From IMG/VR virus record IMGVR_UViG_3300050343_000232, positions 1 through 46,473 of that record: 46,473 nt of DNA; one strand, given 5' to 3'. Position 1 is the first letter of the stretch, and each line of letters begins with the position of its first letter. Under the pieces are notes generated by a model. That model did no database searches. It saw only the letters and a list, made by a program, of their open reading frames with translations, and was not told the origin of the DNA. Below, in pieces: positions 1 through 46,473 of the stretch. Origin of the DNA: a virus. Position numbers and translations under genes: made by a program.

Positions 1-143
1 TTTGCATAGAGTGGAGTGAGTACGATAGCCACAAAGAAGCGTTGGAAGAATTAGGCGTGGAAAGTATAGACGAATTATACGAAAGAACAGTTGTTCTTCC
101 TGTTGAGGAAGGCACAGAGAAAATCCTAGTACAAGATTACTAG
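1..143 (+). CDS. Hypothetical protein, 3' end only
   Basis: An open frame enters from the left edge (first full codon at base 3) and stops at TAG 141-143, giving the last 46 residues of a protein. The tail is acidic (Glu/Asp-rich, ending QDY) and has no motif I recognise. The next gene begins 14 bases later with its own Shine-Dalgarno, so the two are probably cotranscribed. It could be a chance open frame, but the acidic composition matches the neighbouring early proteins. Confidence 0.55.
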   Translation, partial: CIEWSEYDSHKEALEELGVESIDELYERTVVLPVEEGTEKILVQDY

Positions 144-157
144 GAGGAGGGAATCAA

Positions 158-445
158 ATGATAGATTATGAAATAGTAGAGCGTAACCAAAATAAAAGTT
201 ATTTTGTAACCGATGACAGCACAAAAAAAGAATTAGAAATTCAAGGAGCATTAATGCAAATGGTTAGGGGTGTAAATTACATTCAAAGCTTTTACAAAGA
301 TGATCATGAATGGAGCCAAACAGAAATTCTAAGTGCAGTTTTAAGAGTTGCACAAGTAGAAAAGCTTAAATGGAATAATGAATTTGAAGGCGTTGATTCA
401 TTTTTTAGAGAGCAAGTATACGAAATATTAATGCGAGAGAGTTAA
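158..445 (+). CDS. Small early-region hypothetical protein (95 aa)
   Basis: The ATG is preceded by a strong purine-rich Shine-Dalgarno (GGAGGAGGG, about 6 bases upstream). The 95-residue product is soluble, charged and without Cys or membrane segments; I recognise no family. It is the last gene before the terminator at 460, so it closes a transcription unit that starts left of the window. Confidence 0.8.
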   Translation: MIDYEIVERNQNKSYFVTDDSTKKELEIQGALMQMVRGVNYIQSFYKDDHEWSQTEILSAVLRVAQVEKLKWNNEFEGVDSFFREQVYEILMRES

Positions 446-459
446 AGACAAATAAATTA

Positions 460-486
460 AGGGGAGCTTCGGCTCCCTTTTTTTTG
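460..486 (+). terminator. Rho-independent terminator
   Basis: The stem GGGAGC/GCTCCC closes a TTCG tetraloop and is followed by nine T residues. It ends the unit containing the gene at 158-445. Confidence 0.9.
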
Positions 487-487
487 T

Positions 488-514
488 GATCTGACTATTT
501 CTAAGATCTCAATG
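488..514 (+). repeat. Recurring CTGACT element, copy 1
   Basis: Reads ATCTGACT, a T-rich centre, AAGATCT, then CAATG. Close relatives lie at 2268, 4276 and 6818 and a diverged one at 5983. Each sits after the end of a gene or a terminator and before the next TGTAACC promoter. The arms are partly self-complementary. Confidence 0.5.
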
Positions 515-576
515 CGTATAGATATATAAACCTAAACTACACATCTGGGTTTTATTTAAAAAAATATAAATAAACT

Positions 577-609
577 TGTAACCTCTTGTAACCACTAACA
601 GTCTAATTT
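577..609 (+). promoter_or_regulatory. Phage early promoter, copy 1
   Basis: TGTAACC at 577-583, an 18-base spacer and TCTAA at 602-606. A second TGTAACC starts at 587 inside the spacer. It drives the unit starting at 631. Confidence 0.8.
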
Positions 610-630
610 GTAGAAACAAGGAGGAACATA

Positions 631-861
631 GTGTATGAAAATCATATATTAGTTAAGTTAGAGAACATTCATTCTCAATTAAGTGAAGTAATAGATAGTA
701 ATAACATAGATAAACAAGACCTATCTTTTGCTAGAGAGCAATTAGAAGAAGTAAGGGAAGTATTTATAACAGACTTATCTTATGCTAGAGAACAATTAGA
801 CGAAGCTAAAGAAATGGTAGAAGAAGTAAGAAATCTATTGATAACAACAGAGGAAGGATAA
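631..861 (+). CDS. Small coiled-coil hypothetical protein (76 aa)
   Basis: A GTG start is chosen because AAGGAGG lies about 7 bases upstream, and the ATG at 635 is out of frame and stops after five codons. The product is almost wholly helical and Glu/Lys/Leu-rich. It contains two near-copies of the phrase L-S-(F/Y)-A-R-E-Q-L-(E/D)-E at residues about 32-41 and 49-58, so it is an internally duplicated coiled coil. First gene after promoter copy 1. Function unknown. Confidence 0.75.
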   Translation: MYENHILVKLENIHSQLSEVIDSNNIDKQDLSFAREQLEEVREVFITDLSYAREQLDEAKEMVEEVRNLLITTEEG

Positions 862-863
862 CA

Positions 864-974
864 ATGCATGAATTTGACGAATGGCTAGGCAGTTGCCCAA
901 TACCATTTACACAAACAAGAGATGATGGAGATACTATGACATTTATCTTTGAAGTAGGAAAGTTAGAGGAGTAA
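864..974 (+). CDS. Micro-protein (36 aa)
   Basis: ATG at 864 follows the stop of the previous gene by two bases, and GAGGAAGGATAACA upstream provides a Shine-Dalgarno. The 36 residues are acidic with one Cys. The stop is two bases before the next ATG. The tight packing supports translation; function unknown. Confidence 0.55.
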   Translation: MHEFDEWLGSCPIPFTQTRDDGDTMTFIFEVGKLEE

Positions 975-976
975 GA

Positions 977-1378
977 ATGACTATAAGAAAATTGTATTTA
1001 AGAACCTGCAGCTATTGTGGCCTTGGAATGTCCAGGGGATATGTTATGGGTTCAGGGGACACTTATGTATGTGATAGAAATGACACTTGCTATCAAAACT
1101 ATTTGATTGAGAGTGCAATCTTTTTTGCAGACAATGAAAGCTTCTTAAAAGCTGAGGACAAAATAGATTGGTTAGGGGAAGCCCATGACCAACTCTATAT
1201 AGGTTGGACTCAAGAAGAATATCTTGGAGAGCTGTACACAAGTGAAGGGAACAAAGTTAATGAAGAAGATATTAATTTTGGTACAGACACTTTAGTTTTC
1301 AGTGAGGAAGAAAAGACATATCCTTATGATTACATGCTGTATTGCAAAACCGCCCATAAGAAAGACTTGGTGTGGTAA
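977..1378 (+). CDS. Zinc-ribbon-like hypothetical protein (133 aa)
   Basis: The N-terminus carries C-x2-C (residues 11 and 14) and C-x5-C (about 32 and 38) separated by a Gly/Tyr-rich turn. This is the layout of a small treble-clef or zinc ribbon like those of many phage accessory proteins. The remaining ~95 residues are acidic and aromatic with no catalytic motif seen. Third gene of the unit from promoter copy 1, with GAGGAG just upstream of the ATG. Metal binding is inferred from Cys spacing only. Confidence 0.75.
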   Translation: MTIRKLYLRTCSYCGLGMSRGYVMGSGDTYVCDRNDTCYQNYLIESAIFFADNESFLKAEDKIDWLGEAHDQLYIGWTQEEYLGELYTSEGNKVNEEDINFGTDTLVFSEEEKTYPYDYMLYCKTAHKKDLVW

Positions 1379-1411
1379 AGCAGCGGAATCAGATCAAGGA
1401 GATAAATTACT

Positions 1412-1444
1412 TGTAACCTTTATATGGGTAAACGAGTCAAAGTA
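1412..1444 (+). promoter_or_regulatory. Phage early promoter, copy 2 (variant)
   Basis: TGTAACC at 1412-1418, 18 bases, then TCAAA at 1437-1441 in place of the usual TCTAA. It sits just before the Shine-Dalgarno of the gene at 1459. The substitution suggests a weaker promoter. Confidence 0.65.
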
Positions 1445-1458
1445 ACAGAGGAGGAACA

Positions 1459-1752
1459 ATGCGAGATAAAGTAACATTTTGGCTGAGAGAAGCCAAGCCT
1501 GAACAACTGCAACAAGTTGTAAAGGAATTAGACAACGAAACAAATATCATGTTGAGAGATATCTTAATTGATAGGTGTGTTGAACAAGGCTTCAGTGTAC
1601 CATTCGACAGTGATTTTGTTTGTGGTCATGTAGATGGACTATTTGAGGAATGTTATTGTCCTAATTGTGACAATGAAGATAATGAAGTTCCAAAGACAAT
1701 TGAAGAACTCAATTGCGTAACATGTGAAGGGAGAGTAGAAGCGTATGGGTAG
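1459..1752 (+). CDS. Hypothetical protein with C-terminal Cys cluster (97 aa)
   Basis: ATG with GAGGAGG about 6 bases upstream. The N-terminal half is helical and charged. The C-terminal half holds C-G-H, C-Y-C-P-N-C and C-V-T-C, enough ligands for a zinc site. It overlaps the next gene by 8 bases. No family recognised; probably a small metal-binding regulator or adaptor. Confidence 0.75.
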   Translation: MRDKVTFWLREAKPEQLQQVVKELDNETNIMLRDILIDRCVEQGFSVPFDSDFVCGHVDGLFEECYCPNCDNEDNEVPKTIEELNCVTCEGRVEAYG

Positions 1753-2188
1753 ACAAGTAAAAAGTTTGCTTACTGCATTAAACAAAAGTTTTGCAGAATT
1801 AGAAAAGAATGGTTGGGGAGTGGGAACTCCTCAGACCATGGGTGTGGCATGTTGTCAAAGTTGTACTTGGGGAAACTTTAGTGATTTTGATAATGTAGCA
1901 TTCTATCACGACCAAGACCTTGATAGATACAAGGAAACTATTCGAGATAATAAAGACAATGAAAGAAGTAACTCTTATATCGAGTATTACGAACAAGATA
2001 GAGAGTTATATCCTATTAGAGAGCCTGCCCTATATTTGGCTCATTCAGGAGATACAGAACACTTAGTAAATGTATTGGTTAAGAACCGAGTCATTGTTGA
2101 TTGGGATGGAAATCCTGATAAAAGAATGTATTTAAAAATGGCACAGCCAAACGAACAAGGACAATTAGTGGGGCTAAGCAATGCTTAG
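1745..2188 (+). CDS. DUF6891-like protein (147 aa)
   Basis: Shows the sequence of landmarks I associate with the DUF6891 family: an N-terminal amphipathic helix with S-F-A-x-L, a C-C-x2-C motif (about residues 36-40), F-Y-H-x-Q-D (about 54-59), L-Y-L-A (about 96-99) and W-D-G-N-P near 119-123. The family has no established function that I know of. It overlaps the genes on both sides, so it is translationally coupled. The family assignment is from memory of motifs, not a search. Confidence 0.65.
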   Translation: MGRQVKSLLTALNKSFAELEKNGWGVGTPQTMGVACCQSCTWGNFSDFDNVAFYHDQDLDRYKETIRDNKDNERSNSYIEYYEQDRELYPIREPALYLAHSGDTEHLVNVLVKNRVIVDWDGNPDKRMYLKMAQPNEQGQLVGLSNA

Positions 2189-2273
2189 CTTCATTGATTC
2201 TTGGTTAGCGAAACAACACCAAGCTTCAGGTCGTAAGCCAAAAAGAAAGCCACCTAGAAAAAAAGAAATCTGA
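2181..2273 (+). CDS. Basic micro-protein (30 aa)
   Basis: ATG overlaps the stop of the preceding gene by 8 bases. The first half is amphipathic (M-L-S-F-I-D-S-W-L) and the second half is almost entirely Lys, Arg and Pro, suggesting nucleic acid or membrane binding. It resembles in layout the micro-proteins at 6335 and 6723. Its stop codon lies inside copy 2 of the CTGACT element. Confidence 0.5.
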   Translation: MLSFIDSWLAKQHQASGRKPKRKPPRKKEI

Positions 2274-2293
2274 CTCTTTCAGAGTCTTCAATG
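2268..2293 (+). repeat. Recurring CTGACT element, copy 2
   Basis: ATCTGACT followed by a hairpin GACTCT-TTC-AGAGTC (2272-2286) and TTCAATG. Same position relative to genes as copies 1 and 3. There is no T-run, so it is a poor classical terminator. Confidence 0.5.
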
Positions 2294-2352
2294 TTCTTAT
2301 ATAGAGCTATAGATCTTGCCTGGGCGGCCTTTTCAAAGATTTACAAATAATA

Positions 2353-2385
2353 TGTAACCTTTTTGGAATAATGAGTGTCTAAATT
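2353..2385 (+). promoter_or_regulatory. Phage early promoter, copy 3
   Basis: TGTAACC 2353-2359, 18 bases, TCTAA 2378-2382. It drives the gene at 2411. Confidence 0.85.
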
Positions 2386-2410
2386 ATGTAAGCAATACAA
2401 AGGAGAAAAC

Positions 2411-3028
2411 ATGCCGAATATATGTGAGAATGTAATCGAGATACAAGGGGCATTAAAGAATGTCGAAAAGTTACTTGATACATGTAAAGCAGTTGGACAC
2501 GAAGGAAGGTTTGACCTCAATGACGAAGGTGTTGAAGTCTATGACCTAACTTTAGGACGAGAAATGCCGAATGAGTTTAGTACCATTGCAACAGGTTCTA
2601 ACACTATTAATGGTATCAAAGTCGAGAAGTGGGAGTACAAAGACAAGGAAACAGGAGAAGCGTTTCCAAATAGTTTAGAAACCATGCAAAATGAAAACCT
2701 TGAAGCAGTAGCAGTAACTGAAGAACGATTAGAAGAACTAAAAGAAAAATTTGGTTTCGATAATTGGTACGATTGGGCGTACTCTAATTGGGGTACGAAG
2801 TGGGTTACTTCAGTTGCTAGAGATAATGTAGAAATGTACACATGGACTGACGAAGGAATTGAAATGGCTCAATTATCATTCGTAGTAGACAGTGCGTGGA
2901 GTCCACCTTATGTTCTTCTCGAATACATAGCCAATGAATATGATTTAGATATTCATGACAGGTGGTGGGAAGAAGGAGGCGAAGCAGGTTGGATACACAT
3001 TGTTGACCAAGTTGTAGAAGAAGAATAA
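2411..3028 (+). CDS. YubB/api92-like (DUF1281-type) protein (205 aa)
   Basis: ATG 2411 is chosen over the in-frame GTG at 2375 because AAAGGAG precedes it and the GTG overlaps the promoter -10. The protein has family landmarks: an N-terminal M-P-N-x-C-x-N-x-(I/L)-x-I-x-G, a central W-Y-D-W-x3-N-W-G-T-K-W (about residues 132-143), then W-S-P-P (about 173-176) and a C-terminal E-E-G-G-E. This matches the DUF1281 / YubB ferredoxin-like-fold proteins found on phages and plasmids; their role is not established. It is the only gene between promoter copy 3 and the terminator at 3073. Confidence 0.8.
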   Translation: MPNICENVIEIQGALKNVEKLLDTCKAVGHEGRFDLNDEGVEVYDLTLGREMPNEFSTIATGSNTINGIKVEKWEYKDKETGEAFPNSLETMQNENLEAVAVTEERLEELKEKFGFDNWYDWAYSNWGTKWVTSVARDNVEMYTWTDEGIEMAQLSFVVDSAWSPPYVLLEYIANEYDLDIHDRWWEEGGEAGWIHIVDQVVEEE

Positions 3029-3072
3029 AACACAAGGGGAGGAAGTTTATTACCTCCTATGTTGCTGAGAGG

Positions 3073-3100
3073 AAGGGGAGAAATCCCCTTTTTCTTTTTT
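3073..3100 (+). terminator. Rho-independent terminator
   Basis: AAGGGGA-GAAA-TCCCCTT, a perfect 7-bp stem with a GNRA loop, followed by a nearly pure T tract. It ends the unit of the DUF1281-like gene, four bases before the next promoter. Confidence 0.9.
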
Positions 3101-3103
3101 ATA

Positions 3104-3136
3104 TGTAACCTTTTTCGATTAAGAGAAGTCTAAATA
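3104..3136 (+). promoter_or_regulatory. Phage early promoter, copy 4
   Basis: TGTAACC 3104-3110, 18 bases, TCTAA 3129-3133, directly after the terminator. Confidence 0.85.
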
Positions 3137-3157
3137 GTACAACAACAAGGAGAACAA

Positions 3158-3391
3158 ATGAGAGAAATGCAGAACACTGAGGAAGAATTAAATAGTGTAG
3201 TTGGCTTGACCATAACAGGTTGGAGTAAAGTCGACATAAATTATGGACATTCATTCATTCTATTAGAAACAAATCAAAAATTCGGAAATGGTAAAAAAGT
3301 TAATTTACTAATTTCAGCTGACGCTGAATGCAACAGTGGAGGATATGTTGGCTTCATATCTAAAGAAGACGCTCAAGGGTTTGATTACTAA
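3158..3391 (+). CDS. Small beta-rich hypothetical protein (77 aa)
   Basis: ATG with AAGGAGAACAA upstream. The pattern L-T-I-T-G-W, alternating hydrophobics and D-A-E-C-N-S-G-G resembles small phage beta-barrel proteins of the DUF7448 type, but I cannot confirm this. No membrane segment. The stop (TAA) overlaps the next ATG by one base, so the two genes are translationally coupled. Confidence 0.7.
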   Translation: MREMQNTEEELNSVVGLTITGWSKVDINYGHSFILLETNQKFGNGKKVNLLISADAECNSGGYVGFISKEDAQGFDY

Positions 3392-3558
3392 TGATAGATT
3401 TAGTAGTTAAAAGACTTTTGAAAATTATTGGAGAGGGTGGAACTGATTGCAGTTATGCAAAAAATGAAATTCTTGAAATACTACACACACTTGAAAATCA
3501 ATATGGGTACGAAATACCAAATATGTTTGACGAGTTTGACAAACTAGAGGAGGAATAA
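3391..3558 (+). CDS. Hypothetical protein (55 aa)
   Basis: Starts on the TAATG overlap with the preceding gene and ends on another TAATG overlap with the next, with GAGGAGGAA before that junction. The 55 residues are helical with an acidic tail. The double stop-start overlap is good evidence of translation. No family recognised. Confidence 0.7.
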   Translation: MIDLVVKRLLKIIGEGGTDCSYAKNEILEILHTLENQYGYEIPNMFDEFDKLEEE

Positions 3559-3746
3559 TGGAAACATACGAAAAAAATATTAAAGAGGCATTGGACAAAT
3601 TGCCTGCACAACATAAAGCACTTGTAGAACGCAGAGGCGATTTACAGGTTGCGATTAATGACGCGAGAGAGTGGGGGGACGATACCACTAAACTGCGTGA
3701 ACAAATGCGAGAGATTAACGAGAAAATCAACAAGTATAAAAAATAG
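3558..3746 (+). CDS. Small coiled-coil protein (62 aa)
   Basis: Coupled to the previous gene by TAATG. It is highly charged and helical throughout, with heptad-like Leu/Ile spacing, and probably forms a coiled coil. Last gene of the unit from promoter copy 4; no clear terminator follows before promoter copy 5. Confidence 0.7.
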   Translation: METYEKNIKEALDKLPAQHKALVERRGDLQVAINDAREWGDDTTKLREQMREINEKINKYKK

Positions 3747-3754
3747 TAAGAGTG

Positions 3755-3787
3755 TGTAACCTTTTCGGAGGTTGCACAGTCTAATTA
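3755..3787 (+). promoter_or_regulatory. Phage early promoter, copy 5
   Basis: TGTAACC 3755-3761, 18 bases, TCTAA 3780-3784, upstream of the gene at 3815. Confidence 0.85.
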
Positions 3788-3814
3788 ATGTAAGCAACTA
3801 ACAAGGAGAATACA

Positions 3815-4222
3815 ATGGCTACACGAGGACTATACAAGTTCTACGAGGACGAAGACAGAATGCACGATAAGAAACCTACTGCGGTAATTTACCGACATTG
3901 GGACAACTACATTGAGGGTGGCGGACTAGATTTAAAAGAGTTTTTAGACTTTTGTAAATCAGGTACTTTTGATGGAAGAACAAGGGACGCAAGTTACCTA
4001 GCTTCTAAATATGTTGTTTATCTTGCACAAACTTTCGCAGGAGATTGGAATGAGAACCCACTTGATTTTATAAGTGTGGGAGTATGTTCCACAAATCCTG
4101 AGCTAGACATGTGGCAGGACTACACTTACCACATTATATGTGATGGAGATAAGGTTCCTGTATTTGTTGACTATGACGACAATGAGAAAGAACCATTAGA
4201 GGAAGCATTCGAAAAGATTTAA
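3815..4222 (+). CDS. Conserved phage-type protein, M-A-T-R-G-L-Y family (135 aa)
   Basis: ATG with AAGGAGAATACA upstream. The N-terminus (M-A-T-R-G-L-Y-K-F) followed by Y-R-H-W-D-N-Y (about residues 26-32) and a C-terminal Y-T-Y-H-I-I segment match a recurrent phage and bacterial family whose members begin M-x-T-R-x-L-Y and carry Y-x-H-W-D-G-Y. I know of no function for it. Sole gene between promoter copy 5 and the hairpin at 4237. Confidence 0.75.
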   Translation: MATRGLYKFYEDEDRMHDKKPTAVIYRHWDNYIEGGGLDLKEFLDFCKSGTFDGRTRDASYLASKYVVYLAQTFAGDWNENPLDFISVGVCSTNPELDMWQDYTYHIICDGDKVPVFVDYDDNEKEPLEEAFEKI

Positions 4223-4236
4223 TGCCTCTTGTGTTT

Positions 4237-4269
4237 ACTTTAGGGGGAGTGAAAGCTCCCCTTGAAAGT
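4237..4269 (+). terminator. Strong hairpin after 3815-4222, terminator-like without T-run
   Basis: GGGGAG-TGAAAG-CTCCCC, extended outward by ACTTT/GAAAGT. No T tract follows, so it may be a 3'-end protecting or processing hairpin. Confidence 0.6.
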
Positions 4270-4275
4270 AGTAAA

Positions 4276-4301
4276 GTCTGACTCTTTTAAGATCTTGAAT
4301 G
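4276..4301 (+). repeat. Recurring CTGACT element, copy 3
   Basis: GTCTGACTCTTTTAAGATCT followed by TGAATG; the closest relatives are copies 1 and 2. Confidence 0.5.
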
Positions 4302-4340
4302 GTATTAAAAATAAAAAAAAGAAAAAAAATATATTTTTTC

Positions 4341-4373
4341 TGTAACCTTTTTTAAAACTATCGAGTCTAAGTA
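4341..4373 (+). promoter_or_regulatory. Phage early promoter, copy 6 (drives non-coding RNA)
   Basis: TGTAACC 4341-4347, 18 bases, TCTAA 4366-4370. There is no ORF downstream before the next promoter at 4957, so the product is inferred to be RNA. Confidence 0.85.
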
Positions 4374-4377
4374 TTGT

Positions 4378-4935
4378 AGGCGAAAAAAACTACATTGGCT
4401 TTTTGACAATTGAATATATACAGTGCGTAGGTACTGAGTGAATGTCTTTAACTCTAATGAGATTAATACAGTTCTCAGGCGTATCATATTGGCTCTAATA
4501 CTATTTAATCCAATGGCTCTTAAATGGCTTTATCCAAGTTTCTGTTCGTGACCACTAGGCAGTGAATCTACGAGTTACTCCATGAAAATGGAAGTTAAGT
4601 TGCAACTCAAAGACTTCACATAGGTACTTACGCAGTGTATATAACTTGTAGCACATAGGTTATGTCTGCTTTGCAGTCAAGATTAAAGTTATGCCTGTGT
4701 GTTACAAGCTATTTATGAAGTATAGGGATTGCATTTGAAATTTTGCAAGGTAACCAAAGGTTCCTAATGAAGTAGATAGCTTGAAGCATATAAGAGGATA
4801 GGCAATAGCTTATGAGGTGGGATAGGTAGTTTCTCTTTAAGAGAATGTGTATTGTGTGTTTCAGGGTATTTATATAGGGTTCTAAGGGAAATTTCGATTT
4901 AATGAACTTAGCTAGTTAACCCAAATCGTGTAAAT
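4378..4935 (+). ncRNA. Candidate large structured non-coding RNA (~560 nt)
   Basis: There is no credible ORF on either strand across about 780 bases, yet the stretch has its own promoter. Complementary segments read by eye: 4415-4435 with 4623-4643 (21 bp, one mismatch, two G-U); 4438-4449 with 4609-4619 (11 bp, one bulge) continuing the same arm; 4488-4492 with 4510-4514; 4546-4556 with 4561-4573 (two 4-bp blocks); 4579-4583 with 4588-4592 closed by a GAAA loop; 4645-4659 with 4694-4708 (15 bp with G-U) holding an inner CTGC-TTT-GCAG; 4748-4755 with 4759-4765; 4831-4836 with 4840-4845; 4895-4900 with 4923-4928. The first and the 15-bp helices are adjacent and could stack. The 5' end is inferred from the -10 and the 3' end is uncertain. 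Size and style recall the ornate phage RNAs GOLLD and ROOL; homology is not shown. No T-run terminator follows. Confidence 0.7.
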
Positions 4936-4956
4936 ATCTAAAAAAATTAGATTATC

Positions 4957-4989
4957 TGTAACCTTTAGGGGTTATGGATAGTCTAAATA
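4957..4989 (+). promoter_or_regulatory. Phage early promoter, copy 7
   Basis: TGTAACC 4957-4963, 18 bases, TCTAA 4982-4986, upstream of the gene at 5012. Confidence 0.85.
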
Positions 4990-5011
4990 ATAAGCAACCA
5001 AAGGAAAACAA

Positions 5012-5272
5012 ATGATTACAGTTAATGGGTTAGATTATGACCTACTTTATATTAATAGATTAAACAATAATGAGCTTGAAGAAGCCATGATCGATATCAG
5101 TCATGCTCTAAAGTATGATTGGGACAGTAGAGAGAACCAAAATAATTATAGGCTTCTATCCCTGGAGCTTGAAAGAGTAATTCTAAATGAAAGAAATGGA
5201 TTTATTTTTGTGGATTCTTTAGAAGATTTGGTTACACATGTAACCTTTATGCCACAAACTGAGTCTAAATAA
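5012..5272 (+). CDS. Hypothetical protein (86 aa)
   Basis: ATG with AAAGGAAAACAA upstream. Acidic, helical, no Cys or membrane segment; no family recognised. Its last ~11 codons overlap promoter copy 8 for the next gene, so the C-terminal residues are constrained by the promoter. Confidence 0.75.
   Translation: MITVNGLDYDLLYINRLNNNELEEAMIDISHALKYDWDSRENQNNYRLLSLELERVILNERNGFIFVDSLEDLVTHVTFMPQTESK
5239..5271 (+). promoter_or_regulatory. Phage early promoter, copy 8 (inside coding sequence)
   Basis: TGTAACC 5239-5245, 18 bases, TCTAA 5264-5268, inside the 3' end of 5012-5272. The -35 block is half of an inverted repeat GGTTACA-CA-TGTAACC (5230-5245). Confidence 0.8.
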
Positions 5273-5285
5273 CATAGGAGGAAAA

Positions 5286-5537
5286 ATGGACAATGTAATA
5301 AATATAAATGGTACTGAAGTTGAGGGTACTAAAGTTACCGAAGAAAGAATAGTTATGTGGGATATGCAAAATGCTAAACCCGATACTCCATACAATGGAG
5401 GCTATTACTTCAGAAGTGATTTAAAAGATTTTGTAGAAAGAATACAAAGTCAAGGCAACAAAGTTGTGGGTATAGTCATAGACGATACTTACAACCTTGA
5501 ACTAATAGTACAAGAGGAAGAACAGGAGGAAGAATGA
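5286..5537 (+). CDS. Hypothetical protein with acidic tail (83 aa)
   Basis: ATG with TAGGAGGAAAA upstream. A beta-rich N-terminus is followed by a helical part and a poly-Glu tail (residues about 75-83). It overlaps the next gene by ATGA. Function unknown. Confidence 0.75.
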   Translation: MDNVININGTEVEGTKVTEERIVMWDMQNAKPDTPYNGGYYFRSDLKDFVERIQSQGNKVVGIVIDDTYNLELIVQEEEQEEE

Positions 5538-5692
5538 GCGAACCATTTTTGTATGGAACTAGATTATATAATATCCTTGATATTTCAGGCAATGGAGTAT
5601 TTAACACATGGGATATGATTTTAATTTGGTGTTATGGAGTTACTGCAATAGTTTTTTATAAGACTGTTGTTAAAAAAGTTTTATCAAACTAA
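5534..5692 (+). CDS. Small single-pass membrane protein (52 aa)
   Basis: ATG overlaps the preceding stop (ATGA), with GGAGGAAGA as Shine-Dalgarno. Residues about 28-46 form one hydrophobic, aromatic helix followed by K-K-V-L-S-N. It could be a holin-like or host-membrane-targeting early protein; nothing identifies it further. Confidence 0.65.
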   Translation: MSEPFLYGTRLYNILDISGNGVFNTWDMILIWCYGVTAIVFYKTVVKKVLSN

Positions 5693-5705
5693 CTCCTATG
5701 GTTGG

Positions 5706-5735
5706 GATAGGGTGCAGCAATGCACCTTATCTTTT
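5706..5735 (+). terminator. Rho-independent terminator
   Basis: GATAGGGTGCA-GCAA-TGCACCTTATC (G-U pairs tolerated) with a GNRA-type loop, followed by TTTT. Confidence 0.85.
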
Positions 5736-5767
5736 AAATGAGTATAAGAAATATAGAAGGAAATAAA

Positions 5768-5944
5768 ATGTACGAAGAATTATTAGAAGAACTAGACGCA
5801 TGTAAAACATTTTCAGAACAAGCTTTATCTGAATTAAAAAAGACAGATTTAAAAAATGATAAAGAACTAATTCGAATGATTGAAAAAATAAATCAATTTT
5901 CTGAAGATGCTTATGATTGGACAAAGGATGAAGCGTTGGGTTAG
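5768..5944 (+). CDS. Small acidic helical protein (58 aa)
   Basis: ATG 5768 is preferred to the in-frame ATG at 5738 because GAAGGAAATAAA precedes it and the upstream ATG abuts the terminator T-run. The product is Glu/Leu-rich and helical with W-T-K-D-E-A-L-G at the end. No nearby TGTAACC promoter, so it may rely on read-through. Confidence 0.65.
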   Translation: MYEELLEELDACKTFSEQALSELKKTDLKNDKELIRMIEKINQFSEDAYDWTKDEALG

Positions 5945-5957
5945 ATGATCCAGCGTA

Positions 5958-5981
5958 AGCGGATCCTTATCCGCTGCTTTT
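5958..5981 (+). terminator. Rho-independent terminator
   Basis: AGCGGAT-CCTT-ATCCGCT followed by GCTTTT. It ends the gene at 5768-5944. Confidence 0.8.
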
Positions 5982-5982
5982 A

Positions 5983-6031
5983 ACCTGACTAATTGCAGCG
6001 GTTATATCTACCAGGGCTTTAAGTCGATCTC
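5983..6031 (+). repeat. Recurring CTGACT element, diverged long copy
   Basis: Shares CTGACTAATT, then TATCTAC, then AAGTCGAT in the same order with the element at 6818-6864, with different spacers. It follows a terminator and precedes promoter copy 9. Confidence 0.5.
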
Positions 6032-6058
6032 AGGCGTTTCAAAAAAATTTAAAAAACA

Positions 6059-6091
6059 TGTAACCTAATTAGATTTTAGGAAGTCTAATTA
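6059..6091 (+). promoter_or_regulatory. Phage early promoter, copy 9
   Basis: TGTAACC 6059-6065, 18 bases, TCTAA 6084-6088, upstream of the gene at 6117. Confidence 0.85.
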
Positions 6092-6116
6092 ATACAACAC
6101 AAAGGAGAATATAACA

Positions 6117-6332
6117 ATGACTAGAAAAGATTATATTGAATTAGCCGAAATGGTTAAAAATTCTAAAATAGAATCTAACTTATTAGGGTATACAGAAGAA
6201 GAAAAAAAAGGTATTAACAATTTTGTAGATACAGTTTTAGTTAATAACCTTATTAATGTTCTAGAAGCTGATAACCCGAATTTTAGTAGGGGTAGGTTCT
6301 TAATTGCTATTAATGATACTGAACAAGTCTAG
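6117..6332 (+). CDS. Hypothetical protein (71 aa)
   Basis: ATG with AAAGGAGAATATAACA upstream. Helical and charged, no motif recognised. A micro-ORF starts two bases after its stop. Confidence 0.75.
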   Translation: MTRKDYIELAEMVKNSKIESNLLGYTEEEKKGINNFVDTVLVNNLINVLEADNPNFSRGRFLIAINDTEQV

Positions 6333-6334
6333 GC

Positions 6335-6433
6335 ATGTTCAGTATTTTTAATGAGCTAGACAAAATTCTAAAAGACAGTAACCAAAATAAAATTAAACAG
6401 TCTAAATATAAAGACACAAAGGAGAAGAAATAA
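6335..6433 (+). CDS. Micro-protein, L-D-K-I-L-K-D type (32 aa)
   Basis: ATG two bases after the preceding stop. Shares F-x2-L-D-(K/Q)-I-L-K-D with the micro-protein at 6723, which argues that both are real. The Lys-rich tail is encoded across promoter copy 10 and the Shine-Dalgarno of the next gene. Role unknown. Confidence 0.45.
   Translation: MFSIFNELDKILKDSNQNKIKQSKYKDTKEKK
6377..6408 (+). promoter_or_regulatory. Phage early promoter, copy 10 (variant)
   Basis: AGTAACC 6377-6383, 17 bases, TCTAA 6401-6405. The first base and the spacer differ from consensus. It lies inside the micro-ORF at 6335 and serves the KTSC gene. Confidence 0.65.
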
Positions 6434-6434
6434 T

Positions 6435-6689
6435 ATGTTAATCAAAGGAGAGTTCGACACGCTAGACAGTAGCGTTATTCAAAATATAAACTATGTAGGT
6501 AATCTATTTAAAAAGGAATCAAATTTATTTGTAACTTTTAATAATGGCACTATTTACGATTACAAGAATGTTACCTTTAGAGATTTTTGGAAGTTGCGAA
6601 AAGCTAACAAAAATACTAAGAGCGTAGGAAGTTTATTTAATGCACTCATTAAAAGTAATACAAGTTACGAATACAAAAGGGTTAGGTAA
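6435..6689 (+). CDS. KTSC-domain protein (84 aa)
   Basis: Matches the KTSC layout over almost its whole length: D-S-S-V-I near the start, L-F-V-T-F-N-N-G-x-I-Y-D-Y (about residues 31-43), V-x-F-x-D-F-W-K-L, K-S-V-G-S-L-F-N (about 63-70) and Y-E-Y at the end. KTSC domains are small beta-alpha domains found alone in phages and bacteria and fused to lysyl-tRNA synthetase-type proteins; their function is unknown. GGAGAAGAAA supplies the Shine-Dalgarno. Confidence 0.8.
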   Translation: MLIKGEFDTLDSSVIQNINYVGNLFKKESNLFVTFNNGTIYDYKNVTFRDFWKLRKANKNTKSVGSLFNALIKSNTSYEYKRVR

Positions 6690-6722
6690 TATACTAGCCC
6701 TCGAAAAATGAAAGGGGTTTAA

Positions 6723-6800
6723 ATGCTATTTGCGTTAGACCAAATTCTAAAAGACTACCACGACCAACAAGCGAAACGAAAAGAAGAAGAACCTAATTAG
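6723..6800 (+). CDS. Micro-protein, L-D-Q-I-L-K-D type (25 aa)
   Basis: ATG 33 bases after the KTSC gene, with AAAGGGG upstream. Shares the L-D-x-I-L-K-D core with the micro-protein at 6335, then a Lys/Arg/Glu tail. Its last codons form the left arm of the terminator at 6787. Confidence 0.5.
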   Translation: MLFALDQILKDYHDQQAKRKEEEPN

Positions 6801-6810
6801 GTTCTTTTTC
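6787..6810 (+). terminator. Rho-independent terminator, perfect palindrome
   Basis: AAGAACCTAATTAGGTTCTT is an exact 20-bp palindrome followed by TTTC. It overlaps the stop of the micro-ORF at 6723. Confidence 0.8.
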
Positions 6811-6817
6811 TATTTAA

Positions 6818-6864
6818 TTCTGACTAATTCAGATCTTTATCTACACCCATGAATAAGTCGATTT
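6818..6864 (+). repeat. Recurring CTGACT element, copy 4
   Basis: TTCTGACTAATT then CAGATCT, TATCTAC and AAGTCGAT. It combines the short form (copies 1-3) with the long form at 5983. Confidence 0.5.
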
Positions 6865-6878
6865 TGACACTTTCAAAA

Positions 6879-6900
6879 TAGATTCTGTTTTTAGAATCTA
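6879..6900. repeat. AGATTCT/AGAATCT hairpin, copy 1
   Basis: TAGATTCT-GTTTTT-AGAATCTA, an 8-bp stem. Nearly the same stem recurs at 8282-8305. The rest of the 160-base gap shows nothing else clear. Confidence 0.5.
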
Positions 6901-6962
6901 ACTCAAAAAAAATCTTCAAATATACCTAAGTTTTCAATAACTTATCACTAGTAACTATTGTA

Positions 6963-7202
6963 ATGAAAAACATTATAAAAGTCTTAGTGACCGATATAAA
7001 GGAACTAAGCGAATTAGACAAAAAAAGACTAATAATATTTCATGATAAATATGGAGTATATGACAAATGGATAATGCGAATCGCATTCTTTCAAATGTTA
7101 GTTTTAGGGTTTGGCTTCGGTATCTTCATTAATGAAGTTTTCGGGTTCACTAATATAGCGTTAGGGTTTACCCTATTAAGTTGGTGGAGTTCTAAGGTTT
7201 AG
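6963..7202 (+). CDS. Small membrane protein (79 aa)
   Basis: A charged N-terminal ~35 residues (K/D/E-rich helix) is followed by hydrophobic segments at about 39-56 and 60-74, consistent with one or two membrane helices and a short basic end (S-S-K-V). No strong Shine-Dalgarno and no TGTAACC promoter nearby, so the start and regulation are less certain than for its neighbours. Confidence 0.6.
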   Translation: MKNIIKVLVTDIKELSELDKKRLIIFHDKYGVYDKWIMRIAFFQMLVLGFGFGIFINEVFGFTNIALGFTLLSWWSSKV

Positions 7203-7335
7203 AACTCTACTACTTAAATGATACAGAAAAAAAAATACAGATTATTTTATATTTGATTTGCATAATAAATATAAAGTACTAATATTATTTATATAAGTTA
7301 AACAAATAACTTATAGAAAACATAGGAGAAAAAAA

Positions 7336-7599
7336 GTGAATAACTTAGAAATGACTACAAAGACCGAAGACCAAATAAAAGACCAAACAAAAAAATTGGC
7401 TAACCACTATAACGCTAGTAACTGCAACTTAATGGATAGACCGATAGAAGTACACGAACTATATAAAGAAGATAGCGAGGGTATTGTTTGGGAGCTAGTC
7501 GAGGTAATACCTAACAAGGCAAAAAGTTGTCCAAAGGTTCACAACTCAGCTACTGCAGTTTATCGAATCTTCGAGGGTGCCTTAGGTTATGACCTCTAA
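7336..7599 (+). CDS. Hypothetical protein (87 aa)
   Basis: A GTG start is chosen because ATAGGAG lies upstream and no in-frame ATG is better placed. The 133-base gap before it is very AT-rich and has no TGTAACC block, so a different promoter type may act here. The product has two Cys and a mixed alpha/beta pattern; no family recognised. It overlaps the next gene by 11 bases. Confidence 0.7.
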   Translation: MNNLEMTTKTEDQIKDQTKKLANHYNASNCNLMDRPIEVHELYKEDSEGIVWELVEVIPNKAKSCPKVHNSATAVYRIFEGALGYDL

Positions 7600-7765
7600 G
7601 CAAAAAGTATATTTGATTGGTTCGGGTTATTACACCCGAACCATTCAATTAGCATATTTTGATTTTGTGAAGTCTATCTATAAAGACGATATCGAAATTA
7701 AAGATATGAAAACCGAAAAGACATTTATAAAAGTAATCGAATATAAAAATATAAAGGAAGGTTAA
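7589..7765 (+). CDS. Hypothetical protein (58 aa)
   Basis: ATG 7589 overlaps the preceding gene. The 58 residues are Lys/Ile-rich with a beta-like pattern. Codons 11-18 contain a 9-bp GC-richer hairpin (7619-7642), unusual in this AT-rich region. Another small gene follows after two bases. Function unknown. Confidence 0.6.
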   Translation: MTSKQKVYLIGSGYYTRTIQLAYFDFVKSIYKDDIEIKDMKTEKTFIKVIEYKNIKEG

Positions 7766-7767
7766 AA

Positions 7768-7935
7768 ATGTGTAAACACGAGAAGAAGCTAGGAAGATTT
7801 GAACCATTCGGAGAAGTATACCACTTATGCACGAACTCAAATTGTGGATACTTACAACTATGGAGCGAGTTCGAAAAAACAATGATAGCCGAAGAATTAG
7901 ACTTCTTCGGAAATAAATTAAGCGAGGTATATTAA
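7768..7935 (+). CDS. Small zinc-finger-like protein (55 aa)
   Basis: ATG with AAGGAAGG upstream. C-x-H at residues 2-4 and C-x4-C at 21-26 could bind one zinc; the rest is an acidic amphipathic helix. The stop abuts the next ATG (TAAATG). Function inferred only from Cys/His spacing. Confidence 0.65.
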   Translation: MCKHEKKLGRFEPFGEVYHLCTNSNCGYLQLWSEFEKTMIAEELDFFGNKLSEVY

Positions 7936-8205
7936 ATGAAAGTAAAAGAATTAAGTGATAAATTAGATTTTGTAATAGGGTTTTTACAAAATGATGAAAT
8001 GTTCGGCGATATGTTTGAGCATGGATATTTTGACGACCACTCAAGTTGTCTAGAAGATTCAAATTATGGGGGGTGTATTTTATGCAGTCTTAATTTACCC
8101 CTTAAAAAAATAACCATTAACGACTTACTAGAATGTGAAAAAGATTTTAAAGATTATTCAAATTCTTTTCATAGAGCATTAGAAAATTATCTATCAAGTT
8201 GGTAA
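7936..8205 (+). CDS. Hypothetical protein (89 aa)
   Basis: Starts directly after the previous stop. Acidic, with a C-x8-C-x2-C cluster around residues 38-50 and helices on both sides. Last gene of the early + strand block; a strong terminator follows. Confidence 0.7.
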   Translation: MKVKELSDKLDFVIGFLQNDEMFGDMFEHGYFDDHSSCLEDSNYGGCILCSLNLPLKKITINDLLECEKDFKDYSNSFHRALENYLSSW

Positions 8206-8222
8206 ATTAATTAAGAACTAGG

Positions 8223-8260
8223 AAACCCTCGGACCTTAAAAAGTTTGAGGGTTTTTTTTT
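8223..8260 (+). terminator. Rho-independent terminator ending the early block
   Basis: AAACCCTC and GAGGGTTT pair around a 16-base loop and run into a long T tract. Confidence 0.9.
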
Positions 8261-8281
8261 ATATGGGTATAGGGTTCATAG

Positions 8282-8305
8282 TTAGATTCTATTATGAGAA
8301 TCTAA
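8282..8305. repeat. AGATTCT/AGAATCT hairpin, copy 2
   Basis: TTAGATTCT-ATTATG-AGAATCTAA, a 9-bp stem whose arms match the hairpin at 6879-6900. Between here and the minus-strand terminator at 8436 I see no gene. Confidence 0.5.
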
Positions 8306-8435
8306 AACGCTTGAGGTTGTGAAGTCTTTCACATAGTAGGCAGTTCTCAAAATCGCTAAATTGTATATGGGGATCTGTATATACTACCCCGAATGCCGAC
8401 AATGGTTTTTAATGCCATAGCAGATTTCACAGCAT

Positions 8436-8465
8436 AAAAAGGAAAAGGAGCCTCACAGGACTCCC
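8436..8465 (-). terminator. Terminator of the minus-strand gene
   Basis: On the minus strand, GGGAG-10 bases-CTCC is followed by TTTTCCTTTTT. It lies downstream of 8504-8710 and faces the early-block terminator. Confidence 0.6.
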
Positions 8466-8503
8466 TTATTTCCTTATTGCCCATTGCCCCACATTATCCT
8501 CTA

Positions 8504-8710
8504 CTATAACTTGCTAAATGCGTTATTTGCAGCTATTTCTTTGATATGTTGATCGTATATAGCTTTAGAGTCATCTTCATCTTCTGCAACAATACTAATA
8601 ATTCGACCTAACTTAAACTTGATATGGTCGTCTGCATTATTGTATGTATCTTTAAGTATCTCTATCCAGGCATCTGTAAACCTGTTCCACTCTTCGTGAG
8701 TTTTTCTCAT
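8504..8710 (-). CDS. Isolated minus-strand small protein, possible regulator (68 aa)
   Basis: The ATG whose first base is 8710 has AAGGAGAGG just upstream on the minus strand. A longer frame from a TTG at 8848 (114 aa) exists but lacks a Shine-Dalgarno. The 68-residue form is helical and charged, with no obvious helix-turn-helix. It is the only minus-strand gene in the left half, has its own terminator and an operator-like repeat array upstream, and lies between the early and late blocks. A transcriptional regulator is a reasonable guess from context alone. Confidence 0.65.
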   Translation of the reverse strand: MRKTHEEWNRFTDAWIEILKDTYNNADDHIKFKLGRIISIVAEDEDDSKAIYDQHIKEIAANNAFSKL

Positions 8711-8732
8711 GTCCTCTCCTTTCTTTGTTATA

Positions 8733-8834
8733 AGTATAAATCTCTTATGGAAATCTATACTTACAGTATAAACCCCTGATGGGAATTTACTCCTCAAAGT
8801 ATAGTTCCCACATTGTGACAACTCTTTCAGTATA
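8733..8834. promoter_or_regulatory. Operator-like AGTATA array
   Basis: AGTATA occurs at 8733, 8765, 8798 and 8829, spaced 32, 33 and 31 bp (about three helical turns); three of the four read AGTATAAA. The second is half of a perfect dyad TATACT-TAC-AGTATA (8756-8770). It lies directly upstream of the minus-strand gene at 8504-8710. The upstream reading frame stays open here, so a coding explanation is not excluded. Confidence 0.5.
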
Positions 8835-8848
8835 AAGCCCTTGTGCAA

Positions 8849-9201
8849 ATTTTGACCCTACCCCCTTTCTTCTTACCTGCAGGGTGCGTAAGCACCCAGG
8901 TACCCTACCCATTTGTAGATTTATATAGGTATATAACGACATAGGACATTCCAACTATCTATAAAAACACCTGTTAAACTTAAGAGTAGATTATGGGTAG
9001 TCGTATGCCCGCCAATGCCAATGCTTTTTCTTGAAATGTCCAATTACATAGATATAAAAATTTTTTTGATCCTCTGCACAGTGTGTATGTTTGTATAAGG
9101 TCCTGGATATAAACAAATATGCCCAAGGGGGACATGAAATCCCTCCGCATAAGCAAAAGGGAGCTCCGAAGAACTCCCCTTAGCCAACAAAGGAGGACAC
9201 T
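8849..9201. other. Non-coding stretch with hairpins
   Basis: No ORF supported. It contains GGGTGC-GTAA-GCACCC (8882-8897) and a GGGAG/CTCCC hairpin near 9158-9178 without a T-run, followed by the Shine-Dalgarno of the micro-ORF at 9202. Probably regulatory or origin-related. Confidence 0.45.
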
Positions 9202-9276
9202 ATGAGTACAAATAAGAGAGTTACGAAACTATCTTCGATCATATTGTCTTACTCTAAGTATATTAGGCATTTGTAA
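9202..9276 (+). CDS. Possible micro-protein or leader peptide (24 aa)
   Basis: ATG with a near-perfect AAAGGAGG six bases upstream, then 24 codons and TAA. Basic first half, hydrophobic and aromatic second half. The ribosome site is the best evidence; it may be a leader peptide. Confidence 0.4.
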   Translation: MSTNKRVTKLSSIILSYSKYIRHL

Positions 9277-9389
9277 GGTTATGCAAGTAAGGATTCGGTT
9301 GTTTTTTTGGCGAAACACTATATCTTGGGGGTTTTTTAGCCTGGCATACTAGATATTGTGTCTAGATCAGGTGTTTTAAGCCGATCTAT

Positions 9390-9401
9390 ACCATATATGG
9401 T
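9390..9401. repeat. ACCATATATGGT palindrome
   Basis: A perfect 12-bp palindrome. A related TATACCATAT lies about 27 bp downstream, and TATACC recurs in the iterons at 9501. Probably a protein-binding site. Confidence 0.4.
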
Positions 9402-9445
9402 GTACCAACAGAATTGTATACCATATCTTGGGTGTCATCTATTTT

Positions 9446-9461
9446 GGGGGGGTACCCCCCC
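9446..9461. repeat. G7-TA-C7 palindrome
   Basis: Seven G, TA, seven C: a perfect 16-bp palindrome in otherwise AT-rich DNA, followed by AGCTTTTT. It could be a terminator-like hairpin, a protein site or a replication or packaging landmark. Confidence 0.6.
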
Positions 9462-9500
9462 AGCTTTTTGGGCACCTAGGGGTATCGCAAATTGGGCACT

Positions 9501-9540
9501 AACTATACCTAATTAACTATACCTAAAGAACTATACCTAA
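9501..9540 (+). repeat. Three 14-bp iterons, AACTATACCTAA
   Basis: AACTATACCTAA at 9501, 9515 and 9529, an exact 14-bp period with variable bases between units. The regular spacing suggests an initiator or repressor array. Confidence 0.7.
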
Positions 9541-9557
9541 GCTTTACTTCGTAAAGC
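9541..9557 (+). terminator. Hairpin after iterons
   Basis: GCTTTAC-TTC-GTAAAGC, a perfect 7-bp stem directly abutting the last iteron. No T-run, so the terminator role is uncertain. Confidence 0.45.
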
Positions 9558-9584
9558 GGGCAAGTAGGAATACTGATCTTTCTA

Positions 9585-9617
9585 TGTAACCTTTTCTAGG
9601 GAATGAGTGTCTAAGTA
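9585..9617 (+). promoter_or_regulatory. Phage promoter, copy 11, head of the packaging operon
   Basis: TGTAACC 9585-9591, 18 bases, TCTAA 9610-9614. It is the last + strand copy, upstream of the genes leading into terminase and head, so the same promoter class feeds late-type genes. Confidence 0.85.
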
Positions 9618-9690
9618 AATAGATAACAAAAACATATACTTGCATAAATAAAAATATAGTGTAAAGTATGAATAATTAATAAAGGAGAAT

Positions 9691-10071
9691 ATGACGAATA
9701 AAGAACAATGGGAATCAGCTCTAGAAAGTTGGAGTGTTTACCAAAAAGCAGAAAAAGATATAGAGGAATTAGGCGAATTAAACGAATTCAAGCCAAAGGT
9801 AGTGGAAGATATACCTAATGCACTAAGACTCAGACGAAGGACTAAGTTTTGGAGTGCGGATGCTTTAGATTTAGCAGAAGCTAATCCTATGAAATGGATA
9901 ATTGCATTTGATGAGTTAATAGTTGATTCAGAAACTAGATCTAAGGTTAGAGCTTCAGCAAGAAGTTCAATGAGCCACCTACAAACTAGAGGGCTTCCTA
10001 TAGAAGCAAGAGTAATCACAAATCAAGGCAGAGTTCAATGCTATGTTAAATGGATTACTGACAGTGAGTGA
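9691..10071 (+). CDS. Hypothetical protein, first gene of packaging operon (126 aa)
   Basis: ATG with AAAGGAGAAT directly upstream. It has an acidic helical N-terminus, an R-L-R-R-R patch (about residues 46-50), central helices and a C-terminal beta segment. No family recognised. Its place two genes before terL allows a small-terminase role, but it lacks an evident helix-turn-helix and I would not name it so. It overlaps the next gene by 29 bases. Confidence 0.7.
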   Translation: MTNKEQWESALESWSVYQKAEKDIEELGELNEFKPKVVEDIPNALRLRRRTKFWSADALDLAEANPMKWIIAFDELIVDSETRSKVRASARSSMSHLQTRGLPIEARVITNQGRVQCYVKWITDSE

Positions 10072-10768
10072 TAATCTAGAACCTATTGATAACCAGGACT
10101 ATCAGTCATCACTTGAAGATATTGCAAAGTTTCAGCCAAAACCTGTAGACGAAACCACAAGATCTAAATCAGCAATGATGAAGTCGGAGTGGTTGGAAGT
10201 TGTACAGTGGTTAGCTTTCAGGTTTGATTCTGCAAGCAAGTGGGAACAGTTCCAAATTGATGTATTCTATTCAGATTTACAAGAGTATACCAAAGCTGAT
10301 GTATTTGCAGCGGTAAAATCTTTGTATGACGAAGGTAGAGTAAAAGCACCTGAGGGTTCTTTGATATTGGCAAAGCTAAAAGCTATGAACGCTCCAAAGA
10401 TTCGTAAGGTAACACCTGAACAAATCCTAGACTCCGCAGGAGGAAAGTGTGATGTAGCAGGATACTATTGTCAATTTACAGACACTCGTTGGTCATCTGA
10501 TCAATATGGTAATTGGCACTTCAAGATTGCGTGTATGGCCAATGGAGACGAAGGTCTTTGTGAAAAAGAAAAGCCTGATACACCAACAGAGAGTGACCTT
10601 AAGATGAAACCTACTAGAGAAACAAAAGGTAGTCTTTATAGAGTGTTAGCAGCTATGAAGTTATCAGTAGGAATGAAGAGTCAAATTTGGAAAACCTACG
10701 AACATTATGCAGATGGCGACATCGAACAAGCATTAGTAGAAGTTGGAAAGGCGAATTGGTATGAGTAA
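10043..10768 (+). CDS. Hypothetical protein, four-Cys (241 aa)
   Basis: Overlaps both neighbours. Residues about 45-110 form a helical region (W-L-A-F-R-F, Y-x2-L-Q-E-Y-T, V-K-S-L-Y-D-E-G-R-V) that resembles winged-helix or helicase-loader N-terminal regions in style. Residues about 135-175 contain C-x6-C-x20-C-x9-C, a possible zinc site. A DNA-binding role in replication or packaging is possible; I cannot assign a family. The ATG is preferred, although a GTG at 10062 is also possible. Confidence 0.7.
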   Translation: MLNGLLTVSDNLEPIDNQDYQSSLEDIAKFQPKPVDETTRSKSAMMKSEWLEVVQWLAFRFDSASKWEQFQIDVFYSDLQEYTKADVFAAVKSLYDEGRVKAPEGSLILAKLKAMNAPKIRKVTPEQILDSAGGKCDVAGYYCQFTDTRWSSDQYGNWHFKIACMANGDEGLCEKEKPDTPTESDLKMKPTRETKGSLYRVLAAMKLSVGMKSQIWKTYEHYADGDIEQALVEVGKANWYE

Positions 10769-11693
10769 AGAATTTGGAGACAATGTCGAAAACGAAATTG
10801 AAAAACTTGAGTCTTGGGTTAATAGTCCATTAGTCAATAACTCAGATCAACTATCAGAAGCGATAGGAACAGTCTACAACTCTTCTTTTGGTGCATTCAA
10901 TTATGTACTAGAAAAAGGAATCTTAAGCAAAGAGCTATCTTTTACTGACGAAGAGTACTTAGATTTAGCAGTTCCAACGACTTTTTTGTTTGGTTCTTTC
11001 GGAAAAGATAACTATATGGCACAACTTATGGTTAATACTTACGATACAAGCAGTGAAGACGAGGATGTTATGACAACTGTGGACAAAACAAGACCACATT
11101 TGCTAAGAATGAGGCATATTCTTAAAGATATGGACTTTTGTATAGTTTCTTACCCTGTTATTAGAGAATGGGACGAGATTCATGGTCGAGATGAGACTTT
11201 AGGGTTGTTAAGTATTATTTTTACGCCTGAAGGTAACTTAGGCAGAGCTTTCTCTGTAAAGTATCCTAATGATGAAGAAATTGGTTCTCACATAAAAGTT
11301 GGATTCGAGACTCCAAAATCTTTTGGGACAATGCCTTATAAGAGTTTTCGTAGAAGTGCAAGAAAAGATAGAGAAGCGAAAGCATATTCTAGATTAATAG
11401 AAGAATTTTATCACTTGCCAACGATTCCTAAAAAGGAACCCTACTACGAATTAGTTGATCAGTTGAAAAGAAACAATTGTAGTTTACTTGCAACTGAGAA
11501 TGCTTTTGTAGATGAACTAAAAGATGAGATTATAACTTTACCTTTGTCTAACTTTATTTTATTGAATAAAGATACGCAAGACTATTTCCAAGAAATACTA
11601 AAAGGTAAGATTCAAGAGATGGATAATCTTGACGAAGATACGATAGAGAGCTTGTTAGAAATAAATGAAAATCTTTTTGGAGAAGAAGAGTAA
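10761..11693 (+). CDS. Hypothetical protein (310 aa)
   Basis: ATG 10761 is chosen over the TTG at 10743: it has GGAAAGG upstream and overlaps the previous stop by 8 bases. The protein is acidic and soluble, with a central basic stretch near residues 195-205 (F-R-R-S-A-R-K-D-R). There are no nucleotide-binding motifs. It directly precedes terL, so a packaging-related role is possible, but no family is recognised. Confidence 0.75.
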   Translation: MSKEFGDNVENEIEKLESWVNSPLVNNSDQLSEAIGTVYNSSFGAFNYVLEKGILSKELSFTDEEYLDLAVPTTFLFGSFGKDNYMAQLMVNTYDTSSEDEDVMTTVDKTRPHLLRMRHILKDMDFCIVSYPVIREWDEIHGRDETLGLLSIIFTPEGNLGRAFSVKYPNDEEIGSHIKVGFETPKSFGTMPYKSFRRSARKDREAKAYSRLIEEFYHLPTIPKKEPYYELVDQLKRNNCSLLATENAFVDELKDEIITLPLSNFILLNKDTQDYFQEILKGKIQEMDNLDEDTIESLLEINENLFGEEE

Positions 11694-11710
11694 TAACTTG
11701 AAAAGCTAGT

Positions 11711-11791
11711 GCAAGGAAGTGTAAACTTAGATAGTCGGCTTCCTTGCTGACAAGCCCTCCCATCAACGCCTATCTCTTCGGAGATAGGTGT
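11711..11791 (+). promoter_or_regulatory. Two strong hairpins in the terL leader
   Basis: GCAAGGAAG (11711-11719) pairs perfectly with CTTCCTTGC (11739-11747). A second stem of about 11 bp (11766-11791, one G-U) encloses a TTCG loop. TATATACTATAAG follows just before the terL ATG, which has no Shine-Dalgarno. Candidate attenuator, processing site or packaging site. Confidence 0.55.
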
Positions 11792-11804
11792 ATATACTAT
11801 AAGT

Positions 11805-13067
11805 ATGGAAGATCCTAAGTTCAGCCAATTTTTTGTGGAGAAGACTGACAACGAAAGAAGAGTCCAACTCCCTAAGCTACATGAAAATCAAAAGACAGTT
11901 GCAGAATCAGAATCTCGTTGGAAAATACTCTGTGCAGGTAGGCGTTTTGGGAAGACAAGGTTGGGAGTGCAACTTTGCATTGAAACTGCCATGGCTGGTA
12001 AAAGAGCGTGGTGGGTTGCACCTACATTCTCTATTGCACGAGTAGGGTGGCGAGATATTATGATGGCGGGCTATGACTTAGCTGAAATGGGTGCAGAAGT
12101 AAAAATGGGAGACATGATTGTCTCTTTTCCTAATGGCGGTTTCATATCAGTAAAGTCTGCTGACAATCCACAGAGACTTCGTGGAGAAGGTCTTGACTTT
12201 CTTGTTATGGACGAGGCTGCCTTTGTGAAAGAAGAAACCTGGACTGAAGTTCTTCGACCTACCTTAACTGAAAGAAAAGGTTCTGCTTTATTCATTTCTA
12301 CACCTCGTGGACAAAACAATTGGTTCTATAGATTATGGCAAGACGCTGAGACTAGAGATGATTGGGAAAGATTCAAATTCTCCACTGTTGATAACCCTGC
12401 GATTGATCCTAAAGAACTAGAAAGTGCCAAAGAAGAAATTGGTTCTCTTACCTTTGCCCAGGAGTATGAAGCAGAGTTTGTAAACGAAGGTACTCAACTC
12501 TTTAGACCTGAATGGTTTCAATACTACTCCCCTGCTGTCAGAGGAGCAAAAATAGATGACGAACTTTATGAGTTCGACAATATGACAAGATACGCAACTG
12601 TCGATTTAGCGACATCAACAAAGCAAACAGCTGACTACACAGTCTTTACTGCATTTGCTCATGACCAGGATGAAAATAAATTATTTGTTATAGACATGCT
12701 TCGAAAGAGAATGGAAGCTCCTGACATAATTCCTGCTATGAAAAAGTTTTATAAGAAAAATAACCTTGATTGGATTGGCATTGAAAGAGCAGGATTCCAA
12801 TTATCTATTATTCAGTTTGCTAAAAGAGAAGGTATCAATGTAAGAGAATTAAAAGCAGATCGAGACAAACGCAGCAGAGCGATGCCACTATCAGCTAAGA
12901 TGGAGAGTGGGCAGGTATTTTTTCCTGACGATCCAATGGAGAATTGGGTACACGAAGCGGAAAGAGAGCTTCTTACTTTTCCATTGGGAGCCCATGACGA
13001 TATAGTTGATACATTAGCTTATGGCGTATTAAACTTGAATAAGAGAATTAATTGGAAAGCGTATTAG
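11805..13067 (+). CDS. terL: Terminase large subunit
   Basis: The DNA-packaging motor: an ATPase that pumps DNA into the prohead and a nuclease that cuts concatemers. Walker A reads G-R-R-F-G-K-T (about residues 45-51), Walker B L-V-M-D-E-A (about 132-137), and the coupling motif I-S-T-P-R-G (about 163-168). The C-terminal RNase H-like nuclease shows V-D-L-A-T-S (about 265), G-I-E-R-A-G (about 325) and H-D-D-I-V-D near the end. At 420 residues it is on the short side for the family but complete. No Shine-Dalgarno is visible; the leader has two hairpins. Its stop abuts the portal ATG. Confidence 0.95.
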   Translation: MEDPKFSQFFVEKTDNERRVQLPKLHENQKTVAESESRWKILCAGRRFGKTRLGVQLCIETAMAGKRAWWVAPTFSIARVGWRDIMMAGYDLAEMGAEVKMGDMIVSFPNGGFISVKSADNPQRLRGEGLDFLVMDEAAFVKEETWTEVLRPTLTERKGSALFISTPRGQNNWFYRLWQDAETRDDWERFKFSTVDNPAIDPKELESAKEEIGSLTFAQEYEAEFVNEGTQLFRPEWFQYYSPAVRGAKIDDELYEFDNMTRYATVDLATSTKQTADYTVFTAFAHDQDENKLFVIDMLRKRMEAPDIIPAMKKFYKKNNLDWIGIERAGFQLSIIQFAKREGINVRELKADRDKRSRAMPLSAKMESGQVFFPDDPMENWVHEAERELLTFPLGAHDDIVDTLAYGVLNLNKRINWKAY

Positions 13068-15626
13068 ATGGCAGAAAACAAAAGTTTTTATAGAAAAGCT
13101 GTAGATTATCTTCAGGCACCACCTCAAAGAACATTAGATGAAAAATCTTTTTTACAAAATAGTTCAGTAGACTCACAAGTCTTTGGATACAATACACAAT
13201 CAGGATTTATGCCTGACAAGTTGCTTAAAGAAATTGGCGATGGAACAGGTAACTCCGCTGTAGTTGCATGTCTTAATGTTTTAACAACTTCTTTCGCTGA
13301 ACCTAGATTAAAAGTATATAGAGAAACAAGCGAAAATGATTTTGAAGTTTTAGACAATCATCCTGTTACTCAACTTATTAATAGACCTAATCCTTACACA
13401 TCAGGTTCGTTACTAGCAAGTTATATGATCACAGCTTTAAATGCTGAAGGTAATGCTTATCTTTTAAAGAACAGAAATAAAAGCGGAAGAGTTGTAGAAC
13501 TTGTTCCACTAATTCCTAATTATGTAAAACCAAGAGGAAATGAAAAAGAATTAATTACTCACTATGAATATTATGTTAAAGATCCAAACTCAATAAATGC
13601 TAATGAGTTTTCTGTACTGCCTGCTTCAGAAGTAGTACATGTCCGACAAGGAATAGATCCAAACAATCATAGGAAAGGATTTGCTCCATTGAAAGCAGTC
13701 CTTAGGGAAATTTTAGGAGATGAAGCTGCAGGACAATACGCAGCTGCTTTGTTACATAACATGGCAGTACCTGGAGTTATTCTTTCTCCTAAAGATGACG
13801 CTATGGGTGGACCTAGCCAAGACGAGGCTGAAGCTATAGCTCAAATCTATAAACAAAAATTTGGTGGTTCGAACAGGGGTGCTCCGATGATACTTTCAGG
13901 TTCTATGGATGTGAAAGTTGTATCTTGGTCTCCTGAACAACTGAACCTTAACCAACTAAGGAGATTGCCTGAGGAAAGAGTTTCTGCTGTTCTTGGTGTT
14001 CCTGCTATTCTTGCAGGATTAGGAGCAGGTCTAGAAGCTGCTACCTATAACAACACTAGAGAGTTAAGAGAATTCTTTACTGAGCAGAAGTTAATTCCTC
14101 TGTGGCAAGTCGTTTCTAATGAAATTACAGCACAGCTATTACAAGCAGATTACACAAATGATAATAAAGTCGTTTGTAGATATGATTTAGGCGAAGTAAG
14201 AGCATTAGATGTAGACAAAGGCGAAATGTTTAAGAGAATGCAAACAGGTGTAGCAGGTGGTTGGATAACAGTTGCCGAAGCTAGAAAAGCTGTTGGGCTC
14301 GAATATGGAGATGAGCATGAAGTATTCTTAAGACCATTAAACCTTGAACCAACCAAAAAAGAAGATTATTTAGGAAGTCCTGAAGACGAACCTGAAATAG
14401 ATACAGGAGATGAAAGAGATCCTGATAACGAAGAATCAGATGTAATGGTAGAATCTTCTGCAAATTTCGAAATGGAAGAAAAAACTCTTTCTACACAAAC
14501 AATGCCTGTTGAAATAACTAGAGAAGGAGATATAGTGTCAACTCCAAGTTACTTAGATGAAGAAAAAGCACCTATTTCAGGAAAAGTTAAAAAAACACTT
14601 CAGAATAAAGTAAAAGAGCATAACGCAAAGAATCCAAAATTTAAAGCTAACTACAGAATGTTATCGGCTGTATTCAGAAGAGGTGTAGGAGCTTATCGTG
14701 GTAATCCTGCCTCAGTAAGAGGAAATGTAATGGGAGCAACCCAATGGGGAATAGCCAGAGTTAACGCGTTTATAAAAGGACTAAAAGGTTCTTTCCCTAG
14801 AAAACCATTTGATTTAGATCTGTTACCTGCAGGACATCCTAAAAGTTCAAAGTCAACAGATATGATTGACGAATTAAAAGTATCATTGGAGGAAGCAGAA
14901 ACTCTTAATGAAAGAATCTTTGAAACAGAAGCTGAGAATAGTAAAGCAGATTCTGTAAAGATTGGCGATGCTGTTAGTTGGTCAATTAATAAAGATCCAG
15001 ATCCACCTTCAACTATTCATGGTATTGTAACTTCTGTTAACAATGAGAAAAAAGAAGCAACCATGATGGTTTGGGCAATTATGGAAGATGGTTCACACAA
15101 AAAAACTGATAGAAGTGTAAAGCAACTTATTTCTAAACTCAGAATTATTTCCGACTTTAGAAATGATAATAAAGCACCAGGAGATACAAATTTTCCAAAT
15201 GCAGGCGACAATCAAAAGCTCAGTCTAAGTAATTCAGAATTTAGACAGTTCCCTGATTACGCTTACATAAAAAATCTAAAAGAAAACTATCCAAAAATAT
15301 GGAGGAGAGCAGGTAATGGAGGTAATCCACCTACTTCTTTCACAGGAAATGACGCTTTTAGAAATTGGACTAAATACAAAGCAGGAGACCGAAGTGCCTC
15401 AGTACTATCGTGGGTAAAAAGAAGAGAAGCATTTATGAGCAGACACCAAGGTAACACCCGACTCAATGGAACCATTGCGGTTATGAAGTGGGGCGGAGTT
15501 ACTAAGTCTGGAGTATCAGCTATGAAAAAAATAGTTAACGAGCAAAAGAAGAAAGACGATGCTCGGAATAAGAAAGCTGAACAGATCGTAGATCAAAGTG
15601 TTAAACTAAATAGTACAGACAATTAA
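13068..15626 (+). CDS. HK97-type portal protein with long C-terminal extension (852 aa)
   Basis: Residues 1 to about 435 match HK97-family portals: S-A-V-V-A-C-L-N near 64-71, N-H-P-V-T-Q-L-I-N-R-P-N (about 97-108), the long helix with N-L-N-Q-L-R-x-L-P-E-E-R, and G-V-P-A-I-L-A-G-L-G. The portal ring is the DNA entry gate at one capsid vertex. The other ~415 residues are unusual: an acidic linker, a block with R-R-G-V-G-A-Y-R-x-N-P (about 508-590), a Tudor/DUF2945-like segment starting K-I-G-D-A-V-S-W (about 631-700) and a terminal block with R-R-E-A-F-M-S-R-H and M-K-W-G-G (about 725-830). These recur in phage head genes, but the fusion to the portal is notable. Confidence 0.9.
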   Translation: MAENKSFYRKAVDYLQAPPQRTLDEKSFLQNSSVDSQVFGYNTQSGFMPDKLLKEIGDGTGNSAVVACLNVLTTSFAEPRLKVYRETSENDFEVLDNHPVTQLINRPNPYTSGSLLASYMITALNAEGNAYLLKNRNKSGRVVELVPLIPNYVKPRGNEKELITHYEYYVKDPNSINANEFSVLPASEVVHVRQGIDPNNHRKGFAPLKAVLREILGDEAAGQYAAALLHNMAVPGVILSPKDDAMGGPSQDEAEAIAQIYKQKFGGSNRGAPMILSGSMDVKVVSWSPEQLNLNQLRRLPEERVSAVLGVPAILAGLGAGLEAATYNNTRELREFFTEQKLIPLWQVVSNEITAQLLQADYTNDNKVVCRYDLGEVRALDVDKGEMFKRMQTGVAGGWITVAEARKAVGLEYGDEHEVFLRPLNLEPTKKEDYLGSPEDEPEIDTGDERDPDNEESDVMVESSANFEMEEKTLSTQTMPVEITREGDIVSTPSYLDEEKAPISGKVKKTLQNKVKEHNAKNPKFKANYRMLSAVFRRGVGAYRGNPASVRGNVMGATQWGIARVNAFIKGLKGSFPRKPFDLDLLPAGHPKSSKSTDMIDELKVSLEEAETLNERIFETEAENSKADSVKIGDAVSWSINKDPDPPSTIHGIVTSVNNEKKEATMMVWAIMEDGSHKKTDRSVKQLISKLRIISDFRNDNKAPGDTNFPNAGDNQKLSLSNSEFRQFPDYAYIKNLKENYPKIWRRAGNGGNPPTSFTGNDAFRNWTKYKAGDRSASVLSWVKRREAFMSRHQGNTRLNGTIAVMKWGGVTKSGVSAMKKIVNEQKKKDDARNKKAEQIVDQSVKLNSTDN

Positions 15627-15630
15627 GTTG

Positions 15631-15651
15631 ATACTGTCAAGTAAACAGTAT
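15631..15651. promoter_or_regulatory. ATACTGT/ACAGTAT hairpin between portal and protease
   Basis: A perfect 7-bp inverted repeat with a 7-base loop in the 50-base gap between the two genes. No T-run. Possible processing hairpin or operator. Confidence 0.4.
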
Positions 15652-15676
15652 TAATATAAAGAAGAGGTATAGGTTA

Positions 15677-16969
15677 ATGGATAAAGAAATCAAAAGTTTT
15701 GATCTTTCCATCAAAGAAGATGGAGAAGAGAAAGGTTCAGTTGAAGCTGTCTTTTCAGTTTACAACAATGTAGATAGCGATGGAGATGTAGTAGTCCCAG
15801 GTGCTGTCAAATCAGGATTTGCTAACAATCAAGTCCCTATGGTTTTTGCTCACAAGTGGGATCAACCAATCGGTAAAGGAGTCATAGAAGAAAAAAATGA
15901 TTCCGCAGTATTCAAAGGTTCATTCTTCATGGACACCGAAGCAGGGAAAGAAGCATACAATCTTGTCAAATCAATGGGCGACTTACAACAGTGGTCATTC
16001 GGATTTAGAGTCAATGATTCTGAAGTAGGAAAAGTTCAAAAAGATGATTCCGAAACACAAGCTCGATTCCTTAAAGACCTCACAGTATACGAAGTATCCC
16101 CTGTCTTAGTTGGTGCAAACCAAGAGACCTATACCCTCGCAATCAAAACAGGCGAAGATACAGTATACGAAGCAAAAGGCGAAGTAACTGAAGAAAAAGT
16201 TGCTTTAGACGAAGATGTTTTTGATAACGAAGAAGAAGCCATAAAAAGAGCAGAAGAGCTAGGTTGTGAAGGATCTCATATCCATGATATGGATGGTAAA
16301 GAAGTTTTCATGCCTTGTGCAACACACGAAGCTTACGAAAAGTTAGTTGCTAAAAAAGAAGCTGACATTGAAGAAGCTCCTGCTGAAGATGAAAAAGGTT
16401 ATGGCAATTGCGACTACAACGATTCAGGTAAGTGTGCAAAAGAAAAAGAAAAAGATTTAGAAGTTTCAAAGAGCGATTCCAGCATGACAGGAAAGCGTTT
16501 CTCTGAAGAAGTCAAAGATGTGCTTGCAGCATTAGATGACTTAATTTCAAGAACCAAAGCTATTGGTATCTTGAGAGAAAAGGATGGTAGGAAATTGTCA
16601 AAAGAAGCGACAACAGCATTAAGAGCGGTTCAAGATGATTTGAATGACGCTTGGGAAGAACTTGATGAAGTTATATCTCAAGTGGGTAAAGTACCTGAAG
16701 TCACTGATGAAATTGAAGCTATGGAAGAAGAAGCTCCTGTTACTGAAGAAGAAGCAACTGAAGTAGTCTCCGAAGAAGTATCTGAGGAAATTACAGAAGA
16801 TGTAGAAATTGAAGAAGCAGAAGTTGAAGTTGAAGTAGTTGAAGAAGAAGAAGTTTCCGAAGATGCAACTGAGGAAGAAGTAGATGATTCAATTGATGAA
16901 GTCATACTTCAAGCTCAAGTTCAAATGACAGAATCCCTTATAGCTGAACAAGAAATAGACGAAATATAA
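15677..16969 (+). CDS. HK97-family prohead protease with scaffold-like tail (430 aa)
   Basis: Residues 1-160 match the U35/HK97 protease fold: D-S-D-G-D-V-V-V-P-G-A near 33-43, catalytic His in A-H-K-W (H59) and catalytic Ser in Q-W-S-F-G-F (S107), then E-V-S-P-V-L-V-G-A-N. It cleaves scaffold and capsid N-termini during maturation. A small motif follows (E-E-A-x2-R-A-E-E-L-G-C-x-G-x-H at about 185-200, then M-P-C-A-T-H). A helical, extremely acidic C-terminus (about 340-430) probably acts as the scaffold. It sits between portal and capsid genes, as expected. Confidence 0.92.
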   Translation: MDKEIKSFDLSIKEDGEEKGSVEAVFSVYNNVDSDGDVVVPGAVKSGFANNQVPMVFAHKWDQPIGKGVIEEKNDSAVFKGSFFMDTEAGKEAYNLVKSMGDLQQWSFGFRVNDSEVGKVQKDDSETQARFLKDLTVYEVSPVLVGANQETYTLAIKTGEDTVYEAKGEVTEEKVALDEDVFDNEEEAIKRAEELGCEGSHIHDMDGKEVFMPCATHEAYEKLVAKKEADIEEAPAEDEKGYGNCDYNDSGKCAKEKEKDLEVSKSDSSMTGKRFSEEVKDVLAALDDLISRTKAIGILREKDGRKLSKEATTALRAVQDDLNDAWEELDEVISQVGKVPEVTDEIEAMEEEAPVTEEEATEVVSEEVSEEITEDVEIEEAEVEVEVVEEEEVSEDATEEEVDDSIDEVILQAQVQMTESLIAEQEIDEI

Positions 16970-16999
16970 AAAATTAAGCTAGATAAAAAGGAGAATATC

Positions 17000-18253
17000 G
17001 TGTCAGATATTAAAGATCTCCGAGAAAAGCTTGCTGCTAAAAGAGTAGAAATGAAAGAACTCTTCGAAGCTGCAGACGAAAATGGCAAGTACACCTCTGA
17101 TCAAAAAGAGGCAATTTCCACAAGAAATGAAGAACTTGCTAGTCTTGTAGAAGAAGTAAATCTTAAATCTGCTCAGGCAAAAAATGAGAAAGCTATGGAA
17201 ATAGACTCAGAGCCTGCAGAACAAGCTTATCAATCGGAAAAAGTTGCTCCAGCAGATCTTGGAAGTCAGTTTGTTAACACAGACGCTTACAAGAACTACA
17301 AGAGCAATGGTGTAAAGGGTATTGATTCTAAAGCTAACTTTAGCCCACTAGAATACAAAACTACTTTAACCACAACAGGATATCCACCAGAGGTTCTAAG
17401 AGCACCTGGTATATTGGAATCTGCTTTAAGAGACCCTAATAGCGTTATTAGTCTTTTCGATCAAATCGAAACAGACCAAAATGCTTATAGCTATCTTGAA
17501 GAAACTACATTCACAAACAACGCAGCAGAAGCTGCTGAAGGTGCGACTGTAGGAGAAGGTGCATTAGCCTTCACTGAGCAATCAGAATCCATCAGAAAAA
17601 TGGGCGTTTTCTTGCCTGTAACTGATGAACTATTGTCAGATGTTTCTGGTATTCAAGGATACATAAACTCAAGATTACAAACAATGATCAAACTTCGTTT
17701 GGACAGCCAACTTCTCGCTGGAGATGGTACTGCACCTAACTTAGAAGGATTATTAGACGCTGGAAAATCTAGCGTTGGCTCAACTGCTTTCGGTTCCTAC
17801 TCAGGAAACTTAGGTAGAATTGGAGCACTTTATGGAGCAATTACCGATATTCGTGTAAATGCTTTCGTAGAGCCAGACGCAATTGTTATGCACCCAAATG
17901 ATTGGAATGCAGTCGTAACAGACTTAACAGGATTTGCTGGAGATGCTACTGCAGGATATGCAGCTAATGTACCTCTTTTCATAGCTTCAGGAGCTATGGG
18001 CAACGCACCTGTTGCATCCATTTGGGGACTTAAAGTTGTTGCAACCACAGCTATACCAGAGAACACTGTTCTTGTTGGTAAGTTCGGTGGTGGCGATGCT
18101 GCTCAAGTAGTGATGAGAAATGGAATCGATTTGGCAATCTCAGATAGCCATAGCGATTTCTTTGTTAAAAATCAATTAGCTATTAGAGCAACAATGAGAG
18201 TCGGCTTCCCTGTTTACAGACAAGCTGCTTTCCACAAAATAACAGCATTCTAA
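17000..18253 (+). CDS. HK97-fold major capsid protein (417 aa)
   Basis: A GTG start is chosen for the AAAAGGAGAAT just upstream. Residues 1 to about 75 form the charged coiled-coil delta domain normally removed by the protease. The body has phage_capsid landmarks: Y-L-E-E-T-T-F, A-A-E-A-A-E-G-A, R-K-M-G-V-F-L-P-V-T-D-E-L-L, L-L-A-G-D-G-T and a C-terminal R-V-G-F-P-V-Y-R. It forms the icosahedral shell. A strong hairpin follows the gene. Confidence 0.95.
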   Translation: MSDIKDLREKLAAKRVEMKELFEAADENGKYTSDQKEAISTRNEELASLVEEVNLKSAQAKNEKAMEIDSEPAEQAYQSEKVAPADLGSQFVNTDAYKNYKSNGVKGIDSKANFSPLEYKTTLTTTGYPPEVLRAPGILESALRDPNSVISLFDQIETDQNAYSYLEETTFTNNAAEAAEGATVGEGALAFTEQSESIRKMGVFLPVTDELLSDVSGIQGYINSRLQTMIKLRLDSQLLAGDGTAPNLEGLLDAGKSSVGSTAFGSYSGNLGRIGALYGAITDIRVNAFVEPDAIVMHPNDWNAVVTDLTGFAGDATAGYAANVPLFIASGAMGNAPVASIWGLKVVATTAIPENTVLVGKFGGGDAAQVVMRNGIDLAISDSHSDFFVKNQLAIRATMRVGFPVYRQAAFHKITAF

Positions 18254-18267
18254 GGAATAGTTGTTAA

Positions 18268-18310
18268 TTAGTTTCAGTAAGGGGTAGTAACCCTGCCCCT
18301 TACGAACTAA
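18268..18310 (+). terminator. Hairpin after capsid gene
   Basis: GTAAGGGG pairs with CCCCTTAC around an 11-base loop, extended by TTAGTT/AACTAA. The following sequence is AT-rich with a short TTTTT, so partial termination or 3' stabilisation is likely. Confidence 0.65.
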
Positions 18311-18336
18311 ATAAATTTTTAAAAAAAAGGAAAATA

Positions 18337-18588
18337 ATGTCAGATTTTATGAAACCAAAGAAAAGTATTTGGAAATTAAGCGATGGAAAAATTTGGGAAG
18401 GCGACTTTGCTGATCTTCCTAAATCAGGTGCTTCTTTAATTGCTAAAGCAGGTAAAGAATATCCTACAGCATGGCTTAAAGAGCAAGGTTGGGGCGAGAA
18501 GAAAAAAGCTCCTGCTAAGAAAAAAGCTGCTCCAAAGAAAAAAGTAGAAAATAAAGCTGTAAAACCAAAAGACACAGAAGATAAGTAG
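18337..18588 (+). CDS. Small head protein with Lys/Ala-rich tail (83 aa)
   Basis: ATG with AAAAGGAAAATA upstream. The first ~55 residues form a small globular part (W-K-L-S-D-G-K-I-W-E-G-D). The last ~30 are Lys, Ala and Pro repeats resembling histone H1 tails. Between the capsid and connector genes, it could be a decoration, DNA-condensing or scaffold-type protein. No family recognised. Confidence 0.7.
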   Translation: MSDFMKPKKSIWKLSDGKIWEGDFADLPKSGASLIAKAGKEYPTAWLKEQGWGEKKKAPAKKKAAPKKKVENKAVKPKDTEDK

Positions 18589-18595
18589 GTCCTAA

Positions 18596-19282
18596 ATGGC
18601 ACTATGTACAGTATCTGATGTCGAGAAAGTACTTGGTGTAGATTTAGGCTCTACTGACGAATCCACAGTCACAAACTTATTAATTCCGACTGTGGAAGAC
18701 GCTATTGCAAACTTCGTTGGATACAACCCAAACTACACAGCAAGTATCACTGAAAAGTTTGATGGCGACAAAACCGAAGACTTATTTTTAAGTCGATCCC
18801 CTGTAGTATCAGTAACTTCTGTTACAGAAGATGGAACTACATTAAGTGAGGGAAACTCTAATGACTATGTTCTTTATTCAAAACTTGGAAGATTAAGAAA
18901 AGTTGGTAAAAACAAATGGTCAGCAGTTAGATTACAAAACATTACAGTAGTTTATACAGCAGGTTATTCAGATAGTGAAGCTTCAGCAGAAGATGTTCCT
19001 AGCGATATGAAATATGTTTGTGCAAGAGCTACAGGTAGACTTATTGTTTCAGCTTTATCTCTATCTTCACAACAAAGCACAGGAACTGTAAACACTAACC
19101 AAGCAGACAATACAACAGATAGTAAGTTTCAATTAGTAAGAAATGAAGGTATTGGAGATTACCAGGTAACTTATGAATCAGTATTAGATCAACTTAATGC
19201 AGATATTTTACAAGATGCAGATAGAAAAGTCCTAAGTAAGTATAAGAGGCAATACTTCACTTCTGCAGGTATACTAGACTAA
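18596..19282 (+). CDS. Head-tail connector (gp6-like adaptor) (228 aa)
   Basis: Fits the gp6/gp15-like adaptor pattern: a helical N-terminus with V-S-D-V-E-K-V-L-G, V-E-D-A-I-A-N-F-V-G-Y, a beta hairpin region with S-R-S-P-V-V-S-V-T-S-V and V-Y-T-A-G-Y, then helices beginning P-S-D-M-K-Y-V-C-A-R. Adaptors form the ring under the portal. It overlaps the next gene by one base. Confidence 0.82.
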   Translation: MALCTVSDVEKVLGVDLGSTDESTVTNLLIPTVEDAIANFVGYNPNYTASITEKFDGDKTEDLFLSRSPVVSVTSVTEDGTTLSEGNSNDYVLYSKLGRLRKVGKNKWSAVRLQNITVVYTAGYSDSEASAEDVPSDMKYVCARATGRLIVSALSLSSQQSTGTVNTNQADNTTDSKFQLVRNEGIGDYQVTYESVLDQLNADILQDADRKVLSKYKRQYFTSAGILD

Positions 19283-19473
19283 TGAGCGAATTAAAATTCC
19301 CTGATGGGACAAAGCGTGAAGATGCTGTCAACGAATTAATTGATGACGAGCAATTCAAGGAAGCAGTACTAAAACAATTCAATTACATGAGAATAAAAGG
19401 AATTAACTTAGTACAAGACGCAGATGATTTAGTAAATCTTTACTTAAAAATCTGTAAATCTTTCGAGAAGTAA
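19282..19473 (+). CDS. Hypothetical protein (63 aa)
   Basis: Starts on the overlap with the connector stop and ends on the overlap with the next gene. Acidic and helical, it begins with F-P-D-G-T and has no recognised family. Position suggests a small head or neck accessory. Confidence 0.7.
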   Translation: MSELKFPDGTKREDAVNELIDDEQFKEAVLKQFNYMRIKGINLVQDADDLVNLYLKICKSFEK

Positions 19474-19718
19474 TGGCTCGCTACGACTATAAGTGTTCTA
19501 AATGTGAACATGTATTCGAAGTACAACACTCAATACACGATGAACCAAAAATCAAATGTGAAAAAGAGAAGTGTAATACTATTTGTAAGAGACAAATTAG
19601 CTCTAGAGTTAATTTATATGGAACTGTTGGGATTGATTGGAATACTGATCCTTCTAAAGTTTCTCCATCTATGAGAGAAAAAGCAAGTAAAGCAGCCAAA
19701 AGAAAAGTACAGTTTTAA
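19473..19718 (+). CDS. FmdB-type zinc-ribbon protein (81 aa)
   Basis: The N-terminus M-A-R-Y-D-Y-K-C-S-K-C-E-H-V-F-E is typical of FmdB/CxxC_CxxC_SSSS zinc ribbons. Cys at 8, 11, 29 and 34 form the probable metal site (the second pair spaced C-x4-C), then a basic helix. Its structural or regulatory role in phage heads is not known. It ends immediately before the stop of a convergent minus-strand gene, with no spacer. Confidence 0.85.
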   Translation: MARYDYKCSKCEHVFEVQHSIHDEPKIKCEKEKCNTICKRQISSRVNLYGTVGIDWNTDPSKVSPSMREKASKAAKRKVQF

Positions 19719-19859
19719 TTACTCTTCTTCAAACCATTCTTTAGGAAATCCTTCGCTTCTTTTATCTTTCTCCCATTTCCACATTTCATAGCTAAAGATA
19801 ACTTTATCTATGAGTGAATCTATTAAATTTTTTATGGTTGAACTAAACCGAAACCACAT
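19719..19859 (-). CDS. Small aromatic/acidic protein (46 aa)
   Basis: Read on the minus strand from ATG (first base 19859) to TAA. It overlaps the upstream 80-aa gene by 28 bases in another frame. Composition is M-W-F-R-F at the start and a W-K-W-E-K-D-K-R ... E-W-F-E-E-E end. Short ORFs with this Trp-rich end are familiar in marine phage head regions, but I know no function. It is convergent with the FmdB-like gene. Confidence 0.6.
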   Translation of the reverse strand: MWFRFSSTIKNLIDSLIDKVIFSYEMWKWEKDKRSEGFPKEWFEEE

Positions 19860-20074
19860 GATCCATTTTCCTCTTCTTCAGTAGTGCAGTCTTCAGGTAT
19901 TCCTTCGTAACCATCGTGTCCATACTCATCACACCTAACACCATCACACCAATAGTTGTAAACTACTTCTTGTTGGTTGCCCATAGTGTGCATCATTTCT
20001 GAGAGCATACTCATTTCAAGAGCCATTTGCCCCCAACTTGTCATACCCATGACAATTACTAATGTACTAATCAT
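19832..20074 (-). CDS. Small Cys/Met-rich protein with hydrophobic start (80 aa)
   Basis: The first ~18 residues (M-I-S-T-L-V-I-V-M-G-M) could be a signal or membrane anchor. The middle is Met-rich. The C-terminal half carries C-D-G-V-R-C, C-T-T-E and C-G-F-G, four Cys in all, and is acidic. Export and disulfide bonding are possible. No family recognised. Confidence 0.6.
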   Translation of the reverse strand: MISTLVIVMGMTSWGQMALEMSMLSEMMHTMGNQQEVVYNYWCDGVRCDEYGHDGYEGIPEDCTTEEEENGSCGFGLVQP

Positions 20075-20203
20075 TTATTCTTCCTCTGTTTCTACATCAT
20101 CTTTATGAACTATTTCTACATCCATTGGAATGTGAATAGGTGGATCTATAAAATTTATATCTACAAATTCTCCACCACTGTTCAAGATAATTTTTATTTT
20201 CAT
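20075..20203 (-). CDS. Small acidic protein (42 aa)
   Basis: The ATG (first base 20203) follows the preceding minus-strand stop by one base-step, and its own stop abuts the next gene's ATG. A beta-rich start (M-K-I-K-I-I-L) is followed by proline and an acidic tail ending E-E-E. The head-to-tail packing supports translation; function unknown. Confidence 0.5.
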   Translation of the reverse strand: MKIKIILNSGGEFVDINFIDPPIHIPMDVEIVHKDDVETEEE

Positions 20204-20305
20204 TTATCTATCTATGACACCTGGGTGTAGGACTTGTGTCTTACTTATCCCCTGATATCTGTGTTTCTTTTTTGACTTCGCAGCTCTACGCTCTAATCTG
20301 TTCAT
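20204..20305 (-). CDS. Basic micro-protein (33 aa)
   Basis: Begins by overlapping the methyltransferase stop (ATGA) and ends directly before the next ATG. The first half is Arg/Lys-rich (R-L-E-R-R-A-A-K-S-K-K-K-H-R). Possibly nucleic-acid binding; supported by tight coupling only. Confidence 0.5.
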   Translation of the reverse strand: MNRLERRAAKSKKKHRYQGISKTQVLHPGVIDR

Positions 20306-21912
20306 TTTTTATTCTCTCTTTCATATAGACTGTCAAACACAAGTATACCGAACTTTATAGAATTCGCAATGCAAATACCAACAAATTCAGCACAGGCAGG
20401 AACAACTGCATTTCCTAGTGCTTTGATCTTATTTATTCTGTCTTCTTCATTTTCTATTGTTCTTGGAACAGTTTCCCAAGGCTCTATAAGATATTCTTCT
20501 GTATAGACTCCAGGGTTTTCTGAAAGTTGACCTTTTGGATTTATACCTTTAGCTATTCTTGTTGTGCTTGGTCTACTACTAGAAACTAAGGGTGTTTGCC
20601 ACTTATCTCTTTTCCATTCAATATCAGTAACTTCTGTAAGTTCTTTATCAAATTTTAAAGGACTTAGATAAGGTTTTATTATTTCCCAATCTTCAATACT
20701 TGGATAACTAAAACCTGAAGTATCTCTTCTAAACCAATGTTCAATAGTAGATTTCTTTATACCTTCAGTATTATCAAATAATTGTTTTGCTGAAGTAACA
20801 GTTCTCAAGTAATCTACAAACTCTTCTTGAGTAGGCAAATTATCTCTTCTTACCATTAAATGATCTTTGTATTGTTCAAACAATTCAGGATTTTCTATAA
20901 TCTCAGATATTGCTACTTGGTCAGCTAAAGCAACTTGTATTCTTTGTCCTGAGCTTCTTTTGTCTTTTCCTTGAAGTAGTTTTGTCGCGTGTTTTAAAGC
21001 GTCATTCTTTGAATCAGCTAAGGTTGGAGTTCTCCACATATTGTCGTTGCTATAACCCCAATAGTTAGGTAATCCTAAATCTCCTGCCAATCCGCGGGGA
21101 AACCCATAAGTAGTGATACCCATTGGCTGTTCAATCTTTTCCCAATAAGTTTCGGGTTTCTCTCCCCCATGTCCTGTTCTAGAGTCGATCCATGTTTCCC
21201 TGCTTTCACTGATGGAGCTTGTTTGTTTATCGGCTTCGAGGCCTGACTCGCTCTTGGTGTTGACCACAATTTTGGATTCTCCCTCAAGTTCCCTGTGCTT
21301 TTTCTCTTGCTCTTCTTGGATTTGTCTCCACGATAAAGAGCGTTCTCCAAAGCTTCCCCTGTTCTCGGTTTCAAGTAATCCATAGTGTTCGGAGTTTCCC
21401 ACGATGAATATTCTTTCTCTAAGGTGCGAGGCATTAACCGAGGCTGCTGATACAACTTGCCATTCAACACTATACCCGCTGTCGGAAAGGAAAGAAACAA
21501 CTCTTGCGAAAGCTCCTCCTTTGTTTCCTTGATCGTCTTTGGCTGTGAGGAGTCCTCTGACATTTTCTGCCACAACCCATTTTGGTCTAAGTACGCTAAT
21601 GGCTCTTTCGAATTGATACCATAACATTCCTCGTTCATCTTCTTCACTCATTCCTTTCCTGTTACCTGCGTAACTAAAACTCTGACAAGGGAATCCACCG
21701 ATAAGCATGTCGATAGGTTCCAACTCTTCAAACTTTACTTCGTTAATATCTTTGTTAATAACTTGTGATTTTGGAAATCTTTTTTCTAAAACAGAACAAC
21801 AGTACTCATCAAACTCTACTTGCCATACAGTTTCAGCACCAAAATCGGATAGACCTCTTTCTATTCCTAAATCAAGACCACCAATGCCACTAAATAAACT
21901 ACCTATTTTCAC
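20302..21912 (-). CDS. DNA cytosine-C5 methyltransferase (536 aa)
   Basis: Transfers a methyl group from S-adenosylmethionine to cytosine C5. Motif I F-S-G-I-G-G-L-D-L-G (residues 7-16); motif IV with the catalytic Cys in G-F-P-C-Q-S-F-S (73-80); motif VI E-N-V (116-118); motif VIII R-E-R-I-F (166-170); motif X G-N-A-V-V-P near the C-terminus. The ~250 residues between VIII and X are longer than in minimal enzymes and hold the target-recognition region. No restriction partner is visible, so it is probably an orphan enzyme modifying phage or host DNA. A 190-codon frame is nested in it (21075-21647). It overlaps the adenine methyltransferase gene by ATGA. Confidence 0.95.
   Translation of the reverse strand: MKIGSLFSGIGGLDLGIERGLSDFGAETVWQVEFDEYCCSVLEKRFPKSQVINKDINEVKFEELEPIDMLIGGFPCQSFSYAGNRKGMSEEDERGMLWYQFERAISVLRPKWVVAENVRGLLTAKDDQGNKGGAFARVVSFLSDSGYSVEWQVVSAASVNASHLRERIFIVGNSEHYGLLETENRGSFGERSLSWRQIQEEQEKKHRELEGESKIVVNTKSESGLEADKQTSSISESRETWIDSRTGHGGEKPETYWEKIEQPMGITTYGFPRGLAGDLGLPNYWGYSNDNMWRTPTLADSKNDALKHATKLLQGKDKRSSGQRIQVALADQVAISEIIENPELFEQYKDHLMVRRDNLPTQEEFVDYLRTVTSAKQLFDNTEGIKKSTIEHWFRRDTSGFSYPSIEDWEIIKPYLSPLKFDKELTEVTDIEWKRDKWQTPLVSSSRPSTTRIAKGINPKGQLSENPGVYTEEYLIEPWETVPRTIENEEDRINKIKALGNAVVPACAEFVGICIANSIKFGILVFDSLYERENKK
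21075..21647 (-). CDS. Nested overlapping ORF inside the cytosine methyltransferase gene (190 aa)
   Basis: Same strand, different frame, covering methyltransferase codons about 89-280. A GTG at 21647 has AAAGGA just upstream. The sequence looks like a conserved phage family rather than a random shadow: G-I-V-L-N-G-K-L-Y-Q-Q-P, W-E-T-P-N-T-M-D-Y, N-L-R-E-N, W-S-T-P-R-A-S and, near the end, L-N-S-Q-W-V-S-L-L-M-G-F-P. Proteins with such W-x-T-P and L-N-x-x-W-V-x-x-L-M-G-F-P motifs are commonly linked to phage C5-methyltransferase genes. Function unknown; translation is not proven. Confidence 0.5.
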   Translation of the reverse strand: MKKMNEECYGINSKEPLAYLDQNGLWQKMSEDSSQPKTIKETKEELSQELFLSFPTAGIVLNGKLYQQPRLMPRTLEKEYSSWETPNTMDYLKPRTGEALENALYRGDKSKKSKRKSTGNLRENPKLWSTPRASQASKPINKQAPSVKAGKHGSTLEQDMGERNPKLIGKRLNSQWVSLLMGFPADWQEI

Positions 21913-22445
21913 GATTCATTACCCCATGTATCCCAACCTTCGGTACTATTCCTCGCAAATAGTTCTATTCGAGGAAGGTCTCCGACAAGTTCTATTATTT
22001 TCTCTCTAACTATGTCAGGTTTTTTTGAATGTCTTTCAATAGGACTTTCTATAACACTATGAACTCCTGCACTTAATCTTTTTGGTTTACCTTTAACACC
22101 AATCAAACATATTTCTGCATTAGATCTAGTCCACCTGCCCATGCCCCAAAAGTTTGTATCAGTAGATACTTTGTTCTTTTTTATCCATGTGAACCCATTT
22201 GTTTTATATGTGAAACCCCACGCTTCGAACAAAGGTATCGTTTCTATTAATTTAGGGAATGTTGTCCATAAAAATAAGATACAGTCGTCATCAGCTATAT
22301 CTTTTACAGGTAAATTACAAATATCATCAATAGACATTGTAGGATAATGTCTGACAGCACCGCCTCTGTTTTTAGAGGGATCATCATAAGACCATGGTGG
22401 ATCAGCGTAAATTATTTTATATTTTTTATTTGGAAATTCAATCAT
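21909..22445 (-). CDS. MT-A70-family adenine methyltransferase (178 aa)
   Basis: N6-adenine methyltransferase signature D-P-P-W (residues 15-18) preceded by Y-K-I-I-Y-A. Other landmarks are L-F-L-W-T-T-F-P near 53-60, the aromatic W-G-F-T-Y-K, and a C-terminal P-R-I-E-L-F-A-R-N-S-T-E-G-W-D-T-W-G-N-E, which is typical of phage MT-A70 enzymes. It probably methylates phage DNA against restriction together with the C5 enzyme downstream. A TGTAACC-type promoter lies immediately upstream with its -10 only about 6 bases from the ATG, and no Shine-Dalgarno is seen, so the mRNA may be leaderless. Confidence 0.93.
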   Translation of the reverse strand: MIEFPNKKYKIIYADPPWSYDDPSKNRGGAVRHYPTMSIDDICNLPVKDIADDDCILFLWTTFPKLIETIPLFEAWGFTYKTNGFTWIKKNKVSTDTNFWGMGRWTRSNAEICLIGVKGKPKRLSAGVHSVIESPIERHSKKPDIVREKIIELVGDLPRIELFARNSTEGWDTWGNES

Positions 22446-22447
22446 AC

Positions 22448-22480
22448 TAATTAGACCACTCCAAAGTAAAAAAGGTTACA
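22448..22480 (-). promoter_or_regulatory. Phage promoter, copy 12 (minus strand)
   Basis: On the minus strand, TGTAACC (22480-22474), an 18-base spacer and TCTAA (22455-22451), directly before the MT-A70 ATG. It overlaps the last codons of the upstream lytic gene. Confidence 0.85.
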
Positions 22481-23015
22481 TGTTTTCTTCTTTTTTCCAT
22501 TTTTTCTCCCATTTAATTACATCAGACCAACACCACTCGCTTGAAGACCAATCTCTCCATTGGGTTCGACTATAGATATCTTCTGCAAGTATAGAGGCAA
22601 ATAAAATGTTGTAATAAGGAGTGAATTGTACTTTTTTGAATTCAAAACCAAAATTTGTTTTGGAAGTGGGACCTGTATATGGTTGCCCATGATACAGGAT
22701 TACCCACTCATTCCACCTAGGTAGATCATACTCCTCAGCAACCCAATTCCAGGTCCAAGGAACAAATTGCATAACGCCTGAATCGGAATTGTCATCACGA
22801 TATGCAGTATCTTTTCCCCTGCTTTCGCACCACCCAATTCTTACTGCTGTGTCTATATTTTCGAAGTCAAAGTGTTGAAGATAAAGACTTGAATATTGTT
22901 TCATTTTTTGAGGGATTTCTTCCCTACATTCTAAATGTTTATTGATAAAATCAGTTTCTGTGCCTACTAGGGGTGGCGAAAAACTTGCTAAAAATAGCAT
23001 ACACTCAGCTATCAT
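22476..23015 (-). CDS. Lytic-transglycosylase-like protein (179 aa)
   Basis: ATG with AAAGGAGAAT upstream. The N-terminal ~16 residues are hydrophobic and could be a signal or anchor. The core resembles SLT/lysozyme-like domains: W-C-E-S-R-G-K-D with candidate catalytic Glu64, then D-S-G-V-M-Q-F (78-84) and W-T-W-N. Such enzymes cleave peptidoglycan for lysis or DNA entry. It is the only cell-wall enzyme candidate in the window; no holin is firmly identified. Confidence 0.75.
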   Translation of the reverse strand: MIAECMLFLASFSPPLVGTETDFINKHLECREEIPQKMKQYSSLYLQHFDFENIDTAVRIGWCESRGKDTAYRDDNSDSGVMQFVPWTWNWVAEEYDLPRWNEWVILYHGQPYTGPTSKTNFGFEFKKVQFTPYYNILFASILAEDIYSRTQWRDWSSSEWCWSDVIKWEKKWKKEENM

Positions 23016-23036
23016 ATTCTCCTTTGTTTTTGATAG

Positions 23037-23306
23037 TTAGTCTATAATAAGCATTTCTGCGTCTGCCAAAGCTAGTTTTTTAGACTTACCTGCCCCTGTA
23101 CCGATCAAAGCATAACTTTGTTTAGTACCTACAGATTTAACTTTGAACACATCTGCTTCGTGAGAGCTCATATAAGGGTTCCACCTCACATGTATCATAA
23201 ACTCTCCTTTGTGGATTATCTCATCCTCAAAAGCAGGTGCAGTATCGACATAAGGTATCTCTACCAAAATATCTCCTTCTTCTATCTGATACTTAATTAT
23301 AAACAT
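23037..23306 (-). CDS. Small protein with dsRNA-binding-like C-terminus (89 aa)
   Basis: The C-terminal half reads as two beta strands (F-K-V-K-S-V, S-Y-A-L-I-G) followed by G-A-G-K-S-K-K-L-A-L-A-D-A-E-M-L-I, close to the G-x-G-x-S-K-K-x-A-x3-A signature of helix 2 in dsRNA-binding domains. The ATG at 23306 has no Shine-Dalgarno. An internal ATG (first base 23198) has AAAGGAG and would give a 53-residue form. Divergent from the gene at 23367. The dsRNA-binding idea rests on one motif. Confidence 0.6.
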   Translation of the reverse strand: MFIIKYQIEEGDILVEIPYVDTAPAFEDEIIHKGEFMIHVRWNPYMSSHEADVFKVKSVGTKQSYALIGTGAGKSKKLALADAEMLIID

Positions 23307-23366
23307 AAAATTTGCAATTGTGCAAGGATATGTTAAACTTTTTAATACTAATAGAGGAGAGCAAAT

Positions 23367-24185
23367 TTGGAAAGTAAAACATACACACCAAAAAAATTAA
23401 CAAAAGACGAAATAGTAAGTTTTTTACAACAAGAACCATCCAAAACCAATACAGAATGGGGTAATGAATGGGGAGTTTCAAGAGAAAGAGTTAGACAGTT
23501 TAGACTTAGATTCGGTCTTCCAACAGTTAAAGCTTTTGATCATGAGTTATTCGGTAAAGTTATTGCTGCTTGTGAAAACAGTAATGGAATATTAAACGCA
23601 GGATTATTTACTCATATACCAAACTTTGGAATAAGAACATTAGAAAAATGGATGAAAGAAAATGATGAACTTCGGAGACAAGTAAACAGAGCTTTGAAGT
23701 TAGCTTATCAGAATGCTTACTTCCCTACTACTAAAATGTGTAATTCCTGCGAGACAGTGTTGCCTGTATCAAAATTTTATAAATCAAAATTTGGAAGAGA
23801 TAAACTTATGCTCAAATGCAAAGAGTGTGACATAAAACAAGTTCAGTATTATTACAATAAAAGAAACACTCCTGAAGTAACTGTAGAAGAAAAGAAGTGT
23901 TCTATATATAGAGAAGCAGGAATACTACCTGCAAGTTTTTTTCACAGGTCAAGAAAGACAAGTACAGGACTTCAATACAATTGTATTCATTATGGTAAAG
24001 CGTATTCAAAATGGAAAAATAGATTTGTTAAAGCTAACTCTATAGAAAATGATATGCAAAGAAGAGCTGAACTTAATCTTTTAGGAGATTGGAAGAAAAA
24101 AGCTTATGATGAAGGTCTTATGAATCTTAAAAAAGATTTAGACAATATTCCCACAACAGTAGAGAACCAACAAGTATTCGGCTAG
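23367..24185 (+). CDS. HTH plus tandem zinc-knuckle protein (272 aa)
   Basis: A TTG start is chosen because AGAGGAGAG precedes it. Residues about 28-52 (T-E-W-G-N-E-W-G-V-S-R-E-R-V-R-Q-F-R) look like a helix-turn-helix. Two tandem modules follow: C125-x2-C128 ... C151-x2-C154, and a second copy with the same L-P-x-S-x-F-(Y/H) core in which the second Cys of each pair is Tyr (C178/Y181, C206/Y209). The intact module resembles zinc motifs of phage recombination-endonuclease-type proteins, but no HNH catalytic residues are seen. Probably a DNA-binding regulator. It is the first + strand gene after the minus cassette, and a terminator-like structure follows. Confidence 0.75.
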   Translation: MESKTYTPKKLTKDEIVSFLQQEPSKTNTEWGNEWGVSRERVRQFRLRFGLPTVKAFDHELFGKVIAACENSNGILNAGLFTHIPNFGIRTLEKWMKENDELRRQVNRALKLAYQNAYFPTTKMCNSCETVLPVSKFYKSKFGRDKLMLKCKECDIKQVQYYYNKRNTPEVTVEEKKCSIYREAGILPASFFHRSRKTSTGLQYNCIHYGKAYSKWKNRFVKANSIENDMQRRAELNLLGDWKKKAYDEGLMNLKKDLDNIPTTVENQQVFG

Positions 24186-24213
24186 TATTAATATACTATC
24201 TGATTTGAAAGTG

Positions 24214-24276
24214 GTCGGTGTTTAAAGTTTCACGAAAGTGAAGGTTTTATCAGGACACCGACTATTTTCTTTATTT
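24214..24276 (+). terminator. Nested hairpin with T-rich tail
   Basis: Outer stem GTCGGTGT/ACACCGAC (24214-24221 with 24255-24262) encloses TTCAC-GAAA-GTGAA (24229-24242) and is followed by TATTTTCTTTATTT. It ends the gene at 23367. A second small stem, TAGTAT-TAAT-ATACTA, lies at 24184-24199. Confidence 0.75.
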
Positions 24277-24290
24277 GGGCTATTCCTTAA

Positions 24291-24299
24291 TGTTATAAT
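24291..24299 (+). promoter_or_regulatory. Extended -10 promoter before neck genes
   Basis: TGTTATAAT is a perfect extended -10 (TGnTATAAT), only 6 bases before the ATG at 24306; the -35 is weak. If used, the mRNA would be nearly leaderless. It differs from the TGTAACC class. Confidence 0.5.
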
Positions 24300-24305
24300 T
24301 AATTT

Positions 24306-24653
24306 ATGCCACAATTAACAACAGCTTTATTAAACGAATCAATTAACATAGAAAGACTTTCAGGAACCGAAACACTTGATGACAGAGGTAATATTAGTAC
24401 TGCATTCTCATCAAGTTCTTCAAATGTTCAAGCAAGAGTAGTTTTTTCAGGAGACACTACAGAAGAAAACACTGATGGTTTATTGCAAAATTTAATAACA
24501 TTAAGAATCACTGTTCCTGCTGTTACTGATGTAACAACTAAAGATAGAATCGTATACGATTCAAAAAAATGGAATATTATTGGTGTAAAAAATGTCAAAG
24601 ATAGATTTGGTAATTCATTCTATAAACAGCTAATAGTTCAGAGTGGCTACTAA
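24306..24653 (+). CDS. Head closure / head-tail joining protein (115 aa)
   Basis: Size and pattern fit the SPP1 gp16-like head-tail joining family: an N-terminal I-x-I-E-R-L, a D-D-R-G-N-x-x-T-A-F turn, V-Q-A-R-V, R-I-T-V-P, K-D-R-I-V-Y-D-S-K-K-W-N-I-I-G-V and a C-terminal beta strand. It closes the head below the connector. Overlaps the next gene by one base. Confidence 0.78.
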   Translation: MPQLTTALLNESINIERLSGTETLDDRGNISTAFSSSSSNVQARVVFSGDTTEENTDGLLQNLITLRITVPAVTDVTTKDRIVYDSKKWNIIGVKNVKDRFGNSFYKQLIVQSGY

Positions 24654-25747
24654 TGGCTAAACCAAAGATAAAACAAGCAGTTGTCGGTAGGTCTCTAAGA
24701 AGTTTTAGATTAACAAAAACTCACAGGGCTATGAATAGGTATTTAATATATACAGACTCAGAAATAAATAAATTCGAATTACCAAGAGACTTGAATGATA
24801 CAAGAAACTTTGTTTATACACTTTCTTTAGCACTAGAAGATGCACAAAGTATTTTACCTCTTCCTGTATTTGGAAAACTTAACAGATACAACTTAGCCTT
24901 AGGTAGGTCTATTGGAGACTTCAATGCTTTAAAAAATACTCTTGAAAAGAGAACAGATAGATTTAAGGTTGCAGGTGTAGGAGAAAGAGCTATACGAAGA
25001 GCAGGTGGTAAAGTTGCAGGTAAAGTTATAGGTGTTATTCCCGCAGGTCATAGTTTTTTTGGTAATGTTGGATCTCGTAGTGTTAGGTCTGTTGTTGGTG
25101 CTAATGCAACAATAACTTTAGATAGAATGGTCAAAAAATTAAGACCAGGTGCAGTCTCTACAAGAATGATTGCTAACTTCGATAGAATGAATATGCAATC
25201 TGAAGATAGAGCTGAAGTATTAGCAAAATATATCTTTCAAAAAATAGGAGAAAAAACTCCGCGTGATAGTGATAGACTGATCAACTCTCTTGTAATGAGA
25301 AAAAGAAGATCTAACTCTTCTAGAGATACAGGAGACTATTTGATAAAAATTGGTAATGTAAAACCTATGCCTGATCCAAATGTTCCTTATCCTTGGGTTG
25401 TAGAGTTTGGTATAAATAAAGGCTTTAACAAAGAAACAGGATTCATGGATGCTTTACTTCCTATTCCTAATAGATTCCAATTCTTAAGAAGCGTCACAGG
25501 CCCTAGACCTGATGGAGATACTTTCTTTGGTGGTTATTATAATAACGATAATAGAGGTCCTTTTGACAGGTCAAAGAAGAACACCAATAAAGGTGCTATG
25601 GTTAGAAGAGCGTTATACGAAATATATCACGAGACACCAAAATATAATGTAGAAACATTCCTCGGTGGTAAATTTAGAACTAACCCATTTAAAGAGGCTT
25701 ATGATAACAACAAAATATTTACAGGTCCAATACAGGTAGCTAAGTAA
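24653..25747 (+). CDS. Neck / tail-completion protein, gp10-like C-terminus (364 aa)
   Basis: A basic N-terminal ~190 residues (Arg/Lys-rich, helical) precede a region about 200-260 with K-T-P-R-D-S-D-R-L-I-N-S-L and Y-P-W-V-V-E-F-G-I-N-K-G. That matches the core of HK97 gp10-like proteins (p-x-D-T-G-x-L-x-x-S-I ... Y-A-x-x-V-E-F-G). At 364 residues it is much longer than the usual ~130, so the assignment covers only part of it. Position between head closure and tail terminator supports it. Confidence 0.65.
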   Translation: MAKPKIKQAVVGRSLRSFRLTKTHRAMNRYLIYTDSEINKFELPRDLNDTRNFVYTLSLALEDAQSILPLPVFGKLNRYNLALGRSIGDFNALKNTLEKRTDRFKVAGVGERAIRRAGGKVAGKVIGVIPAGHSFFGNVGSRSVRSVVGANATITLDRMVKKLRPGAVSTRMIANFDRMNMQSEDRAEVLAKYIFQKIGEKTPRDSDRLINSLVMRKRRSNSSRDTGDYLIKIGNVKPMPDPNVPYPWVVEFGINKGFNKETGFMDALLPIPNRFQFLRSVTGPRPDGDTFFGGYYNNDNRGPFDRSKKNTNKGAMVRRALYEIYHETPKYNVETFLGGKFRTNPFKEAYDNNKIFTGPIQVAK

Positions 25748-26196
25748 TGGCAATTAATTTACCAGATTCAGAAGTATTGTTTAGAACTTGGGCTCTAGAT
25801 CAAACTTTAATATCCGATATTGTTGGAACAGGAATAGCTACAAGGCTGCCTTCAAATGCAACACTACCTTTTGCTGTTATATTATTAAATTCAGCAACTG
25901 CAGAAAATATAAATGGTGCCCCTTTATGGTTAGCAAGTATTGATGTAGATTGTTATGCAGGTAAGTATGGATCAGACAACAACAAAGGAACTCCTGATTT
26001 CGCAAAAGCATTTGAATTAGCTAATGCCTTTGTTCGTTGTGCATTTGATTTTCCAGGTAAAAAATACTCAATAACAGGACAAGATGGAAGAGTACATGGG
26101 TTTAATCCAATACAAGGTCCATACAGGATAGATAATACAGACAACGATTTGGCACGCTATACTGTAAATGTAGGTATGTATTATGGAGAAGCGTAA
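25747..26196 (+). CDS. Tail terminator protein (149 aa)
   Basis: Fits DUF3168-like tail terminators in size, order and pattern: an N-terminal helix, R-L-P-S-N-A-T-L-P-F-A-V-I, a central beta strand (S-I-D-V-D-C-Y-A), a long helix and a C-terminal R-Y-T-V-N-V-G-M-Y-Y. It caps the tail tube before joining the head. Overlaps both neighbours. Confidence 0.72.
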   Translation: MAINLPDSEVLFRTWALDQTLISDIVGTGIATRLPSNATLPFAVILLNSATAENINGAPLWLASIDVDCYAGKYGSDNNKGTPDFAKAFELANAFVRCAFDFPGKKYSITGQDGRVHGFNPIQGPYRIDNTDNDLARYTVNVGMYYGEA

Positions 26197-26474
26197 TGAA
26201 AAAAATTAAGTTAAACCCTTACATAAGAGATTTTGACGCTATAAGAGATGAAAAACTCGATCTTATCATTGGAAAAGATTGGGTAGAAGTATCATCTGCC
26301 GATTGGAAAAGGATGAAAGAAGCTGGAACCAAGCAGGGAGATACAATACTTCCAACTTTTATAGAAGAAAAAGAAGGTATGGGAGAAGTAAAAAACTTTA
26401 TCAAAGATGATAAGGAAAAGATGGAAGAGCTTGAACTTGAGGATACCGATTTAGTAATAGAAGAAGAGGAATGA
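26196..26474 (+). CDS. Small acidic protein (92 aa)
   Basis: Overlaps the tail terminator stop. A K-K-I-K-L-N-P start, a central W-K-R-M-K-E helix and an extreme Glu/Asp-rich tail (residues about 65-92). It lies between the tail terminator and tail tube genes; possibly an assembly factor. No family recognised. Confidence 0.65.
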   Translation: MKKIKLNPYIRDFDAIRDEKLDLIIGKDWVEVSSADWKRMKEAGTKQGDTILPTFIEEKEGMGEVKNFIKDDKEKMEELELEDTDLVIEEEE

Positions 26475-26508
26475 CAAGTTCCTCATAAGTTATAGGTAGG
26501 TATAAGTA

Positions 26509-27114
26509 ATGGCACAAAGTATTACAGAGGTTCTTCTCGGAACAGGTAATCTATTTACTGCACTTGAATCAGATTTAAATGGAGGTAGCCCTAGTGCTAC
26601 ATTCCCTGCAAATCCTTCAGCAGGTCCTGATACAACATATTGGACAGATATAGGTTATTCTGAGGGTGGATTCTCATTAGAATATGACAAAACATTTGAA
26701 GATGTTATGGTCGCGGAAGAGATTGATCCGATTAAAACAATCAAGACTGCACAAGAAGTAAGAGTTACAGGCGAACTTGCACAAGCTTCATTGTCTAACT
26801 TAAAGTTAGCAATGGCGGGTGGAACAGTTTCTGCTGATACTCCTTCTTCAGGTTACAGCACATTAGTTCCCCCAACAACAGACTCATTCTTAGAGTATGG
26901 TCTTTTGTTAAGAGTTAACGCTCCAGGAACAGACGAAGCTGGAACAGGAAAAGTTAGGGATATTCATATTCCTAGAGCAGTGAACATTGGGGCTTTCTCA
27001 ATGGTTCATGCTAAAGCACCACAAAAGGTAACAATCACAGTTGAATATAAAGTGTTGAAACCTAATAGTGATGCTCCATTTAGCAACATATTTAAAGTTA
27101 TAGATACTGTTTAA
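26509..27114 (+). CDS. Major tail (tube) protein (201 aa)
   Basis: Location directly before the frameshifted chaperones and size fit a siphovirus tail tube protein. The sequence is beta-rich with W-T-D-I-G-Y-S-E-G-G-F-S-L-E-Y (about 47-60), a helix-rich middle and a C-terminal I-T-V-E-Y-K-V-L. These hexamers stack into the tail tube. Confidence 0.8.
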   Translation: MAQSITEVLLGTGNLFTALESDLNGGSPSATFPANPSAGPDTTYWTDIGYSEGGFSLEYDKTFEDVMVAEEIDPIKTIKTAQEVRVTGELAQASLSNLKLAMAGGTVSADTPSSGYSTLVPPTTDSFLEYGLLLRVNAPGTDEAGTGKVRDIHIPRAVNIGAFSMVHAKAPQKVTITVEYKVLKPNSDAPFSNIFKVIDTV

Positions 27115-27139
27115 TTACAGTTTCTAAGATAGGAGAGTT

Positions 27140-27490
27140 ATGTCAGATTTTATGGATTTCGATAAGGCTTATGAAGAGCTGGTTGAAAAAAAGCTAGAGT
27201 TTAAGGTAGCTGGAAAGAAATATAGTATTCCTGGACAGCTACCAGCTAGTGTGGTTTTAGGTCAGCTTGCAATATTAAACGATGCAGGCGAGCCTGATCC
27301 AAAACAAATAGGTAAATTCTTAGAAGAGCTCCTCGGAGCAGAAATTCTACAGGATATGATGGAGAATAAAGTCTCTTGGAAACAATTGGAAGAGCTACTT
27401 AATTGGTTATTAGTCCAATATGCTGTTATCCCTGACCCGAATGCGGTTGGTGGAGAAGCAGACGATGAGGATCCTGATAGCCCAAAATAA
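27140..27490 (+). CDS. Tail assembly chaperone, short product (gpG-like, 116 aa)
   Basis: Equivalent in position to lambda gpG. It has an acidic C-terminus (E-A-D-D-E-D-P-D-S-P-K) and a helical middle. The last two sense codons, CCA AAA, form a slippery heptamer C-CCA-AAA (27481-27487) immediately before the UAA stop. Most ribosomes should stop here. Confidence 0.88.
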   Translation: MSDFMDFDKAYEELVEKKLEFKVAGKKYSIPGQLPASVVLGQLAILNDAGEPDPKQIGKFLEELLGAEILQDMMENKVSWKQLEELLNWLLVQYAVIPDPNAVGGEADDEDPDSPK

Positions 27491-27762
27491 GTATCTCTAC
27501 TAACGATGTCTTAGAAAGATTTTCGTCAGTAGAGTCAGACTTCCATCGCTTCTATAAGTTAGACCCATTGTCCATATCGTGGAGAAAATTCAAGGTATTA
27601 CTTTTTTCTTTAGTTTCTCAAGAATCAGCTTTTTACGCACCCTACCATGCAGAAATGTATGAAGAAATGAAAACGAGAAATGAAAAAGAATCCGATTTTA
27701 CAAAAAATAAACAAAAAACAAAAGTTTCTCTTGATGTCGCAATGAATGATTTAGGAGTATAA
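27140..27762 (+). CDS. Tail assembly chaperone, -1 frameshift product (gpGT-like, ~207 aa)
   Basis: Slipping back one base at 27481-27487 enters a frame that is open from 27481 to 27762 and adds about 91 residues (P-K-I-S-I-S-T-N-D-V-L-E-R-F ... M-N-D-L-G-V). The first part of that extension has no start codon of its own before the gpG stop region, as expected for a T segment. In lambda-like phages the GT fusion binds the tape measure during tail assembly. The tape-measure gene starts four bases later. Confidence 0.85.
27481..27544 (+). promoter_or_regulatory. Programmed -1 frameshift signal (slippery site plus stem-loop)
   Basis: Heptamer CCCAAAA, UAA stop, a 7-base spacer, then a stem: CTCTACT-A-ACGA (27495-27506) pairs with TCGT-C-AGTAGAG (27533-27544), 11 pairs around one A-C mismatch, with a 26-base loop. 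Site, spacer and stimulator all match the textbook layout. Confidence 0.85.
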
Positions 27763-27765
27763 CCA

Positions 27766-30700
27766 ATGGCTGACTTTAGTATATTAGTTGCAGCGAAAGC
27801 TTCCTTAAAACAAGCTCAAGCTCAACTGTCTGCATTTGGTACAAACGCCTCTAAAACAATATCCAAATTCGTTGGAGGTCTAAACGCAGCAGCAGGTACT
27901 GCAGCAATGGGTACTTTAGCTGGTCTTGCTTTAGCAATGGCTGGTGGTGCAGCAGCTGCAGTCAAATTCGAAAATGAATTCGCTAATGTAAAAAAGACCA
28001 TGAACGATGTTCAGGATCCACAGGTCTTTAAAAATATATCAGATGACATTCTTCGTTTATCAACAGAGATACCGATTATGGCATCAGAACTTGCTGGTAT
28101 TGCAGCAGTTGGTGGACAGTTGGGTATCGGAGCAGATGATATATCTAGTTTCACAGAAGTTGTCGCCAAATTAGGTACAGCTACAAACATGTCTGCAGAA
28201 CAAGCAGCAACCTCAATGGCAAGATTTCTTAATGTTACCAATGAACAAACAGATGCTATTGGTAAATATGCAGCAGTACTCGTTGAACTAGGAAACAGTA
28301 CAGCAGCAACAGAAGGAGAGATAATTCTTCTTGCACAAAACTTTGGTGCGACAGGTAGCATAGTTGGTTTAAGCACAGAAGAGATACTTGCTTTCTCAGC
28401 AGCAATGAGAGAGACAGGTCAGCAATCCCAAGCAGGTGCTACAGCTCTAGGTAAATTATTCTTAAATCTTTCTGACGCAGCAAAACTTGGTGGAAAAGAA
28501 ATGTCAGTTTTTGCTGAAACAGCAGGTGTAGACATAAATGAGTTTAGAAGGTTAATAGAAACTGACATAGGTCAAGCAGCACAAGTATTCTTAGGTGGTC
28601 TTAACTCTATGAATGAAGAGGGAAGATCAACAACAGCGACACTTGAAGATTTAGGTTTAGGAACTATTCGTGTTCAAAGGGCTTTACTTTCTTTAGCGAA
28701 CAACGAAGAAGGTTTAACCGAAGCAAGAAAAAGAGCTAATGAACAAGCGATAACGCAGAACGCGTTGAATGATGAAGCAGCACAAAAATTCGAAACTGCT
28801 TCTATGAAAATAACACAGATCAAATCTGCTCTTAATGCAGCTGCAATAACTTTTGGAGAAATATTCCTACCTGTTCTTAAAGTAGTCCTAGATGCAGTAA
28901 TTGGTTTTGTTGCAGTACTTCAAGCTTTAGCAGAAATGTTTAGAGAAATGCCTGGATTGTTAGCAGGTATCATAGGACTTCTTTCAGTCTTATCTGCAGT
29001 GTTTGTTAAAGCAGGAGTAGGTGCTTCTGGTTTCGCAGCTGTATTTAGTAAAATTATAGGAGTTGCTCTTAAGTTCGCTGGAGTTGCTGGTATCGTCATA
29101 GGTGCATTTGCTCTCATAGGAAGTGCTGTTAAAAAATACAGAGATGATATAAAAGATGCAGAACAAGTTTCTTCTGCTGTAGATGGAATTATTAGCAAAA
29201 TAAAAGTTGACTTAACAAAAGGTTTTGATGCAGATCCTATAACAAAAGAACAATGGACAGATTTTTTAACTAACTTACCTGAAGCAACAAAAGAAGCAGT
29301 TGAAGAAGGTGTCAAAAAAGGCATGCTTGGAGAAGAAGTATTCAACGCAATAGTTAGTAGTGCTGATGGATTACCGAAAGCATTTAATACAGCATTCGCT
29401 GATGTTGTTGATTTAGATGATGGCTTTTTCGCTAAAGGAGACCTAGATATTGGCGAAATTACACAAATGATTGGAATGATCAAAGACGCAGGATTAGAAC
29501 AACAACTTTCTCCTGTTCTAAAAACTCTTGAGCAGTATCAACAAACTTTTACGAAGAACACTAAAGCATCTAGAGAGCAAAGAGACGAGCTATTTGAAAT
29601 CTTAAAAGTTCAGTTTTCTATATTCCAAGGTGTGGAAAATGAAAAGGCAGCTCGTGATGAAATGATTTCAGGAGCCTTAAACGACCATTTCGAACATGTA
29701 GGGAAACTAGATCGCAGAACTGTAAGTCTTCTCAAGACAGAAGAAGGTAGGTTAAAACTAGCTAAAGAGCTAGCTAAGGGACCTAATGGTGTCAAAGTAT
29801 TTAAAGACATCCTTGGAGATACTGTAGGTGTTGCAGAAGAACTAAATGAAGAATTCGAAGATACAGAGACAAACTTAGATTCTCTGTTAAGAATATCTAA
29901 TGACTTTAGAACAAAGATTGACAAATTATTTAACCCAATAAAAGAACAGTTTGAATTACAAAAGAATGAAAGAGATTTAGCTAAAGCACACAAAGAACAT
30001 GCTGACTTACACAAAGAACAGAAAAAACTAACTGCAGACGATCTCACTCTACAACAAGAGTTACAAGACCTTGCTTCTGCCAATCTTGAAACTGAAGAAG
30101 AAAAGTTAGAAATACAAGAATTAAATAACGAAGCTCTTGAAATAGAACAAAAGATAAGAGAAGGAAATGCTATATCTGCCGATCAGTTCTTAAAGAAAGA
30201 AAAACTGAAAAAAGAATTAGCTCAAGTTAACGCTGCTATATCCCAGGGCTCTTTAGAGTTCCCTGAAAAAGAACGACAGTTTATTCAAGATCAAATAGAT
30301 GCTATTGACGATAAGGCATTGACTCAAAAAGACGCTGATGATAAGCGTAAAAAAGCTGGAGAGATAGCACAAACAGCTGAAGAGAGAAGACTACAAGCTA
30401 TTAATGATATTGAGCAAGAAAGAATAGAAATAGGGGAACGACTCGCAGAAATCCCTGATGAAATACTAGATACACATCAAGACATTCACGAACTACAAAG
30501 AGATCTTGTTGGCAATCAACTTGATATGATACAAGCCCAAGCAGACTATAACACTCTAAAAGAAGATGAATTAAGAATGACTGCTGAATTGCTTGGTATG
30601 AACATGAGTCAAATTGATGGTCTTATGACCTTAATGAATCATGTAAGAGTAGAGTCTGGACCAATGGGGCAAAGCTATCTAGATAGTTTACTTGCTAATG

Positions 30701-31083
30701 TCCCCGAACTTATGAAACTTTTAGGTTATGACACAGGTAATTCAACTACAGGTCCTCAAGCACAAAATTTAGTAGACACTTGGAAAAAGTATGGTCAAAG
30801 TTATGCAGGTATGAATCCTACTTTTAGGCACATGGGCGGTAACTTCAAACCAGGACAGAACTATGTTGTAGGAGAATATGGTCCAGAAATGATGAAAGCT
30901 TTTCCAGGTGGCGGTGGTCAGATTACTCCTATGGGTTCAAGTAGAGGAGACACTGTAAATAATGTTACACTTAATGTAACAGGTCTTCCTTCTGATCCAA
31001 TCTCCGCAAGAAGGACAGCACAACTAATACAAAAAGAATTAAATAAGCTTAAAGGAGATGGAAGGTCAGGCGTTGTTAGGTAA
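27766..31083 (+). CDS. Tail tape measure protein (1105 aa)
   Basis: Very long, Ala/Gln/Gly-rich and helical. Residues 35-70 are hydrophobic; about 75-330 resemble the TP901-type tape-measure core (F-E-N-E-F-A-N-V-K-K-T-M, A-E-Q-A-A-T-S-M-A-R-F). Hydrophobic segments lie at about 355-475, and long coiled coils (K/E/L-rich) at about 715-930. It sets tail length and occupies the tube lumen; at the usual ~0.15 nm per residue it implies a tail of about 160-170 nm. The C-terminus overlaps the next gene by 26 bases. Confidence 0.93.
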   Translation: MADFSILVAAKASLKQAQAQLSAFGTNASKTISKFVGGLNAAAGTAAMGTLAGLALAMAGGAAAAVKFENEFANVKKTMNDVQDPQVFKNISDDILRLSTEIPIMASELAGIAAVGGQLGIGADDISSFTEVVAKLGTATNMSAEQAATSMARFLNVTNEQTDAIGKYAAVLVELGNSTAATEGEIILLAQNFGATGSIVGLSTEEILAFSAAMRETGQQSQAGATALGKLFLNLSDAAKLGGKEMSVFAETAGVDINEFRRLIETDIGQAAQVFLGGLNSMNEEGRSTTATLEDLGLGTIRVQRALLSLANNEEGLTEARKRANEQAITQNALNDEAAQKFETASMKITQIKSALNAAAITFGEIFLPVLKVVLDAVIGFVAVLQALAEMFREMPGLLAGIIGLLSVLSAVFVKAGVGASGFAAVFSKIIGVALKFAGVAGIVIGAFALIGSAVKKYRDDIKDAEQVSSAVDGIISKIKVDLTKGFDADPITKEQWTDFLTNLPEATKEAVEEGVKKGMLGEEVFNAIVSSADGLPKAFNTAFADVVDLDDGFFAKGDLDIGEITQMIGMIKDAGLEQQLSPVLKTLEQYQQTFTKNTKASREQRDELFEILKVQFSIFQGVENEKAARDEMISGALNDHFEHVGKLDRRTVSLLKTEEGRLKLAKELAKGPNGVKVFKDILGDTVGVAEELNEEFEDTETNLDSLLRISNDFRTKIDKLFNPIKEQFELQKNERDLAKAHKEHADLHKEQKKLTADDLTLQQELQDLASANLETEEEKLEIQELNNEALEIEQKIREGNAISADQFLKKEKLKKELAQVNAAISQGSLEFPEKERQFIQDQIDAIDDKALTQKDADDKRKKAGEIAQTAEERRLQAINDIEQERIEIGERLAEIPDEILDTHQDIHELQRDLVGNQLDMIQAQADYNTLKEDELRMTAELLGMNMSQIDGLMTLMNHVRVESGPMGQSYLDSLLANVPELMKLLGYDTGNSTTGPQAQNLVDTWKKYGQSYAGMNPTFRHMGGNFKPGQNYVVGEYGPEMMKAFPGGGGQITPMGSSRGDTVNNVTLNVTGLPSDPISARRTAQLIQKELNKLKGDGRSGVVR

Positions 31084-31555
31084 GATAAAAGATAATATTG
31101 GTTTATTTGCTACAGCTATTGCCCTTATGGGTTCAATTGGTGCAGGAGTGCAATCAGTCGGACAAATAGTTAATACACTTCAAGGTATTGATGAAAGAAT
31201 GGTTGGAATAGAAATAGAGTTTGAACAACTCAAACAAGACACAATGGTTTCAAATGATATTGCAGTTCTTTATGAAAAAATACAAGACTTAGAAATAGCT
31301 GCACAGAATGTAGGCAAGTTCAATGAAGAGATAGCTACCTTATCAGCTAACTTATATAACTTAGAGCAAACAGTAAAAGAAGGTGGGTTTGATTTAGATA
31401 GATATTACTTACTAGAAAAATGGGAATATCAAGACCTTAATGACTCAATAACTAGAGCCGAAACACAAGTTCAAGTCGTTACTAATAGTTTGTGGGAACT
31501 TAACGATTTAAAAACTAGATTAGCTTACTTAGAAGCAGCAGGTCATGGACATTAA
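31058..31555 (+). CDS. Membrane-anchored coiled-coil protein (about 160-165 aa)
   Basis: ATG 31058 has AAAGGAG but with no spacing; the in-frame TTG at 31073, eight bases after GGAAGG, is an alternative start. One hydrophobic segment (about residues 15-34) is followed by a long coiled coil with Glu/Gln/Leu heptads. The topology would fit a holin-associated, spanin-like or tail-tip protein. No family recognised. Confidence 0.65.
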   Translation: MEGQALLGKIKDNIGLFATAIALMGSIGAGVQSVGQIVNTLQGIDERMVGIEIEFEQLKQDTMVSNDIAVLYEKIQDLEIAAQNVGKFNEEIATLSANLYNLEQTVKEGGFDLDRYYLLEKWEYQDLNDSITRAETQVQVVTNSLWELNDLKTRLAYLEAAGHGH

Positions 31556-31678
31556 ATGATTGATAACAAACAAAAAGATATTTTAAAAGCCTGCGAGTCA
31601 GAAAAAAAATGTGGTAATTATTTTTATAGTACTAAGTATAGGTACTGTGAACAATGTAGAAGTAGGGAGATGTGCTGA
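31556..31678 (+). CDS. Cys-rich micro-protein (40 aa)
   Basis: ATG directly after the previous stop (TAAATG); the stop overlaps the next start (TGATG). Five Cys with C-E-Q-C and a terminal C, probably one zinc site. The coupling on both sides supports it. Confidence 0.6.
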   Translation: MIDNKQKDILKACESEKKCGNYFYSTKYRYCEQCRSREMC

Positions 31679-31836
31679 TGGGGTTTACTAAAAAACCACA
31701 AAATATGAGAAGCCTAAAAAGAGGTATTTTAGGAAGAATGAAACAAGGAGAAGATATAAACCTTATGCTTGCTCTATACCCAAGAGAAGTACAAGTTGAA
31801 ATTGTTACTTGGATAAAAAGGAAATTAGATGGCTAA
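31678..31836 (+). CDS. Small basic protein (52 aa)
   Basis: Starts on the TGATG overlap and ends inside the next gene. A basic N-terminus (K-K-P-Q-N-M-R-S-L-K-R-G) is followed by two helices ending W-I-K-R-K-L-D-G. Unknown function, in the tail-tip operon. Confidence 0.6.
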   Translation: MGFTKKPQNMRSLKRGILGRMKQGEDINLMLALYPREVQVEIVTWIKRKLDG

Positions 31837-33100
31837 TACAATGACCATAGGGAGAATTACATTTACTTCTCCAAACAGTATCAGAGAAAGTTCTATACAA
31901 ACAGGACAAAGAAATTCATTAGACCGAAGCTTTAGCTTTAATGGAACTTTGTGTGGTACAGGTTCAGGTCAAGCCTACATAGATAGCTCAAAAAAATTAA
32001 GAGACGAATTAATCTCAATGGGTAATTCGGACTTATTGCTACCTATTACTTATGAGGGGGATACAACTATGGAAGGATTTGGAAAGATTACTTCTATGGA
32101 TGTATCTCCTGTAAAACTTGCAACAGGTTATTTTTCTTATCAAATAGGATTCGAAATGAAAGGTAGACCATCTGAAATGATGTTCGAGTCAAATATGTCA
32201 GGTGCTCTAATTCAAAACTCACACTCCATTACAACAGCTAGTACAACCTATGCACCTTGGCATGCTGTACCTGTAAATACTTATAATTATAAAAATGATT
32301 CAAGACCTGTGGGGGCAACAAGGTCAACAGAAGATGGTAACTTGTCTTTCTTTTATGATGCAGATTTAAGAACCTATTCTTCTAATTGGGTAATAAATCC
32401 TGTGGATTATTATAAAGGTGCAGCTAGAGTAAAGATAGATAGCACTCTAAAATCAGGATACTTGACAAGAAACCTACCAACAGGTGTTGAACTTTCTAAT
32501 GGCATAATAAAAATCACTTCAGGAAGCACAACAGATCAATCTAGATTTACACTATCTTTCTATGACAATGGTGTCTATGTAAGCGATAGAGAAATTGCAA
32601 TATCTTCAGGTAGCTCAGAAACTGAATGGAATGTATGGCAAACAGTACAGATTTTAAGAAACGAGCCACAAGAAGTTGTCGTTAGATTTACTTCTTATTC
32701 AGATGACACTTTTGGAGATGGGAGACTTACAGTTGACCTAGGTTTGAAGAGAGGTGCTCATCATGTCTCTATGGTAATCTCTGAAGGTGGAACTTCTAAT
32801 AGAACAGCAGATACAAGAAAAAACCTTAAGTTAGTTACCTCCAATACTGTTGCAGATAGTACAGGATATATGATTGAAAGTAGTACAGACGCAGCAGGAC
32901 AAAAATTTATGATTGGGAGTCCTCAGGGATATACAGCAGATACAACTAATAGGTTGATACATTTATCGACTTCACAGTTTAAATGCTTTTTGGGTTATGT
33001 TTATAACGCTACTGCCCCTGAGAACCATGACACTGCAAATGCAGTAAGAGACCAATACCTAGAAAGTTTGTACGAAAATATTCGTTTAGTGAGGGCATAA
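31829..33100 (+). CDS. Distal tail / minor tail protein candidate (423 aa)
   Basis: The first large gene after the tape measure, where siphoviruses encode the distal tail protein. Residues 1-115 form a beta-rich domain with a G-F-G-K-I-T turn and F-S-Y-Q-I-G-F-E-M-K-G strand. The middle is Ser/Thr/Tyr-rich, and residues about 190-325 look like a carbohydrate-binding-type beta sandwich. Assignment is by order and fold style, not by a diagnostic motif. Confidence 0.65.
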   Translation: MANTMTIGRITFTSPNSIRESSIQTGQRNSLDRSFSFNGTLCGTGSGQAYIDSSKKLRDELISMGNSDLLLPITYEGDTTMEGFGKITSMDVSPVKLATGYFSYQIGFEMKGRPSEMMFESNMSGALIQNSHSITTASTTYAPWHAVPVNTYNYKNDSRPVGATRSTEDGNLSFFYDADLRTYSSNWVINPVDYYKGAARVKIDSTLKSGYLTRNLPTGVELSNGIIKITSGSTTDQSRFTLSFYDNGVYVSDREIAISSGSSETEWNVWQTVQILRNEPQEVVVRFTSYSDDTFGDGRLTVDLGLKRGAHHVSMVISEGGTSNRTADTRKNLKLVTSNTVADSTGYMIESSTDAAGQKFMIGSPQGYTADTTNRLIHLSTSQFKCFLGYVYNATAPENHDTANAVRDQYLESLYENIRLVRA

Positions 33101-36100
33101 TGGCAGTTACAGAAAGACACATGGGTGTTGGTAACTTTACAGTATCCTTCTCGCAAGAATTCACACCTACTGAAATAATTGAATCCATAAAAGAGTGGGG
33201 ACATATTGTCATAACTCCTCAAGAAGTAGATGTTAATACTCTCTCAGACGCAGATGTTCTTTCTACTTCTAGATATACAGGTATAGTTTTAAACAGATCC
33301 TTAGAAGAAGGTGTAGTTGATATCTCAGGACAAGGCTTACAACTTTACTTAGGAGATGGTCAGTCTAAAGGTATGGTCATTGCTGAATCTAAAAATGTTG
33401 GAAAAGTAAGAGTTTATACAAATACCACATTGGCTGAAACTCTTTTTAACTCTTCAGTGAGTTCAGGAAAACCTTATGGAATCTTAAGAAACGAATCAGG
33501 TAATTCTCAAGCTATAACCCAGGGTGTTATTTATGAGCCAAGTGGTACTTATATTGGTCAACACTTCGTACAAACAGCTTTATCTGCATTAAAAGAAGTC
33601 GCTGAGTTTTTCAGCATAGAATATAGAGTTAATGCAAATGGAACTATTGACGCAGGTCCTGCAGCTAACTTATTCGTTGGAGTAAATTCCGATCCCTCAA
33701 CAATTGTTGTTAAAACAGGATATGGAGAAGATCCAAACTTTGATGGCGTAGTACCTCAAGGACTAAGAACAGAGTTTGATGCAACTGATTGGGTTTCACG
33801 AGTAGACTTCGTTGGAGAAGTTGGGTATTTTGACTCAGCAACTGATGTAGCTGGAGAAGCAAACATAGGTTCTAATCCTTATAAAGATTTACATGGAAAC
33901 GCATTAAGTAGAAGTGGATTAGTTCAACAGCCTGAGATTGCTGTGAGTCAACTTAATTCAAGAGCACAACTTATGTTAAATGAGTTATCTAGAGTTAAAA
34001 AAGTTTTGAACTTGGATTTAGAACAGTACGAAGTTTCTGGAGATATGCAAGTTGGAGACTTTATATTTGCTTTTGATCCTGATATTGGATTTATAGATAG
34101 TTCAGTTGACGCTACTGCAGAATCAAGAGATTTATACGAAGTTACTTTTAGAGGACAAATTATCACTCCTGTAAAAGTAAGAGTTGTAGGATTAACTTTC
34201 CCAATAGCAAATGGTATGGGTGTTTACTTTAGAGATAAAGATGGAAACTACACAGACCTAACTCAGTATGTACAATTTGAATCTGGAGCAGCACAAGTAG
34301 AACTTGGCGATGTTATTAGATTTATTGGAGATGACCTACGATTTGATGAGTTTTCTTTAAACAGGGTAACTGCTGGCGTATTCTCTATTCCTGACCTACC
34401 AAGCACTCCTACGCTTCAATCAGGCACATATCTGAACGCAACAGGAGATTCAATAGGATTTATTCGTGTTACAGTGGCAAAACCTACTAATGTCGATGGA
34501 TCTCAGATAACTGATGGTAGTCATTACAGAATAAGGTATAAAAAAACAACTGATGCACAATATTCTTATCAGAACTTTCCATTTACAGGTGTAAATTCAG
34601 AGAGCTTACTAATACAAGATTTAACAGTAGGAGTTACATACGATGTAGGTGTTGCTGCAATTGATAAATCAGGATTCAAGAAAATGTCTACCTATGATGG
34701 ATCAGGGGAAGATTTATATACTAATACACCAAGTGTTAACGCTAGCTATGCTACTAACGCAAGAATAGAGATTGAAAAAGATGGTCAAGCACCAACTAAA
34801 CCTAAAGCAGCAACCATTGCAGCAGGTCCATTGCGTGTCCAGGTAACACATTATCTAGGAAAAGATGGAACAGATGGTAATGGTAACCCTTTTGGTAACT
34901 TTACAATAGAAGGAGATGTTGACCACTTAGATATACATGCTGTTACACAAACAAACAATGTGCAAAACTTTACTGTAAATACTGCAAGTAAAATTGGAGA
35001 GATCAGAGTCACTTCAGGAAACCTACTTCAACAAATTCCTGTTATAGGAACTATTGAGTTTGAGGATTCAACAGACCAATACTTTAGAATAGTAGCTGTT
35101 GATAAATCAGGTAATGAGTCTGATCCTTCTGATGGGCAAACTGCAACAGCTAACTTAATTGCTGAATCTAACATAACAGACGCAACTATCACTACAGCAA
35201 AAATTGGGGAAGCTCAAATAACAAACGCTCTTATTGCAGATGCAACAATAACTACTGCAAAGATAAATGACCTATCAGCAGATAAAATAACATCAGGAAC
35301 TATTACAGGTGGCGAGATAACTGTTGGTGGTGTTTCAAACACTTCAGGGTTTATAAAATCTTATAACTACTCAACAGGTTCTGCAGGTTTTAGTATTAAT
35401 TCCGATGGAACAGCAGAGTTTCAAAACGCAACTATTAGAGGTACTTTAAATGCTTCTGATATAACTGCAGGAACACTGAATGTAAATGCTTTAACTTCTG
35501 ATGGAAGTATTGATGGAGATAAAATAACAGCTAACTCTATCACAACAAATCAACTTAATTTTAGTCCTCTAAACTCAACTGATTTAGATGATTATGTAGA
35601 AATATCTGCATTAGCAAATGGTAACTTAGCTATAACAACTTCAGGAGCTGTACAAATATCAGGAAGCCTTGAAGTAACAGGAACAATTACTGCAAATGCA
35701 GGTTTCGTTAGTGGCGTTGCTATCGTACCTACTTCTACAACTTCTGCAGTAAATATGAATGGTTCTTCTTCTCTTACTTCTAACTTAATAGCTTCAAGTG
35801 GTGGAACATTTAAGACAGGTAGCTCAGGTGCGAGAGTTGAATTAGGACAAGATGGTACTGATTCCTTCTTAGAATTTATGAATACTTCAGGTGCTGTGCA
35901 GTTACAAGTAGGTCTTAACACAAATACTACTTCATATATAGCTAGCAATAGCTCTCCTTTGTCTATATTTTCTACAGGTGTAAACGATACTCAATCAAGA
36001 TTTAACCTCAATGCAAATGTAATGAACTTCACTAGAGGTAGTAGTGTCGGTAAACCTGATATTAAAATCAATGGTGTAGGCGATACAAATAAATATCTAA

Positions 36101-37005
36101 TTGTAAACTCTAGTGGAGAACTAGACTTTTCAAGTTCATCTGTAACAGGTGGTGTTACCTCTATAACTGCTTCAGGGGAACTTTCTCTTACAGGTGCAGG
36201 TACAGGAGATGTAACTATTACTCATTCTGATTCTGACCACGATGATAGATATTACACAAAATCAACTGCTGATATACAATTGAATCTTAAAGCTAACAAT
36301 AGTGCTATAGCTAACTTCGTGACAAACGCTAATGTTGACACTTCTCATGGAACTCATGGTGGTGGTAGTAGCCATAATACACATAACTACTTTACTAATG
36401 CGGATGTAGATGGAAGCCATCACAGTCATCCAGCATACCTTAGTAATTCTCACAATAGTCAAGTTGGACATCATACTCACAATGTTGGAGTTGCTACAGA
36501 TCCTCATGGTAATGGAGAGCATACTTCTTCATTTGCTACAAACGCACAAGTAAACTCTGCTGTAACTATTCATAATGCAGTACATCACTCTGACAAAAGA
36601 TTCAAAGAAGATATAAAACCAACAAGTCTTGGTTTAGATTTTGTAGAGAAAATAAAACCTGTTGACTTTTTATGGAAAGATGATTATTTAGAAGAACAAA
36701 TAGAAGACAACAATATACAGAATAATTGGAAGAAAAATCAAAAAGATGTTCTCAGCAATGTGCAACAAGGATTTATAGCACAAGATTTACAAAAAGCTGT
36801 TTTAGACCATACAGGTTCAAACACAGCTTTAAGTGCTGTGTTCCAGAAAAACTTTACAGATAAAGAGCAAAATAAATACAAAGAGGAAGAACTAGGACAT
36901 GTTGACATGGTCAAGCTAGTTCCTGTTCTTGTTAAGTCTATTCAGGAATTATCTGCTAAAGTGAAACTATTAGAGGCTCGAATAGACGAAATGGAGGAAA
37001 TCTAA
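33100..37005 (+). CDS. Tail-tip/hub and fibre protein with S74-type chaperone end (1301 aa)
   Basis: N-terminal ~430 residues form the tail hub/tip-like region. Fibronectin-type III-like modules follow at about 435-550 and 560-690 (V-G-V-A-A-I-D-K-S-G, V-A-V-D-K-S-G-N). A triple-helical fibre shaft follows (repeats of I-T-D-A-T-I-T-T-A-K-I). Then comes a His-rich stretch (about 1080-1145) with many H-x-H pairs typical of metal-binding trimeric fibre tips. The last ~140 residues start D-K-R-F-K-E-D-I-K-P and match the peptidase S74 intramolecular chaperone, which trims itself after trimerisation. Probably the receptor-binding tip. Confidence 0.85.
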   Translation: MAVTERHMGVGNFTVSFSQEFTPTEIIESIKEWGHIVITPQEVDVNTLSDADVLSTSRYTGIVLNRSLEEGVVDISGQGLQLYLGDGQSKGMVIAESKNVGKVRVYTNTTLAETLFNSSVSSGKPYGILRNESGNSQAITQGVIYEPSGTYIGQHFVQTALSALKEVAEFFSIEYRVNANGTIDAGPAANLFVGVNSDPSTIVVKTGYGEDPNFDGVVPQGLRTEFDATDWVSRVDFVGEVGYFDSATDVAGEANIGSNPYKDLHGNALSRSGLVQQPEIAVSQLNSRAQLMLNELSRVKKVLNLDLEQYEVSGDMQVGDFIFAFDPDIGFIDSSVDATAESRDLYEVTFRGQIITPVKVRVVGLTFPIANGMGVYFRDKDGNYTDLTQYVQFESGAAQVELGDVIRFIGDDLRFDEFSLNRVTAGVFSIPDLPSTPTLQSGTYLNATGDSIGFIRVTVAKPTNVDGSQITDGSHYRIRYKKTTDAQYSYQNFPFTGVNSESLLIQDLTVGVTYDVGVAAIDKSGFKKMSTYDGSGEDLYTNTPSVNASYATNARIEIEKDGQAPTKPKAATIAAGPLRVQVTHYLGKDGTDGNGNPFGNFTIEGDVDHLDIHAVTQTNNVQNFTVNTASKIGEIRVTSGNLLQQIPVIGTIEFEDSTDQYFRIVAVDKSGNESDPSDGQTATANLIAESNITDATITTAKIGEAQITNALIADATITTAKINDLSADKITSGTITGGEITVGGVSNTSGFIKSYNYSTGSAGFSINSDGTAEFQNATIRGTLNASDITAGTLNVNALTSDGSIDGDKITANSITTNQLNFSPLNSTDLDDYVEISALANGNLAITTSGAVQISGSLEVTGTITANAGFVSGVAIVPTSTTSAVNMNGSSSLTSNLIASSGGTFKTGSSGARVELGQDGTDSFLEFMNTSGAVQLQVGLNTNTTSYIASNSSPLSIFSTGVNDTQSRFNLNANVMNFTRGSSVGKPDIKINGVGDTNKYLIVNSSGELDFSSSSVTGGVTSITASGELSLTGAGTGDVTITHSDSDHDDRYYTKSTADIQLNLKANNSAIANFVTNANVDTSHGTHGGGSSHNTHNYFTNADVDGSHHSHPAYLSNSHNSQVGHHTHNVGVATDPHGNGEHTSSFATNAQVNSAVTIHNAVHHSDKRFKEDIKPTSLGLDFVEKIKPVDFLWKDDYLEEQIEDNNIQNNWKKNQKDVLSNVQQGFIAQDLQKAVLDHTGSNTALSAVFQKNFTDKEQNKYKEEELGHVDMVKLVPVLVKSIQELSAKVKLLEARIDEMEEI

Positions 37006-37220
37006 TGGCGTTAGAAGAATATAAATTTATCGTTCCTGAAACAGAGAGTGATGAGACAAAAATAGAAAGACTAAAATCAGAACTAATTTCTATGGAAGAG
37101 CATTATAAGATGCAAGAAGACGCATCAGTTTCAGATGCAAAGCTTGATATATTAGCTCAAAATATTACAGATAAAAGAACAGAATATGAAGCTTTAGGTG
37201 GAACTTACCCTGAATTATGA
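37005..37220 (+). CDS. Small coiled-coil protein, fibre-associated (71 aa)
   Basis: Overlaps the hub stop. Acidic and helical with heptad spacing. Its place after the fibre gene suggests a fibre assembly chaperone or hinge. The stop overlaps the next ATG by four bases. Confidence 0.65.
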   Translation: MALEEYKFIVPETESDETKIERLKSELISMEEHYKMQEDASVSDAKLDILAQNITDKRTEYEALGGTYPEL

Positions 37221-37987
37221 AGTTTTCTTTGGGGGGCAAACAATTAATCGAATTTAAAACAGACTTCATAGGTCTAGAAGAAGTAGCACCTGTAAAACCT
37301 GCTTCAGCATATACACCTCAATGGTTTAAAACTATGAATGATTACATAGAAATACCTGCATTTAAAGAAGAAGGCAAGTCAAACTATTTTGGGAAGCCTA
37401 AAGAAATAGCAAGAAAATATATAGGAGGAACTGTTAAAAGGTGTCCTGCCATCATAGATCAGATTACAGAAGGCTTCATAATACCAATGTGGGCTGATTT
37501 TCTAGTACAAAGAGATATGGATAATTTCGAATGGGATAACAAAGGTATAAAAAAATATGGAATAGAGTTTCATTCTCCTGAACAAATAGCAGGGTGGAAG
37601 ATGAAGAAAACTGATTACTCCCATGCTGTTAAGTTTGTAAACCCTTGGCGTATATATACACCACCAGGTTATTCAGTAATGTTTTTAGCCCCAACATATC
37701 AATTCGAAAGAAGATTCACAGTATTACCAGGCATTGTAGAAACTGACAATTATCATTCAATACACTTCCCAACAGTATGGCACACAACTAAGGATGCTAT
37801 AATTGAAAGAGGAACGCCATTTATACAGGTAATTCCATTTAAAAGAAACAAATGGGATCTGAATGTATCTCAAATGACAAATGATGATATGCGTGAAGAG
37901 GGAATTGAAAAAAATATCCTAAACACGAAATTCAAAAATTCCTACAGAGATTTAATTTCTAGGAGAAAGAATGCCAGAACTAACTAA
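37217..37987 (+). CDS. DUF6065-like protein (256 aa)
   Basis: Contains N-P-W-R-I-Y-T-P-P-G-Y-S-V-M-F (about residues 141-155), L-P-G-I-V-E-T-D-N-Y (about 172-181) and a C-terminal G-T-P-F-I-Q-V-I-P-F-K-R, the set I associate with DUF6065 proteins common near fibre genes in marine phages. Function unknown; it may act in fibre assembly or modification. Family call from memory of motifs. Confidence 0.65.
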   Translation: MKFSLGGKQLIEFKTDFIGLEEVAPVKPASAYTPQWFKTMNDYIEIPAFKEEGKSNYFGKPKEIARKYIGGTVKRCPAIIDQITEGFIIPMWADFLVQRDMDNFEWDNKGIKKYGIEFHSPEQIAGWKMKKTDYSHAVKFVNPWRIYTPPGYSVMFLAPTYQFERRFTVLPGIVETDNYHSIHFPTVWHTTKDAIIERGTPFIQVIPFKRNKWDLNVSQMTNDDMREEGIEKNILNTKFKNSYRDLISRRKNARTN

Positions 37988-38180
37988 TTCAGAACAAGAA
38001 CAATTATTATTAAATCAAATAAAAGAAGCTAGAGGAAATCTCTTTTATCACGAGATGGATGAGATAACTGAAGCTGATTATGATGCAGAAATGCGAACAC
38101 AATGGGAGAATGTAAAAGCAGACCTTCAAGCTAGAGTAGATAGACTTGAAGCCAAATATACTACAATGTTTGGCGACTAA
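37971..38180 (+). CDS. Small helical protein, fibre-associated (69 aa)
   Basis: Overlaps both neighbours. Gln/Glu/Leu-rich helix with a Y-D-A-E-M-R-T-Q-W segment. Resembles the small coiled protein at 37005 in composition. Possibly a fibre chaperone. Confidence 0.65.
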   Translation: MPELTNSEQEQLLLNQIKEARGNLFYHEMDEITEADYDAEMRTQWENVKADLQARVDRLEAKYTTMFGD

Positions 38181-39418
38181 TGGCTGATTTAATAAATGAG
38201 GGTAATTCAAAGATAGAGGTAGTAGATAGTTCTACTGATTCTCTAGCTAAAATAATTGCCGAAATCAATGGTGTAGAAAGAATACACCAATCCTCTACTC
38301 TTTTAACTTTCACAAACCCTAACGATCAGTTAGAAACAGGTAACGCAACAGACGATCAGAATGGTGCTGCTTCAACCTTTAATGGTTTACAAGTAAATGA
38401 CTCGACTATAAAAATACAATCTGGAGATGGTTCTTCTGTACCATTATCTAACCTTTACCTTGATGGTAAATCAATTATTTCCGATAAAACCTTATCTATT
38501 GGTACTACAGGGCAAAAAGAACTTCACTTTGGTACAAATGGAACACAATGGGTAAAAATTACAGAAAGCGGATATTTAGATTTCCAAAAAATGACAATCA
38601 ATGGTTCTCAAGGAACTGCAGGACAATACATAAGAAATGCAGGGAATGGAACTATAGAATGGTCAACTATTGATAGTAATAATGCTTTTGGAACAATATC
38701 TGTTGGTGGAACTAGCTTAGATGCAGGAAGTGTTGGAGATACTGTTACCTTTACAGCGGGAGATAATATTACTCTTACTCCTGATTCAAATACAAACTCT
38801 TTAACTATTGCAGCGACTCAACCAAACATATTTTCAACAATATCAGTGTCAGGTCAAGATAATATAACAATTGACCAGGCTTCAGATACTTTAAATTTTG
38901 CAGGTGGTACAGGTATCGCAATAACTACAGATGCTTCTACTGACACAGTAACTATTACCAATACAGGAACAAGTGGAAGTACAGAAGATGTATTCAAGAA
39001 TATAGCTGTATCAGGACAAGCAACTGTTTCTGCTGATTCTTCAACCGATACTTTAACATTTGTTGCAGGATCAGGTGTATCTATTGCTACTGATGATTCA
39101 ACAGATAGTATTACTTTTACAGCAGATCAGTCTAGATTGCTTTCTCCACTTGGTTATTTTTCTTTTACTAACGACAATGGAGATTCAAGTGAAATGCCTC
39201 TTAAAAATTTCTTTATAAATAAGACTTTTGTAGGAAGTATTAATGGTGGGGGTACATCTGTAGGTATGGCAACGAGGGCTATTCGTATGCTAGAATCAGA
39301 TGGTAGCACTTATGATTTTGTAATCATGCCTGCTAATAGTTCTGGAGATAGTCTGACATTCACATTCACACAATCCGATGGAACACAAGTAACCAAAGAT
39401 ATAACAATGGCAGCGTAG
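38180..39418 (+). CDS. Tail fibre protein with triplicated beta repeat (412 aa)
   Basis: Residues about 170-315 hold three ~45-residue repeats of the type (F-x-x-I-x-V-x-G ... D-T-L-x-F-x-A-G-x-G-I-x-I-T-T-D). The first ~100 residues contain N-G-L-Q-V-N-D-S-T-I-K-I-Q-S-G-D-G-S, common in marine phage fibres. The C-terminal ~100 residues form a separate compact beta domain. Probably a structural fibre segment. Confidence 0.8.
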   Translation: MADLINEGNSKIEVVDSSTDSLAKIIAEINGVERIHQSSTLLTFTNPNDQLETGNATDDQNGAASTFNGLQVNDSTIKIQSGDGSSVPLSNLYLDGKSIISDKTLSIGTTGQKELHFGTNGTQWVKITESGYLDFQKMTINGSQGTAGQYIRNAGNGTIEWSTIDSNNAFGTISVGGTSLDAGSVGDTVTFTAGDNITLTPDSNTNSLTIAATQPNIFSTISVSGQDNITIDQASDTLNFAGGTGIAITTDASTDTVTITNTGTSGSTEDVFKNIAVSGQATVSADSSTDTLTFVAGSGVSIATDDSTDSITFTADQSRLLSPLGYFSFTNDNGDSSEMPLKNFFINKTFVGSINGGGTSVGMATRAIRMLESDGSTYDFVIMPANSSGDSLTFTFTQSDGTQVTKDITMAA

Positions 39419-39426
39419 GGAATTAA

Positions 39427-42400
39427 ATGGCAGCAAAAAATCCAATAAGAGGCGATTATTCGGGTTCCGATTTAGTCGGTTTTGCAGAGTTTCAAGCTTC
39501 AGACTTTATAGCAATAGCAGATGGTGGTACAGGTGCAATTTCTTCAGCAGGTGCTAGAACTGCTTTAGGAATAGCAATAGGTTCTGATGTACAAGCTTAC
39601 GATCCACAACTTACAGATGTCGCTAACTTAACTCCTACAGATGGTGGTTTTATAGTTGGAGATGGTTCAAACTTTGTTTTAGAATCAGGAAATACAGCTA
39701 GAGCTTCATTAGGACTTTCTTCTTCAGATAGTCCACAATTTACAGGTCTAACATTAACTTCTATATCTATTGATAGTGTTACCTTATCTACAATAGTTAC
39801 AGAATCCGAAGGTATGTCTGGATCAGACAATGATACCTCTGTTCCAACAACTGCAGCAATAATAGACTACATATCCAATACTGTTGATACTACAGAAGAA
39901 GTACAAGACATTGTTGGGGCTATGGTCACAAGCAATACCGAAACATTAATCGGTGTTACTTATGACGATAGTGATGGTACTTTAGACTTCGTTGTTGATA
40001 ACGACTTAGCTAATTACTCCAATACAAACTCAGCTTTTATAACAAAATCAGGGATAAGTGTTACAGACTCAGGTGGAGATGGAAGTTTAAGTTATGATAA
40101 TTCAACAGGGGTTATCACTTATACAGGTCCTAGCTCTACAGAAGTAAGAGCCCATTTATCAGCTGGTACAGGCGTTTCTTATTCTTCAGGTCAATTTAGC
40201 ATTGGTCAAGATGTAGGAACTACTGCTGATGTAACCTTTAACAGTGTTGCAGGAAACCTAACAGGAAATGTTACAGGAACTGTTTCTTCTATTGCTAACC
40301 ATGATACAGATAGCTTAAGTGAAGGAACAACAAATCTTTATTACACAAGTGCTAGAGCTAACTCAGACTTCGATACAAGATTAGCTACCAAAGATACAGG
40401 AGATTTATCAGAGGGTAGTAATTTATACTTCACTAACGCAAGAGTTGATACTGAAATAGACAGCTATCTTAGTGGAGGGACAGGAGTTGCTGTATCTTCA
40501 GGAGCAATAAGCATAGGACAAGCTGTTGCCACAACCTCAGATGTTACTTTTAATGACTTAACAGTTTCAGGAGATTTAACAGTAAGTGGTACTACTACAA
40601 CAGTAAATACAGAGACCATTGCTTTAGCTGACAACATAATAGTTTTTAATTCAAATGCTACAGGTTCTGCTACAGAAAATGCAGGAATAGAAATTGAGCG
40701 TGGCGATGATACTAACAAAACTTTAATTTGGGATGAGAGTGCTGATAAGTGGACAGTAGGATCAGAGACATTTATTGCAGGGACTTTTGAAGGAGCCTTG
40801 ACAGGAAATGTCACAGGTACTGTATCTAGTATTGCTAATCATAGCACTAGCGATTTATCAGAAGGCACCAACCTTTATTACACCTCAACAAGATTTAATA
40901 CAGCATTTACAGGAAAATCTACTTCAGATTTATCAGAGGGAACAAACCTCTATTACACAACTGCTAGATTTGATAGTGCTTTATCAGGCAAGACAACAAC
41001 TAACTTGTCAGAAGGTACCAATTTATATTTTACAAACGAGAGAGTAGATGACAGGCTCAATAACTTATTAGTCGCAGGTAGCAATATAACTCTTACCTAT
41101 GACGACACTGCTAATACTCTTACTATTGCAGGAGTTGAAGATAACTTTGCTAACAATACAACAGACGACTTAGCTGAGGGATCAACTAATTTATACTTTA
41201 CAAACGCTAGAGCTCAATCTGCTCTAACAGGCGGAACAGGAATTTCTAATACTTCAGGAACACTAGCAGTAGACTTTACTGAATTTGATACAGATAATGT
41301 TGTAGAAGGAAGTTCTAGCCTATACTTTACAAATGCTAGAAGTAGAGGTTCAGTATCTATAGCTTCAGGTTCAGGTTTAACTTACAATAGTTCTACAGGA
41401 GAATTTGGAACTTCTGCTATCCCTAATGCACAGTTGGCCAATAGTGCAATAACTATAAACTCAAATGCAGTTTCTCTAGGTGGATCAGTTAGTTTAGACA
41501 CTGATGACATTACAGAGGGTAATAATCTTTACTACACAACAGGAAGATTTGATACACAATTAGCTACAAAAGATACAGATAATTTAACCGAGGGAACAAC
41601 TAATCTGTACTACACAGATGCTAGAGTCGAAAGCTATATTAGTGGCGGAACAGGTATTGATTTTTCTTCAGGTGCGATATCTATAGACTCAACAGTAGTA
41701 ACTGAAAGCTCAACAGATACACTTACTAATAAAACAATTAGCTTTGAAGACAACACAGCTATTGTTACTTTTGCTGTTACTGTATCAAATGCTTCAGGTA
41801 CAAATAAATATCTTTTAGATGGAGAAAGTTCTGCAAGTGTTCAATTAATACCAGGAGTTACATACAAGTTTGACCAATCAGATAACTCTAACTCTGGACA
41901 CCCTTTTGCTTTATCAACAAGTGAAGATGGAACCAACTACACAACAGGAGTAACTACTAATGGAACAGCAGGTACTTCAGGTGCTTATACTCAAATAGTC
42001 GTAGATGGTGCTACTGCAGATAGATTATTCTACAAATGTACAGCACACTCAGGAATGGGTGGCGGTGTATTAGAAGTACAAGGAAGTGCAATAGTTGAAT
42101 TTGCTGTAACTGTTGCAAATGTTAGTGGTAACAAGTATCACTTAGATGGGGAAACATCAGCAAGCGTACAACTCATACCTGGAATGGTATATAGATTTAA
42201 TCAATCAGACTCTTCAAACTCAGGACACCCATTTAAATTATCCTCAACAAAAGATGGCACACATAACAGTGGATCTGAATATACAACAAAAGTAACAACC
42301 TCAGGTACTCCAGGTTCTGCAGGTGCATATACTCAGATTGTTGTTGACGCAGCAACTTCAGATTCTTTATATTACTATTGTTCTTCACACTCAGGAATGG

Positions 42401-43266
42401 GTGGAGATGCTGTTATATCTGTTCAGGGTGTTTCTCTAGCAGATAGTGATACTGACGATTTAACAGAAGGCAGTTCTAACCTTTACTTTACAAATGCAAG
42501 GGCTAGAAGTGCAATATCTGTAACTGATAGTGGTGGAGATGGTTCTCTATCATACAACAGTTCTACAGGAGTAATAACCTTTACAGGTCCATCTGCTTCT
42601 GAAGTTAGAGCACACATATCTGTAACAGATTCAGGTGGAGATGGTTCTTTAGCTTATAACTCAACTACAGGCGTAATAACCTACACAGGACCTAGTGCTT
42701 CAGAAACAAGAGCTCATTTTACAGCAGGAACAGGTATTGGAATCTCTTCAGGAGAAATCAGTATAGGTCAAGCGGTTGCTACAACCTCCGATGTAACATT
42801 CAACGATCTTATCGTATCAGGAGATCTGACAGTCTCAGGAACAACTACAACAGTTAACACTGAAACAATAAACCTTGCAGATAATGTAATTACTTTAAAC
42901 AGCAACGAAACAGGAACACCAAGTCAAAATGGTGGTATCGAAATAGAGCGTGGTACTTCAACTAATAAAACTCTTATTTGGAATGAAACTGATGACAAAT
43001 GGACAATAGGTTCTGAAACTTTTGTAGCAGGAACTGTAGAAGCTAACTTAACAGGAAATGTAACAGGTAATGTTGCAGGAAATGTAACAGGAACAGTATC
43101 TGATATATCTAATCACGATACAGATAGCCTTACAGAAGGTAGTAGCAATCTATATTTTAGTAACGAAAGAGTTGATGATAGAGTTAGCTCTTTACTAACA
43201 GCAGGAACTAATGTTTCACTAACTTATGATGACGCAGCTAATACCTTAACAATTGCATTCAACTGA
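39427..43266 (+). CDS. Giant repeat tail fibre, first open segment (1279 aa before frameshift)
   Basis: At least eleven copies of the L-x-E-G-x-N-L-Y-(Y/F)-T-x-x-R motif, each followed by acidic linkers, and two copies of a ~125-residue module (about 40460-40850 and 42720-43130) with E-I-E-R-G and D-K-W-T-(V/I)-G-S-E-T-F. Two tandem copper-protein-like domains lie at 41761-42430. The frame ends at 43264-43266 only because of one extra T near 43257; without it translation continues into the next open segment, so the real gene very probably runs to 45803 (about 2100 residues). Extended, trimeric, host-contacting fibre. Confidence 0.85.
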   Translation: MAAKNPIRGDYSGSDLVGFAEFQASDFIAIADGGTGAISSAGARTALGIAIGSDVQAYDPQLTDVANLTPTDGGFIVGDGSNFVLESGNTARASLGLSSSDSPQFTGLTLTSISIDSVTLSTIVTESEGMSGSDNDTSVPTTAAIIDYISNTVDTTEEVQDIVGAMVTSNTETLIGVTYDDSDGTLDFVVDNDLANYSNTNSAFITKSGISVTDSGGDGSLSYDNSTGVITYTGPSSTEVRAHLSAGTGVSYSSGQFSIGQDVGTTADVTFNSVAGNLTGNVTGTVSSIANHDTDSLSEGTTNLYYTSARANSDFDTRLATKDTGDLSEGSNLYFTNARVDTEIDSYLSGGTGVAVSSGAISIGQAVATTSDVTFNDLTVSGDLTVSGTTTTVNTETIALADNIIVFNSNATGSATENAGIEIERGDDTNKTLIWDESADKWTVGSETFIAGTFEGALTGNVTGTVSSIANHSTSDLSEGTNLYYTSTRFNTAFTGKSTSDLSEGTNLYYTTARFDSALSGKTTTNLSEGTNLYFTNERVDDRLNNLLVAGSNITLTYDDTANTLTIAGVEDNFANNTTDDLAEGSTNLYFTNARAQSALTGGTGISNTSGTLAVDFTEFDTDNVVEGSSSLYFTNARSRGSVSIASGSGLTYNSSTGEFGTSAIPNAQLANSAITINSNAVSLGGSVSLDTDDITEGNNLYYTTGRFDTQLATKDTDNLTEGTTNLYYTDARVESYISGGTGIDFSSGAISIDSTVVTESSTDTLTNKTISFEDNTAIVTFAVTVSNASGTNKYLLDGESSASVQLIPGVTYKFDQSDNSNSGHPFALSTSEDGTNYTTGVTTNGTAGTSGAYTQIVVDGATADRLFYKCTAHSGMGGGVLEVQGSAIVEFAVTVANVSGNKYHLDGETSASVQLIPGMVYRFNQSDSSNSGHPFKLSSTKDGTHNSGSEYTTKVTTSGTPGSAGAYTQIVVDAATSDSLYYYCSSHSGMGGDAVISVQGVSLADSDTDDLTEGSSNLYFTNARARSAISVTDSGGDGSLSYNSSTGVITFTGPSASEVRAHISVTDSGGDGSLAYNSTTGVITYTGPSASETRAHFTAGTGIGISSGEISIGQAVATTSDVTFNDLIVSGDLTVSGTTTTVNTETINLADNVITLNSNETGTPSQNGGIEIERGTSTNKTLIWNETDDKWTIGSETFVAGTVEANLTGNVTGNVAGNVTGTVSDISNHDTDSLTEGSSNLYFSNERVDDRVSSLLTAGTNVSLTYDDAANTLTIAFN
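41761..42430 (+). other. Two tandem cupredoxin-like domains in the fibre
   Basis: Each ~110-residue unit has Y-(K/R)-F-(D/N)-Q-S-D, S-G-H-P-F and, near its end, C-x2-H-S-G-M-G-G. His, Cys, His and Met are the ligand set of type 1 copper sites, although C-x2-H-x2-M is shorter than the plastocyanin spacing. This domain is frequent in marine phage fibres; copper binding is inferred. Confidence 0.6.
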
Positions 43267-43936
43267 TACAAATACACAACTTTCACAAGAACAAGTAGAA
43301 GACTTTGTTGCAGGAGTCGTTACTGCAGGTTCAGGAATATCTGTTACTTATGATGACACTGCAGGAACATTAACAGTTGCGAACACAGCTTCAACAAGTA
43401 CAGAAGATGTACAAGATATTGTCGGATCACAGATTGTAACAAATGGTACACACACAGGTATATCATTTGCTTATGACGATGCTAATGATGGTGCTATAGA
43501 TGCAACAGTTTCATTGTCAGGATTTAGCACAAGTAACTTATCTGAGGGAACTAATCTTTACTACACCCAAGCAAGAGCAAATACAGATTTTGACACAAAG
43601 CTAGCAGCAGCAGATACAGCAGACTTATCAGAAGGTACAAATCTTTACTACACAAATGCTAGAGCTGATGCAAGAATTGCAGCTGCAATATTTGAAGACT
43701 TAAGTAATGTAGGTATATCTACTCCAGGTTCTTCTGACGATGGTAAAGTCGTTTCATGGGATAACTCTGCAGGAGCTTTTGCTCTATCTTCTGTCTCAGG
43801 ACTATCAGGATCAGGAGAAACAAACACAGCTTCCAACATTGGTACAGCAGGTGTAGGACTCTTTGATGGTAAAGTCGGAGAAGACTTACAGTTTAAGAAA
43901 ATAAATGCTGGTTCTAGCAAAAATAACAATTACTGA
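43253..43936 (+). CDS. Giant repeat tail fibre, second open segment (frameshifted continuation)
   Basis: The true junction is a single inserted T near 43257: deleting it joins L-T-I-A to S-T-D-T-N-T-Q-L in one frame. The segment contains two more L-S-E-G-T-N-L-Y-Y-T repeats. It is broken again near 43919 by an extra A in a run of A; removing it gives S-K-I-T-I-T-D-D-T. Not an independent gene, despite an in-frame ATG at 43253. Confidence 0.8.
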   Translation: MHSTDTNTQLSQEQVEDFVAGVVTAGSGISVTYDDTAGTLTVANTASTSTEDVQDIVGSQIVTNGTHTGISFAYDDANDGAIDATVSLSGFSTSNLSEGTNLYYTQARANTDFDTKLAAADTADLSEGTNLYYTNARADARIAAAIFEDLSNVGISTPGSSDDGKVVSWDNSAGAFALSSVSGLSGSGETNTASNIGTAGVGLFDGKVGEDLQFKKINAGSSKNNNY

Positions 43937-45803
43937 TGATACAACTAACAATGAAGTAGACATTGACTTTGGTACAGTTTCTATAGCTGATTTAAGTGAT
44001 GTTGCATAACAACAGGCTGTATGCTAGATGGTCAAGCTCTTATCTACAGTACAATGCTAACTCTAGATTCCAACCAGGTAGATGTCACTGCTACACTAAG
44101 TGGCCTTACCGATACTACCATAAGTTCATTACTAGCTAAGGATCAATTCATTACAATATAACGGTTCAGCTTGGGTTAATGCAACTGTAGATTCTGATGA
44201 TATTGACAGAAGGTTCAACCAATCTTATACTATACAAACGCTAGAGCACAAGCTTCTATTACAGGTGGTACAGGTATCTGCAAATACATCAGGTATCTGG
44301 ACTTGCTATAGATTCAAGTACAGAGTCAATTTACAGACAGCTTCTATACTGAAGGTTCAAGCATTAGCTAATAGTTCTATACACAGTTACACGATGGATC
44401 TAACTCCACTGCTACTAGCAACTTGGAGGCAACTATTACAATCTAACAGGAAGGTTCTTCTAACCTTGATTTCACTAGAGGTTGCTGAGAGTTGATACAG
44501 AAATTGATTCATATTTAACAGGTAGGATTACAGGTGTCACATGACTCAGGTGGAGCAATATCTATTGGACCTTAGGCAGTTGCAACAACTTCTGATGTAA
44601 CCTGTTAATGGCGATTTAACAGCTATAACTGGTAGACTTAACAGTTTCCGGTACTACTACTACTGTCAATTCACAGAGACAGTAAATATTAGCTGATAGT
44701 ACAATTACTCTTAACTCTGATGCTACCGGAACGCCAGCAACTGAAGATGGTGGTATTGAAATTGAGAGAGGTAGTGCCACTAATAAGACACTTAGTTTGG
44801 GATGAAACTACATGATAAGTGGACAGTTGGTTCCGAAACATTTGTTGCTGCTACTTTTGAAGGTACTGCTACATCACTTGCAACTACAGTTTTACTACAG
44901 GTCTTAACTGCTGACAGCTCTCCTGCTGATGACGACCTACGTTATCGTTTACGACTACAAGTGCAGGAGTGCCTACAAGAAAGTAGCTAAATCTAATACT
45001 TCGCTGCTAGTGCTAGTGGAGGTGCCTTAACTGGTGCATTAGACTTCACACTTATCTGATACAACTAGCTTCTGATCCAATAGAATTTCTTAAACCTTGG
45101 TAGCAACAGGTACTGATGTCGAGGTCACTCTAACTGATGGTACTGTAGATCCTATACAAATCACTTCTACAAGTGCAAGTGCTACAGCATTTCTCAGATG
45201 GTGACAACGACACCAAGATTCAGGTAGAAGCTACAACTTCTGATGCTGATGACATTAGAATCTTTACTGCAGGTTCAGAAAGATTGCGAATTGAATCTGA
45301 TGGTGTCGTCGATGTCAAGTCTGCAAAACTTAAAATTAATGGTGGTGCAGGCACAAGTGGTCAAGTCCTTAACTACAGGTGGCGATCTGGAACTATTTCT
45401 TGGGCTGACTACAGTTTCTTCATGTAGCTGCTAACGACTTAACTAGATGCAAGCAACTTCAGGACTTGCTTCAGGTGACAGCTTGGTTTTTGATGGTTCA
45501 AACTTATGTTCCTCAAAGACCTACAAATATAGAAGACGCTGATGGCGATACCAGGAGTTCATGTAGAAGAAAGCTGCTGACGAAGATAAAATAAGATTTG
45601 ATACCGGTGGCAGCTGAGAGATTTGATTATGGACACACAATGTTACCGCTTCAGCTACAGGGTGGTTTCTTCATTACATAGACACAACTCTTGCTTCAGG
45701 AGAAACTTTTTCAATTAGCCTCAGAACACAGGAACAGTAGCAGCAGGTCCAATAGATATAGAAGGAACATGTAGACATAGCAGGAACATTGGTAGTCGTA
45801 TAG
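43937..45803 (+). pseudogene. Giant repeat tail fibre, third segment with many small indels
   Basis: The reading frame is lost every ~15-60 bases, but correcting 1-2 base insertions (for example an extra G near 44204 and an extra A near 44226), plus a few deletions, restores fibre sequence: another L-Y-Y-T-N-A-R repeat, a third copy of the ~125-residue module (about 44510-44880), D-G-D-N-D-T-K-I-Q-V-E, S-E-R-L-R-I-E-S-D-G, G-T-S-G-Q-V-L and an end ...I-D-I-E-G-T-V-D-I-A-G-T-L-V-V-V stop at 45801-45803. Because meaning is conserved at protein level while single bases are inserted, uncorrected read errors are more likely than true decay. Confidence 0.7.
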
Positions 45804-46001
45804 ATGACAGATATAATTGCTTTACTCATAGCTATGGCTATTGGTTATTACTATTAGATATGTAATTGATGAAAACAGAGAAAGAATAATGATTTCTGAA
45901 AGATCGATTTCGATGATTCAGTAAAGTATAATAATTTAGAAGAAGATCTGAAAAGTATTCAACCTGCAAGGGAACAGAATTATCACAATGTCAGAACTTA
46001 A
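45804..46001 (+). CDS. Small membrane-anchored protein with indels (about 65 aa)
   Basis: ATG directly after the fibre stop. The start M-T-D-I-I-A-L-L-I-A-M-A-I-G-Y-Y is a clear membrane helix. After correcting single-base errors near 45855 and 45890 the frame continues R-Y-V-I-D-E-N-R-E-R, then D-F-D-D-S-V-K-Y, and ends N-V-R-T stop at 45999-46001, overlapping the next gene. Topology (short outside, one helix, charged helical tail) would fit a spanin or holin accessory; not assignable. Confidence 0.5.
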
Positions 46002-46473
46002 TGTAGATACAATAAACGAACAAACATCTGCTAATGGTGTAACCATAGATGGTGTCTTAATTAAAGATGGTCAAGTAGATGGCGTAGATGTTTCTACATT
46101 GTCAGTAGATACTGATACTAATGGTTTTAGTTCTTATTAGTAGTACAAATGCATCTACAGCTACAGATATTACATTTGATAATGTATTTACTTCAACTTA
46201 TCAAAATTACAAAATGATATTAAATAATTTTAAGTGTGACAGTGGTGGCGATATGAGATTAACATTCAGAAATGGTGGATCTTCTGGAGCTGATATAACA
46301 TCAAAACACGATAGTAGATATTGGTATATATCAAGTTCAAGTGGTTGGTTACAAGGTACTGCATCTGCAAATGCTAATTATGTTATGTTATCAAATGGAA
46401 CAGGTACCTCCTCTTCTTACTCATTTAATATTGAGTTATGGAATCCACAAGTATCTACTGTTGCAACTACAGG
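45988..46473 (+). CDS. Tail fibre-like protein, 5' part, with one frameshift
   Basis: ATG with AGGGAACAG upstream. The first 47 residues (M-S-E-L-N-V-D-T-I-N-E-Q-T, then G-V-T-I-D-G-V-L-I-K-D-G) are a standard start of marine phage fibre and receptor-binding proteins. An inserted A near 46129 causes a stop at 46138; in the +1 frame the protein resumes V-L-I-S-S-T-N-A-S and stays open to the window edge, with N-Y-K-M-I-L-N-N and F-R-N-G-G-S-S typical of the family. Sequence after 46130 reads cleanly. Confidence 0.75.

Follow-up and report, generated by a model that had tools for sequence, protein, structure and literature searches.

An ORF-free, promoter-driven phage region folds into hairpin modules of an RNA family absent from Rfam

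In the early mRNA of phage T7, long intercistronic hairpins are cut by host RNase III. REP/REPIN sequences and the Rickettsia palindromic elements are short palindromes that spread between sites, and the bacterial Y RNAs, which are partners of Ro60, combine a stem formed from both ends with a variable effector domain that is sometimes tRNA-like. GOLLD and ROOL are phage-borne, structured, non-coding RNAs, and the linker region of GOLLD sometimes holds phage tRNAs (PMC12286853). Here, we analyzed a locus with similarities to each of these systems in a 46,473-nt stretch of viral DNA from IMG/VR (from here on, the window), whose MCP and terminase match any deposited phage at below 60%. The samples concerned are presumably marine, based on an initial annotation of this DNA and on IMG sample numbers. 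WhiB, a marker of actinobacterial phages, was searched for and is absent. The long genes at 40054-45245, near the right-hand edge of the window, contain many diverged internal repeats and possibly encode tail fibre proteins.

The initial annotation proposed a promoter-driven, structured, novel non-coding RNA of ~560 nt at 4378-4935, and our analysis confirmed that this region is promoter-driven, ORF-free, and strongly folding. In the ORF listing of the window, the plus strand is free of ORFs of ≥50 aa from 4222 to 5012, and the sole candidate in the region is a 60-aa ORF on the minus strand (4305-4487). The promoter-like element TGTAACC-N17-GTCTAA occurs in 10 exact copies with identical spacing in the window, while 0.02 are expected by chance, which supports that the promoter is real; the copy preceding the RNA, previously numbered sixth, is the fifth in plus order. 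By our count, the remaining plus-strand copies are mostly located 20-30 nt upstream of a start codon, while the copy at 4341 has no used start codon for >600 nt. The 10 sites span 577 to 22480, most of them shortly upstream of small genes, and one copy is on the minus strand ahead of methylase genes.

The plus-strand RNA 4378-4935 has a predicted folding energy of −152.3 kcal/mol (z = −4.42), and 0 of 100 shuffled sequences reached an equally low value, in agreement with the proposal that it is structured beyond chance. The minus strand gave z = −2.67. A fold z-score alone would not be decisive for a structured RNA; the decisive evidence is the comparison with relatives. The region consists of at least four modules strung one after another, R1, D, Y, and R2, in the following setting:

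3815-4222, plus strand: upstream gene of 135 aa, 56% identical to the gene syntenic with R1 in the related phage L050
4341-4370, plus strand: promoter-like element that precedes the RNA, 1 of the 10 copies
4378-4390, plus strand: conserved AGGCRAAAAAAAC directly after the promoter, with 1 base different in L050
4415-4643, plus strand: module R1, with a homologue at L050:4977-5207
4637-4716, plus strand: module D, X-type hairpin with a long closing stem and the apex GUUAUGUCUGCUUUGCAGUCAAGAUUAAAG (R3 model, E = 2.4e-12, training-set member)
4708-4780, plus strand: Y-type linker, GCUAUUUAU..AGUA..GAA-GUAGAUAGC, which has arms in common with D and R2 (Y1 model, E = 0.0044)
4772-4873, plus strand: module R2, X-type hairpin with the 5' arm GUAGAUAGCUUGAAGCAUAU (R3 model, E = 5.3e-10, training-set member)
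4878-4956, plus strand: stretch 3' of R2 that reaches the next promoter, in which no intrinsic terminator was found
4957-4986, plus strand: next copy of TGTAACC-N17-GTCTAA, which serves the downstream gene
5286-5537, plus strand: downstream gene of 83 aa, 40% identical to its L050 homologue

The conserved AGGCRAAAAAAAC is probably near the 5' end of the RNA. The modules do not form a single ornate RNA as had been proposed but are separable, and elsewhere they are found singly or in other combinations: L050 has only R1, L238 only the D hairpin, and L235 has D-Y1-R2, where 2410-2680 matches window positions 4630-4878 in the same order.

Module R1 was compared in two sequences. L050 (G012) is a related phage with an 85% identical terminase, in which the R1 homologue follows the same promoter and leads directly into the homologue of the window gene at 5286-5537. 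The long-range helix drawn in the initial annotation is present; it consists of 4415-4422/4636-4643 plus 4424-4435/4623-4634, i.e., 20 pairs around one G.G mismatch (4423/4635) that is conserved in L050. The closing helix of L050 differs in sequence, and yet all 20 positions are paired, with both bases changed in 9 of them. Over the whole module, 11 of 30 pairs are double-changed between these two sequences and 0 of 30 are broken, while only 27-48% of positions were paired in slid control alignments. Over 13-14 bases, the loop segments show a single difference or none; conserved are the segments ATACAGTTCTCAG (4466-4478) and GCAGTGAATCTACG (4559-4572), the hairpin loop ATCCAATGGCTCT (4508-4520), and the hairpin CTCCA..TGGAA (4578-4593). 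An 11-bp helix previously drawn at 4438-4449/4609-4619 is part of the MFE fold of the window but is not kept in L050. Exact-pattern searches with R1 segments returned only the contig of L050, and an R1 covariance model built from these two sequences gave no further credible match in the loci searched; the collections searched may leave out near relatives of the window.

D and R2 connect the window to a far larger group. The entry to this group was L075, where a 14-base match marks a 26-pair hairpin (z = −7.5) that lies downstream of a gene homologous to the window gene at 3815-4222. Scanning IMG/VR with both arms identified 31 stretches, many of which are hairpins having the same stem, and >130 distinct hairpins of this type, referred to as X, were gathered. 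In 33 distinct X hairpins, stem positions 1-21 are nearly always paired; positions 1-12 are almost invariant, and double changes occur at positions 13-18 (except 15) and 21-22. Counted as raw cells with kinship ignored, there are 59 double changes compared to 19.7 in shuffles. A G.U or U.G pair is present at position 1 in 31, at position 15 in 29, and at position 20 in 27 of the 33 hairpins. A further, independent set comprising 76 arm pairs, obtained via Y1, confirmed pairing and covariation as well as the wobbles at positions 1 and 20, while position 15 was more mixed (34 G.U, 27 A-U, and 13 G-C). In 73 of 73 X hairpins adjoining a Y1, the sense strand has a more stable fold than the opposite strand. 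The stem previously noted at 4645-4659/4694-4708 lies within D and comprises 16 pairs (4645-4660/4693-4708). Because D and R2 are both among the 30 R3 model sequences, their low E-values arise partly by construction. However, the D apex recurs in L235, L238, and L249, and the R2 apex in L235 and L200, and together with the array homologues, these apices provide independent support for the membership of D and R2.

While the X stems are conserved in sequence, the apices are highly diverse, and 139 distinct apices of 21-101 nt fell into 94 clusters, including 66 singletons. In one cluster, the same pair was seen as U-A, G-C, and A-U, and other clusters have swapped stems as judged by eye, suggesting that apices are under structural constraint, with compensatory stem changes in some clusters. 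Two 131-nt X hairpins (L167 6027-6162 and L170 5787-5922) have an apex resembling an H-type pseudoknot, with the compensatory change GUAAGG/CCUUAC versus CUAAGG/CCUUAG. A candidate likeness of the D apex in L080 (GAGGAAAGUC) to RNase P RNA was dropped, as it had no Rfam match.

Between one X hairpin and the next, the order of the arms is reversed, and they can pair with each other over the spacer. One type of spacer, Y1, has the form GCUAUCUAU-nAGUARGA-stem-GCCCUGUU-stem-CYGAAM-GUAGRUAGC, in which, by our reading, AGUA facing GAA would fit the bulged-G (loop E) pattern. A scan of IMG/VR with the Y1 pattern identified 101 stretches (80 among the matches listed). Its inner helix covaries strongly, with 62 double-change cells over 36 aligned sequences compared to 18.8 in shuffled alignments (raw counts, kinship ignored). 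Of the 81 Y1 elements that have enough sequence after them, 73 are followed immediately by an X hairpin using the same arm, compared to 0 of 115 in a shuffled downstream control. In the window, 4708-4780 is the best match of a Y1 model built without it; it fits less well and does not have GCCCUGUU, and a canonical Y1 occupies the equivalent place in L235. The RNA is an alternation of X hairpins and Y elements that have closing arms in common, so that an arm has a possible pairing partner on either side. Upstream in L171, L080, and L179, we observed another recurrent hairpin motif in array spacers, (stem)UAGGG-n-GGAAACG(stem).

D and R2, and probably the more weakly fitting Y, are members of an RNA family that is absent from Rfam and present in many uncultivated phage contigs, and the window region almost certainly encodes a structured RNA of this X/Y1 family. 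Using all Rfam 15 covariance models, including those for GOLLD, ROOL, and OLE, at gathering score, we found no match other than tRNAs in L109; at E-values up to 5, there was nothing credible, and the only match was to mir-239 (E = 4.5), a chance match. Neither the window RNA nor a three-hairpin array had a genuine blastn match among 50,697 deposited phage records. In a pattern scan of genome contigs, the matches look random by fold and were rejected. The titles and abstracts listed in searches of the open-access literature contained no description of the family. These results agree with the proposed novelty of the RNA, its promoter-driven, structured, and non-coding nature is likewise supported, and the compensatory changes in R1 together with the covariation of the X and Y1 stems bear out the expectation that homologues would show such changes.

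Over 81 nt, module D matches L238:2123-2203 at 97.5% identity, while the window and L238 otherwise share one weak blastn match that resembles low-complexity coding sequence. This likeness is best read as a recent transfer of the hairpin alone, and the finding of a near-identical D in an otherwise dissimilar contig suggests that the units move as cassettes. Moreover, two sequences serve as X apex in one phage and as spacer in another. In L109, a tRNA-Asn(GTT) lies inside a palindrome with family arm sequence (7083-7173; X model, E = 0.0004). This phage has 17 tRNA genes, and the other tRNA flanks inspected are without such arms; because the locus was chosen by its arm pattern, we consider this arrangement suggestive.

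Across 68 loci, the median length of the ORF-free gap that holds the array is 366 nt; the genes immediately following it belong to 36 families and those immediately preceding it to 35. Given this variety, the array does not serve as the leader of any single gene. In L169, L172, L176, L178, and others, 1-3 kb downstream of the array, a putative AAA ATPase precedes a protein with a DxSGS (von Willebrand A-like) motif, a pair that resembles CobS/CobT.

The covariation of X stems and Y1, the retained G.U pairs, the compensatory changes in R1, and the higher stability of the sense strand argue for selection at the RNA level. Based on these data, we favor, with a probability of roughly 0.4, that the arrays give rise to stable structured RNAs that are protected by their stems and act in trans. 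In this mechanism, the phage would transcribe the array from its own promoter, the long stems would protect the apical RNA domains, and putative cleavage by host RNase III would release them as stable small structured RNAs, which may act in trans, e.g., by binding factors of the host or the phage as platforms or decoys; the units would be swapped between phages as cassettes. This reading is supported by the lack of a tie between the array and any one gene, the structural constraint on apices, the separate promoters of the RNA and the next gene in the window, and the movement of D. Against it, 52 of 90 X groups have a final hairpin that stops 11-39 nt short of a start codon (ATG) that has a Shine-Dalgarno-like sequence, the position 15 wobble is less constant in the 76-pair set, and a search of 29 records for a phage-encoded RNase III found none. 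The probability is only 0.4 because both the non-leader context and this proximity need explaining. The complete system, in which swappable RNA domains between conserved arms with alternating partners are exchanged horizontally and act in trans on the host, is a tentative proposal.

The proximity to start sites is what would be expected if the arrays were cis-acting elements for processing or mRNA stability, in which cutting of the hairpins by RNase III leaves the mRNA that follows with a 5' end that is defined and protected, and the apices are largely passive. Stems of 20-24 bp, the length of the closing stems of D and R2, would suit RNase III, and in L235, single X hairpins precede consecutive small genes. 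We regard this explanation as possible but unlikely: Y1 almost always has just one strong locus in a genome, the apices covary, the downstream genes differ, and the next gene in the window has its own promoter. That the arrays are selfish mobile palindromes acting at the DNA level, with the RNA fold as a by-product, appears improbable: the near-identical D in dissimilar contigs and the sequences found once as apex and once as spacer fit this explanation, but the conserved G.U pairs would be mismatches in a DNA cruciform, and the strand preference, the covarying Y1 inner helix with its bulged-G-like loop, and the usual single locus per genome argue against it. Finally, a switching RNA, in which co-transcriptional exchange of X and Y pairing senses a signal or controls downstream expression, is very unlikely, since the X fold is favored by 6-16 kcal/mol in most other arrays tested and there is no conserved downstream gene, even though the arms mostly alternate, the MFE folds of L168 and L169 already have the Y pairing, and the near-invariance of the outer 12 stem positions next to covarying positions 13-22 is expected for arms that have to fit two partners.

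The findings add a sizeable, covariation-supported phage RNA family to those in current Rfam, with an unusual architecture of alternating, arm-sharing elements and unit exchange between phages. The compact modules make the role of phage structured RNAs amenable to direct experiment.

Compared to the described systems, the arrays are similar to the T7 RNase III signals in having long hairpins between small early genes, often close upstream of a start site, but differ in their conserved stem sequence and wobbles, diverse structured apices, and Y1 motif; a phage-encoded RNase III was found in 0 of 29 records. They share with REP/REPIN and the Rickettsia elements the spread of short palindromes between sites but differ in RNA-level covariation and kept wobbles. 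Also, many dispersed copies per genome, as in REP/REPIN, were not found: a Y1 match was present in 25 of 25 longer records searched, mostly as a single strong locus, and X/Y1 matches cluster at one locus per record in most records, with a few extra X hairpins in some contigs. The likeness to bacterial Y RNAs lies in the end-formed stem around a variable domain; the idea of a Ro60 partner was rejected, because TROVE was found in 0 of 17 records, several of which are fragments. The likeness to GOLLD and ROOL that had been pointed out holds in that all are phage-borne, structured, and non-coding, while homology is not supported by any sequence or covariance match, and where GOLLD and ROOL have one fixed fold, the window RNA is a chain of separable hairpins.
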